A stretch of DNA of 64,000 nucleotides. It comes from Poronia punctata (taxonomy: Eukaryota; Ascomycota; Sordariomycetes; Xylariales; Xylariaceae). The notes under the pieces were generated by a model. The model was given only the letters and a program-made list of their open reading frames with translations. It was not told the DNA's origin and ran no database searches. The position numbers and the translations under genes are program-made. Below, piece after piece: positions 1 through 64,000 of this stretch; the first letter of the stretch is position 1; each line of letters begins with the position of its first letter. Location of the stretch: positions 62,001 to 126,000 of the forward strand of contig MU401519.1 of the NCBI GenBank assembly GCA_022579005.1, given 5' to 3'.

Positions 1-1899
1 CTGCAGCTTCGACCCCCAGGCGGAAGACCCAAACCCACTGACAGTGACGTTCTAGGTCGTTCCCCGGTTCTACCTCAGCTACCTAAATTAGAGCTCAGAG
101 CATGACGCCTCCCCTGTTCTCTTTTGACCAACGATTGGGAACAACCGACGTACCAACTTATCTTACTTTACCCTTCCTTGGTTTCAATAGGTGCAGAAAG
201 GCCATTCCAGCCGATACTCATTAACATTGTTATTGTTGTTGTTGACTTTGTCATCATCCACAGGCACACGTCTACGTTGGCGAAGCAGATGTGGGAGCAC
301 CGCATCGACGATCAGCGCTGCACATCTTGTACGGCGTATGCCGGGGGAAGCTGCAAGCCACCCAGACTAGAAATTCGGGCCAGGGGAGTTTCTTCTGAAC
401 TGCGGATATTCATCATTCACCACACAGGCCCGCCACGCCACATTACCGAGCCGTGTATGACTGGACGTACCTTTCTGGCCATATACTTCCAAGTATGACG
501 GTGCCCTTCATCTATCGGTTACCAGCCCTATATTCCCTGCTCGTATTCAGGCAACTTTGTTGTTTGCGACAGTTGCCCGGCATGATGTGCACACCAACAA
601 ACAGTGACCTCACCGCCTCGCCCGATCAGAAGTGTCTCTTTTCGACGCCTGCGTTGGCATCAACACCAACGTCACCATTCGAGCTGCTCCTCCGGGGCTC
701 CGTACAAACATCCATGAGGCGGTCTTTATCGAAGGCGTGGTTAGCAGAAGTAGACGTGGTGGCGTGTTGCGGGCTAGTAGTTCTCAAGGTTGGCGCTCCA
801 GTGCTACCAGTGCTACCAGTGCTAATGCGACTACCTGCGACTCTCCAGATCTTCCGTAATCTGTGTGACATGGTCTCCCGTGGCAATAGTATGAAAGAAA
901 AAACATGTGTTGTGCAGCAGTTGCGGCTAGCTGCAGCAGACAGTCGTTAAAGGAATCTGCTGGGCCCGTACAAGATTGTTGTCGACGCCATAGCATCGAC
1001 TATAAAGGACAGTGCGGCCCGCAATATTAAGGAGATGGCATGACAGTTCGTTGTCAGCAGGCCATAGATCCACATCCAGGTTGATGGGGGAGGGCCCTAT
1101 GGTGAGGAGACTGTATACAACAGGCAATATGGTACATGCAGTTCTCCATGTCCGGGATCATTTACGCAACGGTAAACCTGGAATGCAGTAGGATAGCTTG
1201 CTGATAGCACCGTTCCGACCTTGACGAGGAAACTAGAGCCACGAGCCGACTACAGTGTCAGCATTGGGCAATAAAAAGCGGTACTGCGGATGCAGGACCG
1301 ATGTATAGGCAATGATAAAAGGAAACCTCGATTCGTTGGCATGGCAATGCCCAGCCATGCGCAACTTTACATCGAGGCACGCCACAGCATCAGAAGCTGT
1401 GAGCCGGCCGCGAAATCTTCAGACTATTGACCTCGAGCTGATAAGCCTATCTCGACCTCAGACGCCACGGCCATTTTTGTGTCCCAGGGTTTCAGGTGTT
1501 GGAATATGACTTGTCGACTGGTAACACGGTTTTGCTACCCAAAGTGGTACGGCATTTTATGGTATAGTTGAACATTCCAAGACTCTCGGACGAGACTCTC
1601 GATCGGCATGCAAGATACCATTCTTTCACCCAGGAGAAAGCTATTTGCCGTGGTGGGAAGCCGAAGGGATACAAAGTAATAAGGGATTACCACAGTTATG
1701 GAACCTCCCACGGACTCGGTGACTGTGGAAGGACTGATGAAGCGGGTAGTTTCTTGCTCTTGCCACACCTGCTATCTGGCATCGCCACCCCGCACCGTCA
1801 GGAGCCAGTAGGCAAGAGAAGCCAGTGGACACGGCTGAGATGGTACGTGAACGGGTTATAAAACTACTTCGGATCTCATGTGGCGTCCCGGCTCCTACT
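1..1899. other. Region without recognisable gene
   Basis: Only short open frames with no recognisable domain, many without an ATG, are present on either strand. Composition is balanced and not strongly AT-rich. I see no RNA gene, obvious transposon or repeat array. Part of it should be the 3' flank of the permease gene that ends at 1900. Confidence 0.5.
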
Positions 1900-3724
1900 T
1901 CAGACGGGCGGAGCTGGTTCGTAACCTGTGCCCGGACTATGTTTTCCGTACAGCACAGCTAATCCGAGTATGCCGATAAGAAGAAACACTGGTGCCTGGA
2001 GCGGTGTAGATAACACTCCTCTGATGATCAACAACCCACTGACGGACGCGAATATGACGGGATTTCCCGTCCACGTCCTGTACACGGGGTGTGATCCGGC
2101 TAGCGGTGGCGTGGTTCCTCGACGTCTTAACTTGAAAATCCCCAAGATCGACATCATGAAGCAGAATGATTTGACAATCTCTACACGTACATGTTCTATC
2201 AGTCAACGTTCCCGTCTGCCTGCGCAGGGGTCGGGTGGGAGATGTGTACCTATAAGTGTAATGAGTCCGGTAAAGCCGCCGACGAGTATGAAGGTCGACG
2301 TCAGGGCCCAGTTCAGTAACAAGGCAAAGCTTCAGATGCATTAGTGGGGAGGGACAAGATTCCTGACCAAGCGTATGATACGGTACGGTGGTGGGATGGG
2401 GTGTACATACACTGGTACAGAATGCTCCCAGCGCAACCTGCGCGTTAGCCTCGCGACGACCAAAAGGGGTACCCGAAACGGCCAAGGAACCGCCCGGTCA
2501 AGGTACGTAGCCTCGTCTCGCGGGGTACAGCAATGTAGGTTTGCCAGTATCGGGGGAAAATATCCACGCTGTGATGCTGCCACGGCAAGTTTACTAATGG
2601 CAAACATGCTTGCGTTGGCCGCACCCATGGCTGAGACAGCTACTACGAGCGAAAAAGCGAGACCACCGAATGGCCCGATTGTACGGTTTGCAAAGTCCTG
2701 TTACCTCGTTAATACCTCTTTTCCTTGACATATCGGAAGCCACACATCGGAATCCGCCGCCCAGTAGCCGACACTGGGAACTCACTAGTGCCACTGTTCT
2801 GCTCTCTCTGATAACATCGAATGGTAGGCATATGTATAGGCTTGCATTCATCAAGAAGAAGCCGACCATGACTAGTGACATAGCCCCGTTGATGACTATC
2901 GGGAGGTCCTTGACAGGATTCTCCATATCGCCAACGATGAAGCCAACGCTCTCCCAGCCGCCATAGCAAAAGAGTGCTGTCAGTACAGCCTTTGAGAAAT
3001 CCCCGAGCGAGTCCTCTCCACCTGACTCCACTGAGCTGACCGGGTGCCCGAACCATCCAAACGGAGATGCAGGCACGCCTTCCCCGTGACCGAGCATGTA
3101 TGTGCCAAGCCCGATGATAATAATGCTCGCAAGCGCGGTAAGCTTGAGTACCACAAAACCACTGGCAGCTTTTGCCCCAGAGGTCGCACCGAGGCAATTA
3201 ATGGCCGTAAGAGATGCTACACAGCCGAGAGCTACAATTTTTGACGGCCAGGTCCCGGTCACGCCAGCAGGGTATAGCGCCTTGAGTAGGAAATCAGCAA
3301 AGATGTTGGCAACAACAGCACCCCCGGCGGGCCTCGCAACGCCGAGCCATACCCATGAGAAGAGGTGGCCGGCGTAATCTCCCCATGCTGCGCGTAAGTA
3401 GTCCTGAATGCCGCCGTTGGAAGGGATGAGCAGGCCCAGTTCGACAAAAGACGCAGCACCGGTCCAGACCAGCAGACCGGCGGCAACGAAAACGGCCAAG
3501 CCTTCGGCGGGAGACCTAACTAGTTGACTTATCAGACTAGGTGCCGAGAATATCGCGGCGCCGACCTGCAGGCTGAGAAGCAAGGCCAAGCCGTTGAACC
3601 GGGTCAATGTGGCCGTTTTGCGCTTGGGCCGAAGTCCGTCGCGGCTCGGCACCGGACTAATCATGCCGAGACCATCGGGCAACTGCGTCGAACCTATGAC
3701 AGACAGGGGTATCGGCCGGACCAT
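1900..3724 (-). CDS. APC-superfamily (LAT-type) amino-acid permease
   Basis: Likely plasma-membrane amino-acid transporter. Predicted exons on the minus strand are 3724-2786, 2697-2411, 2329-2250 and 2180-1900; the phases join cleanly to give 528 aa. The N-terminal part has the APC/LAT signature FNGLALLLSLQVGAAIFSAPS followed by the WTGAASFVELGLLIPSNGG segment. Later segments include YGGWESVGFIVGDMENPVKD and, after intron 1, GAANASMFAISK and AASQRGYFPPIL. About ten to twelve hydrophobic segments run to the C-terminus. Introns are 88, 81 and 69 nt with GTGAGT, GTATGT and GTACAC donors. The open frame extends upstream to 3829 but begins with GTG, so I use the first in-frame ATG at 3724. Relation to the fungal methionine permease (Mup) branch is plausible, but the substrate cannot be read from sequence. 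Confidence 0.82.
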
Positions 3725-4676
3725 TCTTGTCGGTGTGATAAGTCGTTGGGTAGCCTGCTTGGCTACGATAAAGCAAGATCTTTGCCTGTGGTACCAAACT
3801 TTGCTGCAAGATTTCAGATGTCCAACCACGGGACGACTGTACGATGGTGTGATCCGAAAACCTCGAACAGATCGTTTAAGCTTCGTGTCCTAGATCCTAA
3901 CGAGGCTCATTTCTTATTTGGTAAGTTGTTGCTTTTATAATTTTCCCTTTCCCTTCCATGCTCAGTATAAATAAGGGCGGTGTGAGAAAAAGGGTGCGAC
4001 GATACCGGTAATGGATTTTGACATCCAAATTGTCTGCCTTGCCTTGGCAACTTGCTCTCAATACACAAACAGATCAGAGACAGTGCGTAAAACCTACAAC
4101 TTCCACTACCGGACGTAAATATGTACTGTATTTACCTGGAGTACCTACCTACTTCTTAGGAGTACATGAACAGCAGTTACGAATTTAAAATCACCATAAG
4201 TATGCCGTATACCTGCACAACCCCAGATCTAATATGCTAGGTTATATATAACCACCAAAGAATTATTTGGCTACAGCTATTTCTCTAGAGTAGGCTGGTT
4301 GGTACCTACCTAATAATAGCACCAGAAAAGAGTCAATCGCAGTTCGCCAGTCAGAGAGATGGTGACATAAACCCTCAAAGACTTCAATCCTTCCATTTTT
4401 CCGCTGCGCAAACCCTCTCAAATGGTGTTCTGACTGTAGGCGACAAAAGCACCTAAAAACGGCTACATATCGCCATCTGTTCGACAGTTTTCCTGTCGCG
4501 AACAAATCTCGACATGGGGTAGACCCATAATTCTCCCTTTCCGATGTTGACTGCTTCAAGTCACCTGTTCATGGAAAAAGAGGAGGATAACATTTAAACA
4601 TGGAAATATTCTCAATTCAAAAATTTAAGAATATAAAAAAACCCCTCCTCCAAAAAGGCAAAAGTCGGACCCATCA
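3725..4676. other. Intergenic region, permease promoter side and Pga2 3' flank
   Basis: No gene is supported. The stretch from about 3900 to 4650 becomes AT-rich with short TACCTACC motifs. It should contain the promoter of the minus-strand permease (upstream of 3724) and the 3' end of the minus-strand Pga2 gene. Confidence 0.45.
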
Positions 4677-5159
4677 TCATCCAACAAGGAATTCCTCAAT
4701 ATCCTTATCCTCCTGCTCATCAAAAGTCTCATGTAACCTCTTTTCCTCGGCATCCAAAAGCTGCTTAATCATATTCCTCTGTCTCTTCCTCGCCTTCTTT
4801 CCCCAATCCGCTCCCGTAGACTGCCCAGTAGTACCTTCCCCGCCTTCCCCTTCCTCGTCCTCGTCATCGCTGGGATCGGGAATATCCAGTTGGCCGCGTA
4901 ACTGATTCGGCGAGATTTCCGCAATCTCCTGCTGATCCTTCTCGAATTGTTTCTCCTGATGTTTGGCGCCCAGCTTGATGATGTACGGTCGTAGGAGGGC
5001 GTACGCGCCTACGATGGCGACGAGGCGGATCCATTGCTGGAGCGTCATGTTGGTGAATGTCATGCCGACGTTGTTCTTCATCCGCGAGGAGACGAGGGTT
5101 AGGAGACGCCATGTCGAGTCTGCTAGGTGCGTGATTAGGTCGGTGATTTCTTCTGCCAT
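4677..5159 (-). CDS. PGA2: Pga2-type ER protein-trafficking factor
   Basis: Intronless ORF of 160 aa starting with ATG at 5159. The family (yeast Pga2, processing of Gas1 and ALP) is a small ER membrane protein needed for maturation and export of secretory cargo. Visible features are an N-terminal amphipathic part, one hydrophobic segment at about residues 45-62 (WIRLVAIVGAYALLRPYII), a KLGAKHQEKQFEKD stretch just after the membrane, an acidic linker (DPSDDEDEEGEGGEG), a basic KKARKRQRN patch and a charged C-terminal helix (LLDAEEKRLHETFDEQEDKD). Length and order of segments match the ascomycete family. The assignment rests on pattern recognition of the whole protein. Confidence 0.85.
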   Translation of the reverse strand: MAEEITDLITHLADSTWRLLTLVSSRMKNNVGMTFTNMTLQQWIRLVAIVGAYALLRPYIIKLGAKHQEKQFEKDQQEIAEISPNQLRGQLDIPDPSDDEDEEGEGGEGTTGQSTGADWGKKARKRQRNMIKQLLDAEEKRLHETFDEQEDKDIEEFLVG

Positions 5160-6006
5160 TTTTATTTTATTTTTATTTTTTTTGCTGCTGCTGTTTTTTC
5201 TTTCTTTTTTCTGTTATCGGATCGGGTAGGTAGGGTAAGGTGTCTTCTTGTTCTTGTTCTTCGGTTGTCGCGAATTGATTGAATTATGTATTATTCTGGG
5301 TTCGGAAGTTTGGTTATGTAATGTGATGTGGCTTTTTTTCTCAAGTCTTGAGGGCGGAAGAGAAGGGACGAGGAGAAGAAGAAGGCCGAAAAAAGGAATT
5401 GACAAGCTTTTATATTTATTAGGTACCTTAGGTAGTAAGTATGTAAAGAAGTAAAGAAGTAGTTTACGTGTTCTTGTATGTCTTTTTTCAAGGGTTTCCC
5501 TTGTCGGCGCGTTGAGTTCTCGTAACTACAAATGACGAGAGAAGAGAAGAGCTTTGCATATGCGGATTCGTATCTTTTTCCTGTAAGTTTTGCGCAACGA
5601 ACGAACGAGGGATAAAACGGTCCAGACTTTTGGCGCGTTTGACATGATTGTAGGTACTGAGTACATGAGAACTGTATTAGGAAAGAGTGGCGGTTGGAGG
5701 TACGGGGTACTAGAGGGGCAAGGGTTACCCTGTTGAAGATTTCGCATTTCTTGTCCGGACATCCGGCACCGGTCTGTCTACGAGTACAGGGTAGCCCAGG
5801 TAAACTTTTGTACTCAAACGTACTTGATTGAATAACCAACCCCACTACCTTGAACGCGTGTTCAAACGCGTCATGAAGCCATCAAGTCATCAAGGTTTCA
5901 AGAGTCGTCGGCTTGAACAAAAAGCCTATGTGATTGATTATTAATACCAAGCCCGGAGCAATCAAAACAGCCCTTTTAAACCCAACGCTACTGCTACTAC
6001 CATACC
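5160..6006. other. Divergent intergenic region between PGA2 and MHF1
   Basis: This stretch separates the minus-strand PGA2 start from the plus-strand MHF1 start and should hold both promoters. A T-rich/TTTATTTT stretch lies directly upstream of the PGA2 ATG (5160-5215). I see no additional gene. Confidence 0.5.
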
Positions 6007-6560
6007 ATGGCAGATAACGCCGACGAAGATGTCCAGGAGGTATGTAAAACCGCACCGCACCACCAAATAATACACCTATACCCATCTTGAAACTCGAGAT
6101 TTTTATTTCCGGGGCACTGATGGCTTTACACTTACACTTACACTTCTTTCTTCAGAGACTGAAATCCGCCCTATGGTTCGCAGTCGGCAAAATGGTCGAC
6201 GAGGAAACGCTACGGAGAAATCGTAACGTGACGCCTCAGTTTATAGGGGCTTTGACGGAGTTAGTTTGGGCGCAGATCGGTTCGTTCTTTATTTTTCTTC
6301 CTTGCTCTTGTCTAAACACCATCCCCCCTCAAAAAAACAAAAGTTTAGGATAGCGTGGGTTAATTGATTTTTTTGTTTTATTAGAAAACGTCGCTATGGA
6401 TTTAGAGAGCTTCAGTCGTCACGCTGGTCGTTCGACTGTCACTACTGACGATGTTTTACTCCTCGCGAGACGGAATGGTGATCTTCATGGTATTATTAAG
6501 GATTTCGTTGATCAGGAAAAAGCTGCTAAGGCGAAGGGCAAGGGAACTGGGAGACGGTGA
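6007..6560 (+). CDS. MHF1: CENP-S / MHF1 histone-fold protein
   Basis: Three exons: 6007-6039, 6156-6279 and 6385-6560, giving 110 aa. Introns have GTATGT...CAG and GTTCGT...TAG borders and all phases fit. The protein is a small histone fold: an N-terminal helix (RLKSALWFAVGKMVDEE), then VTPQFIGALTELVWAQIENVAMDLESFSRHAGR across the second junction, then TVTTDDVLLLARRNGDL. This is the CENP-S/MHF1 family, which pairs with CENP-X/MHF2 and acts at the inner kinetochore and with FANCM-type helicases in DNA repair. A basic tail (KAKGKGTGRR) closes it. The ATG at 6007 is the only start that gives the conserved N-terminus, and the first exon is only 33 nt, so it is easily missed by automatic annotation. 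Confidence 0.93.
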
Positions 6561-8102
6561 ATCGTCGTTTGATGTCCATGTGTAGCGCCCGTTGTTTTCC
6601 TCTTCAAATAATCGGAAAGGGGTCAACTACAGGGTGTAGCCCTGGTAGGAATGACTCGGCGCAAATATCGTCGGCTCGTGAGTCTTTAGTTTATGCCCGT
6701 AATTTCTCAAGTGTCGTTTGATGTACCTATCGTACAATGACCGGAATTGGATCGTTGGTGAACCGACAAAATATAAAGACGATGGATGGAAATCGCCTAA
6801 TGTCGGTAGATATGGTAGCTTGGCCTCTTAGGAGTTTGTGGGGATGGGATTTTAGTAACACTGGTCCAATTGCCCATCACAATTAAGAATCACATGCTAG
6901 TTTCTTACTGAGTACAAAAGCCACATGTCCCTCTCTATTGTAGACTCGCTGTCTTTCCTGAACTGAAGATGATTGACATGCCTACTGAAAAAGTAAGGTA
7001 TGTGATAGATACTACAACTTCTGATTTACTCTGCCACGGAGAAAGAAGGGCAATATCAGTTGTTGAAGGTGACGGTTTACCCAGCAATCGTCAGTTTGAT
7101 CTTGAGTTCAAGACTACGAGAAGAAATCCAGGGTCAACTGAGACCCACATAATGATATGTCGTCAAGACTAAGCCACAAACCGCGGTTATACAAAGTACC
7201 TATGGGCTCCCTCAACATCTTCGTGCATTGAGTCTCTTCTGTAGGTTTTACACGTATTTTACATGCCTTTTACGTCGCACGATATCTCAGCCTCAATAAT
7301 ATTTTGACTCAGTAAAACCTCCAAGCTGTCACCTGTGTACATGTTAGATTGGGGAAGTCAAAATTGCGGGCCAGGGTCCGGCCCCATATTCTTGGCAGTT
7401 TGGAGCCACAACCAACGTGACGTGACTTTGTGGCTTGGACTTGGATCTAGCGAATCGGAGGCATCAGTTGACTCGTCAAAGTTCGGTAGTTGATGTCATA
7501 GGGCCATATGATTACATGAATAGAGGGGCAAATGTAGTCAAGACTGCCGGCTTAACAGTGGGACCGTTTGTTGGGGCACTTCCCATCCAAAAACATTTCC
7601 GGTTGTTATTTCTGTTACAGCATCAAGTTTGAGGCCTGTATTTAGACAAACTGGAGTCTACGATTGGATGCGCTCTTTCGTCATAGAACAATACTTCTGG
7701 TTATGCTGAGCCTACCTTAGGTAACATGTCTTCTTTTGTGCTACCGTACTGCGACAGGAAAATATTGTGGCTTTAAAGCTCCAGGAAAGGTTTGGGTCCC
7801 TTGAAAGCAGATTGTACAGCTCAATAATAAATTAGCGATCCCTGATCGACAGCACATCTTGGTTCAAGATCGACCCTTTCCGATATCCACTCTGCCGCTC
7901 TTCCGACCTTAAACTCCCCGGCATTTCCTCCTCCCCCTTTGCTCCCTAATTCATCGTAAAACTCGTCTCTCTCTCGAATACCTAGCGCAACTGCAAAATC
8001 CCAAACCAACCTCGATATCCTAGATACACTCCAACAAACCGAACTCAAAACCAAAGAAGGTTATACACATATCAGAGACGCGTCACACAGGTACCACCGA
8101 CG
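6561..8102. other. Intergenic region
   Basis: No ORF longer than about 75 codons and no recognisable domain. The last 300 bases, pyrimidine-rich and ending in a CACCGACG context at the start codon, should be the promoter and 5' UTR of the MARVEL-like gene at 8103. Confidence 0.45.
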
Positions 8103-9162
8103 ATGGGTGTCAAGACGAGTATCGCCCTCAAATCACTCCAGTGGTTTATACGGGGTGTTCAATTCCTTTGCTGTGCGGTAGTACTGGCACTTTTCTCGTA
8201 CTTCCTCGCAGTCGCCGCACAGCACAACTTCAAGATTCCGACATGGACGAAAGCGGTTGAGGGCATATCGGGTATTGGTGTGATATACACACTCATCGGT
8301 TTGCTGCTTCTCTGTTGCGTCGCCGGTCATCCGTTCACATCGGGCATCGCCATCATCCTCGACATCGCCTTTGTAGGCGCCTTCATCTATGTCGCACAGG
8401 CAAATCGGGGTGGTGCCAGCTCGTGCCATAACACCGTGGACACGCTTTTCGGCACTCGCCCTGCCACGGACGATCTTGGTGAGGGTCTGCCAAACTTCCG
8501 CCAGATCTGCCAGATGGAGAGTGCTGTCTTGGCCGTATCGATCATTGCCATGTGAGTCCCCTCGCGAACCGACCCCGATGTTCCCTCGCAACGGAAACTA
8601 ACCAGATGTTTTTTAGCGTTTTCTTCCTACTCTCTGCCATTGTCGAAGTTATCCTTGTCCGTCACCGACGTAAGGAGGCTCGCTTCGGTCCTAGCCCTGC
8701 CAACAATTATACATCGGGTTCGGGACGCAAAGGCGGCTTGATGGGATTTTTCCGTCGGCGCAAGGGCTCTGATCAGGAGGCAATGAACGCAAACGTCCTA
8801 CCTGAACGTATGTGAAGTCCCAGTTCTCGCGCTTTCCCCTTTTCTTTTGGTAGGAATTCGGGAGTGGAAACTGCTTGTAGGGTAATTTCCACTGCCGTCT
8901 ATATGCGTGGATGCTACGGGGGGTTACATGTTTTTGCGAAAATGACATTGGCACTAACAAAGTCTTGAACGGCACAGACACCCACCCTGAAGCGGTGCGT
9001 CCTAGCTATAACACCGAGAGCACCGCTGTAGCCGGACATGAAGGACCTTACAACAAGTATGGCGAGTCTGGCTTTGCGCACGATGGTCGTGTGGCATACC
9101 CCGAGCAAAGCACGTACCCTCCTGCGGGCCAATCGTACGGAGATGGGACATATACTCGCTAA
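8103..9162 (+). CDS. MARVEL-like four-transmembrane protein
   Basis: Three exons, 8103-8551, 8617-8807 and 8978-9162, encode 274 aa; donors are GTGAGT and GTATGT, acceptors TTTTAG and CACAG, and phases match. Four hydrophobic segments are visible: about residues 17-38 (VQFLCCAVVLALFSYFLAVA), 55-78 (GIGVIYTLIGLLLLCCVAG), 81-100 (SGIAIILDIAFVGAFIYVA) and 140-165 (ESAVLAVSIIAIVFFLLSAIVEVIL). A basic hydrophilic tail of about 110 residues, rich in Gly, Tyr and Pro, follows. Spacing and topology are those of fungal MARVEL-domain proteins of the cell cortex. The loop between TM3 and TM4 carries two cysteines. Exact function is unknown. Confidence 0.82.
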
Positions 9163-9802
9163 ACTGTCAAGAAATGTTTACGGGGGGCGGAAATTCGCCC
9201 TATGACCAAAAAGAATGAACCAACAATTACTATGACCGCGTGGGTCGGTCTATAATGTTTATGATGAATTGGGGAACTATTCATAATCCATGCATTATCG
9301 GAATTAGAATGGCCAACAGTCAGGTGATAAGAACGTGTATTTGTAGCGTTGCCTCAGCGCTTTGCTTTGGTAGCAATAATGCTCGACAACCAAGGGCGAA
9401 TTCATAATTATAGAAATATTTAAATTCTTTGACGCCCGTCAGTAGTATTTCTTAGTACATGCTGCTAATACACAGACTTGATCGTTACCAGGGACGCGCG
9501 AACCCGTTCTATGCGATGTGATAACTAACTCAGTCTCCTGGTCTCGAGGGCTAATCGTGGTCTGGCTAGGGTAACCTCCTTACGTACATGTCCCTTCGTC
9601 ACAACGCGTACGAGAGTTTATCCCCAGAATTCGCAATGAAAAGAGTCTTATTTGGTTTTGCTGGTTCAACGAAGACCATCACGCGACCCCCAAGTGATGT
9701 AGTCGTGAAACAAGACACACTTCCTCGCTTCGAATCGAATTATTTATTTTCCATTTTCCCATCGTCCATCCAAATGCAACTTCATCAAAACCCAATCATC
9801 CA
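9163..9802. other. Convergent intergenic region
   Basis: This lies between the stop of the MARVEL-like gene and the stop of HIS3 on the opposite strand. It should hold only the two 3' UTRs. No coding signal is seen. Confidence 0.5.
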
Positions 9803-10590
9803 TCACACGCTCAACGTCCCCTTCGTACTAGGCACCTCCCCCTCCTTGCCGGGGATCCTCGTGGTAGCATGCCTAATAGCAACGGCCAAGGCCTTGAAAG
9901 CGCTCTCGGCGCGATGATGATCGTTGTCGCCGCGCAAGCAATCGACATGCAGCGTGATGCGCGCGGCCTGGGCGAAACTATGTAGACAATGCGGGATCAT
10001 CTCGGTGCTCAAGTCGCCAATCTTCTCGCGGCGCAGACCCAGGTCCGCGACGCAGAACGGTCGGTTGGATAGATCGACGACGGCGCGGGAGAGGGCTTCG
10101 TCTAAGGGGGCGTAGGCGTGGCCGAAGCGCGCGAGACCGGATGCCGAGCCGAGGCCGGTGGCGAAGGCGTAGCCTAGGGCTAGACAGACGTCTTCGGCTG
10201 TGTGGTGGTCGTCGACTGGGATTTTATGATTTGTTAGTGGGGTGAAAAGGGGGGAGGAGGGGGAGGGGGAGAGGGAGAGGGAGAGGGAGAGGGAGAGGAG
10301 GTTTACTTACTGTGTAAATCACCCTTGCATGCTAATACTAGACTCCAGCCTGCGTGCTTGGCCAGGGCATGAAGCATGTGGTCTAGGAAGCCGATGCCTG
10401 TGTTGATGCTGATGGTTTGGGATTTGCTCGCCTGGCTGGCGTGGCCTTCCTCTGTTGCGGCTTTTAGACGGGCATCTGTGTCCGGGGGGAAGGCGCCGCC
10501 GTCTAGGTTGATGGCGAGTTGGATCTTGGTTTCGTTGGTGTCGCGGGCGAGAGCTGCCCAGCGGGGTTTTGTTGTTGTTGTTGAAGTCAT
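9803..10590 (-). CDS. HIS3: Imidazoleglycerol-phosphate dehydratase (His3)
   Basis: Two exons on the minus strand, 10590-10311 and 10215-9803, encode 230 aa. The enzyme converts imidazole glycerol phosphate to imidazole acetol phosphate, the sixth step of histidine synthesis, using Mn ions held by two histidine-rich repeats. Visible signatures are [18 protein letters not shown], the metal-binding DDHHTAED directly after the splice junction, [34 protein letters not shown] and the second metal motif [21 protein letters not shown]. The C-terminus ends PSTKGTLSV, typical of the family. The 95-nt intron (GTAAGT...CCCAG) contains a (CCTCTC)n tract. The length matches fungal His3. Confidence 0.97.
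10247..10300. repeat. GAGAGG purine tract inside the HIS3 intron
   Basis: About 50 bases of GGGGGA/GAGAGG repeats on the plus strand, a pyrimidine tract in the HIS3 transcript, start only about 10 nt from the 5' splice site. Confidence 0.9.
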
Positions 10591-11242
10591 GGTGGGCTGG
10601 CTTGGCTGTATGTATGGCTAAGAGGGGTTGTATTTGCTACTTGGTTGGGCGCGGCTTGGTGATGATATAAAATAGATACGGCAGTTCTATATCACGTTGC
10701 AATTATGGTAACCTAGAGTTGCCTGTGTGGTGTCAAAAAGACAAGTCAAATTGACGATTTTTATTTTTATTTTCTTTGGTGACGCATTCCGAGTATCGGG
10801 GTCCATACTACCAAGACTCTTGGACAATCTCTAGATAATGCGGTATCTACAATGGGGCACATGTGGCAAGCTATGAATGCGAATTCAGCGATTGGAAATG
10901 TGATTCTTTTGAACTAGGTTCGATAGTAATTTAGCCGGTTATTGTACTTCTGATGGTCTCAACTTTTTATTCTTTTGCTCAGCTTCTCTGGGGAAGACAA
11001 ACTGGACATATTGTCCAACGGTACGTACCTTATCAGAATGCCCCACGTGCAGACAACATTTCTGTCCCGCATTGCCCGCCAACCGCTACTAGTCTGATTT
11101 GTCCAGCAACCTAACCTAGCATTATCGATAAGTCCAGCTCTCCCAAAATTATTTTCCAGTACCTACACATTTCGTCGCATCCAACGACCTTTGACGAACA
11201 ACCAGACGTCGCCAGAAATATACGATTATTAATTATCGCACG
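10591..11242. other. Divergent intergenic region between HIS3 and LOC1
   Basis: This should contain promoters for minus-strand HIS3 and plus-strand LOC1. I looked for Gcn4/Cpc1-type sites (TGACTCA) near the HIS3 start and saw no perfect copy. No extra gene is visible. Confidence 0.45.
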
Positions 11243-11948
11243 ATGGGGGTAAAGCGAACGAGCACGATTAAAAACAAACATGCCGGCGGCAGCAGCAAGT
11301 CAGCTAAATCCGGCGGCAGCGGCGGCGGCGGCGGCTCCTCCTCAACAGATGGCGCCTCCCGGCCCAGGAAACCGACAGGAAAAACGCCCAGTGTACCGTT
11401 GGGGAGACAAGTAAAAGGCGCAAAGCTGCAGGACCTGATGAAAAAGAAGAAGAAGAAGGTTTATACCGAGAAGGAGCTGGGAATCCCGCAATTAAACATG
11501 ATTACGCCTGTGGGAGTGACGAAGCCAAAGGGGAAGAAGAAGGGGAAGGTTTTCGTTGATGATAATGTTTGTTTTTTTACCTTTTTTACCCCCATTTTTA
11601 CACATTTGTTTTATTTTAAATACTTACACGCACATGTACTTGCAATAGGAGAGCATGAGCACGATCCTCGCCATAGTGCAAGCAGATAAGGACGGCCAGA
11701 TCGAGTCCAAGATGATCAAGGCGCGGCAGATGGAAGAGATCCGCGAGGCGCGCAGACAAGAGGCCGAGAAGAAGGAGCAGGAGAAGAAGGCCCGTCTCGA
11801 GGATACGAAAGATTCGCTGCGCAAGAAGCGGAAACGGACCAAGGGCGATAACAAAGACGAAAAGGAAGACGAGATCATCTCGAATGCTGTGCAGACGGGT
11901 ACGAATACGAAGCCGAAGAAGAAGAAGAAAAGCGTATCATTTGCATGA
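11243..11948 (+). CDS. LOC1: 60S ribosomal subunit assembly/export protein Loc1
   Basis: Two exons, 11243-11566 and 11649-11948, give 207 aa. Loc1 is a nucleolar RNA-binding protein needed for large-subunit biogenesis and, in yeast, ASH1 mRNA localisation. The N-terminal third is a Gly/Ser-rich low-complexity stretch that includes a (GGC)n-encoded glycine run. The conserved core follows: a lysine run, [33 protein letters not shown], then across the phase-0 junction [21 protein letters not shown] and a long charged helix [21 protein letters not shown]. The protein ends [10 protein letters not shown]. The intron uses GTTTGT...AATAG, an acceptable though not optimal donor. Confidence 0.92.
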
Positions 11949-14317
11949 TGAAAATGGAAAAGAGAAAGAATGTTTGTTTTGTCAGGCATTAAAATGGAGT
12001 TACTGGCGTTTTTTCATATTCATATGTGCTTGTGGTTGCTTTTATGGGTTTGAGTGGATGGATGGGATCGCATTGCTGGGACGTTTTTTTGTTGTTTGAG
12101 GAGGCTGTTGCTTTACACATATCTTCATGATACCCAACACAGATCGCGGTTCAACTCGCTTTATTTCCAGGCATACAGCAGCTGTTGGCTCGATGGAGTC
12201 GCGTGCTCAATGCGGAAAGTCAGGACGACATAATGGTAGAGAAGGCTCAATGATATCTCCATGATGATGCTTGGCCGTGGATGTCGAGGGATGCTGCAAT
12301 GAACACGTGGGTCTCTAAACCTATCTGGACTATTTCAAGGAAGCTCGACGAAGCCCATCTTGATAAAAGATTGGAAGAGGAAATGTGTTTGGGTGAGTGT
12401 ATGTGGGACTTATCATCTTGCACTTCATAAAGGCTGCACATATGATCAAGTCTACGTCTTTTAAAAACATAGACTACACACACGACGTTTGGTGGTCTAC
12501 TCACAGCAAGCTTCCTTCCTCGGTCCCCAGCCTGTCACTGATACATTCTTTAGAGGGATTATACCACCGTTGTTAGGAAAGTCCCTGTATAACTACAAGA
12601 TGTCTCTGAAAGTTGCATAACTGCAGATGGCGGTTGAGTACGTGTTGCGTAGTTCTACTCGTAATAGGGGTATAGAAAACAACAGCGGAAAAGCTTCTAA
12701 CCTCCAGGAACAGGACCTTGTCTAGTATGCATGATACCTACCATTTCAAGGGCCTTGGCCGCAGCCTACCTAGGCGTAAGCGCCTACATGTCCACAAATC
12801 AAAGATACCTAGACGTGTGCTGAACAACACACATGATGCGAAGGTATTTCTTTTGCTTTCCCGCCCTTTGCAAAACAAATAGAAGGGAACAAAACACCAC
12901 ACCACACAAAGAATTATTTGAGGCCGTGGTTTGTGAACAAAAAAAAATATTTCTCTGTTTCAGTTGTTGATCATGACGCAAATTCTACTCAAAAGAACCA
13001 CGAATGAGCCTCGATGGCGCGCATGATTTAAAATTTGATCTGATCAGTCTGCTCCAGAGTCCAGGGTACCCCTGGGCATTATCAAGGAGCGGTTTAGGGC
13101 GTTTTGAGGAATATCACCGACGATGCTTCCGCGTACTACCCACGCCAGTGATTATCTAACCTTAGTTGGTATGCAGCGCAACAAGTTCTAGACCATCAGT
13201 ACATGTTTGTACAACATACGTTGTAGACTAGAACAGGTTGTTTTATCCATCTTGGCCAAACCCATCTTTTCATTGCTTTCATTTCTCAAATATGGGAGTT
13301 GAAGAGCGGGATAATGTTTGAATCTGGTACCTTTGTTATCACTGTAAATTCACAGGTGTAACAGGAACAAAGAAATGCAGCGTTATCGCGGCTAGAGTGT
13401 CTTGGAAAATATTCCCTACCCGGCTAGAGCCTTGGAGGAATACGAGATTCCACAAGTCTCGTATGCCTACCTACTCCCCAGGGCCACCATGCATTTATCC
13501 TCCGCGCCAAGACTTGTCCGTTGTATGACTACTCGTATACCTGTCCTCCCTGATCAGGACGCCAACTCGACATGTCCCAGTGGGCTGTTTGAGAACCACA
13601 ATAATGAATGGATAACACACTGACCTACAGAAAACCCTACGGATATCGGATATCCGATAAAGTTTCTTTACATCGCGGATGTTGCTGCTGGTTGGCCAGC
13701 CTACTGGAGTCTGTAGGTGTGTTAGATGCAGCTAAGAATTAAAAAAGGGGTGAGTGGGAAGGGGAATTCAGAAATTTTGTCTTTCTGTACCACACGCGTC
13801 GATGGATCTGCAGGCCCTGCGGTTTCAATCAGGAAGCCTTGACCACACGCACTGAGCAACGTGGTACAGCAAATGTACCTAACCTATGGCGTAGGTGGAT
13901 ACATCTCCTTATACCCTTGTTATACATCAAGGTTTGGCCTGGTCGCCTGGCGAATGGTTGCACTGTTGGTGGTAGAAATGGGTAAGGACATGCTTTGTGA
14001 TTGGACAGCCAATTCCCACCCCTGTATCAAAGCGACCGATCTCATGTCAAAGCGAAATGAGTCCTAGCAAGTAACAACAGTGGTGTCAAGCAGTGGATAT
14101 GTCTCCAGCAGACTACGAGTAAAAGACATGTAAAAAAAGTACTAAGTCATAGATCACCTCCAGTCAACTTATCTAGAGATTGTGAGCAAAGTCCTGGACC
14201 TATGCAATCACTCAAGTTGTAATAAATGGCCGTCTACTTGAACCACTGAACGGCTTATGTTTCAATGTCACCAAGTACACGTAGACCAAACTAGACTAGG
14301 TAGACTAATGTAGACTA
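11949..14317. other. Intergenic region
   Basis: No supported gene. Short frames of 60-85 codons show no domain and lack consistent codon bias. The last part (14281-14317) has several copies of a TAGACTA motif leading into the inverted-repeat element. Confidence 0.45.
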
Positions 14318-14737
14318 AAGTGGCCTACACTCGGGTATCGTAGCCCACCTACGTCTACCTTGAAAAATTCCTACATCTAAGGAGTTTCTCCACTTAGTGC
14401 GCATTAGCCCCCTCCCTTTACATGTTTCCATAGTACAGCGCCTTAGCATGTACCTCCTAGATTAGTAACTTGTAAATAACATATATATAAGTTGTTTTTA
14501 TATGTAAGTACTTAAGTAGGTAAGTAGGTAGGTAGGTAGGTAGGTAGGTAGGTAGGTAAGTATACCTAGCAGTCCTTGCAGGTTAAGTCATTTTTCTATA
14601 AAATACTTAGGCAAGAGACGCTGCGTTGCGATCTGCATGCTGGCGTTAAGTATTTGGACCTAAGTGGGGAACTCCTTAGATGTAGGAATTTTTCAAGGTA
14701 GACGTAGGTGGGCTAGGGTATCGTCCGTTGTCCACTT
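14318..14737. mobile_element. MITE-like inverted-repeat element
   Basis: Two arms, about 14318-14397 and 14660-14737, are imperfect reverse complements of one another. The inner roughly 55 bases match almost perfectly (for example GTAGCCCACCTACGTCTACC against its complement near 14700), and the outer ends are AAGTGG and CCACTT. The loop of about 260 bp contains a (GTAG)n microsatellite and no coding capacity. Size and structure suit a non-autonomous DNA transposon. No clear target-site duplication is visible, so an unrelated palindrome or a hairpin-RNA locus remains possible. Confidence 0.55.
14513..14561. repeat. (GTAG)n microsatellite
   Basis: About ten tandem TAGG/TAAG tetranucleotides in the loop of the inverted-repeat element. 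Confidence 0.95.
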
Positions 14738-15235
14738 GGCGAAATGGGTGGCTCATTTTAAAATTGCCAGTCATTGCCCAGAACTACCTGGCCATATACT
14801 ATTATTACATACTAACTGGAGGTATCCGCTAGACTTGGACAATGGAAATTTAACTACCTAATAGTACAGGTAATCCCTGGGTCCTCTTTGTTTCTTTCTC
14901 TGTTTCTGTTTCCCTCCCTTTCCACCTCTGTCGATCTATCCGTCAAGACGATCTCTGGTGTAGCCGTCCGGTGCCAGACTCTCGCCGCCGACCGACGATG
15001 AGGAGCAGTTAGAGTACGACGCGACAGCGCACAAAGCCACGAGACGAGACGATAAGAGAACAGGCAGGCGATAAAAATATAGGAGGGCGTAATGATAATG
15101 GAAGTCCCCGCACGATCGACAACCTAGCGCATTCGTTTTACCACTCGGCAGCGAGTAAGCATCGCCGGCTATTTATTTTTGAGCACCCATCCGATCACAA
15201 AACTCGTATTCCACCTTGCTCCGCCACGCAGCGCG
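14738..15235. other. Upstream region of the Ser/Thr-rich membrane protein gene
   Basis: No ORF of note. Pyrimidine-rich stretches (14880-14945) suggest the promoter and 5' UTR of the gene starting at 15236. Confidence 0.45.
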
Positions 15236-16882
15236 ATGACCGAACAGGCTTCCGGGTCTTCACTCCCTCAGACCCGGGCCATCCATCAACAACACCAAGA
15301 TTCCGAACAACAACCTAAACATCCACACATTCATTTTCGCAACGCCGAAACATCACAACATCGACACGGCCATCATCACCACCACCACATTCGTTCACAA
15401 AAAGAAGAAGACGTACCCCACAAGCGTCAAAGTTCCGAGGACGTCGTCGTCGTCTTTAAGACGGTCTCTGTTTTTCAATTAACTGATTCGACTGGCTCGA
15501 CTTTTATCCACACCTTATCCGACACTAGCACCGCCGGGCCCCCCATCACCCAAGTCGAGTCCGAGTCAACAACTGTCGCCAGCAATACCGAAGCGATCCC
15601 GACCGACGAAACTTCGACAGAATCTTCGCTAGAGTCCCTGTACCCAGTCCCGAGCAGCAGTAGCAGCAGTAGCAGCAGTCGGAATGGTGCTTCGGATGAA
15701 TTACCGTTGCCTACCTCCTCAATAGCGAACCCGACCGTAACACCGCCGGGATCTTCTATGCCTTTTCCAACATTGACCTATGCACCCATCACTTCCTCTC
15801 ATTTATTGACTCCGACCCATGTCTTTCCTTCATTGAGCAGTCTGTTGTCAAACGCGACCTCAACCCAGCCGATTCCCTCTTCTATCGGCAACTCAACAAT
15901 TTCACTCACTACTACAAGTGATGGCAATTTCACCTTTTTTGGTAGTACGGTCGAGTCACATGAGCCGACTGGAACTTTGACCAGGGGTTTTCCATCGTCG
16001 CTTACACACTCAGCTTCGACAAAAACCAAGTCGTCGTCCCGTACAAGTACCACGTACACCGTCACTCCTCTTCACAGCGACATTACTCCAGGAAATGGCG
16101 GTGGAGTAGGATCATCTACAGATGGTGGCGCGGGTGGTGGACCCGTTGTCACAGCGGGCTCAGATTTGGAGGATTCGAGCAATTCAAACCCCACCCCGGC
16201 TGGGACCATTGCTGGGAGCGTTGTAGGGGCCATATCTGGCCTTGCATTTCTCTTACTCCTTGCGGCTGCCCTTTTAAGATGGAGAAAGCGCCGGACAGGC
16301 GCAAGGCTCATACAGGGACCCGGGACGGACAGAGGATATGGAGCTGTTGCGACAGGAGGGACAGGCGGACCCGGCGGTGATGGTGGTATGTCTGACCGAC
16401 GACGATCGATTCCATTTGCTATTCCTGCGGCGCTAGCCCACCTCACTGGTCAGGGCCGCCTCTCGAAGGGCACGGTATCTTCTGCCGATGGAGGAGAAAG
16501 AGGATTTACCAAGGTGTCAGGCCGGAAACTACCTCCAGTTTTGCAGTTCGGTGGTGATGGTTATACGGATCCCAGGGCGAGCAGAGCAAGCGACCAATCA
16601 GTCGAATACCGAGCCTCGCAGCTCTTCTTTGGCGAGGCACCTTTGTCGAGATTAGCTGTTGGGGCCCCGATGTTGCAGGAGACAGGCATCCCTGTCTTCC
16701 ACGACAGCCCAGCTCGATCTGTGGTAACGAATCCTGGCCACTCTTCCAACGACCCGTTTTCCGACGATAACAGGGTGGACTCCCCGCCGCCCCCACGTGA
16801 TCCGGTTGGACGGTCTCATCATCCCCATCACGAGTCGTCGCGGTCGCATGTGTCTTTTTCCAGGTTTACTGAAGACCTATGA
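15236..16882 (+). CDS. Ser/Thr-rich single-pass membrane protein
   Basis: Intronless frame of 548 aa from the ATG at 15236; the frame continues upstream only through a TTG at 15179. In order: a Gln/His-rich N-terminus with a six-His run near residue 45, a Lys-Arg step, a Ser/Thr/Pro-rich domain of about 230 residues (poly-Ser at about 141-148, many likely O-glycosylation sites), a Gly-rich linker, one membrane segment at about residues 330-348 (GAISGLAFLLLLAAALL) followed by the stop-transfer RWRKRR, and a tail of about 190 residues. The layout resembles fungal Mid2/Wsc-like wall-stress sensors, but no WSC domain and no N-terminal signal peptide are visible. An upstream non-annotated exon could supply the signal. 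The family is not recognised with certainty. Confidence 0.75.
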   Translation: MTEQASGSSLPQTRAIHQQHQDSEQQPKHPHIHFRNAETSQHRHGHHHHHHIRSQKEEDVPHKRQSSEDVVVVFKTVSVFQLTDSTGSTFIHTLSDTSTAGPPITQVESESTTVASNTEAIPTDETSTESSLESLYPVPSSSSSSSSSRNGASDELPLPTSSIANPTVTPPGSSMPFPTLTYAPITSSHLLTPTHVFPSLSSLLSNATSTQPIPSSIGNSTISLTTTSDGNFTFFGSTVESHEPTGTLTRGFPSSLTHSASTKTKSSSRTSTTYTVTPLHSDITPGNGGGVGSSTDGGAGGGPVVTAGSDLEDSSNSNPTPAGTIAGSVVGAISGLAFLLLLAAALLRWRKRRTGARLIQGPGTDRGYGAVATGGTGGPGGDGGMSDRRRSIPFAIPAALAHLTGQGRLSKGTVSSADGGERGFTKVSGRKLPPVLQFGGDGYTDPRASRASDQSVEYRASQLFFGEAPLSRLAVGAPMLQETGIPVFHDSPARSVVTNPGHSSNDPFSDDNRVDSPPPPRDPVGRSHHPHHESSRSHVSFSRFTEDL

Positions 16883-19866
16883 ACGTTAGCGTGTTTGCGG
16901 CTTGCGTCTTTTGTGTGCTTTTTTTTTCTCCTTTTAAATTTCTCCCTCAGAGCACACACGACAGATGACGACTAGTCGCGGGCGTTTCTTATTTCATTTT
17001 TGTTTGGTGATTTAAACCGAGCAAAAAATTACTTGATTTATTTTGCGGGAAGGGGGCGAAAGTGAGATACCATACCAAACCAGCCAACTCTAGATTCTGG
17101 GTTTAGAGATGTCGAATTTCTTGTATATAATGTAAAAGCCTTTCGGGGGCAGACTAAAGCTAAACATCAAACGATGAACCATTTCAGTCGATCTGGTTCA
17201 TTTACAAAACCTGATTAATCTACCTAATGTTTTATATGTGTGTAATTCCCTTCCGTGGGGCAAGACCGTCGTTCTTTGTCGTGTTTAGAGTAGTGGTGTA
17301 ACGAAACTTTGCGGTCGAGTTCTAGAAGCTTTCTAATTAATAAAAGGATGGGTGTCTGTTACAAGTTTTACCTCGTGCTGTTTGTGGCAGATCACAAGGA
17401 GAAGTGGTTGGTAGATAAAGTAGATCTGAGACTGTTCCGAGACTGTATATGACTGACATTTCCCCAAGTTTGCAGGATGAGTGAGGCCACTGAGAGCACT
17501 ACTCAATATGTGTTTGAGGTATGGATGGGTGTTATGAAACGCAAGGGGGTTATGTGAGAGAAGATCGTTTAGGGCGTATTCCTTGGTAGGAAAAAGATGT
17601 AAGAATGATTACCATATCTTGGGATATCCATGCCTTACTTCAAAATATGGTGGGAGCAGTGTTTATTGGTCACAAAGGATGTAGGTTACTTGTTATGTCT
17701 TTCTCAAGGGCAAAGGGGGAAAGATGCTACCCTACATGGGCCCCCTTAAAGGATGAAAATTTCGTCTTTTTGAGGACTGGGCTCCCTCACCTAGGTTTTA
17801 TATGTAAGTAGTATACTGCATCATACCGTGACATCAGCGGCTGTCGCTGTTGGATTGGTGTAGTGGTTAGGGGGGTGCTTGACGCCTCTTTGTTGTACCT
17901 ACCTAGCTTATCCGAAGGTATGTAACCGTTGGAGCCGGCTCTTCCCTTGTGAGTGTACAATAATGTTGCCCGGTAGAAGACACTGTTGGACTAGGTACTA
18001 AGTAGCTTCCATGTGTTTAAGCGATGGTGCGTTTGCTAAATTGACAAACACTTGCATACCACCCCGATATATGCAGTGAGGCCAGTGATTGATTGCACTT
18101 CTCTCCGTCTCAAGTTTTAACCCTATATCTATGAGCCCCCGCCCCGATCTCCCTTACACGTCCAAGCCACCACGAATCTCACCATACCCAAAAGTTCTAC
18201 ATAACAGAAGGCACTAGTCTAGCCATGCAGCAGAGTACAAACCAAACCCGACTAACGTGTGGAAAACAGGTATGCCCTGCAGTAGTTTCGGTAAATACCT
18301 GTAGTCCGCGACAGCCACCTTCTCATCTACCTAATCCCTACTTGTACTGTAGTTACATAGGTATACGTGTAATTAATACATCATCATCACCAAGGTACTT
18401 ATATAGTCTGGGTTGCGTTGAGAAGAAATATCAAATGCATAACCTAGCAAGCTTTGATTTGCTTGTCTGAAAGGAAAGTTGCCGTACTCGTACAGTTGTT
18501 TGAGAGGAGCTCTGGTCAAAGCCCCCTTATTTTACCCCACCCCCCGGCGGTCTCTGGACTTCCTACATGTAGCTTGGGGAGAGAAAGAAACATATTAACC
18601 CAACAGTTGCTAGGCATAGAATAGGAAAAGTACCTACTTGATCAGACACCTCTATAATCGACAAAGCATTCTTGACTGAGAACTCGAGTCTTGTAATGAG
18701 GTAGGCTTAGCAATCACCATAGAAAACTACAGCACTTGAATTAGTAACAGAAGAAAGTGTTGCACATGCGTAAACCGTTTGTTTCTCATGCCGCGGATGT
18801 GTCAGGAAGGATTCCGATCTGGGTAAATCTGATATAATATAATAGCCGTAGATACTACCTACATAAAAGAACACATGGTTCTTTAAATAGCGTGTCAGAC
18901 TGAACGAACTTCGAGTTATATGTGTAGGGCTGGTAACCCGAGTACGAGGAGAGGAGGTACTTGCAAAGTGAACCTTTAAAGCCGGGACAAGCGTGTTGGA
19001 CCCTTGGCGTTTAAGCAAGCTAAGCCCCCTGCGGACACCCTATACCGGCCAAGTAGACGGCCGGCATGTCTCTTGAGTCTATCGTAACATTGATTTCTAT
19101 CGCCCAATGGGCGGCAGTTCCTAGCAGTTATTTGATTGAATATTGTGCGAGGGCTATGTACAGTATATATATTTATTTCAAGAAAAGTATTATAAATGCT
19201 TGATTTCAGGTGTTGGCACTGTAACTTATATCGAAGAGTGGGCATGTCCGGTCCTTGTCTGTACATGTCAATGTTGCAAGAGCGGGATTCAGATGACCCA
19301 AAAAGAGGGTTCTTATCCACAGAGGAGGTCCCAGTCAAAACAGCATCCCTCCTTTACCACCAGCACTCAAATCTGCCCTGGAGCAACCTTATTACCAACC
19401 AGTCGGCCACCCGTTAGACTACGTTGGGCCCTCCAAAGCGTGGCATGTCCATACCTGCCTGCCTTATTAGGTGATTTATTAACGGCCTATCTAACTACTA
19501 CCCACCTGTTCCCGATTTCTCCAACATCACCTTAAATCGATATTCCGATGAATTACTCACCCGTGTAATTGTTGCTCTGTATTGGTTTCGCTTCTGCTTT
19601 TTTTCTGGTCTGCGTCAACTTGACGTGTGTCACTTGCCCCCCGCAAGATTGTCGCTTATCTCCGTCCACATCCCGATCACCGAAGAAGGCGGACGGTCTT
19701 TATGTCTCGCTAGAGTAGCCCGAATTCGAAGAATCGAATAGCAATATCAACCGATTCTCCTGCGACTGCGAATTACAAACTGTAAAATACAAACTACAAA
19801 CTACAAACAACCAACAATCACGACGGAACGGCGTGAACACTCCACGAACTCCTAACTCGAGCTATT
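16883..19866. other. Intergenic region of about 3 kb
   Basis: No supported gene. The first part is the 3' flank of the Ser/Thr-rich gene. The last 300 bases, with repeated ACAAACTACAAAC, are likely the 5' UTR of the Zn2Cys6 gene. At 17855-17875 there is a TGTAGTGGTTAG stretch that recalls a tRNA A-box, but no B-box follows. Confidence 0.45.
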
Positions 19867-22800
19867 ATGGAGCATCTCAGGGTCGACCCTGGAGGCTTCC
19901 AGATCCCTGGAATGCACCCTCCGCCACTCATGAACCAACCGCCCGCCATTTTCGGAGGCTACCATGGCCACGATGGCCTACCTGTTCTACCGCATCACGC
20001 TGCCCAGTTGGGATTCGACCCATCGGCTCTGCTCGACGATGTAAACGAGGCAAAGCGGAGGAGAATTGCACGGGTGAGCCACTGCCGCCCCCCTTAGCTG
20101 CTCATCAATGCGGGTGGTGTAGTTCGGTTTAGTTACGTCAGCAGGCTAACAACATGGCTATTCGGTAGGCATGCGATATGTGCCGGAAGAAGAAAATCAA
20201 ATGCGACGGAAAAATGCCTGCGTGTACACATTGTATCAATTACAAGACGGACTGCGTTTTCACCCAGGTCGAGAAGAAGCGAAGTCCTCCAAAAGGGTAT
20301 CCTCCCACTTGCACTGCACCCCATCCCCGTCCAATTCTATCTGACACCCTAATGTAGTGCCAAATATATCGAGGGTCTCGAAAATCGTCTTCTCCGTATG
20401 GAGAGTTTGTTGAGATTATCTGGTAGGCCTTTACTTCTGATTCCTGGACCACAAATCCTTCATTTTTATCTGCTCCAAGTCAAAAACTCCGGACCTCCGT
20501 ATCTGACTGACATCCCAAAGGCCTTTTAGGAGACGGTGACGAAGCGACCGATCTAGCAACACTCGAGAAGCGTCTCGCCGAGAAAAACAGACAGTCAAAA
20601 CATGCGTCGCATGCTTCGCATATATCCCAAGCATCACAGTCAAGTCCGACTTCGGAGTATCAAGCTACATCCCCGCCTGAGGGTGCGGGTTCTACTCCCC
20701 AAAGCGCTTTTACCTCTCCTGGGCCTACTGGAGATCGGAATAATAGAAGGGAAACCACGCCCCCCTCAGACGGGCACAGCGAAGAAGAAGTGGCGGCCCT
20801 ATCAGAAATGATGTGTTCGTTAGTAACAAATCAACAAGGGGAGACGAGATATATCGGTAGGTCCAATGCTGTGATTAGGTGATAGGGGGCATATTGTTGA
20901 CGAGTGGCAGGATCTTCCTCTGGCTTTTCCATCTTCTCACCAAAAGGCATACAGTGGGTGAATGAAAAGACGGGCGATTCGTCTTTTGAGCGAATGATCT
21001 CGGAAGTCTCGGTCGATGACAACAAGTGGAACCTATGGAAGCCAGAGATATTCGGCGACCTCTTCAGACGTCCCATCTTCCGGCCGCTACCGTCCAAAGC
21101 CGAAGCCTTGTCACTGTTGAAAGACTACTTTGAGAATTTCAACTGCATCTTTCCGCTCTTCCATCAGCCCACGTTCATGCATCTGGTTGAGAGACAATAC
21201 TCGGCCAACCCTTATGAAGGTTCTGGCTGGTGGGCCAGTCTGAATTGCGCCTTTGCTATTGCCCACCGTCTTCGAGTGATGAGCAACCTTGTGCCTCAGG
21301 AGGAGGACGAGAAAGCTTGGGCTTATATAAAAAATGCCATGGGCGTCTTCAGCGAGTTGACGATGCGCAATACAGATTTGCTAAGTGTACAGGCTCTACT
21401 CGGAATCGCTCTATTCATGCAAGGAACACCGAACCCGCAACCATCTTTCGTCCTGGTCGCTGCTGCCATCCGACTATCACATAGTATCGGACTGCATAAG
21501 CGCGGGACAGGATTCAACCTGAATCCCATCGAGATCGAGCAGAGGAAACGGGTGTTTTGGATTGCATACATGTTGGACAAGGACTTGTGTCTTCGGTCTG
21601 GTCGGCCTCCCGCACAAGACGACGACGATATGAATGTGGAGCTGCCCGACGCGGACCCGGCCGATCACATCGGTAACATTCCCTTGGCCAATGGCAAGGG
21701 AAAGATGAATCTTTTCCGAGTCATGTGCGAGCTATCTGTGATCCAAAGCAGCATCTATAAGAGACTATATTCGACCAAGGCAACCAAGTTGTCAGATGGC
21801 GAATTGTTACAAACCATCGGAGAACTCGATAAGCAACTTGAGACATGGAAGGACAATATCGACATTGATTACCGACCGGAGCACGAGATAAAAGCTTCGC
21901 ATACTCCGTTGATATTACACATCGCCATGCTACATTTTTCCTACTATAACGCCTTGACTACGATTCACCGCATGTCCATACACCATGGCTTCTGGACGAG
22001 CCGGTTGGCGAACTACGCTATTCAAGGTCTAAATGCCAGGCCCTTGAATCCGAGGGTATTCTCTTCAGCTGCTCTTTGTGCCTCGGCTGCTCGAGCTACG
22101 ATTGCACTGTTGAAATACATCCCACAGGGTGATTTTTCATGCGTTTGGTATGTAAACGGCTGATTTTATTATCCACGCTCACCAAGGCTAACGAGAATTC
22201 AGGATGGCTCTATATTTTCCAGTTTCCGCCCTAGTCACATTATTCGGTAACATCTTACAGAACCCGAATGATCCTAGGGCCCGATCGGACACGAGATTGA
22301 TGAATTTGGTCGTGACGTTCCTATCTACTCTGGGCCAGGAGGCGGAAACCGGCGGGGTAAATCGTATGCTTGGAGTGTGTTCCGAATTTGAGCACATTGC
22401 CAAAGTGGTGATCGAGAAGGCCGAAAGGGAGGCAGCATCGAGGAAGAAGCGGAAACCGACTGATTGGAACACACCGAGGGATACTCCCATGCGCGGCTCA
22501 TTCTCACAGCCCGCCACGGCGCTTCACCACCCGGCCAGTGCCGTGACACCGACGCCGGACATGTACAACCACAACGGAAACGGCGGCGAGACACAAGGCG
22601 TAGCGCAACTTTCGCCCAAATTCAACGGCGAACAGAACCGACAGAATAATGCGAGCGCCGCAACGACGCCAAATGGAACAGTCCAAACCAACAGTAATCC
22701 CGGTCACAATGGGTACAGTCCAATGAACACGGGCATCTCAGGGACAGGTTCGGCACACCGGGATGATGCAGGGGGCTGGCCTTCAGAACAGTTTGATCCG

Positions 22801-23058
22801 GCAGATATGGGTTCTTTCTCGGAACTTACCGGATTCGGCCAACCGATGACTTCACCGTCTACGATGATGGGAGCCATGGCGATAGACGGGACTGGGCCGA
22901 TGCTAGCACCAGGGGTCAACGGTATTCCTGGCTACCAACCAACATTGCCTCAAGACCTGTGGCAGTTGCCCATGACTCTAGACTGGGACTGGGCCGAGTT
23001 CACAGGCGGACCATATCCGGGGTTTGAAAACGGGAGTACCATGCCGAACGGAGGCTGA
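19867..23058 (+). CDS. Zn2Cys6 fungal transcription factor with Fungal_trans domain
   Basis: Six exons: 19867-20073, 20169-20296, 20358-20422, 20530-20856, 20911-22147 and 22203-23058. They join without frame conflict into 939 aa. The binuclear zinc cluster begins at the second exon, C71-x2-C-x6-C-x6-C-x2-C-x6-C98 ([20 protein letters not shown] and on), followed by the linker [20 protein letters not shown], which can form a coiled-coil dimer. The fungal-specific regulatory domain occupies roughly residues 270-600, including [29 protein letters not shown] and [22 protein letters not shown]. The C-terminal 250 residues are low-complexity with a KKRKPTDW basic patch and a Trp/Asp-rich end that may be an activation domain. 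Family membership is clear; the target pathway is not. I do not assign XlnR or another named regulator. Confidence 0.93.
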
Positions 23059-24099
23059 GAGGAATAAGTACATTTTCAGCAGTATGAAAGACGAAGAGTG
23101 AGCGTTCCTTTGGCAAAAGAATGAATATACGAAGATACGACAGGAGGGCGTTAAATTAACAACAGCATGAGCAACTGATATACTGAGAACGGCACTTCAT
23201 AATTCCGTTCCTATCTGGTTTTTCAGACTCTCGAAAACTTGGTTTATCGGAGAAGGAGTTTGGTATTACATGAGTCCTTGAAGGAAAAGGGAAGGGTTCA
23301 TCTGCATCATCTACGGTTGATGATGGGTTAAGAAAGGGCCGAGAATGGTGTTGGATGACAAATCACAACTCAGGGTTACTCTCTATTTCCAGGCGTCGTT
23401 ATCGGGCGCGTAGGTTACCACGAGAGAGCAAATCATACAAGGAGACAGATGGACAGGTCTATCTAGCAAATGTACGATTATATAATACCTGGCCACACTG
23501 TTTTGCGAGCGTTTCTTTAACAAGGTTGTTTTGTTTAAGGCGTGTAACCAGCATACTTTGATCATTTTACAGATGAAATAAATCACAAATAATCCTCTAC
23601 TCGTTTTGAGTTGATTTCGTTCTTTCTGCAGTACGAGTAACTTTGGACACATACAATGTGCTCCGTTGTTTCGTCGGCTTTCTGGCGGACTCCGATATAG
23701 CTGGAATATGCAATTGCGACAATAATTGGTTGCCTATTGTGATATCGCCGATATGTCCGGGTGATGATTCAAGAATGTTACTAATCAAGGCTAACCATCA
23801 TGGGACTAGTAGGCCGAGGAAAGCTTTCTAACGATCACCACCTCCTTCCGACCAACAAGTCATTTACGATTACATATGCTGGGGCGAATTATCTGGCGCT
23901 TGTTCAATTACCGCGACACTCATGCCCGTAAAAGCCGGGACAGACGTCACCTAAACATACCATTCGATTTGCGGCTGATCTTTTCTTTCTCACCACTCTT
24001 GCCCATATGAGATAGCACGCCTCTTCGACCGCTCGACCCTTCAGAACCAAAAAATTCCGCCTGCTCCGGTCCGGTCGACGAGATCTAGAACCGCCCGGC
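23059..24099. other. Intergenic region before the m-AAA protease gene
   Basis: No supported gene. It contains the 3' flank of the Zn2Cys6 gene and the promoter of the protease gene. Confidence 0.45.
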
Positions 24100-26915
24100 A
24101 TGTCGAGCATAATACGGCGGTCGGCTTGCATTGCGCGGGTCGCTAACCGTTCCTTCAATACATATGCGCGCACGAGCTCCACAGTCCCTCGCCTCCTGCG
24201 CACCACACCCGCCACATGGTCCGCTCAACACCTGCGATATTACTCGGCCGATGAGAAGCCGCCCAAACCCGAGAAGCATGGAAAGCCTGAGGTACAGAGT
24301 AAAGACTCGCCTGGGCCGACGGAAGGAAATGCCCCACACGAATCAGGCGAGCCAGAGCTCGACAGGTTTCCTCTGCCCGAGGGCTGGGTCTTCCTGCCTG
24401 AGGAGGATGTGAAGAAATTCGAAGACGGCCTGAAGAACTTGCCTCTCCGCCTAGGTTCCGACAAAGATTTAAAAGTAGTAGCGGAGATACGGCGGACCGG
24501 TGTGCCACGCGCCCTGCTCGAAATGATAGAAAAGCAAAAGAATGGAACCTTCAAGGTCACCGATTTTCCAAAGACTATGAAGGCCATCAACGACCTAGCT
24601 TGGAGGATGGGAGAATTGGAAACTTCGGGCCAGCTCAACGCGATGGGATCGAGTGACGGGAAGACGTCCAAGAAGAACTCCAAGGCGGAAGAAAAGAAAA
24701 CCCGCAAAGAGACGGAGACAGAGGAAGAGGATGGAAAGCCGCGCGATGACGAGCAAAAGGCCAAGTTTGGCGAGAAGGGTTTCCGGTCAAACCCTAAGCC
24801 TGATCCTAAGGATGGTGGCGGCGGCGGCGGCAGCAATCTCTTCAGTACCGACTGGCTAACCACAGTGGTTGCTACCGGTATAGCTTATTACTTGTACAAC
24901 TCTCTGACGCCGGAGAGTGGTAGGGAGATTACATGGCAAGAACTCCGGAGAAACTTCCTAGACAAGGGCCTGGTCGACAAGATGGTGGTCGCTGGTCATA
25001 AGGTGGTTGTGGAACTCAACCGGGAAGCGACCCAGTCCATGTACCCCGACTCTGCTGCCACGCGCCCCGGCTTCAACTACTACTTCTCTATCGCGTCTGT
25101 CGAGGCTTTCGAGAGGCGATTGGACGAGGCTCAGGAGGAACTTGGTATCCCGAGCAGCGACAGAATCCCCGTGAGCTACGCGGGAGAGAGCAATCTCATG
25201 AACCTCCTGTTGGCATTTGGTCCCACCGTCTTACTCGTCGGTCTGTTACTCTATGCTAGCCGTCGTGGACCCGGAGGAGCTGGCGGTTCCGGTGGCGTCT
25301 TCGGCTTCGGCAAGAGCAAGGCTAAGCGTTTTAGCCATGAGACGGCCATCAAAGTCAAGTTTTCCGATGTTGCTGGTATGGACGAAGCGAAGCAAGAGAT
25401 TATGGAGTTTGTCAGCTTTTTGAAGAAGCCGGAAAGGTTCCAGAAGTTGGGAGCCAAGATTCCTCGCGGCGCTATCCTTGCCGGTCCTCCCGGTACTGGT
25501 AAGACGCTGCTTGCGAAAGCTACTGCTGGCGAGTCTGGCGTGCCCTTCTTCAGCGTCAGTGGTTCTGAATTCGTGGAAATGTTTGTCGGTGTCGGTGCCT
25601 CGAGAGTACGCGATCTCTTTGCTACCGCTCGTAAGAATGCACCCTGCATCGTCTTCATCGATGAAATCGACGCTATCGGCCGGGCACGTGCCGAAGGACA
25701 GAGGTTTGGCGGCAATGACGAACGCGAGGCTACCCTTAACCAGATTCTTACGGAGATGGACGGATTCAATACTAGCGAGCAGATTGTCGTTCTTGCTGGC
25801 ACCAACAGAGTGGATATCTTGGATAAGGCTCTCATGCGACCCGGACGTTTCGACAGACACATCAACATCGACGCGCCTACCATGGCCGGCCGTCAGGACA
25901 TCTTCAAGGTCTATATCAAGAAGATTGTGACTAACGAGGAGATTGAATACCTCAGTGGTCGGTTAGCTTCGTTAACACCTGGTTTCGCCGGTGCCGATAT
26001 CGCCAACTGCGTCAACGAAGCCGCACTCATCGGTAAGTTACAATGTTCAACTAGTAGCGAGGCTGGGCTAACGAATGACAAAAAATAGCTGCTAGGAATA
26101 ATGCTACGGCCGTCACCTTGCAACACTTTGAGCAGGCTATCGAGCGTGTAATTGGCGGTCTCGAGCGCAAATCCTTAGTTCTCGACCCAGTCGAGAAGAA
26201 GACGGTTGCCTATCACGAAGCAGGACATGCTATCTGTGGTTGGTACTTTAGATATGCCGACCCTCTCCTGAAGGTGTCCATCATCCCCCGTGGAAAGGGT
26301 CTGGGTTACGCCCAATACCTCCCCGGCGATGCTTATCTTATGAACTATAACCAGCTCATGGATCGAATGGCGATGACGCTGGGCGGTCGTATCTCGGAGG
26401 AGATCCACTTCACCACCGTCACAACTGGAGCCAGCGATGATTTCAGCAAGGTGACCAGGATGGCGACTGCCATGGTGACGCAATGGGGAATGTCGGACAA
26501 GATCGGCCCCATCTTCTTCCAGAACGACGAAAGCAAGATCCACAAACCTTTCTCGGAGACAACAGGACAGAAAATCGACGAGGAGGTCAGGCGCATCGTG
26601 GACGAGGCCTATAAGAAGTGCAAGGATCTCCTACTGGAGAAGAAGAAGGAGGTAGGCATCGTGGCCGAGGAGTTATTGAAGAAGGAAGTACTCGTACGCG
26701 ACGACATGGTTCGGCTGTTGGGCAAACGACCTTTCGATGATCGGGACGACTTCTCAAAGTACTTTGGTGGCGAGGACAAGGAAAAGAAACCCACGACATC
26801 TGCAAAGGACCCGACGGAACCCCCACAAACACCACATCTCCCGGATGCCCCCGAACCACCATCTGCTAGTCCGGCAGCATTTCGGCAACTTGATAATACT
26901 CGAGATACGAGGTAG
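24100..26915 (+). CDS. Mitochondrial m-AAA metalloprotease (Yta12/Afg3 family)
   Basis: Two exons, 24100-26032 and 26089-26915 (56-nt intron, GTAAGT...AATAG), encode 919 aa. The family forms hexamers in the inner mitochondrial membrane that degrade unassembled proteins and mature ribosomal protein MrpL32. Visible order: Arg-rich presequence ([17 protein letters not shown]), charged Lys/Glu linker, TM1 at about 246-268, FtsH-extracellular-like domain, TM2 at about 367-386, AAA module with Walker A GPPGTGKT (462-469) and Walker B IVFIDEID (near 517-524), SRH around [19 protein letters not shown], and the M41 zinc site HEAGH (687-691), which lies on exon 2. The tail is Pro/Lys-rich. All catalytic residues are intact. 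Whether it is the Yta12 or the Afg3 orthologue cannot be settled by eye. Confidence 0.96.
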
Positions 26916-27805
26916 TTTTGTTAATTAGGGGGGGCAAAGGGGGTCTTCTTTGTTGTTCATTATCAAACATGAGAGCAAATTACATTGTACGCTGTACTAT
27001 ATTATAGAAGGTACTATGGTTTTTGCAGGCGTGTTTTTATTATTATTTCATGGCGTCGCAAATTATGGAAGGGAGGGGGGGAAAACAACCAAATGCTTTT
27101 TTTTTTTTCGACCCGCGTACAGAACAGATGCATCTACTGTATTTGAGAAGGGTGTAAAAAAGGGAGCGGGTTAAAAAAAAGCTCTTTTCTCAACTCTACC
27201 GTACCATGCCAGCATTATAAACATTGTATATTTATTTGTTGAAGATTATTTTGTTCTCTGTTCGGAATAGGATAGGGAATATATGAAAGAAAAAGAAAAG
27301 AAAAGAAAAGAAAACGAAATAGAAGATAGGGTGAGGGTGATTACTGTAAAGCTAGACCTAACCTTAGGATTTACACGTAACTTCAATGTTAATAGATAAG
27401 TAAGGTTAGGTAATGTAGAAAGGTTAAGTTGATATCAAATGTTGTTGTCGGTCTTGTTACTTACTTACTTAGGTACTTACTTACTTACTTGCAGTGCGGT
27501 GGCTTTATATGTTATACTAGGTTAGGCAAATCTACAAGTAAATACTATTGATTCCCAATGTTCTTCTTTTCTCGTGACAATAATTGTTGGAGGAGTTGTT
27601 TTGTTTGTTTGTCTGTGCTTGTACGAGTACAATAGGTTGAACAGGTTGATAGATTTTGGAGAAATTCTGCCCGGGATCTTTTTTCTTGGGGTGTTTTCGG
27701 TTTAGCGTGATTAGAGGTGGGGGAGAGATGACATCGTTTTTTTGGCGTTGGAATTAGATGGGGATAGGGATAGAGATGGGAGTTGTTGAAAGTTAAAAGA
27801 AACAG

Positions 27806-27843
27806 TAGGGTAGGGTAGGGTAGGGTAGGGTAGGGTAGGGTAG
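27806..27843. repeat. (TAGGG)n tandem array
   Basis: Seven perfect TAGGG pentamers plus a partial copy. The unit differs from the fungal telomere unit TTAGGG by one base, and the array is internal. Confidence 0.95.
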
Positions 27844-29037
27844 TAGATAAAGTAGGCGGAATATTGTGCTTTGGGGATGTGGAATTTGATTAGAATGGGT
27901 GTGTTGTTGATATTGTATTATATGTATCTATTTAACATTGTATTCGTAGATGGATATTATCTGATGTTAACCTATAGGTGATATGAAGCTTTGTAGACGG
28001 GATTACTTCGTATATTGTACATCACGTCTTGCCTGACTTGTTGCTCGTACTTGTAAATACAAAGGGAGTCCTGCCGATGCCGCCCATCGGTGGGTTGGTT
28101 TCAAGATATCTATCAACTTGTAGCAAATTCGCTTGCCGATTTAAGGGTCCAATTGAAATACCTACTTACCTACCTATACCTGGAGCTAGCGATGTATGTT
28201 GTGTGTTTCTTTGCCTATCGTTGTTCCGAGGTGATCCATCCGTCCTTCCTTCCTCTTGTGAGGCTATTAAAGACAGCCACAAACGGTCTCGAAGTACCTA
28301 CCAGATAGACATGGATTGGATGATCTACATCTGCATCTTCGCGCGTTTAAGAGACCGTTGTGCGGCGATCTACGCCCTAGATATCGGTAAGCTACCTAAC
28401 CAATGTATCTAATTGATCAATCCCGCCTTCTTGTCTGTTGACTTTTCTTCGGGTAGGTAATGGTGACAATGCAAAGGACGACTCAAAAGGAACAAGATAC
28501 CTACCTTGATGTACCTACTCGTAGACCTGATGTAGGTTAAATATTAGTCTAACCTACCTAGATTAGTCTAAATCCGTTGGTCTTGGAAACATTTCACCTG
28601 CATTCGCTACCCGTCATCGCCTAGGTAGCAGTAAGGTAAGTAGCCTGCCTTAGGTACTTTAGGTTAGTCTATCCGGGATTTCTGCTTTTTTTGCAGATCG
28701 GCTCGGACGTTAAAATATTTGTCTTGATAAATATCAGGTTCAATTCCGTCTTTTTCCTTGTGGTTATTCTCCTTCTTGCGCTCTATCTATGAGTACAACA
28801 TTGGTTTGGCTTATCTGTAAAAGAAAGAAAGAAAGGCTGTCCTAACCAATTGATGACATAAAAGTCAGTCTACCCCGGTCTACGTCTATCCCCACATCCC
28901 AAGACTGTCGCAGATTTTTCCTCTTCACCGACAAAAAGTCTGGGGAAGAAGGAAGGGTCCTCTTCTTATCTCAGGTGAATGGATTGAAATAATCACAAAA
29001 GAAAAGAGATAAATCCCGACTCTTGCATGCATTAGAG

Positions 29038-29061
29038 TATATATATATATATATATATATT
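29038..29061. repeat. (TA)n microsatellite
   Basis: About twelve TA dinucleotides, 260 bases upstream of the BOR1-like start codon. Confidence 0.95.
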
Positions 29062-29289
29062 GAACATTTGGTGCAACTTTCTTCATGACTCTTAAATAAC
29101 ATTATTCATGGACTCTTACCCTTTCCTATGATACTAATTTACTTAGACACATACATATAATCCTGTCTCATCTCCAATCTGAGTCCAGCTTTCCCCATCT
29201 CCATCTCAGTTTGACCAATCGGCCCATTTTCATACACGATTTCGATAAAGCCGACCCTTTAACACAGCCACGACTAGACCGAAGGATTT

Positions 29290-29308
29290 AAAAAAAAAAA
29301 AAAAAAAA
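29290..29308 (+). repeat. Poly-A tract in the BOR1-like 5' leader
   Basis: Nineteen adenines, 12 bases before the ATG at 29321. It probably lies in the 5' UTR. Confidence 0.9.
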
Positions 29309-29320
29309 CAGAATTCCGAC

Positions 29321-31567
29321 ATGGTTACCAAACAAAGGTCTACCTCCGGTCCCGGCACCGGCGGCCCGGGCATGGACACGGACATGGACACGGACATGAA
29401 CACGGGAGCTCCCGCAGCAGACCAAAACCGCAGAGTCAGTACCTCGACCAGAAAATCCAAATCATCGACGCCGAGATGGTGGAAGATTCACCTCTTCCGA
29501 GGCATGATTAACGATATCCGTCGTCGGGCCCCGTATTATTGGAGTGATTGGCTTGATGCATGGGATTATCGCGTCGTGCCTGCGACTGTGTATATGTACT
29601 TTGCCAAGTATGTCTTCTTCAAGTTCCACTCCCCTTCATGATGGTAAGGAAAAAGAAAAGAAAAGAAAGGAAAGAAAGAAAGAACTGACAGTGTTTATCT
29701 ATCTAGCATCTTACCCGCTCTTGCCTTTAGTCTGGACATGTTCACCAAGACTCAAGGGAGTTATGGTGTTAATGAGGTTCTTCTCGCTTCTGTGCTTGGT
29801 GCTGTTGTGTTTTCGCTCGTGGCCTGTCAACCGCTCGTCATTGTTGGGGTTACCGGTCCTATTACCGTGTTTAATTAGTATGTCCTTTCCTCCCATGATA
29901 CTCGCGCCCCCTTTTTTCCTTTTGGAAGAGGGACTACCTACCTACCTACCTACCTACCTACCTACCTTGAAGGAAAAAACGTCTAACACCTTGTTTTTTC
30001 AGCACCGTCTACGACATCGTCACCCCCCTAGGAACCAACTACCTGGCCTTCATGTGTTGGATCGGTCTCTGGTCCGTCCTCCTACACTGGATCCTGGCCG
30101 TGACAAATTCCTGCAACTGGCTGAAATACGTCACGCGCTTCCCCTGCGACATCTTTGGATTCTACGTCGCCTTCATCTACTTACAAAAAGGCATCCAAGT
30201 CCTCGAACGGTTCGGTTTCGGAGCCCCCTTTTATCTGTCCCTCTCCGTCGCCCTGCTCGTCTTCTGCATCGCTTACATGTGTGGCGAATTGGGGAAATCC
30301 TCGCTCTTCCGACATCCCGTGCGGGTCTTCCTCAAAGATTACGGTACCCCTCTTACTGTCGTTTTCTTCACGGGGTTTGTGCATCTCGGGAGGATGAAGT
30401 CTGTTGATCTGGAAAAGTTGCCCACCACCCGGCCGTTTTTCCCGACCGATGATCGCGATTGGTTGGTGCAGATCTGGGATATTAATGTTGGCGAGGTTTT
30501 TCTCGCGCTGCCGTTTGCTATTCTACTAACTATTTTATTTTGGTTCGATCATAATGGTGAGTATTTCCCCTCCCCTCCCAAAACCCTCTTAAAAAGGTCG
30601 ATTTCAGTAACTGATAATATTAATATAAAAAGTCTCATCCCTCATCGCCCAAGGAACGGAATTCCCCCTCCGCAAACCGGCCGGATTCCACTGGGACATA
30701 TTCCTCCTCGGCCTAACAACAGGCATAGCCGGGATTCTAGGCTTACCCTTTCCCAACGGTCTAATCCCCCAAGCCCCCTTCCACACCGAATCCCTCTGCG
30801 TCACAGCCGTCGAAAAAGTCTCCTCCTCCCCAGAAAAAGAAGACGAAAGCCAAGACACGAAATACACCTACAAACGCACCCACGTCGTAGAACAACGCGT
30901 ATCGAACCTGGCCCAGGGCCTCCTAACCCTCGGGACCTGCACCGGCCCCCTTTTAATCGTCCTCCACCTAATCCCGCAGGCCGTCCTCGCCGGCCTATTC
31001 TTCATAATGGGATACCAGGCGCTCGAGGCCAACGGGATAACCGGCAAACTGATATTCCTGCTCCGCGACAAGACGCTGACGTCGAGAAGCCACCCCCTGC
31101 ATAAGATCAAGCGCCGGGGGGCGATCTGGGCATTCGTCGCGGTGGAGATTGCGGGGTTCGCTGCCACGTTTGCGATTACGCAGACGATTGCGGCGGTTGG
31201 GTTCCCGGTCATTATCTTCGCGTTGATTCCCGTTCGGGCGGTGGTCATGCCGTGGTTCTTTACGGGGAGGGAGTTGGGGGTTTTGGATGAGCCTACTGCT
31301 GGGCCGTTTACGATGGAGAGTGTGGGGGGGAGTTATGGTGCTGCTGAGGAGGAGGAGGAGGAGGAAGAAGAAGAAGGGGCGGGAAATGGGGAGGGTGATG
31401 GGGGGGATGGGAGGAGTGAGGAGAGACGTGTGGAAGAGGGAAGGATTGGGAATAAGGGGTTATTTGAGAAAGGGGATGCTGGTGATACTAGTGGTTTGAG
31501 TCATCGGAATAGGGGGAATGGGAATGGGAATGGGAATGGGAGTTTAAGGGAGGAGGACGATAAGTAA
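29321..31567 (+). CDS. BOR1: Bor1-type boron/anion transporter (SLC4-like)
   Basis: Four exons, 29321-29607, 29707-29877, 30003-30556 and 30633-31567, give 648 aa. Yeast Bor1 and its relatives are plasma-membrane borate exporters of the HCO3-transporter fold. Visible signatures are INDIRRRAPYYWSDWLDAWD before TM1, NILPALAFSLDM, ACQPLVIVGVTGPITVFNY, IYLQKGIQVLERF, GLTTGIAGILGLPFPNGLIP, EQRVSNLAQGLL, and the late FFIMGYQALEANGI segment. The C-terminus is a low-complexity tail with a run of eleven Glu and Gly/Asn repeats. Intron 2 carries a (CCTA)n tract near its acceptor. The gene converges on the UstYa-like gene with only 137 bases between stop codons. Confidence 0.93.
29934..29967 (+). repeat. 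(CCTA)n tract in BOR1 intron 2
   Basis: About eight CCTA tetranucleotides 35 nt upstream of the intron 2 acceptor. The same motif is dispersed in intergenic DNA. Confidence 0.95.
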
Positions 31568-31704
31568 GTCTAGGGCGAGGGAAAATATGTTTTGAGGAAA
31601 GAAAGTCTGGTTGTTGCTTTACAATACCCAACTGTGGTTTTGAAGTTGTTGACAATTAGTGGCTTTTTAGGATGTATGTATTTAGACCTGCATCATCTCA
31701 TATT

Positions 31705-32789
31705 TTACTGGTCGTAATCACTCATGACATACGCACCCTTCGGTGGTCTCAGGTCTTCCGGAGGCGCAACCCCATTCTTCTCCAAAAATTCCTTCACCGC
31801 ATCGTAATCCGCACAGGTGTGCATACGTGTATTCTCGCTCGTTAGTCTTCCGGTATGTTTATACCATAAATACGGCACTGAATAAACACATAAATCCATC
31901 AGTCTAAATTTCGCGGGGTTTTTATAACGTAATAATGGTGGACAAAGGACAGACATACCAACTCCTAAATCAGCCGTACAAGCAATCCGATGGCGTAATA
32001 TTTCAACACAATGGTCTGGGTTATTCTCACAAGTCAGCTTACTGATCCTACACACCACTCCCTTTTTCCCACCTGGAACTTACCTATGTGCCAAATCCCA
32101 TAATCCTCATATTCAGGAAGAACACATTCCCCCGGTCTGCACGTAGCGTCGGTATACGCTTTATTATAGTATAGATTCTGTCGCAACACGTCCAAACAAT
32201 GCATCTGATGAACGGCCTCGGGTACGACTGGGTAGCCTACCATTCCGATATCGGGCCTGTCTATATAAGCGTGTCGGTCTGGATCGATGGCTGCTTTTGC
32301 GGCTTCTTCTTTGGGGATCATGATGAAGGATGCTAGTGACGGGGGACAAAAGAATCAGTAAATGGGGTTCTCTCGGACGGTTGATTTTGTTCACTTACCT
32401 GTTTCGCCATATTCTCGCCAGGCCTTGTCAGTTTCTGAAGAGTTGTGACCTCTCCAAGGGGTCGTCTCGTCGGGATAAAATGTCACGTTGAAGAGTGTGG
32501 GTTGAGGATGTTGGATTAAATGTGCTAAGCTCGGGGTTACGCCTTGGGGGGGTTGGTTGATTGCTTGGTCGGGTGATTGTGATTGTGACCGTGTAGTCGC
32601 CAGCAAGTAGATGATGATGCCGATGGTAGTAAGGTTGGTGATGCTTAGAATGGGGACGATAGCTGATGAAGATGATGAGCCATGTCGTCGCGAGCAAACT
32701 TCGTCCTGCGCTTGCGGTGTCTCTTCTGACCAACGTTCCTCTGTCTTCTCCAAGAGACCTTGGACATCATCTGGTGAAGAGTCCCTCAT
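31705..32789 (-). CDS. UstYa-family (DUF3328) oxidase/cyclase-like protein
   Basis: Four exons on the minus strand, 32789-32399, 32332-32084, 32015-31959 and 31877-31705; all three introns are phase 1 and 66-81 nt, total 289 aa. One N-terminal membrane segment lies at about residues 40-65 (VPILSITNLTTIGIIIYLLA), with a luminal domain after it. The two family motifs are present: HQMHC at 172-176 followed by LDVLR, and HIDHC at 212-216, which is split by an intron and followed by VEILRHRIACTAD. In characterised fungi UstYa/UstYb-type proteins act on ribosomal peptides or other substrates, making oxidative crosslinks. The next two genes support a peptide role. The ATG at 32789 is chosen because it begins a normal charged N-tail. 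It shares a 675-bp upstream region with the divergent second HxxHC gene. Confidence 0.88.
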
Positions 32790-33464
32790 GGCTTTGGGTG
32801 ATAGTAAAAGAGATGAGAGGGGGTGAGTGAGGGTGGGAGAAAAAGGTCGGATACCTACTAGTGACGGTATCAAGAGAGACGACAATGGAAATCGGGTCAA
32901 AGTCACAGGTCGACCTACAGCTGTGATAGATGGCGATATTCCTTCACTATCGACTGATGACGATCAAAAGACGACATGTACTTTTGTGCTCCCATGGGGG
33001 TGGGGACGAGACGAACAAGGTGCGGAAAAGGTTACGGCGTACCTATTTGTCCCGCATCACCACCACATGACGATAGGTTTTCTATCAAGAGGTTGATAAG
33101 CGATGAAAAATGGTGGTCGAGCTGTGCCGCGGAACTCCACCGCAACGTTTTTTTCTGATGAGATCCTACACTGCACAGGCTGAGCCGCACAACTGCATTC
33201 TCGATGGAACCCACGATATTTTCTCGAGAGTGGGGAAGTTAGATAAAGCGGCGAGCAGACGTTGCGGAAGGATTGAACTCGTGAAGCATACCCCTTTCGT
33301 GGTTACATCGGGGTTTTTTCTTTTGGAACAACTCATATCGAGCATCTTAGAATCTAATGACGCTTCCCGCGACGGTTACTTATCTTTTCATCTCGGGGAA
33401 ACCGTACTCTTCCCTTCCTTTGTCGATCGTGATAGACGAACAAAGACATCATCCCCAAGTCAAT
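32790..33464. promoter_or_regulatory. Shared divergent promoter region of the two HxxHC genes
   Basis: The start codons of the minus-strand gene (32789) and plus-strand gene (33465) face away from each other across 675 bases. No ORF with coding character lies between them. A bidirectional promoter that co-regulates the pair is inferred from position only; I identified no specific regulator site. Confidence 0.5.
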
Positions 33465-34170
33465 ATGAAGGACGAATTTAAATATGAAGCGCTGGCACGC
33501 GAGAGCGAAGAAGCAGAAATGTCGTCGTCGTCGCCGTCGAAAAGAAAGAAAAATCGGCAGAAGAAGGCTTACGCCCTGGCATTCAGTCTCGGATGTGTCA
33601 CGACATTTATCCTCGGACTGGTCGGATTAGCAATCCAGCACTCCGGTACCGAATCCAAGACGGCGGTCGAGATTGAAGCCGAAGAATGGAATAACTGTGG
33701 CCGATCAAGCGACGAGGCACGGAGACGCGGATGTGTCATGGAACCCATGTTTTACGGCTGGATGCCTCCGCAGTGCGTCTTCCGCGAACTGTCGGAGAAG
33801 CACCCGATACTGGACGATAGGCCGTATTACAGAGACTATAACATGACGGAGCCGGTCACGACAAGGGAACTGTGGGACGGGGTGTATCCTACTGTTTATA
33901 CAACGAGGTAAGTAGGTTGGGATGATCTGTGGATTTAGAACTGACCGATGCAACAGATATCATGACGAGCATTGCTTGTTCCAATGGAGGAAGCTGCACT
34001 ATGCCATGACGAATAGACTGGAGTTCATCGATAACAAGACCATGTCCCTTAATCATGCCTTTCATTGTGCCGATTCCATCACGACAAACCCGGAACCTGT
34101 GGGAGGAGTAAGTGGCAACCCGAATTTTGTTGGGCTGGGGTTCTACAAGTGTAGAAAGTTGTTCTGGTGA
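33465..34170 (+). CDS. Second membrane-anchored HxxHC protein (UstY-like)
   Basis: Two exons, 33465-33907 and 33957-34170 (49-nt intron GTAAGT...ACAG), encode 218 aa. A basic cytoplasmic stretch (SKRKKNRQKK) precedes one membrane segment at about residues 36-58 (AYALAFSLGCVTTFILGLVGLAI). The luminal part contains MEPMFYGWMPPQCVF and, after the intron, HDEHC (150-154) followed by LFQWRKLHYAM, then HAFHC (181-185) followed by AD. The paired HxxHC motifs, about 31 residues apart, parallel those of UstYa proteins, though the surrounding sequence is different, so it is a divergent relative or a convergent family. Two further cysteines sit between the membrane and the motif region. Enzyme activity is inferred. 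Confidence 0.78.
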
Positions 34171-35389
34171 GGTTTTTTTTTTTTTTTGGATCATTATACG
34201 GTCGAGTTCTGGGATACGGTATGGCGTGGCAGACTGCAGTATAGTTGATGAATTAGGTAATCTGCTTTTTGACGATAGGGTCAGAATCAGAATCAGATGG
34301 TGAATCGTCGCTTTTTACATGCAGACAGCGGCTTCTGTTCTGTTTAGAAAACAGCAGGTCTTTGTGAATCTAGTTTTACTCGACTCAATTGTCTGATACA
34401 GCGTCGAGTGAAGTAAGTAAGTACCTATAAACTGACTGACTGGTAAGAGCGCAATTTCATTCACTCTGCTCCGAACCGGTCGAACCAGTCGAACCAGTGG
34501 ACTGACGTACTTGCGGGGAAGATGGGGCTTACATATTCGACCTTACGATATTAGGCATAGTAGATGTCCAAACAGGGTACATGTACGGTCTATATACACG
34601 TACAGGTATACTCGTACTTTAACCTTAATTTTGCCCACTTGGGATAGCGACGTTTTTAGCATCTTTAAGCCTACTACACGTATAGGGATCTAGGAGAGGG
34701 TAGAACTAACAGATGAGAATACGTCGTTTCTTTTCTCGTTTTTATTTGATACATATGAGTTGGTATTGTGAGACTAAGGTGTTGTGCCTACATTACCTAC
34801 TTCCTAGACTACGATCTGATGTTCAACTATAGCTAAAGTACTTTAGGTATCGTTAATTTAACCGAGTCCTTTGAACAACAGGTCAGGCATTATCCTAACC
34901 TAGTGTACACCCCGCACCGATGCGCGCCAGGGGGGAGGCACAGCAATCTTTCGGTATCCGGGAGTGACAACACAAACCTAAAGAACCACCGATGATACCT
35001 AGTTCCTTCAAGATGATCGATCAAGATCAAAGATCAACATATTAGGTAGAGGTTGCGATAAGCTTTTCTTACTCACGAGACAAGCCTTATTATGCAGACC
35101 CGCGGCGCATGTGTGGCACAGCAGTTCTACAACAGACATTCCAACTCCGTTATCATATCCCCGGCCTTTGTAAAGGACCTATGAAAACATAATGATAGGG
35201 AAACGGCGACCACACCACAATCCTAGCTAGGACGACGATACGAGCGAACCGCCTTCCTGTTCTGGTCTGATCGTTCCAAAGACTTATTCAGCTATGGGGT
35301 TGTACAGACATGTAGGAGGTATCGCTGCTTTAAACTCGAGCGGTTATAACTCATATAGAAAAGCCGGGAACAGGACATACGCTACGTAT

Positions 35390-35420
35390 CATGGCATGGC
35401 ATGGCATGGCATCGCATCGC
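35390..35420. repeat. (ATGGC)n pentamer repeat
   Basis: Four ATGGC copies followed by two ATCGC copies, about 235 bases upstream of the precursor gene start. Confidence 0.9.
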
Positions 35421-35550
35421 CAAAGGAGTCCTATCACGATGCCCCTCCTCTGAGGAAGAATAGGAGGAGAACTACAGGGGCCGTTCTGGGTGCGAGGACT
35501 CTGGGTAGTATACGAGGCGTTCATGTAGGTACCTAGTCCAAGACAGTTCA

Positions 35551-35559
35551 ATATATAAG
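35551..35559 (+). promoter_or_regulatory. TATA-box-like site of the precursor gene
   Basis: ATATATAAG lies 94 bases upstream of the precursor ATG and is followed by a pyrimidine-rich leader (35605-35645). Position and sequence suit a core promoter of a highly expressed small gene. Confidence 0.45.
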
Positions 35560-35652
35560 GGACCTCCGATCTTGGGATAAGTCCAGGCGATGAACATAAC
35601 TCCCTACCTATATTCTTCTTCTCATCTTTCATCCCCACTTTCGTCGTACAAC

Positions 35653-36095
35653 ATGAAATTCCTCTTAGCCCTCGCTGCCTTTGCGGCCGTTTGCATCGCT
35701 GCTCCTGTCCCGCAAGGAGGCTGTAAGTACATAACCTACCTAACCTATCCTTCTGACGACGGGGCTAACATGGCAACTGACCTAGGCGGTTCTAACCAAT
35801 GTTCCTATATCGTTCCCGGTGATGAGGGAGATGCGCCTACGAAGCGTGATCCACAACGTACTTCTCCCTAAATACAAACAAACAACCGGCGCAAGAGGGC
35901 TAACACTGTTGGCAGCCCAGATCAATAATATTTACATCGTTCCTGGCGAAGAGGGAGATGCGCCTATAAAGCGTGATCCGGAACGTATGTCCCCCTAACA
36001 ACAAACAACCGGCGCAAGAGGGGCTAACACTGTTGGCAGCCCAGATCAATAATATTTACATCGTTCCTGGTGAAGAGGGAGATGCGCCTGAATAG
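35653..36095 (+). CDS. Secreted repeat precursor with Kex2 sites (candidate dikaritin-type RiPP precursor)
   Basis: Predicted exons are 35653-35722, 35786-35857, 35916-35984 and 36040-36095. Exon 1 encodes a clear signal peptide (MKFLLALAAFAAVCIAA) and ends PVPQGG. Each of the next three exons encodes one module with the motif Y-I-V-P-G-(D/E)-E-G-D-A-P. In the first two modules this is followed within two residues by Lys-Arg, a Kex2 site. All introns (63, 58, 55 nt) are phase 1, and introns 2 and 3 are nearly identical, so exon and intron were duplicated together. The third module ends in a TAG (36093-36095) at the position of the Lys-Arg lysine. The layout matches fungal Kex2-processed repeat precursors used by UstYa-type enzymes, two of which lie just upstream. 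The motif is Tyr-initiated and hydrophobic/Pro-containing, like phomopsin-type cores. It could instead be a secreted KEP protein of other function. Confidence 0.75.
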
Positions 36096-36117
36096 CGCAA
36101 TCCTGTCCTTTGATGCC
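35786..36117 (+). repeat. Tandem exon-intron duplication, about 124-130 bp unit
   Basis: Three copies of a unit made of one repeat exon plus its downstream intron start at 35786, 35916 and 36040. Copies 2 and 3 are nearly identical through the exon. Introns 2 and 3 share their last about 35 bases, including the GCTAAC branch point and the TTGGCAG acceptor. The third copy diverges after its GATGCGCCT segment. Confidence 0.9.
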
Positions 36118-36242
36118 GTGAGTCTCTTTCACAACAGGTTGTATTATTGTACCATGATGATTAACATATCTACTACTTAGCCGGAGCAATGGGTGTTTAT
36201 GTGATACCTAGGCAGCAAGGAGGGCGGCGGAAAGACCCGTAA
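36118..36242 (+). other. Additional repeat exon downstream of the premature stop
   Basis: A possible phase-1 donor GTGAGT at 36118, a 63-nt intron-like segment ending CTACTTAG at 36180, and an open segment 36181-36242 ending in TAA. In the frame set by the phase-1 acceptor it reads GAMGVYVIPRQQGGRRKDP, with a Y-V-I-P core and a basic step, and resembles a diverged repeat module. It lies beyond the TAG of the preceding exon. It is therefore either dead sequence or a terminal exon used only when that exon is skipped. Confidence 0.5.
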
Positions 36243-37850
36243 CCACCTATCTAAATGGTCGTTGATGACTTTGGCAGGGTTCCAAACATTATCTTAACTA
36301 AGCTGAAATAACTATAATAGAAAACAATCCTGATTGATGAGTTTGTCAAGTGTCTCCAGGGTACCCTCCTCCTATCCAGGGGCTAGGGGCTGTTTATGTT
36401 CCCCCAGGATGAAAGTGGTGTGATTCATAAGGTCGTGATAATTGTTTATTTACTAATACTCGTAGATCATTTCACAGCAGAAACGCAATCACTTTTCAGG
36501 CCTTCTTGTTTCTCCCTCTAGCTACATACCTAAGTCAGTTGCTTGTCTAGGTACCTTTATGGAATGCATAGATGTAATCCCGTTTGCTGCGCAAGGGTCC
36601 CTAGGAGCCTGTGATATTCGAGGCTCTGTACATGGGGTATTATTATAACCTCCTCTATTGCTTACCGGCTGACGGGACCTTCCAGCCTGCTTGTGGGAAA
36701 AAGCTTGTTACTAGCCAACATATTTTAGCTCTGGCCCCCTCCGGTGTGTCTACAGTATGTGAGAGATTTGATGTGGTCCTGTTTCCGTCGGCCGTCATGT
36801 ATCTATCTATATAAATATGTGAAAATGCAAATTCTCAAGGATACAGCAAATCTCATTACTGTGCCATTATCTCCCTAGCTTCTTAAAATTTCAAGCGCCT
36901 CTACGAGCAAGACGGCATTCGGGACTTTCAACTCCCGCCCCTAGCTGTTGCTAAGAGAACCTCTCTATAGCAAGGAACACCATACATGTTTGGATGTATT
37001 TCCGGTTGGCGATAAGTACGTAGTAAAGAGAAACGAGAGACACGAAAATGAACTCGTTTGACGATATAGGTAAGCCCGAGTAAAACATGTCCTTTTAACT
37101 TCCTTCCTTAGTGGTACCGTAGTTAGAGTCTTGCTCAAGAGCATAGGTAGGTATCTCTACTACAGATACCAAGATCACCTCCTATTTTGGGTAACCCAGG
37201 GCCTCATTTACATTCTAATCCTATCTTGGGGCTTGCCACTATACCTAGGTTAGCAACCTGGTAAGACATGATACCGGATAGAGAATCTACAGTAAAAAGA
37301 GCCAGAAGACTATGGAGTCGGTCAGTGAAGGTACCTAAGGTTAGACAACTGGTGGCCACGAAGGATGTGGTGGGAAATATATCGAGATACGTAAATTGAC
37401 ATATATGCCTTCCGACCTCTAATGACCTGTCGGCCTGCGCACCACACCTTTCTTTCCCCAGCTACCTTATCTACCGTACAGGTACAGATTTTCCATCTGT
37501 GATGATCTGAAAAGAAACGGACGTCACTCAGGGTCGGTAACAATCGCCAGAGCAGACCCGGCTCCTCTTTACAAGGATACCCGCAACCGCTTGCGCATCC
37601 CCCTCCAGCGGTAGGTACCTAGGTAGTTTGGTCTACAGAACGAGTAATTTACCTCGTTTTTTTTAAAAAATGATTTCAAGTACGTACCGGCACATTCAAT
37701 ACATGCAATTGTTGACACCTATGGAGCATCGAATATCTTGGAGTCAAAAAAAGAAAATCTAGATAGACAAGGCCATAAACGAGAAGTAATGAACGACTCG
37801 TAAGCCTTCTGATAGGCACGAGAGAAAAGAATGTCAAGATACCTACAGGA

Positions 37851-37878
37851 TCTCTCTCTCTCTCTATCTCTCTCTCTC
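37851..37878. repeat. (TC)n microsatellite
   Basis: Fourteen CT/TC dinucleotides with one interruption. Confidence 0.95.
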
Positions 37879-40800
37879 GACCATGGGGTCAGTAAATATA
37901 TTTAACTAACGGAAATCTAATTGCCTTTTGTTAGTCCAAGGTGTACCGTAGTCTGGATACCAATACACAGCTAACCTAGCCGATTACACGAAGGACGAGG
38001 TATCATCTAGCTAAAACATTCATCAAACCAATATCAGCGGGTGATGTCCTCAAAGACCCAAGACCATTAAAAAACCAAGTTTTGTATGTCAGGTCCTAGC
38101 TAGGTATTGAAAGCTTTAGACTTGAGCAGCAAGCTTCGATTCAACCCTTCGTAGGTTAAGGCTCTCGCACACTCTTCGATTATGTCCGCAGTATAGACAA
38201 TGACGGTACGAAGGCCGAGGATGCTATTCAACATACGGTAGACCCCCAAAATCTATCTATCAAATCCTTTACCTAACTTGAAACCGGGTTATTTTTTTTT
38301 CTTTTTGAAAAGGGCGAGGGTATCAACTATCTAGGGGAAACTACATCCGCACCACCCCCAACATCTTCAAAGTCGGCCTCACCACACCATCCTAGGTTAA
38401 AAAAACTTCTATAGGGTAGCTAGGTAAGTAAAAAGAAAGGGGGAAAATTCAATAGTATGTACGGAAACTAAGGCACTTATATCTACCTTCTTTCAAGTCT
38501 TGATTACCTAGGTAAGTAGATTAGGAGGTCTTATTTAGTTCCTTACAAAATGATACAGAACCAAAACAAGTAGTGTTTTTAAGCTTCGCTAGTTTCTAGG
38601 CTAGGTAAAAGGACTTTTTCAGATGTGTGTTTAACCTAAGTGATTAATAAAGTAACGTGGGCTTGCTTACCTGTTTAAAGGTTTAGTATAAACAAGATGT
38701 TTTCTAACATAACAGGAGAGAAAGAGAAAAAAAACAGAGAGAGAGTGAGGGTACGGGGCTTAAATACAAGTCCCGATAATATTAGTAGGATACTTTACTA
38801 TCTCTATACCTATGGTTTACCTACTGATAAGTCAGGGGATGTCGTAGAAAATAATAGAAACATTTATTTCCTTCAAGGAAGCTTGTAACTCATACGGCAA
38901 CGCACTGTCACGTGTACATGTACTTGTACCTGTGACTGTAACTATACCATTGCCTAGGTATTTACAGTCAGACTTTTCAGCAAGCTTTTGAGGCGAATAG
39001 GAGGGAGTTTTCCGGTCAAAAGCTTAGCATGTAAACCCATCAGGTTAACGTAGCAAACAGTAGTCTACACACACGGATTCGGGTAGGAAAATATAGAAAA
39101 AAGGCACAAATAATGAATTGTACATGTCCTGTAGTGTACTTAAACAGCGACGAGAAGAATAAATTCCTTGTCGAAATTCGGGCTGCGGTGTTACAAAAGA
39201 ATTGTGGTTGGTAGGACGGATCGACATGATACACCTTATAATAGGACGGAGCCAACGCCGGTAGCCATAAACAGAAAGGCGAGATACCTCTACCGGAGAT
39301 TTCTTCACGCGCACTGCAGATTCGAAGTGAGGATAGTAAATACCCATTAGCCTATACGGTGGAGGACGTTGATCTGGCGATTGATGTCCCTTTGTTGATG
39401 AGTCAGCGGCTACTCTGTTTCAAGAGTCGACCTCGGCAAAGACATTGCCAGACACCCCATGAACGAGAACAGAACTGAAGGAGGCAAGATATCGGGTCGC
39501 TGTCCGAGTTGATGGTAATTTTCAAGTTGGGAACTAACGGAATAGATGAGCTGGCCTGTCAAATTCATGTCGCAATCCTTGGAGACACACGCAATGACCC
39601 GCGTGAGCCTTGACACAGCTTTGGGACGCTCCAGTCATGTGTCGCAATTTATCGCGCAGGTGCAGATCTTCCAAAGCGGCGGGGAGATTCAGGGCGCCTT
39701 GATAGACAAAGGAAGCCGAGCATTTACTTCCGGCCGCACAACCCTAGCGAGCACAGGAGACAGGAGACAGGAGGGGGGAAAGGACAGAAGCCCGCGGATC
39801 GTCCATCTATCGCCTCCGCAACTTCAAAACAATGTCGTGCATCCTGGATCCATCCCACCTATTGCCTTGACTTTGTGAATATGTCAGGCACAGGAACCAG
39901 TTGCCTAGTCCCTGCAGGAGGTCGGATAGGGCTTATCATTTATGTGATGGTCGGACCTCGTTTCTTCCCGCAATGTGACGCGTCAAGAAGAGAAATGAGG
40001 AATATGGACATAGCCTTGCGTGGCTAGATAGTAGAGGGGTATCGTAGGCAACAGCTCCGATTCCCAACCTTCCGAAGTAATCCGGCATGTTGTAGATGAT
40101 AGGTACACACTCCAAGTAGAAGACAGGCGATGAGTAACATTAGCCGTTAGCGCATAGCCCAACCATCGTGTCTCATAGACTCATACCGGCTGGTGCTCTG
40201 GAAGAAGTCAACATTTCCCATTACAATTTACACTGCATCTCTGCAAGCTCGGTAGCCTTCCTGCTCAGTTGTCTGCATAAGCATAGACTAGGAACCGTCT
40301 TATTGGTTAAGCCTTTTGGATGTCTGTTCGTCAGTAATCGTAGCGTCTCTGGGTCGTAGCACTGTGGGAGCGCCCCAATTCAACGGTCTCGCCTAAGTAT
40401 GCTGGATTTCCCACACGGAGTGACCGCATCAAGTCCGGAAGTTACCATCGGGCCGAATCTTGGTACCTAGGGTAGGTATTCTGTGGCCCCTCGCATCTAC
40501 CGATATGCAGATAAGCTAGATGTCTATTAGTTCCACGTGAATGAACACGGCCATCTTTTCGGGAAAATGGCCCAGCCCATTGGTTATATAGCCGGCCCTT
40601 GATCACTGGAAGAGAGAGAGGGACAAAAGTACCTATGCACGCTGACATATCATAGTAGGTTGAGTAGGTATACAACTGGTTGTGTTTGCGCCGGCAGCAA
40701 CAGACCAAGGGGGCCGCGACTTGATTACTTGAAATGTAGCCCGGCGAAAATCTAATAGCCAAACACATCATATCGAGCTCATACCCCTGCAGGCAATGCA

Positions 40801-43800
40801 AATCATTGTCGGTGTGGGATTGTTGGGATGATATAATACCCGGAACAAAATTCGATGAGTGTAGCGAGACCATCATCTTCTCGTCGATACAACCAGTATC
40901 GAAATATACGACAAGGAGGAACTCGAGTCACCGAGTATGGAGGCGGCGCTGGAGCTATAAGGCCATTTAACCTCATAATGGGTGAAAAGTTCCAAAGCTC
41001 TGGACAGCTAGCTGCTGGTCGTTTGAACCATCGTGGAGAGTCCTAGCATGAGGAATTCCATGGTTGGGCGCTGTCAGTCAGTTATCCTTACCAGGTCTTA
41101 CTGTATCCATTCCACCTGTGAAGGATCGAACCAGAAGTGCAGTGTGCATTCTTACTCAAGATCGTCGTAGATGGCATCGCTGACGCTACGCTAGACTGCA
41201 AAGTATCCAAGATACGTCCGCCGGAGCCATCTCGCGTATGTAGTACAGTCGAGGCCTGCATAGGACCCTGGGACATGTCAAGGACTCAGGGACTCAGGGG
41301 CCCAGCCGCCCAGGGCTACTATCGATTGATGGATATGGAGTCCAAGGGATGTGAAGCCGATGGCAAAGGCACACTTGCCAGAGATTTATCTGGTGCCATG
41401 CAGACTGGCATTTGGATAGGTAGGGTTCGATACTTTGGTGCACGTTGTTGAGACACTAACCCCAGGCTCTGGAGGGTTGTATTGTGGCTGGCGACGATCC
41501 CGCTTAACCGTCAAGCCCTGGCTATTTCTCGCATGAGGTGCCTGTTGGTGATGAGCTACCTAATTCTGGCCTAGTTCTGACCCGAGCTTGGCCATTCCTG
41601 GCTTAGCCAACGAGATGCGACTTGTGTAAAATCCCATGGCCAAGAAATGTCCCGATGGGTCAAGATCAGAGATGGCAGCCCGGGCACCAACCCCGGTTGG
41701 AATTTTGGAGACGTTGCAGTCTCCGCGACATGCCCATGGACATGCCCATGGACATTCCCATGTGTGTACTGCGCACACTTTTCGGCCTACCCTGAAGAAG
41801 TTTGCTGACGTGATGAACTTTGTAGCACATGTCTGTCGCGACACGTGATGTGGTACGCGCTAGACAAGATATAAGCGCAGAATAGGTACATACTTAGTAT
41901 TATGTCGAAAGTGGACGGTGGGTCCTCTAGTAGACGGAAGATATGTGTAAACTTGCTGACTAACGCAGCAATGTCTCGCAAATCACGATCGGTCGAAGCT
42001 GAAGACTCAAGAGTGTCGCTCCCAAGGCCAAGCCAAGCTAAGTTTAAGTAAGGTAAGCTCAAGCTTGGCATTTGAGGTTATGGCGCAAAAGAATATGAAA
42101 TTCGAGCCCCAAGTTGCGATCAAGATTCAAACAAGTCTTCTGATAGATAGCCACAGCTTGCTTCAGAGGACAAGAAGATACGATGTGCCTGAAGGGAGAT
42201 TCCGAGCCGCACTGGCGGCCAGCTTGATTAAGACGTTGCACATGAATAACCATCCAGCAATGCTGTGCGTTTGGTATTGTCTGTTATGGCAGGGGCACCC
42301 TCTGTTGTCATCCACTTGTCGCTTGTCCCTCGATATTGAATTTGTAACGGGCTGTTTCACAGACGATGCGGCTGGGGAAGCATACTACTCTGCATGACAC
42401 ACAAACGCTGGCCCGATATTATGGACCCTTATCTATTGTTTGTGAAGAATCCGGAGATGAAGCCATGGACCAAAGATGCAATCATCTAGGGAGGATAGCT
42501 AGGGATGGACGAAGCAATCCGCATACAATGATGACGGGCGTATCTTTGGGCCGCTGATCGACTTTTGTTGGACAGTCGACCTTGGCATTGAGAATCTGAG
42601 GCACAGTATGTGCGTCTTTCCACGCAGAAAAGGCGACTTTAAGACCGGGTAGAGCTGAGAATGTCGAGGATTGCTACAGGACTGGAAATATGTGTGCTGC
42701 TCCAAAGAACACATGGCCGTTTGGTGCGGGTCGAGATTACAAAGTGGCCAGTAATTGGTAGGCGTAAGGAAGGAGCAGCCTTGACAAGTTCACTAACCTA
42801 ACCTACATCATATCCCAATACCGGGGCGCGTGAATAAAGGGATTATGTATTCTTTATTATTTTAACAGGTCATACCGACTTCAGACCGTACACGTAGATA
42901 CCTCGTCTTGATCAAACAACAAGGCGCAGAGACCTGGGGGCCGTGTAATTGTTAGACAGTACTTAGACTTGGATTATTGGACAAAAGATATCGGAGCCCG
43001 GTAATTTGGGTGCTTGCTTTTCTGTGTTTTCTTTTCTGCAATTGCTTGCTTGCTGCTTGATGCTTGCTGAAGTGATTCCTGCGCATCACCTCGCCGGTTA
43101 GAATACCTGGGCGTGTTTGACAGCATTAAAAGATGGCCCACCATACATACGCAGCATTTTCCATCATTCCGCCATCGTTTCAAGCGTCTAGGCTCGGGTT
43201 CTCTGATTAGGGTTTTTGTGGCGTTTGAACCGCTGTGATGGTGACCTGCGTCACCTGCATACTTTGGGCTGCAACTTTACGCAACGCCTCCGACGCGTAT
43301 ATAGACAAGGAGATGAAGGAACCCTGAATGGTGGCCAGGGAGGTCACCCCTCTGCTTGTCCTGTTCAAGTCCCGGAACTAAGGGTTCATCAACAAACATT
43401 ATAAGTTGAAGTCAAACGAGGGTATTGCTCCAATGCAGCTTTGCTACGGGGTCGGCTCCGACCGTATGTAATTCGATCTATTTTAGGCCTCGAATATAAT
43501 GAAACAAAACACGCCAAACATACTTCTTAGATATCCCCACAAACCATTCCATCTAATCGGCGCGAGAGTTTGTCCGAAGTAATAACGAATTTGAGGGAGA
43601 AACCGTAACTTGCGATCCTACTTCTACGTAGTATAGCTATGTGTATACTCTGTCATGTGAGAGAATACTACTAGTACCGACGTCGATCTCCGAGTCTCGT
43701 TTTCTTCAAGGACGAGGTGCATACACGTAGACGCTTGACCGTCATATAGATAGGTAGCTACTATGTACCTAATCGTCCACCATCTCGTCCTATGCAGAGG

Positions 43801-46560
43801 AATGCTCAGCAACCTCTACGCTGTAGGGCAAAGATTAGGTATGCTGTCGAAATGGTTGGCGGACGCCTTGAGCCTTCTTTTGGAAGATTGCGGCTGGTGC
43901 TCCAATTGGATCGCTTGTGTTGATAGGACTCGTTCCGAGGCCTGCCAACCACCCCGCCTAATTATACCCTGCCGGGATGTATTTACAAAAGACAGCCAAA
44001 ATCATGGCAAGGGCGAATAAGAGCGGGTTCTTGAATAAAGTTCCTGCCAATAATTGCTACAGCCCTACAGGTATTTACATTGATTAAGGCACCTCTAAAA
44101 CATGTGTAACTTAATTGTAGGTATTTTCGACCTCCTAGCAGGCCTTTGCAACTGTACAACCTGTGGTTTATAAATTATTGATAGCCCAGTGATACACGTG
44201 TGACATCAAACCCAACCCGCTACACAGCTCCAACTTCATCAGTTGAGAAATTACCTCCAGTGTCGACCTACCGCTAGCACTCGAATTTATTCACCATCAC
44301 CTACCTATATAGGCAGTATTACGGAAAGCAGGTAACACCGAGGGGAGAAAAACAAAAGTCAGGTATGTAGGATTTACGTATTAACCTTTTATAGATGTAC
44401 ACCAGGTTAGTGACTCGAAGTAACTGCCCTTCCTATAGGATGGTTCATATAGGGAGACTGCGAGCCTCTTGAAAGAGACAACCCCTGGCATCTATCCCAG
44501 GCCGACGCCGGACCGCCAAACAGAGCGTCAACCAGCTTGTCAGATGAACCGCAACTGCTCAAACTAGGGTATATACGGTAGGTACCTACCTAAGGTACTC
44601 CTGCCGTGGAGGGAGATTTCCCTGTTAACGCACAAACAATCGCAATATTAATAGAATGATGGCATCTGAAGGGACTAAAAATGCACCGTGTGCTATTTAG
44701 TAGATCATCCCACGTTAACTCGAACTAGACCCTGACATTTTTATTCTCCTGGTCAAAACATCCCACGTCTTGGCGTGCCTTTCATTAGTCTGTCTTGTGG
44801 AGCCATATCTCTTGCTCTGTCGGAGAAAGCAGCCGATACACCGATATGCAGGTACCGCGCAAGCAACGACTCAGCCCACCTGACGACGATCCGAGTCTGA
44901 ATGACACCCCGCCTGCTGAAAGGTACCCGTCGCATCCATCAACTCACCTCCCCAACACGTCGTGAAATCGACAAAATTCTACGTTAGACAGAGAGGCGAC
45001 CGCTTTACTCTGCCACTGTTGTGACGTAAGGAATAACCGACGCAATTTACCGTCAACATGCACCATCTTTTTTCCAAGTATTGCCGTATGATCAAGAAAC
45101 CTAAGGTACATGTGGCCATTCAATTATGCCTAACTTTAGATCTTTGTCACGGGTAGGACAGTGGTGTGGAATATTCAAAGTCGGGGACGAATTATTTCAA
45201 GGTACCTAATCTAGAGCTGCATTTTACCTACATGTACCTATTTCTTCCCTTCACGCAGCAGACGCACTATCGAACTCACCTGCTTCGACATATACTTACT
45301 GCTGGTTCTCGGTACGTAAAACTTTTAGCCTGCAGCGTCTGGCCTTCTCGCTTGCCAGGTCAGGTAACTACGCCACTGTGGGATATCCAAAATATGGTCA
45401 AGCCACATACCACTGTAACCAATCCCGAAACGCGTATGTGTGTTGCATGGTGCCTTCTTAATCTATTGTACCACACAATCCCCAACCTCGAATTTCGACA
45501 TCTACACCAACCGTGTTTGCCGTCAAGAGTTTGAAGGGGGTAGGTACTACCGTACCGACTAGGTATCTAACCCAATTGTATGTCCAGGATTCCAATCGAC
45601 GTCATGCAATCCGGCTTAATACACCCTCGTTTTCTTCTGACAAGACGATAGGGCAGCCGTCGAGAGGGAGAGTGAGGGAACAGCTTAGTTGTGTATCTTG
45701 TTCAAATTTTCTTTCGATATGGCGTCCATGACCTACAGTCCCGCACAGGAAACGGAATCGTTGATGGCTTCCGCCTCCCGATGCTAAAACTGGTGATGAT
45801 CCTCAGTGGAAGCTTGGCACCAAAGACTCGCTTCTTTCTACTCGTAAGCGCGCAGAAATGACTTGTAGTACTGCGACAGTAGGTTAAGAACCACCGGCTG
45901 TTGAAAGTTGAAAGGCTACAATCTTTTCCTGCAACTGCGCATCGGGCCTGATATTTTGGCAGACCAGAGTCCAGGTCCCGGTCCCGGTGGTGTGTCCCCA
46001 TTCATGCCCCTTGTCGACCAAGTCTGCAAGTCACGTTAGCTCGCCATGATGAAACCACAGCGGGCTTGGTCCCCCTGTTCGTATAGAGATGTTGGTTTAT
46101 TCCACCCGGGACTGAGTGGAAGTCTTGGTATCCAGATACCTACTTGGCACTTGCCTACTATCGCTCTAGTCTAGCTCCCGTCGACCTCCCAGAGCCGGCC
46201 GCTGAAACTTCTTCACATCTTCCGGGAGCGTTCTAATAGCGCGCCGCCTGTCCAGATTTGGCAACGGCAAACTACTACATTCACCCTCTACCCGGCGGAC
46301 TGCCTGCATCTCCACATACATGTCAGATAGAGAACCGACCAATCTGGGATCTGATCTCCCGTTAATTGTGCCGGTTCCTGTCGCAAAATCTCAGGATCGA
46401 AGAATGCTTACTTAATTTGAGGACATTGAGACGATAGCGCGCGATCCCTCTCGATGTCCCTCGGTCTATTAGCATCGTGCAGCGCCAACTGACTGCTCAA
46501 ATACCAATGGATCAGTGGCTCGGATGTGTGCTTTTTTGCTGCTGCTTTTGCTGCGCGTCT

Positions 46561-46588
46561 GCTGTTGCTGCTGTTGCTGCTGTTGCTG
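46561..46588. repeat. (GCTGTT/GCTGCT)n repeat
   Basis: Short trinucleotide-based array within the gene-poor region. Confidence 0.9.
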
Positions 46589-46766
46589 ATATACAAACAG
46601 GTACTCGATTTTCTGTACCCGCACGTACGATCGGCAAAGTACCAATGTTGGTCTATTTGATGCCGTCACACCAAGCCCCACCATCTCCGCTGGTAACACA
46701 TCATATCAGGCTACGGCTCTTCGGAGCAGCTTGCCACGAACCCTCCAATACTGTTGTACCTCCCAC

Positions 46767-46767
<1 letters not shown>

Positions 46768-46798
<31 letters not shown>
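46768..46798. repeat. (CCTACTG)n heptamer repeat
   Basis: Four tandem copies of a seven-base unit. Confidence 0.95.
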
Positions 46799-46799
<1 letters not shown>

Positions 46800-47808
46800 T
46801 ACGTACATGCCTACAAGCATACCTATGTATGCGGTAGGACTTGACGGACAATGTATCGATAGAGCCCTATCGACATGCTCTGTCAGTTTGAAATACCTAC
46901 ACTGCAGGGAGGGCGCTTCCTGGTCCGTAGAATTCGGCCTCCTTGTCGACCGCGAGATAAAAGTTCCCGCATTCAAGTTGCATAACGGTAGTATTCTCAT
47001 GTGCCAAGAAGTCCATACCAGCCAATATCAATTTTAGTCGAGCAACTCGATGTCGGCGCTGGATGATGGCTTCTGTCATAGGATCACACTAACCAAGACG
47101 GTCATGGATAGGATATTGCAAAGCTTCTTACCCAAGTAGTAAGCATAAACGTTGCTGCCCTATCCAGATGTGCCAGAGGCCCAGAGTAGTACTGGTATTG
47201 GGTATCCTGCTGTATTCTCCAAACGCGCTTCACCATGCCACCCGCAAACACTGCTAGGCTCGAGGGAAAAAAAGGATCTCTGGGATCTCCCTTGGCGGTT
47301 AATGCCCTGCCGGCCAGCTACTGGGATTGACGGTCAACTTATCGATGGTTGGCGGTTGGATAAAGAAAACCAACAAATACCCCTTGCGCTTCCCTCGGCC
47401 CACTCTCATCGCACGCCATGCCTGCCTTCACTGCCGATTCGGATGTGAGCCTAAGCAAGAGGGTCTAGAGGCCCGTCCCCGTAGGCTCAGATGGGCGCAC
47501 ACCCACCTGGAAACTCCCGTGTCCCCCATTGGCCTGCTAGCTTCAGCAGACTCAACTACAGTTATGCGTTTTTCCGCCATGCTCCTGCCCACCTCATATC
47601 ATGTACAGCCAATGAGCAGCGCAGACATGTCCCAGCCCATGTTCCCTTTACCTTTGCAGTCCATGTATCGACTGTCAAACCCCCCCCCGCGCATGACTTT
47701 TTTTGATTTAGCTCGATTCGTCTGTTGCTGGGCCTGCGGTAGATGTAGAACATTGACTCGGCATTCAGACGTATCAGAGTTACAGGTGTGATACTGGTTA
47801 GCAGTACC

Positions 47809-47828
47809 TTTTTTTTTTTTTTTTTTTT
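47809..47828. repeat. Poly-T tract
   Basis: Twenty thymines. No adjoining retrotransposon-like sequence was recognised. Confidence 0.9.
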
Positions 47829-49327
47829 CCGTTGGGCTCAGTTCCTGCCGTCGAGCTGTCTTATCCTCTGTGCTGCAGCCAAGTCTAGTTTTGTTGACGT
47901 TCCGGTCGCTTGGGGGTCGCGACGGCAAGTGTCTTGAGTTGGTTCGTGAGTACACCACCATGACACGGCATTAGCCATTCAGCCGAGAATCAGACGCTTC
48001 GCTATCGCTCGAATTCGGAGGCTGTCTGTCGCCCATGCCATCACTCATGCTGTCGTCCAAGACACGGGGCGTGTGGCTCAGCTGCTGCCATACCAAGCTA
48101 CACTCTCTTCTTTTTCTATTCACTGTCACCTTGGGCCGGGGACATACAACGTGCAGTCTAGTCGGGAAGACCTGGCATTAAGACGTCATTACCTCCAGTT
48201 CTCTCCCTCGATATCGTTACCCTGCTGTATCTGGCCGACACTGTTTCCAGCAACGCAGGCTAACCCGATCGAAGCACGACGGGTCCTGGCTTTTCCCTAA
48301 CGCTAACGCTGCCGTAGCGTGAGGTGCCCCTGCTTGTTCTTCTATTCGGGCCCTCCCTGGCTTTTCTCCGTAAAGAAAAGCGGTACCCTTCGGTATTAAT
48401 CCCACTTCTTGTCGTCCACGGGGAACAGGGGAGACCCTCGCAGAAGTGACACTTCAAGGCCCCATCCATACATAATACTGGGACCGCCACTTGCTTCGAC
48501 GTTTTGGCGGCGGCTGACCCCACTAGTACAAGCATCGTTCGACGGCAGACATCTTATATACACACAACTGTCCGAGCATCGTCACAAATTCCCCTCCCTT
48601 CAGCTTACATATCTATCGTTGTTAACGCCCCCTGGTAGTGTTTTCTTACACGCCCTTTTTGGTCCTTCACGAGTGTCCAACTTGACACTTACTTGACAGC
48701 ACCCTCTATCATCTTCCAACACATGCCTCCTCCTTGACTTAACCTTCTTTCAATTTTGACTGGAGGACGAGACTAGTGTGTACATGACGATATCTTCCTG
48801 TTGAACCTTTACGGCGGATAAGTTTTAGATGAAACGAAATTGCCGTCCAACCTGACCGACCGTCAACGACGAGCGTCCGGAGCGTAGCTTTCGTCTTACC
48901 ACAATCCGTCTATTCAAGCACCAGATACACGACAGTCGCCTTGGGAACCTAGAGCATCGACTTTTCTTTTACTTTTCTTTTTGCATCGGTTGGCATTTCT
49001 CGTTGTTTCTGTTGGGTTCGAAAGTGTCTTTTGGTTCAATATCGACAGCGGTTGTAACTTGTGGCTTCGGCTGATTTTACAGCCCGACTCCTAGCCTAAA
49101 TTCACGTCTTACCTTTTCCTTCTTTACCGGCAGACTTCGCCGTTACGACAGGCCGAACCGGATAGACTGCCGGCGGACGGCAGGGCCTCAGACCTACCAA
49201 GCCGACCATTACCCAACATAGCCCCGAGAAATACTTTCCAATGCTTGTGACTAGGCATTTCGACACTGAGCAAAGCCACTGGTCTAGGAAATTTGAGGCG
49301 GCTCTCCACAAAAGCACAAGTCCCCGC

Positions 49328-51559
49328 ATGTCCACCTACGACGGTTCTCTTTCCACACAGCCTGATTGGCAAGGGCATTATTCCTTTCTCCCCCCTGGAG
49401 AGAGCAACATTTATGGACAGTCGTTTGAGCAGGTGTCAAACTCTACCAACGACAACGATGCCGCTTCCCAGCCGCGTTCTTCTCATGTCCGGGATAATAC
49501 CCTGGATGCTCACGTCCAAGCCAGTCCCTTGAGTTCGCCCACGGCCCATCATCATCGTGCCGCTATGGACCCCCTAGGTTTACGGCAACCCAAAGAGGAT
49601 CCCGCTAGCCAAGAGGGATTAGATTGTCCGGGGCCTGTATACGGAGTCAAGGTCGAGAATGTCAACGATGACAACCTCGCGTCCAGACAAGCCCCACAGG
49701 TCTCCTCCCTAGAAGCACACACGCCGGCATTGGCGACAACTTCAGGGCAGGTTACCCGTGGAAGACTCAGCATAGGTAGTCATGAAGACATGATTGTAGA
49801 GAAGGACGAAGACGACGAGGTCGTGGACGAAGACGACATGATGGACGGAGAGGGGGATGGAGAAGGTGAGGGTGGATGCGGGGATGCACCGAGCCATCCT
49901 CAGACGGCGGCAGAGCGGACGGCTGCTCGGAGAAAGATGAAACGATTCCGGTAGGATAGAAGGGCTGTCCATATTTCGCAGACCTGACTAACGCATCGTA
50001 GGCTTACGCATCAGCAGACGAGGTTCCTCATGAGTGAATTTACGAAGCAACCGCATCCGGATGCTGCTCACCGGGAAAGATTATCGCGCGAGATACCCGG
50101 TCTAAGCCCCAGACAGGTTCAGGTCTGGTTTCAGAATCGGTAAGAAGGGGACGACGAGGCACGGCCTGATTGTGACTCTAATCCCTTACAGGAGAGCCAA
50201 AATCAAGCGGATGACAGCCGACGACAGAGATCGGATGATCAAGATGCGAGCTGTCCCAGACGACTTTGATAATGTACAGGCCTTACACTCCCCTTATGGA
50301 GCGGTGCATAGCTTAGGAGCCCCTATCACGCCCCCGGTGGATTTCGGGTCGTCTTCATACACCGATCACATGATCCGCCCGCTCCTCGTCGATACTATGA
50401 GGCGGGACCATAACGATGATCATATTTCGCCGACAGGCCTGAGCCCGGCATTTGGCAACATTGGGTTCGCCGCGTCAGGCTCGATGAGCAATTCCGACAT
50501 ACTCTCTCCCTTGTCGCCTTCGTCCACTGACCGGGGATACTACTCTACTCATCTAACCAACCCGCTTGGCGCGGGTTCCAGAGCATCGAACCCCTTCGGA
50601 AGACAAAACAGCCTCGACTCCGGGGTGCAATTGCATTCCCAGTCGCGGCAGCCTATTCGCCCACTCCAACCGTTATCTCTTCGAGAAACGATGTCGAGAT
50701 CGAGGTCTGATAACTTACAGTCTCCTCTACGGTCGAGTATGTCTTGGAAGGGCGATTCCATCGACTATGGAGGTTACTCTAGCAGCAGTAATAATTCGGG
50801 GAGTGCGGGAAGACAGACGTCCGTCTATCAGTCGGATCCGATCGGGAGCAGTGCGGGTGGGACACTGGGCTATGATACGGGGTCTTATACAAGTGAGAAA
50901 GCTTCCAACCCCCCCAAAATGCCTCCTAGGTGTCACATACTAAATTAGAAACAGCGTCCGGACTGCAGTCGTCGACGAATAATATCAATTACTCGAGCTT
51001 ACAACAACCGTCGCAATCACGGTCTCGTTTACGGGCCGCTTCGGCCACTTTACCTCTTGGACTAGACCTGAGACATCATCAATATCGAACTTACTCATCC
51101 AGCCACGGCATCCAGAATCCTAATCACGCTTCGACACCCCGAGCAGCCAGCACAGCACCTTACGGCACTTCTACCTATACATCGAGTTTCCCATCCGCGC
51201 CGCTCACGGCACCCATAGATTACACGCTACCAAGGACACCTGGGATCCGCAGTTCTCTCCAAGACTACTCTATACCGCACATGAGCGCACCGATTGCACC
51301 GCCGCCTGATTTCACCCAGGCATTGCACGGGAACATGGGAGGAAGTTCAAGCTCGAGGACGCCGACGATGCGGGACAGTTTCGGCGGACCTCTCTCGATC
51401 GGCCAAAGCCAAAACGCAAGCGACAAGAGCGAGGATCATTCACAAGAGGGACTGGCTTCTAGCCTGAAGCGAAAACGCAGTTCGTTTAGTTTAAGCCACA
51501 GCCCTCATCATATATCCGGGCCTTCGCAAAGCTCTCAGCCGTATAGTCATACAAACTAG
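49328..51559 (+). CDS. Homeodomain transcription factor
   Basis: Four exons, 49328-49950, 50002-50139, 50192-50892 and 50949-51559, give 690 aa. The homeodomain spans roughly residues 200-260 across two introns: RRKMKRFR, then LTHQQTRFLMSEFTKQPHPD, then LSREIPGLSPRQVQVWFQNR and RAKIKRM, with the recognition-helix motif WFQNRR at 250-255. An acidic stretch (EKDEDDEVVDEDDMMDGEGD) lies just N-terminal. The C-terminal 430 residues are Ser/Pro-rich low complexity with a KRKR patch near the end. The frame also opens at ATG 49241, 29 codons upstream; I prefer 49328 because the sequence from there looks like a normal disordered N-terminus. Filamentous fungi have several such factors in conidiation and development; the orthologue group is not resolved. 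Confidence 0.93.
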
Positions 51560-52419
51560 CCGCAGACCTCGGTGGTTTCGGGATTCTCAACCAAGCAAAA
51601 CAAATAGGTCATAGCTATCGAAATGATAGCATGTCCATATCGATGCCTTTTATTTGATCTCCTCACTTTTATTATTCTCCCTTTTGATTATTTTTACCTC
51701 GATATGCTCTTGATGATTTACCATTGGCGGTCCCGTGTCATTGTGTCTCTCGAACACGATTCTACCCCGGACTATGAAATGTAATGAAATGGAGGGAATT
51801 TGTGTGAAATGAAAAAACACAATGAAACGGCTTATCATTACGATTTCCCGGGTCTCTTTTCATACGGTAAAAGGGGGTTCAGGGGCTATGGTCGACCGTC
51901 GAAGGCATCAGAAGGCAAACAAGACGAGGATGAATAATTAATAAATGATGAAACATGTGGGGGGATGAAACTATAATACAAACCCGACGCGACATGATTT
52001 TTTTGATCTTCTTTTGTGCGAGATATCAGATATCAGCACCATCTTCAAGTTCTTCTTCTCTTTGCATCTTTGTACAAAATCTTGCATGTAAAACATAGTA
52101 CATACCTACCTTACCTAACCTATGATGAAATCAGAATCGGAGTCGGAGGGGTTGGGATCACTTGACGTGACTAGCATAATTTGGCTTTTCTATTCTTTTC
52201 TTTTCCTTTTTCTTTTTTCTCGTCGTGTTATTGACTTGACAAGCCTAGACTTGTGACAAGGAAAAAGAGACAAGCGAAGCGAAGCAAAGCGCTTTTGGTC
52301 CCTTAAGCAAGGATATATGATACTTACTTAATGCCGTCCTATCCGTTCTTCTTCTTCTTCTTCTTATTATTATTATTTTCCCGTTTTTCGTCTTCGTCTT
52401 CTCTTGACTAGGTACTTTA

Positions 52420-52452
52420 CCTATACCTATACCTATACCTATACCTATACCT
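52420..52452. repeat. (CCTATA)n hexamer repeat
   Basis: Five to six tandem hexamers running into CCTACCTAGGTATATA. Confidence 0.95.
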
Positions 52453-53190
52453 ACCTAGGTATATATCTATCTAAAGTATCTAGGCTAGGTAAGTAAGTTA
52501 GGTAGGTAGGCAGGCATAATCCCCGGCTCCGGACTTCTCTTCTTTTTACTGACTTGACTTAGGTAGGTTAGGTACCTAACCTAAGTACTGATCTAGGTAA
52601 CTACTTACCTTAGTTATTTGTATAAAAGGAGAAGGAGATGGAAGAAGAAGAAAAAAAAAAAAGAGAAAGGTAGACTAAAAAGAAAAAAGCCGAGAAAAAT
52701 AATATACGTGTATAATTGACAAACGTCATGGTTTGTTATAAAAGGACTACCTACCTACCTAACTTAGGTAGACGGAAATTGTTTGCTTTTTTTTCTGTCG
52801 TTGCTTGTTGTCGTTAGAAATAGAAACAGCTGTTTGTGTGCGATGTATATATGTATAGTATATAGGTGGGTATGTTTGTGTGTTTGTTGGGTTATGTTAG
52901 GTTAGGTTAGGTAATTTCCCCGGAAATGTCATATTATACCCCCTCCCCTTACCCTTACCCTTACCCCTACCCCTACCCCGGTTTTAGATCGGTGCCGAAG
53001 TAAGTAAGTACTTTAAGTATGGGGTAAGTAAGTACCTAAGGAAGGTATATAACACATAGGTTAGGTTAGGTGAGCATGGGTAGAGGTAGGTAAGTTATGT
53101 CAGACACATGAACAGGGGAGGAGAGGGGGAGGGGAGGGTAGATAAATACGATGTTGTTTCATAGTTTTCACAGGTAATTCCAGGCTTGAC

Positions 53191-53191
<1 letters not shown>

Positions 53192-53225
<34 letters not shown>
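53192..53225. repeat. (TAT)n microsatellite
   Basis: About eleven TAT/ATT trinucleotides. Confidence 0.95.
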
Positions 53226-54989
53226 TCACACGAGGAGAGGAGAGTTTCTTCCTAGGTAGGTAGGTACTTAGCTATGGCTCTATTTACTTGTTTGGCTGGT
53301 TATATACTTCAGGTGAGGATGGTCAGTGCTTCGTTTGCTACTTACCTACCTAGTTGTCCGGTCAATACAGTATAAACTATAACAGATGGATATATATAGA
53401 GATGAGAAGAGAAGAGAAGAGGAGATAAAATGGCGTAAGCTAGGTTAAAGTAGGAAAAAGTAAAAGAAAAAGTAAAGAAAAAAAAAAGATACTTTACCAC
53501 CTCTGTTACAGTGTCTGTCAACATATACGGTAAGTGAAGAGATGGTGAGGAGGTTGGTTTTCATACAGGTTCACGCATTGGGGGAGCAAGGGGAATGAAG
53601 TTGGAAAGGTCAGATAACATGGCTACTCTCAGGTAGTGTATGTCGTTTCTATCTTGATCCTAGGTTAGTCGAGATGTTAAAGGGAAATCTTTTTCAATCA
53701 TGGGACGATGCTGTCTATCTGTCTTATATATCCCATCCCATATATCCCCTGTATCTATCTATCTTGGTAACCGTGACTGACCATAAGTCTATCTAACATT
53801 CCTACCCTTCTTAAAACCATATGTTTGTACCCTTTCCTATCCCCTGAGCCAGCGTAGAGAAAGCTAAGGTATGTCCCACGGCGATCACTTGCGCGTTCCG
53901 AAATACTGTCTACTGTAAGAGAAAGGTGTTTTTGAGTTGTAGTCATTACTTTCTCGGAAAGCAAGAGTTTCACTACGTCATCTCACTTATTCAAGACGTT
54001 GTCCAGCTTGTCCTTGGCGGGTAGGATCTGATGGCGTTTAATGCAATTGTAATTGAGGGGGGGTACAAGTTGCTTGCCTTTGATAGTTATTATATTATAT
54101 TTCACGACTACATGGTTTGCCGTCCAAGGCAGACTGACCAGACACCTCCGTCAACTAGGCCAAACGAGGGCGATGTGATGATAAAGCATGTTGAGAATAT
54201 AAATATATAAAATACGCCGTATAGATTCATGTTTCCGCTAAAAATAGAACCACGCGGCCGGATGTGGTTATGAAGTAGGTATAGGTAAGTAGGCAAATCA
54301 CATGACAAGTCAGACTCGTAGGAATATGATATGTAAGCACAGAAAATAAAATCCTCATCAGGGGCAGTATTATTACAATGCGATCGACGTCATATCTCAT
54401 GGCATATTACCAATCTTTACGGGTATGTTACGGTAGACATTTACTCTCTAGAATAGAAACTTAATTTTTAAACGTTTGCCTGAATATATAGGTAAGGCTG
54501 ACTCCTGAGTTCGCTGTCGATCATGGGCGATCCCCGCAGTGCGAGTGCGAGATGATAAGACGTCCAGGACTCCAGCCTCATTGATCTACGTAATGCTTAC
54601 TACCTACTTTACTTAGATGGTAGGTAATGCATGGTACCTAGATCAGTCCTCCTACGCGGCGCACATCTTCACCATTACTAACATATCGAGTACACTTCGA
54701 ATCATCAAGCTACAAGACTTCTCTCCCAAGTGGGTGGTTGACCCCTTTGGACACCTACCGGCCGCTTCATGACATGGTAGCTGGATTTGCCTCTTCCTAA
54801 TGACGTTTTATTAGATGGAAATAACTCGAATCTAAATTAAGAAACATCGTAGATCAAGACATGAGTAACCTAGGTTGAAGTATTGGGAATCAAAACAACT
54901 GACGTAGTTATTAGAAAGAATGTTCAACATGGCAGAGATTAAATAGTTATAAATATGAGTTTGTTTCCATCTAAAGGAAACTCTTTTTT

Positions 54990-55039
54990 CATCATCATCA
55001 TCATCATCATCAACAACAACAACAACAACAACAACAACA
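54990..55039 (+). repeat. Compound (ATC)n(AAC)n microsatellite
   Basis: About seven ATC followed by about ten AAC trinucleotides, ending 90 bases before the start of the secreted-protein gene, so probably in its promoter or 5' UTR. Confidence 0.95.
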
Positions 55040-55128
55040 CAATCAAACATTTACCAGTAAAGACTCAAGCAACCAAACTATCAGTTACCTCCCAATATCA
55101 CCTACATTTTTACAACAAATCAATCACT

Positions 55129-55617
55129 ATGCATACCACCACCGTCCTCAAGACTATCCTGGCCCTAGGCGTCGCCAGTGCCACAACGGCCTCCGCATCG
55201 GTCATGTCTGCCCGCGCCAATCGCAAGGCTAACGAATTCTCGAGCAATAACTGGTAAGTAATACAAACCTCCCCCAATATCTCCAAACACCCCCACCCCT
55301 TCCCCTTTTCCTTCTTCCCAACCAAAATCTCATTAACAACCCCCCTTTTTCCAAACAGTGCCCAAGGAACGGCCTCCTACGAACACGAGAGCAACTTCAA
55401 CGTAGACGTGACCATGGACGACACATCCCACTCCGTCTACTTCGCCTCCGGGCCGTGGTATTACTACGACGACAAGACTGGCGACGGCGGTTCCTGCGCG
55501 GGAAACTTGATCGGGGCTTGGAATAACGATGAAGATCACCCCTGCGTCGATCTCGACCAGAGGGGCGATGACGATAAGAGAAGGATCAAGTGTGTCAAGT
55601 GGAATAACGGTGTTTAA
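55129..55617 (+). CDS. Small secreted four-cysteine protein
   Basis: Two exons, 55129-55253 and 55359-55617 (105-nt intron, GTAAGT...AACAG), encode 127 aa. The N-terminus is a signal peptide (MHTTTVLKTILALGVASATT) with likely cleavage after ASA near residue 24. The mature part is acidic and Asp/Gly/Trp/Tyr-rich (WYYYDDKTGDGG) and contains four cysteines, one created at the splice junction, consistent with two disulfides. A dibasic KRR lies near the C-terminus. No family is recognised. The size and cysteine content suit a secreted effector-like or antimicrobial-like protein, but nothing in the sequence proves a function. It stands alone between two long gene-poor regions. Confidence 0.78.
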
Positions 55618-57566
55618 AAGAGGTTGGTTTGGGACTTTGACTGCTGAGACTGGGGAGGGCATATTAACTTGGGGATGGGGTGAAAGAGGGGAGTGAGTTG
55701 GGAGCGAGAGAGGGTGATGGAGTGAAAGGGGGGGAGGAGATGGGGGGTGAGGGAGAAGCAATGTATAGAATTTGTACTTTCTTATCTGGTTTTTTTTTTT
55801 TTCATGGCTGCCGGTAGACCAATTCAGAAAACTCTGTCACTCTTTTTACTTTTTACTTTTTTACTTGTTGCAAGTATGATACCTACCTAGGTAGGTACTT
55901 ATTGCTGTGACTTTGACTTGGCTTTATATCTAGATATCTCGTCTCGACTTCTTCCACTATTAAAAATGCTTACGGACACGATATCAAGTGCGATTTGATG
56001 GCATCAGGACAACGATATAGCATCGCTATTTATTTAGCTACCTACCCTTTTCTTTTTCTATAAAAAGAAAAAAAACAGCCAAGGTAAGAAGTGAGGAGAG
56101 AGGATACCTACCTACACTGCGCATACATACAGCTCTAAAAACTATTATTTATACCGAGTTAGGGCTAGGCAAAGAGGTCTTTATATCCTGGTTATCTTGG
56201 GATACTTGGCGTAAGATGAGAGACCAAGTAGACAAATAAATAAATGGACCTACCTACATAAGTACTAAAGAAAGCTAATGCCAGCAAAAAGCAGAAAGAG
56301 AAGAAAGGGGCTTGACTGTTTGACGTTGTTTTGTTTACTTGCCTAGGTACCTAGGTATGCGTATATTCCGAGTCTTTCTCTTTATGGGGTAGATACCTAG
56401 GTTAGACACACACATATAGTCAGTCTATACCATATCATATTCGTAGCCAAGAGAGAGATAGATATATAGATAGATATATAGATAGAGATGTAAGATTAGA
56501 ATATATAAGATAAATAGGGGCGAGATGGTTAGCTAGCTAGCTCCTCTATTAGTTAGATACTGTATATGTATGCATCTATTTGGTAACCTACCTAGATTAG
56601 GTAGGTGTACCCTCGGATAAATAGATATGTTGTTTGGTCACGAAAAGGTGCAAGGTTATATTGTAACCTATGCTGTACCACTCTGCTACTGCTGTGACAA
56701 ATGTATTCTATGTAAGGAGAAAGCAACTACTTGGAGGTTTCATCTAGTTTATTGAGGGTGTCATACATACACTCTATACCTATCCTGCATGCCCTTATTA
56801 CACGGTATATACCACTCACCTGCGTGTGTATAGGGTAGACACAGCATAATGCAATGTAACAAGAAGATTTTGTAGTCTTGTTATTATTTCCCCCCTTTCC
56901 CCCTCCCGTTCTTTGTTTAAGGAGTAAGTATAGTAAGTAGACATCAATAACCTTGAGATGATTTTTATTTTATTGCCATGCTTACTCTTATATGCCAAGT
57001 ACTTCCAAGGATAATAAGTGAGGTAGGAAGAACCAGGTACACGTAGGTAAGCATACCTAGACAAATAGAAGATATAAACAACATCTTTTGTTCAAAGTAT
57101 AGAAAAAACAAACAAGAGATGAAAATATACTCGTATACACAGGGACTGAAGAGAGATCAGTTACATTGCAGCTGTCAAATCTCAATCAGGTATAGACCGG
57201 TCATTCATTCATTCAACCTACATAACCTACCCCTACATATGATACATCACATTATACCCACCTCCCTACCTGTCCTTTCCTTTCCTCTCCTTTTCCTTTT
57301 CCCTTTCCCTTTCCATTTTCCCATCTTATCAGCAAAAAAAAACATCCATCATCTGTGCGCATTAGAAAAGCAGTTTCCTAATCTAGGTCGACGACCTACA
57401 CACACTCTCTCTCTCTCTCTAGACAGTCTAATCAACATAGCTACAGTATCTAGTAGGTAGATTTGTTGGTATGCATGTGCCATATGCCGTGCTATGTGAC
57501 AAGCACCCGTAAGTAAAGTCCGTACCTAAGTAGGTATGTATGCATACGACAAACACGGTAGGCGTC

Positions 57567-57590
57567 TATATATATATATATATATATATA
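57567..57590. repeat. (TA)n microsatellite
   Basis: Twelve TA dinucleotides. Confidence 0.95.
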
Positions 57591-57757
57591 CTTACTTATA
57601 TAGTACTCGTCGTATACACTACTACATAAAGCATCTATGGCGCAATACGCGCCGCGCCGAGGAATACCCATCCATATCATATTATATCATAATAACATAG
57701 CACTCTCGCATCTTGATCGACGGCGCGCGCCGCAATTGGGTTCCCTATTACGCACAA

Positions 57758-57758
<1 letters not shown>

Positions 57759-57805
<47 letters not shown>

Positions 57806-57812
57806 TTGCCTG
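57759..57812. repeat. (GCCTGT)n hexamer minisatellite
   Basis: About nine tandem copies, the last with one substitution. Confidence 0.95.
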
Positions 57813-57965
57813 TTCCAAGGTAAATAGGTAAGTAGGTAAGTAAGTAAGTACTTACTTGCCAGAAGGAGCAAGGTACCTAGGTAGCAAGGTAGCAAGACGC
57901 TCCTTTAGTTAGCCACGCCCGCAAAATAAAACAAAGTGCTTGGCTCGAACCAGTCCAAGGTTTCG

Positions 57966-58013
57966 AGGAGGAGGAGGAGGAGGAGGAGGAGGAGGAGGAG
58001 GAGGAGGAGGAGG
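57966..58013. repeat. (GGA)n microsatellite
   Basis: About sixteen uninterrupted trinucleotides. Confidence 0.95.
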
Positions 58014-58149
58014 GTTTGAAAGCATAAGACTTACCTTAGGTACCTACCTAACCTACTTACCTTGTTTTGCAAAATTACGCGATTTACTTCAAGCAAAGAG
58101 GGTTTTTGTTTACGAGTACCTGCGCAACTGTGAATCTATAAGAGGCATA

Positions 58150-58206
58150 TAGGTTGATAGAGATTATAGATAGATAGATGGACAGACAGATAGATAGATG
58201 GACAGA
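58150..58206. repeat. GATA/GACA tetranucleotide repeat
   Basis: Interspersed GATA, GATG and GACA units, including a duplicated GATAGATAGATGGACAGACA block. Confidence 0.9.
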
Positions 58207-59072
58207 CAACAAACAGCACTACTCTTAATCAAGCAATCAAGCAATCAAGCAATTAAATCCAACCCAAGTCTCCCTCTTCCCCTGGTTTCTTAACCACCAT
58301 CAAGTTAAGTACCTACTCAGTAGATAAATCATAGCTTATAAAAAACATAAGGTACCTACCTATATACCTACCTATATACCTGAAGAAAGAGATAGCAAAT
58401 TTCCTCTATCTAAAATAAGTAAAAGTAGAAGTACTAGTATACCTGGTCTTCAAGGGATCTAGGACCTAGAAAAAGGGACAAACAAACTTCAAGTCTAAGC
58501 TTAGAAAGAAGAAAAGGAGAACTTTAAAATCTTGAGAGAAATAGCAACACAACCCCTTTTTTATACACAGACATACATACACACAAACACCACCTACCTT
58601 ACATTACATCAAGACCAAACCAACCAAACCAAACCACAAACTTTGCACACAACAAAACAAACCTCTACCTATTATCAAACAAACAATTCACAAGAGCAAT
58701 CAAGTCAAAGCTTTTAGTAAAAACAATTAATTATATAATATTTCTCTCCCTTTCCCTTTCCCTTCCTATCCTTCCCTTTCCCTTTCCATTGCCCCTTCTA
58801 TTCCTCGGAATAGGATTAGGGACTATAGAAGTATAATATGTATACACGACTTTCCACAAATTTTTTTGAACGCCCAGAACGCGCAGGACATGCTACGCAA
58901 GCGAACAGACAGACAGACAGACAGCTCTTCTCATTTATCACTCGAAAGACTTGACCGCGCAGGGGGTATTCTCGACAAAATGAAAAGAAATGGAAAAAGA
59001 AAGACCCAAACCCAATATCAGCACACAGCAAAAAAAGAGGCTGTGCAAAAGAAAGAAGATAAAATGAGTAAC

Positions 59073-62000
59073 TCATCCCTCACAAACCCATTCAGCAAAG
59101 ACACACCATCTCGCCGTTCTATCAGCAAGTACCAAACCTCTCCAAACACCTCGTTCCGAGCATTTGATGATGGTCTCCCAAGTACCCCCGTCACTAACTT
59201 CATCACCATCACCAGCATGTCGTCCACCGACACCAATCCCTCTTCTCTCATCTTTGCGCATCAATCTCAGGATTTTGCCTCCTGGTGTCTGAATAGCTAG
59301 CTTGGCTGGTTTACGACCCAAGATACTGCCTGTTGCAGATGAGGGAGCTGATGCCGCTGCGCTAGATGTCATGCTCATGGCGCTGGTTGGTCGTGCAAAG
59401 GGGACAGGACTGGTACCGCCTGCGTTACTAGCCGGGCCACCGGCGCCTAGACTGGAGGGATGTTGCCTGATGGCAAAGACAAAGGTGTTGTTGAGGGCTA
59501 GGCGTTGGCATTGAGGCTGAACGACGTAGATATCGTGGCGTTGCGCATGGGGCGTTGGGTGGCGAGTGACAAACTCATATGGTGGGTTCTCGCCTGTGTG
59601 GATGATGGGGAGAGCAAACGCTAGTGGGTGCGGGATGTCTTTTATACTGTGCATGAGACCTCGCTTGCCGGCATAGACTTTGAGGATACCCGTGCCCTCG
59701 TCACCCGGTAAAAGCGCCTTGACGGTGTAGCGCTTCGCTCCGTTATACCATTCCGCCTGTGCTAGCGCTCGCTTCTTCACAACGTCGCCACTCTCAAAGT
59801 AGTCGCCGTCTGCATCGCGCGCATAAGCCCGGACTTCAACTTCGGCCGCTACCTCGACATCCTCTGGGACGTTGAATTTGATGTGCAACATCTCCAGGTC
59901 CTCGATTCTCGTCAGCGAGGTGTTGTAATCCACCATGGCGATGGAATTCTTGAAATAAGGAGGGCACGCCGAAGGCAGATTCAGGAGTGTCTCGTGAGCC
60001 ACGGGAGGACAGATGTGTTGTTGGCCGTGGTGTTCGGGAATATGAGTCCAACAAAGCTCGGTCGGCCTTGTCAGGAACCACCAAAACTCGGCCGAACCAC
60101 TTCCTGCATTCGAATACAGGCCACGTCGGGGGTTGGAAGGACTAGCCAGACAGCAATCCATCATTCGCCATTCGTCGTCGACGAGAACCGCGTTCCACCA
60201 ATGGTTAGATCGGGGCATGATATTGGTCTCCGGTACCTCGCCCGGCGTCTTGAGATAACCCCGAACAATCTCCGAGTGGATTCCAATGGCCGCACACATC
60301 TCATGCACCAGCACGGCATATTCTTCGGCGCACCCTCTCTTGGTCTGAATCACACGTCGAGTATCGACCTCGCCCTCAAAGTCTTCTTCCCAGTTGATCT
60401 TTTCGGCGACCCAGACGAAAATTGCGCGAAGCCGCTGCACGTCGCTTCTATAAGGTCGACACACGTAAGTCGTCGCGAGAGTGACCGAGGTAGTCATGGG
60501 CGGCAAGCTACCAACGAAGCGTGAGTTCTTATCGACCTGGCCGAGGTTCAACACTTGATAGTTGATCGGCTCTCGAACCGGATGTCCGTCTGCGCCCTCG
60601 TCGCCTTCGACACTCTCGTAAAGCTCGTCGACGGGATCGATGGCGGGATAGTCCATCATCTGACACCGCTCGCGCCGTTCACTTCTCTCATTCCTGCTCA
60701 GAGTGTTGGATCGATTGACGTCTCGCCGGACCTGAACCCAATCGACTCCGTTGGCCAGACCCATCTCGCGGGCTGTATCCCGTCCCGAAATGGCCAGGTT
60801 CGTCGTGCTAGTGCCACCTGCGATGGCCGTAATCCCGTCCGGCCCCGATCTCTTGGTAGGAGAAGATTGTAGGGATACGGTGCCCATCGCAATACTACTC
60901 CGACCGGAAGCGACCCCCGTCTTCGTAGCCTCCAGGATTCTCTTGATGAAGTTGGACCTCTTCGGCTTTATGACTTCTGGCTGTACAAGACCACCTACAG
61001 CAGCGATGGCGTCTTCTTCAAGCCCAGCTTGTGATTGTGGTCTCATCGCAGACGTCGAGTGGCTTGGATGATATGACACCCCGGTGAATGGTGTTGTCGG
61101 TCGGTTCGCATCCCAGTCTTCATCGGCATCCCGAATCCCTAGAGCGCTCCGTGCTCGGTTGACCTTTCTAGCCAGGCTTCCTGCGCTCGTAGCGCTTATT
61201 CCCCCAGCTGAAGTGCCACTCATCAAGCTACGATCTGTAGTTTGAGTGTTGGTGCTAGTCGTCGTCGCAGCGCTGCGGTTGCCAGATGAAGTGTTGGTAG
61301 AGTTGGTCGACGTTGTTTTGGTCGTCGCTGTCCTGTCGAGCCGAGCTACATCGTAAGATGACTTTTGCTTGTGAATAGTACGGCCTGGAGCATCGTCCCC
61401 CATCGACGACTTGGGCCGGTTTTGATTGCTCTTGAGCGGAGGAAGCGGCGCGGGATCTGTATCGTGGCCGAGCGAGTTGACACTCAAGTTATGCTGGTGC
61501 ATCTTTCGGATCCGGCTTTCCATTCTCTCCACGTAGTCATTCAGCTGAGGAAGTTGGTGTTCCTCTTTGAAACCACTGTGGATTGTGCTGTCCTGAGAAG
61601 ACTCGCCTCCATACGACTCGTAACCGGAATCTTGATGCCCAAGGCCCATTGCCGTTTGTGGTCTTGTCTTTTCCTTCCGTTTCGACCGATGATGGACCAA
61701 GTCGAATGATTCTGGTGACCAAGGATCGAAATGTAGTTCGGGAGATCCGCTCTGTCCCGGCCTACCTAACGCGTCCAGTTGTTCGATCACACCGTCCATT
61801 GCTTCACGTAGAGGCGAAGGTGTAAAACCAACCCCCGCCCCAGGAGAGGGAGGAGCGGGTGAATGTGATCTGGGTGTATGATATCCTTGCTCAGGCTGAT
61901 TATTATACGACATGGTGGAACCCCCCCGCGTTATTAGGCTCCGGTGAGGTGGCGGTGGAGGAGGTGGAGGCGAATCTGGTTGGTTGTCTGGATGATATGG

Positions 62001-63145
62001 CTTGGAGCTGAAAGACGGTGCAGGTGATGGTGATCTATGGCCGTAAGTCAACAATCGCTGGGGGGCAGGTGACGGTGCTCTCGGATCGTAGTGCTGCATG
62101 GGCGGCGGTGCCGGTGACGGAGCTCGCGGTTCATAGTGCTGCATGGGCGGCGGTGCCGGTGATGGACCCCTAGGCTGATAAAGTTGTAAAGCTTGCGGTC
62201 CGGGTGACGGAGCCCTCGGATCATAGTGATGTGAAGGCGGTGGCGGTGCAGGTGATGGGGCTCTGTGATGATAGCTAGGCACAAGAGGGGGTGCAGGAGA
62301 TGGCGTCCTCTGGTTGTACTCTAACATGTATTGCGGCGAGGGTGAGGGAGCTCGGTCGTGGTACGAACTGACGTGTGGCAATGGTGAGACGGGCCTCTGA
62401 TTATAGTTGTACATGTGCGATGGGGCCGGAGAGGGAGCTCGGGCATAATCATAACGAGGGTCCTGACGACGGTCCTGACGAGGGTCATGACGAGGGTCAC
62501 GGCGAGGTTCACGGCGAGGTTCATGACGAGATTCATGACGGGGAGGTGTAGGCGACGGTAATCTTGGATCATATCTCCGTGTGTCAGAAGGCGTGGAGGA
62601 ATGGCCGACTCTCTCTCGTGCATTCTTTTGGGATGAACTGGTGGAATCTTTCCTCGGCGGCGGCGTGGCTGCATGTGAAGGTTGCCGTATGATTTCCGGT
62701 TGCTTCGCTGTTGTGTAATGAGGAGCCTTGGCATATGCCTCGAACGGTTTACGGAATGTCTTCGGTCTGGCCTTCTGAAAGCCATTTGTAGGACTCGGCG
62801 AATGAGTCGAAGTCAACGGGCTGATCGATCTACTGATGGGACGGAAATCATCAGGCAACACCTCGACAAAATTTGAAGGGAAGACGCCGACGGTCTTGTT
62901 GCGCCGTAATCTTCCTGTCCACCAGGAACCATCGCCCGCGTTGAGACATTCGATCAGATCGCCTTCGATAAAGCCCAAATCTCGAGATGACTAGATGATA
63001 ATTCTTGGTTAGAATCCCACACCGCAACAAGGGCATTGTCCTGCACTCGGCAGAGATGACGGGCACTTACTTCTCCTCCCCAAGAATAGACGGCTCTGCA
63101 CCAACACGGAAAACGTGTGGGCAAAGACGGTGGTGCAGGTACCAT
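59073..63145 (-). CDS. CYK3: Cyk3-like cytokinesis protein (SH3 + transglutaminase-like domain)
   Basis: Two exons on the minus strand, 63145-63071 and 62990-59073 (80-nt phase-0 intron, GTAAGT...CTAG), encode 1330 aa. The SH3 domain straddles the junction: CRAVYSWGGE, then DLGFIEGDLIECL, GSWWTGRL and VGVFPSNFVEVL. Next come basic HEPR/DPRHDPRQD repeats (about 173-203) and a Pro-rich tandem array with RAPSPAPPPMQHY-type units (about 212-345), likely SH3 ligands. A long disordered part follows, then a transglutaminase-like domain at about 860-1000, with RGCAEEYAVLVHEM (C912), SNHWWNAVLVDDEWRMMD (H955, D970). Yeast Cyk3 promotes septum formation at the bud neck with Hof1 and Inn1. The residue aligned with the nucleophile appears to be Ala913, so the domain may be non-enzymatic. 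Confidence 0.9.
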
Positions 63146-64000
63146 GGCGTTTAAAGTTCACGGTTGCGTAAGTCTAACGCAATTCTGAACCTTAACCTCG
63201 ATATCCGCTTCGTGCTTTCAGATATAATGCCGAGCTGTCATTCGATCGCAGATATTAATCCTTATCCCGCCAGATCTTATTTGCGTCGGTTATAGATCCC
63301 TCGAGGTCCGGCCTTGGGACGAGTTGTTGGGATGCTGCAAACAAGCGCAGCGCAACAAAGGTATTATGTGACGCGGTATTACGGTGAGCTTCGGGGTACG
63401 GGGAACCGTGTACCACAAGGGGAAAAATAATCTGCAAATACTCTGCTTGCCAGCAACAGTCGATGTCGAAGCTCAAGAGCAGATCGTGAATGAATGAATG
63501 AGCAAGTACGAGATGGAAATCCCCAGATCGTTCACAGATCCCGACAGGCACTTGGTTCGTTTAGTGCCGGCAACTGACTGACAGCAAGTGGTTTGGGCCG
63601 ACTGGAGCCCCAGGTCTGGGGGAAATCAGGTATTGCTGGTAACTGCCCAAACAGAGGGGTGCTATTTGCGGTTGCCCAGTAACCGTAGGTTGGCGCCAGG
63701 CACTAGCACTTACTTGTGGGTCTCTCGTTCAGCACATCAGAGGTACACAAATACTGTGTAGGTACATTGCGATTAGCGCTCAATACACTTTTGATATGAT
63801 TATGATTAGGTAATAATCGACTTTGGCCATTGTTTGAATCTATCGAGTATCGAATTTGGCATCCGGATCAAGACTACACGTACCATATTACAACTGACTG
63901 AGGTGTGCCTGTCTCTCCCAACATCGACTCATATCTCTCAGTAGTTGTTGAACTAGACTAGCGGCTACAAAAATGAATTATACCACCCCTTTCTTGCGAA
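63146..64000. other. Upstream region of the CYK3-like gene
   Basis: No supported gene up to the window edge. The first few hundred bases should be the promoter of the minus-strand CYK3-like gene. Confidence 0.45.

Follow-up and report, generated by a model that had tools for sequence, protein, structure and literature searches.

A minimal DUF3328 gene trio of Poronia punctata that probably yields tyrosine-cross-linked peptides

Introduction

Does a compact trio of genes, found at positions 31705–36095 of a 64 000-nucleotide stretch of Poronia punctata DNA (here called the window, on contig C66), make a cross-linked ribosomal peptide, and does it represent a new kind of locus? A first-pass annotation had proposed a new dikaritin-type locus, made up of a UstYa protein (HQMHC, HIDHC), a divergent protein with HDEHC and HAFHC, and a precursor with YIVPG repeats separated by Lys-Arg. 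The general class to which the trio belongs is that of the repeat precursors accompanied by DUF3328 genes, which one survey reports for 1758 of 7878 repeat precursors (Umemura 2020; PMC7329392).

Results

The three genes

All three proposed genes were recovered (Table 1), with exon and splice boundaries taken from sequence-based gene models. The precursor starts 1.48 kb beyond the end of the second gene, in agreement with the ~1.5 kb noted before. The locus had been extended to 36242, but its last stretch is untranslated in the simplest gene model. An Rfam search of the window at gathering threshold and a tRNA scan were both empty.

Table 1. Features of the C66 locus (window positions).
Feature	Position	Strand	Description
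UstYa/DUF3328 gene	31705..32789	-	gene model, PF11807 match; four exons (32789-32399, 32332-32084, 32015-31959, 31877-31705), 289 aa
Divergent promoter region between both oxidase genes	32790..33464		675 bp; position only
Second, divergent UstYa-like gene	33465..34170	+	gene model, outside Pfam UstYa; two exons (33465-33907, 33957-34170), 218 aa
Kex2-repeat precursor gene	35653..36095	+	gene model, modules; exons 35653-35722, 35786-35857, 35916-35984, 36040-36095 (TAG), 88 aa
Module 1 exon	35786..35857	+	...SYIVPGDEGDAPT-KR-DPQ
Module 2 exon	35916..35984	+	PQINNIYIVPGEEGDAPI-KR-DPE
Module 3 exon	36040..36095	+	PQINNIYIVPGEEGDAPE-stop
Orphan exon-like stretch	36181..36242	+	after stop codon; same phase, diverged module with VYVIP

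The first protein carries HQMHC (residue 172) and HIDHC (residue 212; created only by splicing), together with a single N-terminal hydrophobic segment (approximately residues 44–62, hydropathy peak at 44). It thus has the two HxxHC motifs and the N-terminal segment characteristic of UstYa/DUF3328, and the HMM comparison suggested in the first-pass annotation places it in PF11807 (Pfam search, E = 1.1e-40, 140.3 bits, cut-off 25). No match was found among the sequences of solved structures at E ≤ 1.

The second protein has HDEHC at residue 150, HAFHC at residue 181 and its best hydrophobic 19-mer at residue 39 (segment approximately 39–57). The same HMM check turned out negative here, as neither PF11807 nor any other Pfam family matched at E ≤ 1. 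Two of its four relatives match PF11807 below the cut-off of 25 (14.6 and 10.4 bits), the other two not at all. Alignment of the second-protein family with UstYa from HxxHC to HxxHC (hhalign) gave a probability of 68% and a score of 40.3; none of 100 column shuffles reached this, the highest scoring 22.6, and the reversed control scored 15.9. Judged from its sequence, the second protein would work like a UstYa protein, though it stands outside Pfam UstYa. Members of its family lie beside UstYa matches and repeat proteins on four of the 15 UstYa-bearing contigs (C66, C29, C44 and C350). Two matches of the paralogue searches were dropped: that on C197 (E = 0.023) is itself a UstYa gene, and that on C19 (E = 0.75) was taken as chance.

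Precursor and modules

The precursor gene has one module per exon and phase-1 introns. Its product contains three YIVPG[DE]EGDAP modules, with Lys-Arg at residues 43 and 66, and a hydrophobic N-terminus that is signal-peptide-like by hydropathy only. Module 1 holds a Cys pair and is the only module with two Cys. Even allowing up to three mismatches, a 29-base pattern derived from the three modules occurs in the 45-Mb genome only at those three sites, and the backward control gave 0 matches. As the module pattern is unique in the genome and a paralogous trio is present (see below), the repeat is not a product of chance.

After Lys-Arg, modules 2 and 3 open with two X-Pro dipeptides (DPQP, DPEP), which are STE13-like. 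Their removal leaves Gln-first 17-mers in register with those of the paralogous precursor; module 1, which keeps 22 residues when trimmed in this way, lies outside this frame. Two X-[PA] dipeptides at the spacer position arise in about 5% of module permutations, and the spacer in modules 2 and 3 counts as one observation because these modules are recent copies. The conserved unit may be the 17-residue peptide rather than a tetrapeptide. For QINNIYIVPGEEGDAPI the calculated [M+H]+ is 1841.928 (minus 2 H 1839.912; pyroGlu forms 1824.901 and 1822.886), for QINNIYIVPGEEGDAPE 1857.886 (minus 2 H 1855.871) and for YIVP 491.286 (minus 2 H 489.271).

A GTGAGT...TAG interval in which no branch word is recognised precedes the orphan stretch behind the stop codon. 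That stretch would come into use only through skipping of module 3; otherwise it would be a relic. In the literature text that was searched, YIVPG, YVPAG and longer forms occurred in just two papers, whose titles are unrelated. Likewise, the one-module-per-exon layout was not found in the consulted portions of the literature on introns of gigA-like and ustiloxin repeat precursors, including PMC9769878.

A paralogous trio

A second trio with the same gene order and orientation is located at about 11.5–15.3 kb of contig C29 in the same genome. Local identities between the two loci are 52% for UstYa, 57% for the second enzyme and 33% for the precursor. All four enzyme introns agree in phase; three of them occupy the same alignment column and the remaining one is one column apart. 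The C29 precursor consists of five QFVGTYVP-type modules with five Lys-Arg sites and is without the X-Pro spacer. Its last module has 19 residues, outside the 17-mer frame, and it ends with APVKN, without a final Lys-Arg. The calculated [M+H]+ of its peptide QFVGTYVPAGDEGEAAE is 1739.776 (minus 2 H 1737.760).

Tyr is present in all eight modules of both loci. Variable sites are third positions in four of four cases in the C66 cores (three silent, one Asp to Glu; pooled dN/dS 0.11) and in 16 of 21 cases in the C29 repeats (pooled dN/dS 0.08). Between the loci, the enzymes show pN of 0.27–0.28 and pS of 0.79–0.83. The module codons and both enzymes look to be under purifying selection. The four promoter regions share no 8-mers; they have two 7-mers in common (shuffle mean 0.34, maximum 4 in 100 shuffles), from which nothing can be claimed.

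Genome context

No tyrosinase was found on C66 among the 20 PF00264 matches of the genome, and the match nearest to the C29 trio is about 37 kb away. S41 peptidases gave no match on either contig. Of the 52 ORFs of at least 130 aa in the window, 33 were scanned exon by exon. No methyltransferase appeared among them; the scan identified a bicarbonate-type transporter adjoining the trio and, further off, an AAA/M41 protease, both probably housekeeping.

Repeat proteins are located close to a UstYa match on seven of the 15 UstYa-bearing contigs, or on nine if two weaker cases are included. Over 264 kb the frame-based repeat detector returned 10 rows, but three (one of the two at L041, that at L042 and the plus-strand row at L045) read the same arrays in a wrong frame, and it omitted a two-copy case on C4. 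Since reversed sequences gave 11 rows, all at loci with arrays, the detector shows that tandem repeats occur near UstYa genes and not what they mean. The C66 precursor itself was missed because introns split its modules.

Discussion

Class assignment and known systems

We consider the C66 locus to be a minimal dikaritin-type (DUF3328) RiPP locus yielding Tyr-cross-linked peptides, with a probability of roughly three in four. Its product would most likely be small ring-closed peptides, formed by cleavage of the repeat protein and Tyr cross-linking by copper enzymes. The dikaritin-type proposal of the first-pass annotation is well supported, both by the gene products themselves (a member of the UstYa family and a Kex2-repeat precursor) and by the pattern of selection and the existence of a paralogous trio. 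Its claim of novelty holds only in so far as the trio looks like a new member of a kind already known, DUF3328-accompanied repeat precursors being numerous already, both in the survey and in this genome.

The assignment depends on the definition applied. The later definition of dikaritins, DUF3328 as class-defining enzyme plus a repeat precursor, describes the C66 locus, whereas the tyrosinase of the 2016 five-gene definition, which also lists a methyltransferase and either a transporter or a peptidase, was not found there (definitions as given in PMC12048977). The rule of Umemura 2020 demands a signal peptide and three or more tandem repeats, each 8 aa or longer, separated by Kex2 sites; the C66 precursor has the three modules with just the two Lys-Arg sites.

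Phomopsin (PhomA, core YVIP; Phomopsis leptostromiformis) shares with C66 the secreted Kex2-repeat precursor, the DUF3328 proteins and the Tyr-led hydrophobic core, and the orphan exon-like stretch reads YVIP. C66 differs in having no tyrosinase or S41 match, an X-Pro spacer after Lys-Arg, and two oxidases as against the five listed for phomopsin (PMC7329392). In the ustiloxin pathway (UstA, UstYa, UstYb, UstQ; core YAIG/YVIG) a repeat precursor is likewise accompanied by two HxxHC proteins, but the second enzyme of C66 is outside Pfam UstYa and no UstQ-like tyrosinase matched on the contig. According to PMC7329392, the tyrosinase is required in both pathways. The asperipin-2a cluster (AprA, AprY, AprT, AprR; core FYYTGY), as described in PMC6514808, is similarly small and has an oxidase with no tyrosinase listed; C66 differs in its two oxidases, the lack of a visible AprR-like reductase, and a neighbouring transporter of bicarbonate type. 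The DUF3328 binuclear-copper hydroxylase CctR, copper-dependent through its HxxHC motif, resembles the C66 enzymes in its HxxHC(x)nHxxHC motif, one TM segment and lumenal domain, but it is reported to act as a homodimer that hydroxylates a nonribosomal peptide (PMC12435403).

Proposed processing and cross-linking

The precursor, with its putative signal peptide, would enter the secretory pathway. By analogy to known pathways, Kex2 would cleave after both Lys-Arg sites and a Kex1-type carboxypeptidase would trim the ends, while an STE13-type dipeptidyl aminopeptidase might strip the two X-Pro dipeptides from modules 2 and 3. The expected products are Gln-first 17-mers, QINNIYIVPGEEGDAP(I/E), that match those of the paralogous locus. 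In the genome, the Kex2-type P-domain gave one match and the DPPIV/STE13 family two. UstYa and the second protein, with one hydrophobic segment each, are expected to expose their HxxHC domains to the Golgi lumen, where they may act as binuclear-copper oxidases, possibly paired, on the conserved Tyr of the module. The ring would most likely be an ether linking Tyr with the side chain of the second residue after it, that is Val in YIV, comparable to Tyr-Ile in phomopsin YVIP. Such a ring between Tyr1 and residue 3 cannot simply be transferred to C29, which has YVPAG where C66 has YIVPG. Recognition may rest on the conserved acidic tail, [DE]EG[DE]A. We tentatively raise the possibility, which we hold to be doubtful, of a RiPP type that unites pheromone-style trimming by Kex2, Kex1 and STE13 to Gln-first 17-residue modules with Tyr cross-linking by a heteromeric pair of UstYa and non-Pfam copper oxidases, the acidic tail serving for recognition and leaving the core free to change as in C29. 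In such a type, the one-module-per-exon structure would allow splicing to pick the modules that are made (YIVP or YVIP).

Alternative explanations

Counted against the dikaritin reading were the lack of a tyrosinase or S41 peptidase match on C66, the number of Kex2 sites (two) and modules (three), the STE13-like spacer, module 1 and the last C29 module being off the 17-mer frame, and YVPAG versus YIVPG. Such a spacer is reported to be absent where the precursor yields epichloecyclins or toxic cyclic tetrapeptides (PMC6339444). As an alternative, the locus might make linear hormone- or pheromone-like peptides via Kex2, Kex1 and STE13, its oxidases only hydroxylating the precursor or serving another substrate. 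DPQP and DPEP do resemble the STE13 signatures (X-Ala/X-Pro following the Kex2 site) of alpha-pheromones, and precursors of this sort have been proposed as hormone candidates (PMC6339444); the DPPIV/STE13-family matches, the Cys pair of module 1 and the precedent of CctR, a hydroxylase and not a cyclase, point the same way. The C66 precursor, however, contains neither Trp nor PYGXPXG, one or other of which marks the alpha-pheromone core described there (Trp-bearing with two Cys, or PYGXPXG). Pheromone-annotated precursors are, three exceptions aside, not beside DUF3328 genes (PMC7329392), whereas UstYa, the second enzyme and the precursor are kept together in both trios, every module has its Tyr, and C29 lacks the spacer. 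We therefore regard linear peptides as unlikely.

It is quite improbable that C66, as a relative of the C29 trio, is in decay and has lost modules, its precursor ending inside the third with a relic exon behind it. The small number of modules, a stop codon taking the place in module 3 that Lys-Arg has in the first two modules, the diverged exon-like stretch and two Kex2 sites instead of five would fit such a history. Yet the signal-peptide-like start and splice signals are present, both enzyme frames are open, enzyme divergence takes the form of low pN against saturated pS, the variable core sites are silent but for one Asp to Glu, and the C29 precursor also ends without Lys-Arg. Fungi commonly have short secreted repeat proteins, and an ordinary structural or cell-wall protein could by chance lie near UstYa; the presence of the same neighbourhood twice in the genome, together with repeat proteins no more than about 3 kb from UstYa matches on eight contigs (that of C117 mostly without dibasic sites), makes this very improbable.

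Implications

Intron-split precursors with few Kex2 sites can escape detection, as the C66 precursor did, and domain-based cluster finders would miss enzymes of the second family, which fall below or outside Pfam. Two diverged copies of the trio, whose cores differ while the acidic tail and the pair of enzymes stay constant, offer a natural experiment on recognition by fungal copper cyclases.

Gene models and organization of the trio

The window (C66:62001-126000) belongs to a genome of 45 Mb in 573 contigs, which is fungal judging by its intron-bearing genes and by the protein families detected. The first-pass annotation had noticed in it a UstYa gene, a gene for a membrane protein with HDEHC and HAFHC, and a YIVPG repeat precursor with Lys-Arg sites; this observation is borne out by our gene models and by the PF11807 match. 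The splice sites are throughout our own models, and in the UstYa protein the motif HIDHC is created on splicing, in addition to HQMHC. The UstYa and second enzyme genes are divergent with 675 bp between them, and a bicarbonate-transporter-like gene adjoins the trio.

In the precursor gene, the modules are spaced by 127 and 124 bases, which are not multiples of three. Taking out introns of 58 and 55 bases (GT...GCTAAC...CAG) brings the spacing to 69 bases and places each module in an exon of its own, preceded by a phase-1 intron. Because the two introns share an identical 23-base stretch and an identical 3′ end, the duplicated unit was exon plus intron. The stop codon sits in module 3. The exon-like stretch downstream of it resembles module 2 more closely than any of 2000 shuffles; the similarity is reached by 18 of 2000 shuffles for module 1 and by 122 of 2000 for a module of the paralogous precursor on contig C29. 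This stretch would be translated only on skipping of module 3, and may be a relic. Its VYVIP contains the phomopsin core tetrapeptide.

A paralogous trio on contig C29

Used as queries against the genome, PF11807 and the sequences of the second protein and of the precursor converge on approximately C29:11.5-15.3 kb. The order and orientation of the window trio are kept there (UstYa on the minus strand, then the second protein and the precursor on the plus strand), with local identities of 52%, 57% and 33%, respectively. Each of the four enzyme introns has the same phase in both trios; in the alignment, three coincide exactly in position and the fourth is one column off. The first precursor intron is also of equal phase. 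In the C29 precursor gene, a single exon encodes five modules, QFVGTYVPAG[ADE]EGEA.., and the protein has five Lys-Arg sites. Neighbours of this trio are a polyketide-synthase-like gene and another that we take to be eIF3e-like. As the flanking genes differ between the contigs, it is the trio that is conserved and not the region.

Of the 21 sites that vary among the five C29 repeats, 16 are third codon positions. The pooled dN/dS is 0.08, a value likewise obtained for the opposite-strand mirror frame, third positions being common to both frames. All four variable sites of the three window cores are third positions (three silent, one Asp to Glu; pooled dN/dS 0.11). Between the contigs, both enzymes gave pN of 0.27–0.28 and pS of 0.79–0.83 (saturated). 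Although from small samples, these figures all point in one direction.

The second enzyme family

A Pfam search with the second enzyme of the window found zero families at E ≤ 1. It has four relatives, two on C44 and one each on C29 and C350; these contigs also bear UstYa matches and repeat proteins. The alignment of the five sequences keeps CG, C, W-P, C and both HxxHC motifs. Pfam UstYa matches lie below threshold in two of the four relatives, and there is no such match for the window protein; by the Pfam rule, the second enzyme is outside UstYa. When the profile of this family was compared with four UstYa sequences, both HxxHC regions aligned (68%, score 40.3), a score equalled by none of 100 column-shuffled profiles (best 22.6). 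In its working, the second enzyme is probably UstYa-like.

Other UstYa loci in the genome

PF11807 has at least 27 matches on at least 15 contigs. We surveyed 10–20 kb from each of the other 14 UstYa-bearing contigs and found repeat proteins with dibasic sites near UstYa on six (C29, C44, C350, C197, C37 and C5). Including the window contig, this makes 7 of 15, and the kind is therefore common in this genome. C117 and C4 are weaker cases. None was recognised near UstYa on C18, C26, C74, C81, C124 and C455, a survey that intron-split precursors would escape. The kind is also known from the literature: of 7878 repeat precursors in one published survey, 1758 have a DUF3328 neighbour (PMC7329392), and Venturia inaequalis is reported to have nine dikaritin clusters (PMC9632046).

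The C350 and C44 modules (SGDAVPWNAVGSE, ten copies; GEAIVPWKEGVQ) have a VPW core in common; the core varies, as happens between the window and C29. The C44 protein has only three KR sites and one RR. The C5 precursor, whose spacers look STE13-like, and a UstYa match are about 1 kb apart. As in ustiloxin, the C37 repeat has YAI; it also has a Cys pair. With two RR sites only, the C117 protein is not a standard Kex2 repeat protein. The C4 repeat is possibly an intron-split precursor.

Features of the window trio (window positions) and of other UstYa loci (positions within surveyed stretches L029–L045)
Feature	Position	Strand	Description
UstYa/DUF3328 gene	32789-31705	minus	four exons, 289 aa, modelled splice sites; PF11807 E=1.1e-40
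Second enzyme gene	33465-34170	plus	218 aa, one hydrophobic segment, HDEHC and HAFHC
Precursor gene	35653-36095	plus	four exons, 88 aa, secreted-type; three YIVPG[DE]EGDAP modules, two Lys-Arg sites
Orphan exon-like stretch	36181-36242		3′ of precursor stop codon, in phase; diverged module with VYVIP
C350 locus	L031:2173-2907, 6102-7112	minus, plus	UstYa, second-type enzymes, repeat protein
C44 locus	L030:1183-1836; L029:3841-4680, 6690-7853		UstYa, second-type enzymes, repeat protein
C5 repeat precursor	L045:2916-3599	minus	AAYREGAWG-KR, eleven-fold, DVEAD-type spacers
C37 repeat precursor	L040:9686-10000 and L041:1-234		CNAPKCAKDTAYAII-KR; UstYa match about 1.3 kb away
C117 repeat protein	L042:4543-5262	minus	12-aa repeat KFYDRAVDQDAA, 17 copies, near UstYa
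C4 two-module repeat	L037:5437-5841		SDDEAVVYKW[DE]G, two copies, flanked by two UstYa matches
C197 repeat protein	L032:5623-5919	minus	DGTESVQVSEGF-RR-type modules, flanked by two UstYa matches

Proposed processing and cross-link

X-Pro dipeptides following Lys-Arg are described as the signature of STE13, a dipeptidyl aminopeptidase; precursors of toxic cyclic tetrapeptides and of epichloecyclins reportedly are without it (PMC6339444). Removal of two such dipeptides (DPQP, DPEP) from window modules 2 and 3 would leave Gln-first 17-mers, equal in length to four of the five C29 modules. These 17-mers and the C29 modules align gap-free; for the three window modules, 0 to 2 of 2000 shuffles were as good. 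Two modules fall outside the 17-mer frame: window module 1, with 22 residues once its APVP start is trimmed likewise, and the final one of C29, with 19. X-Pro-type dipeptides at the module start arise in about 5% of module permutations and, modules 2 and 3 being recent copies, the evidence for an STE13 spacer is modest. As to proteases, the genome has a single match of the Kex2-type P-domain and two of the DPPIV family. A pyroGlu N-terminus is reported for Gln-first fungal peptides (PMC9769878).

Cyclisation in the ustiloxin, phomopsin and asperipin pathways is reported to require UstYa-type proteins (PMC7329392, PMC6514808), and CctR is described as having a lumenal domain in which the HxxHC motif binds two coppers in each monomer (PMC12435403). 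By analogy, the trio enzymes would oxidise the module tyrosine. The YIVP of the window is similar to the YVIP of phomopsin, whose Tyr bonds to the third residue, whereas the C29 module reads YVPAG; common to both sets of modules are the frame and the acidic tail. Against the proposal stand the low module number of the window precursor and the genome search, in which C66 had no tyrosinase or S41 match and the tyrosinase match nearest to the C29 trio was about 37 kb away. The earlier interpretation, a trio making a cross-linked peptide, is largely right, its chemical step being putative. The window trio belongs to an already known kind of locus; what it adds is a paralogous copy, an enzyme missed by Pfam and an unusual spacer.
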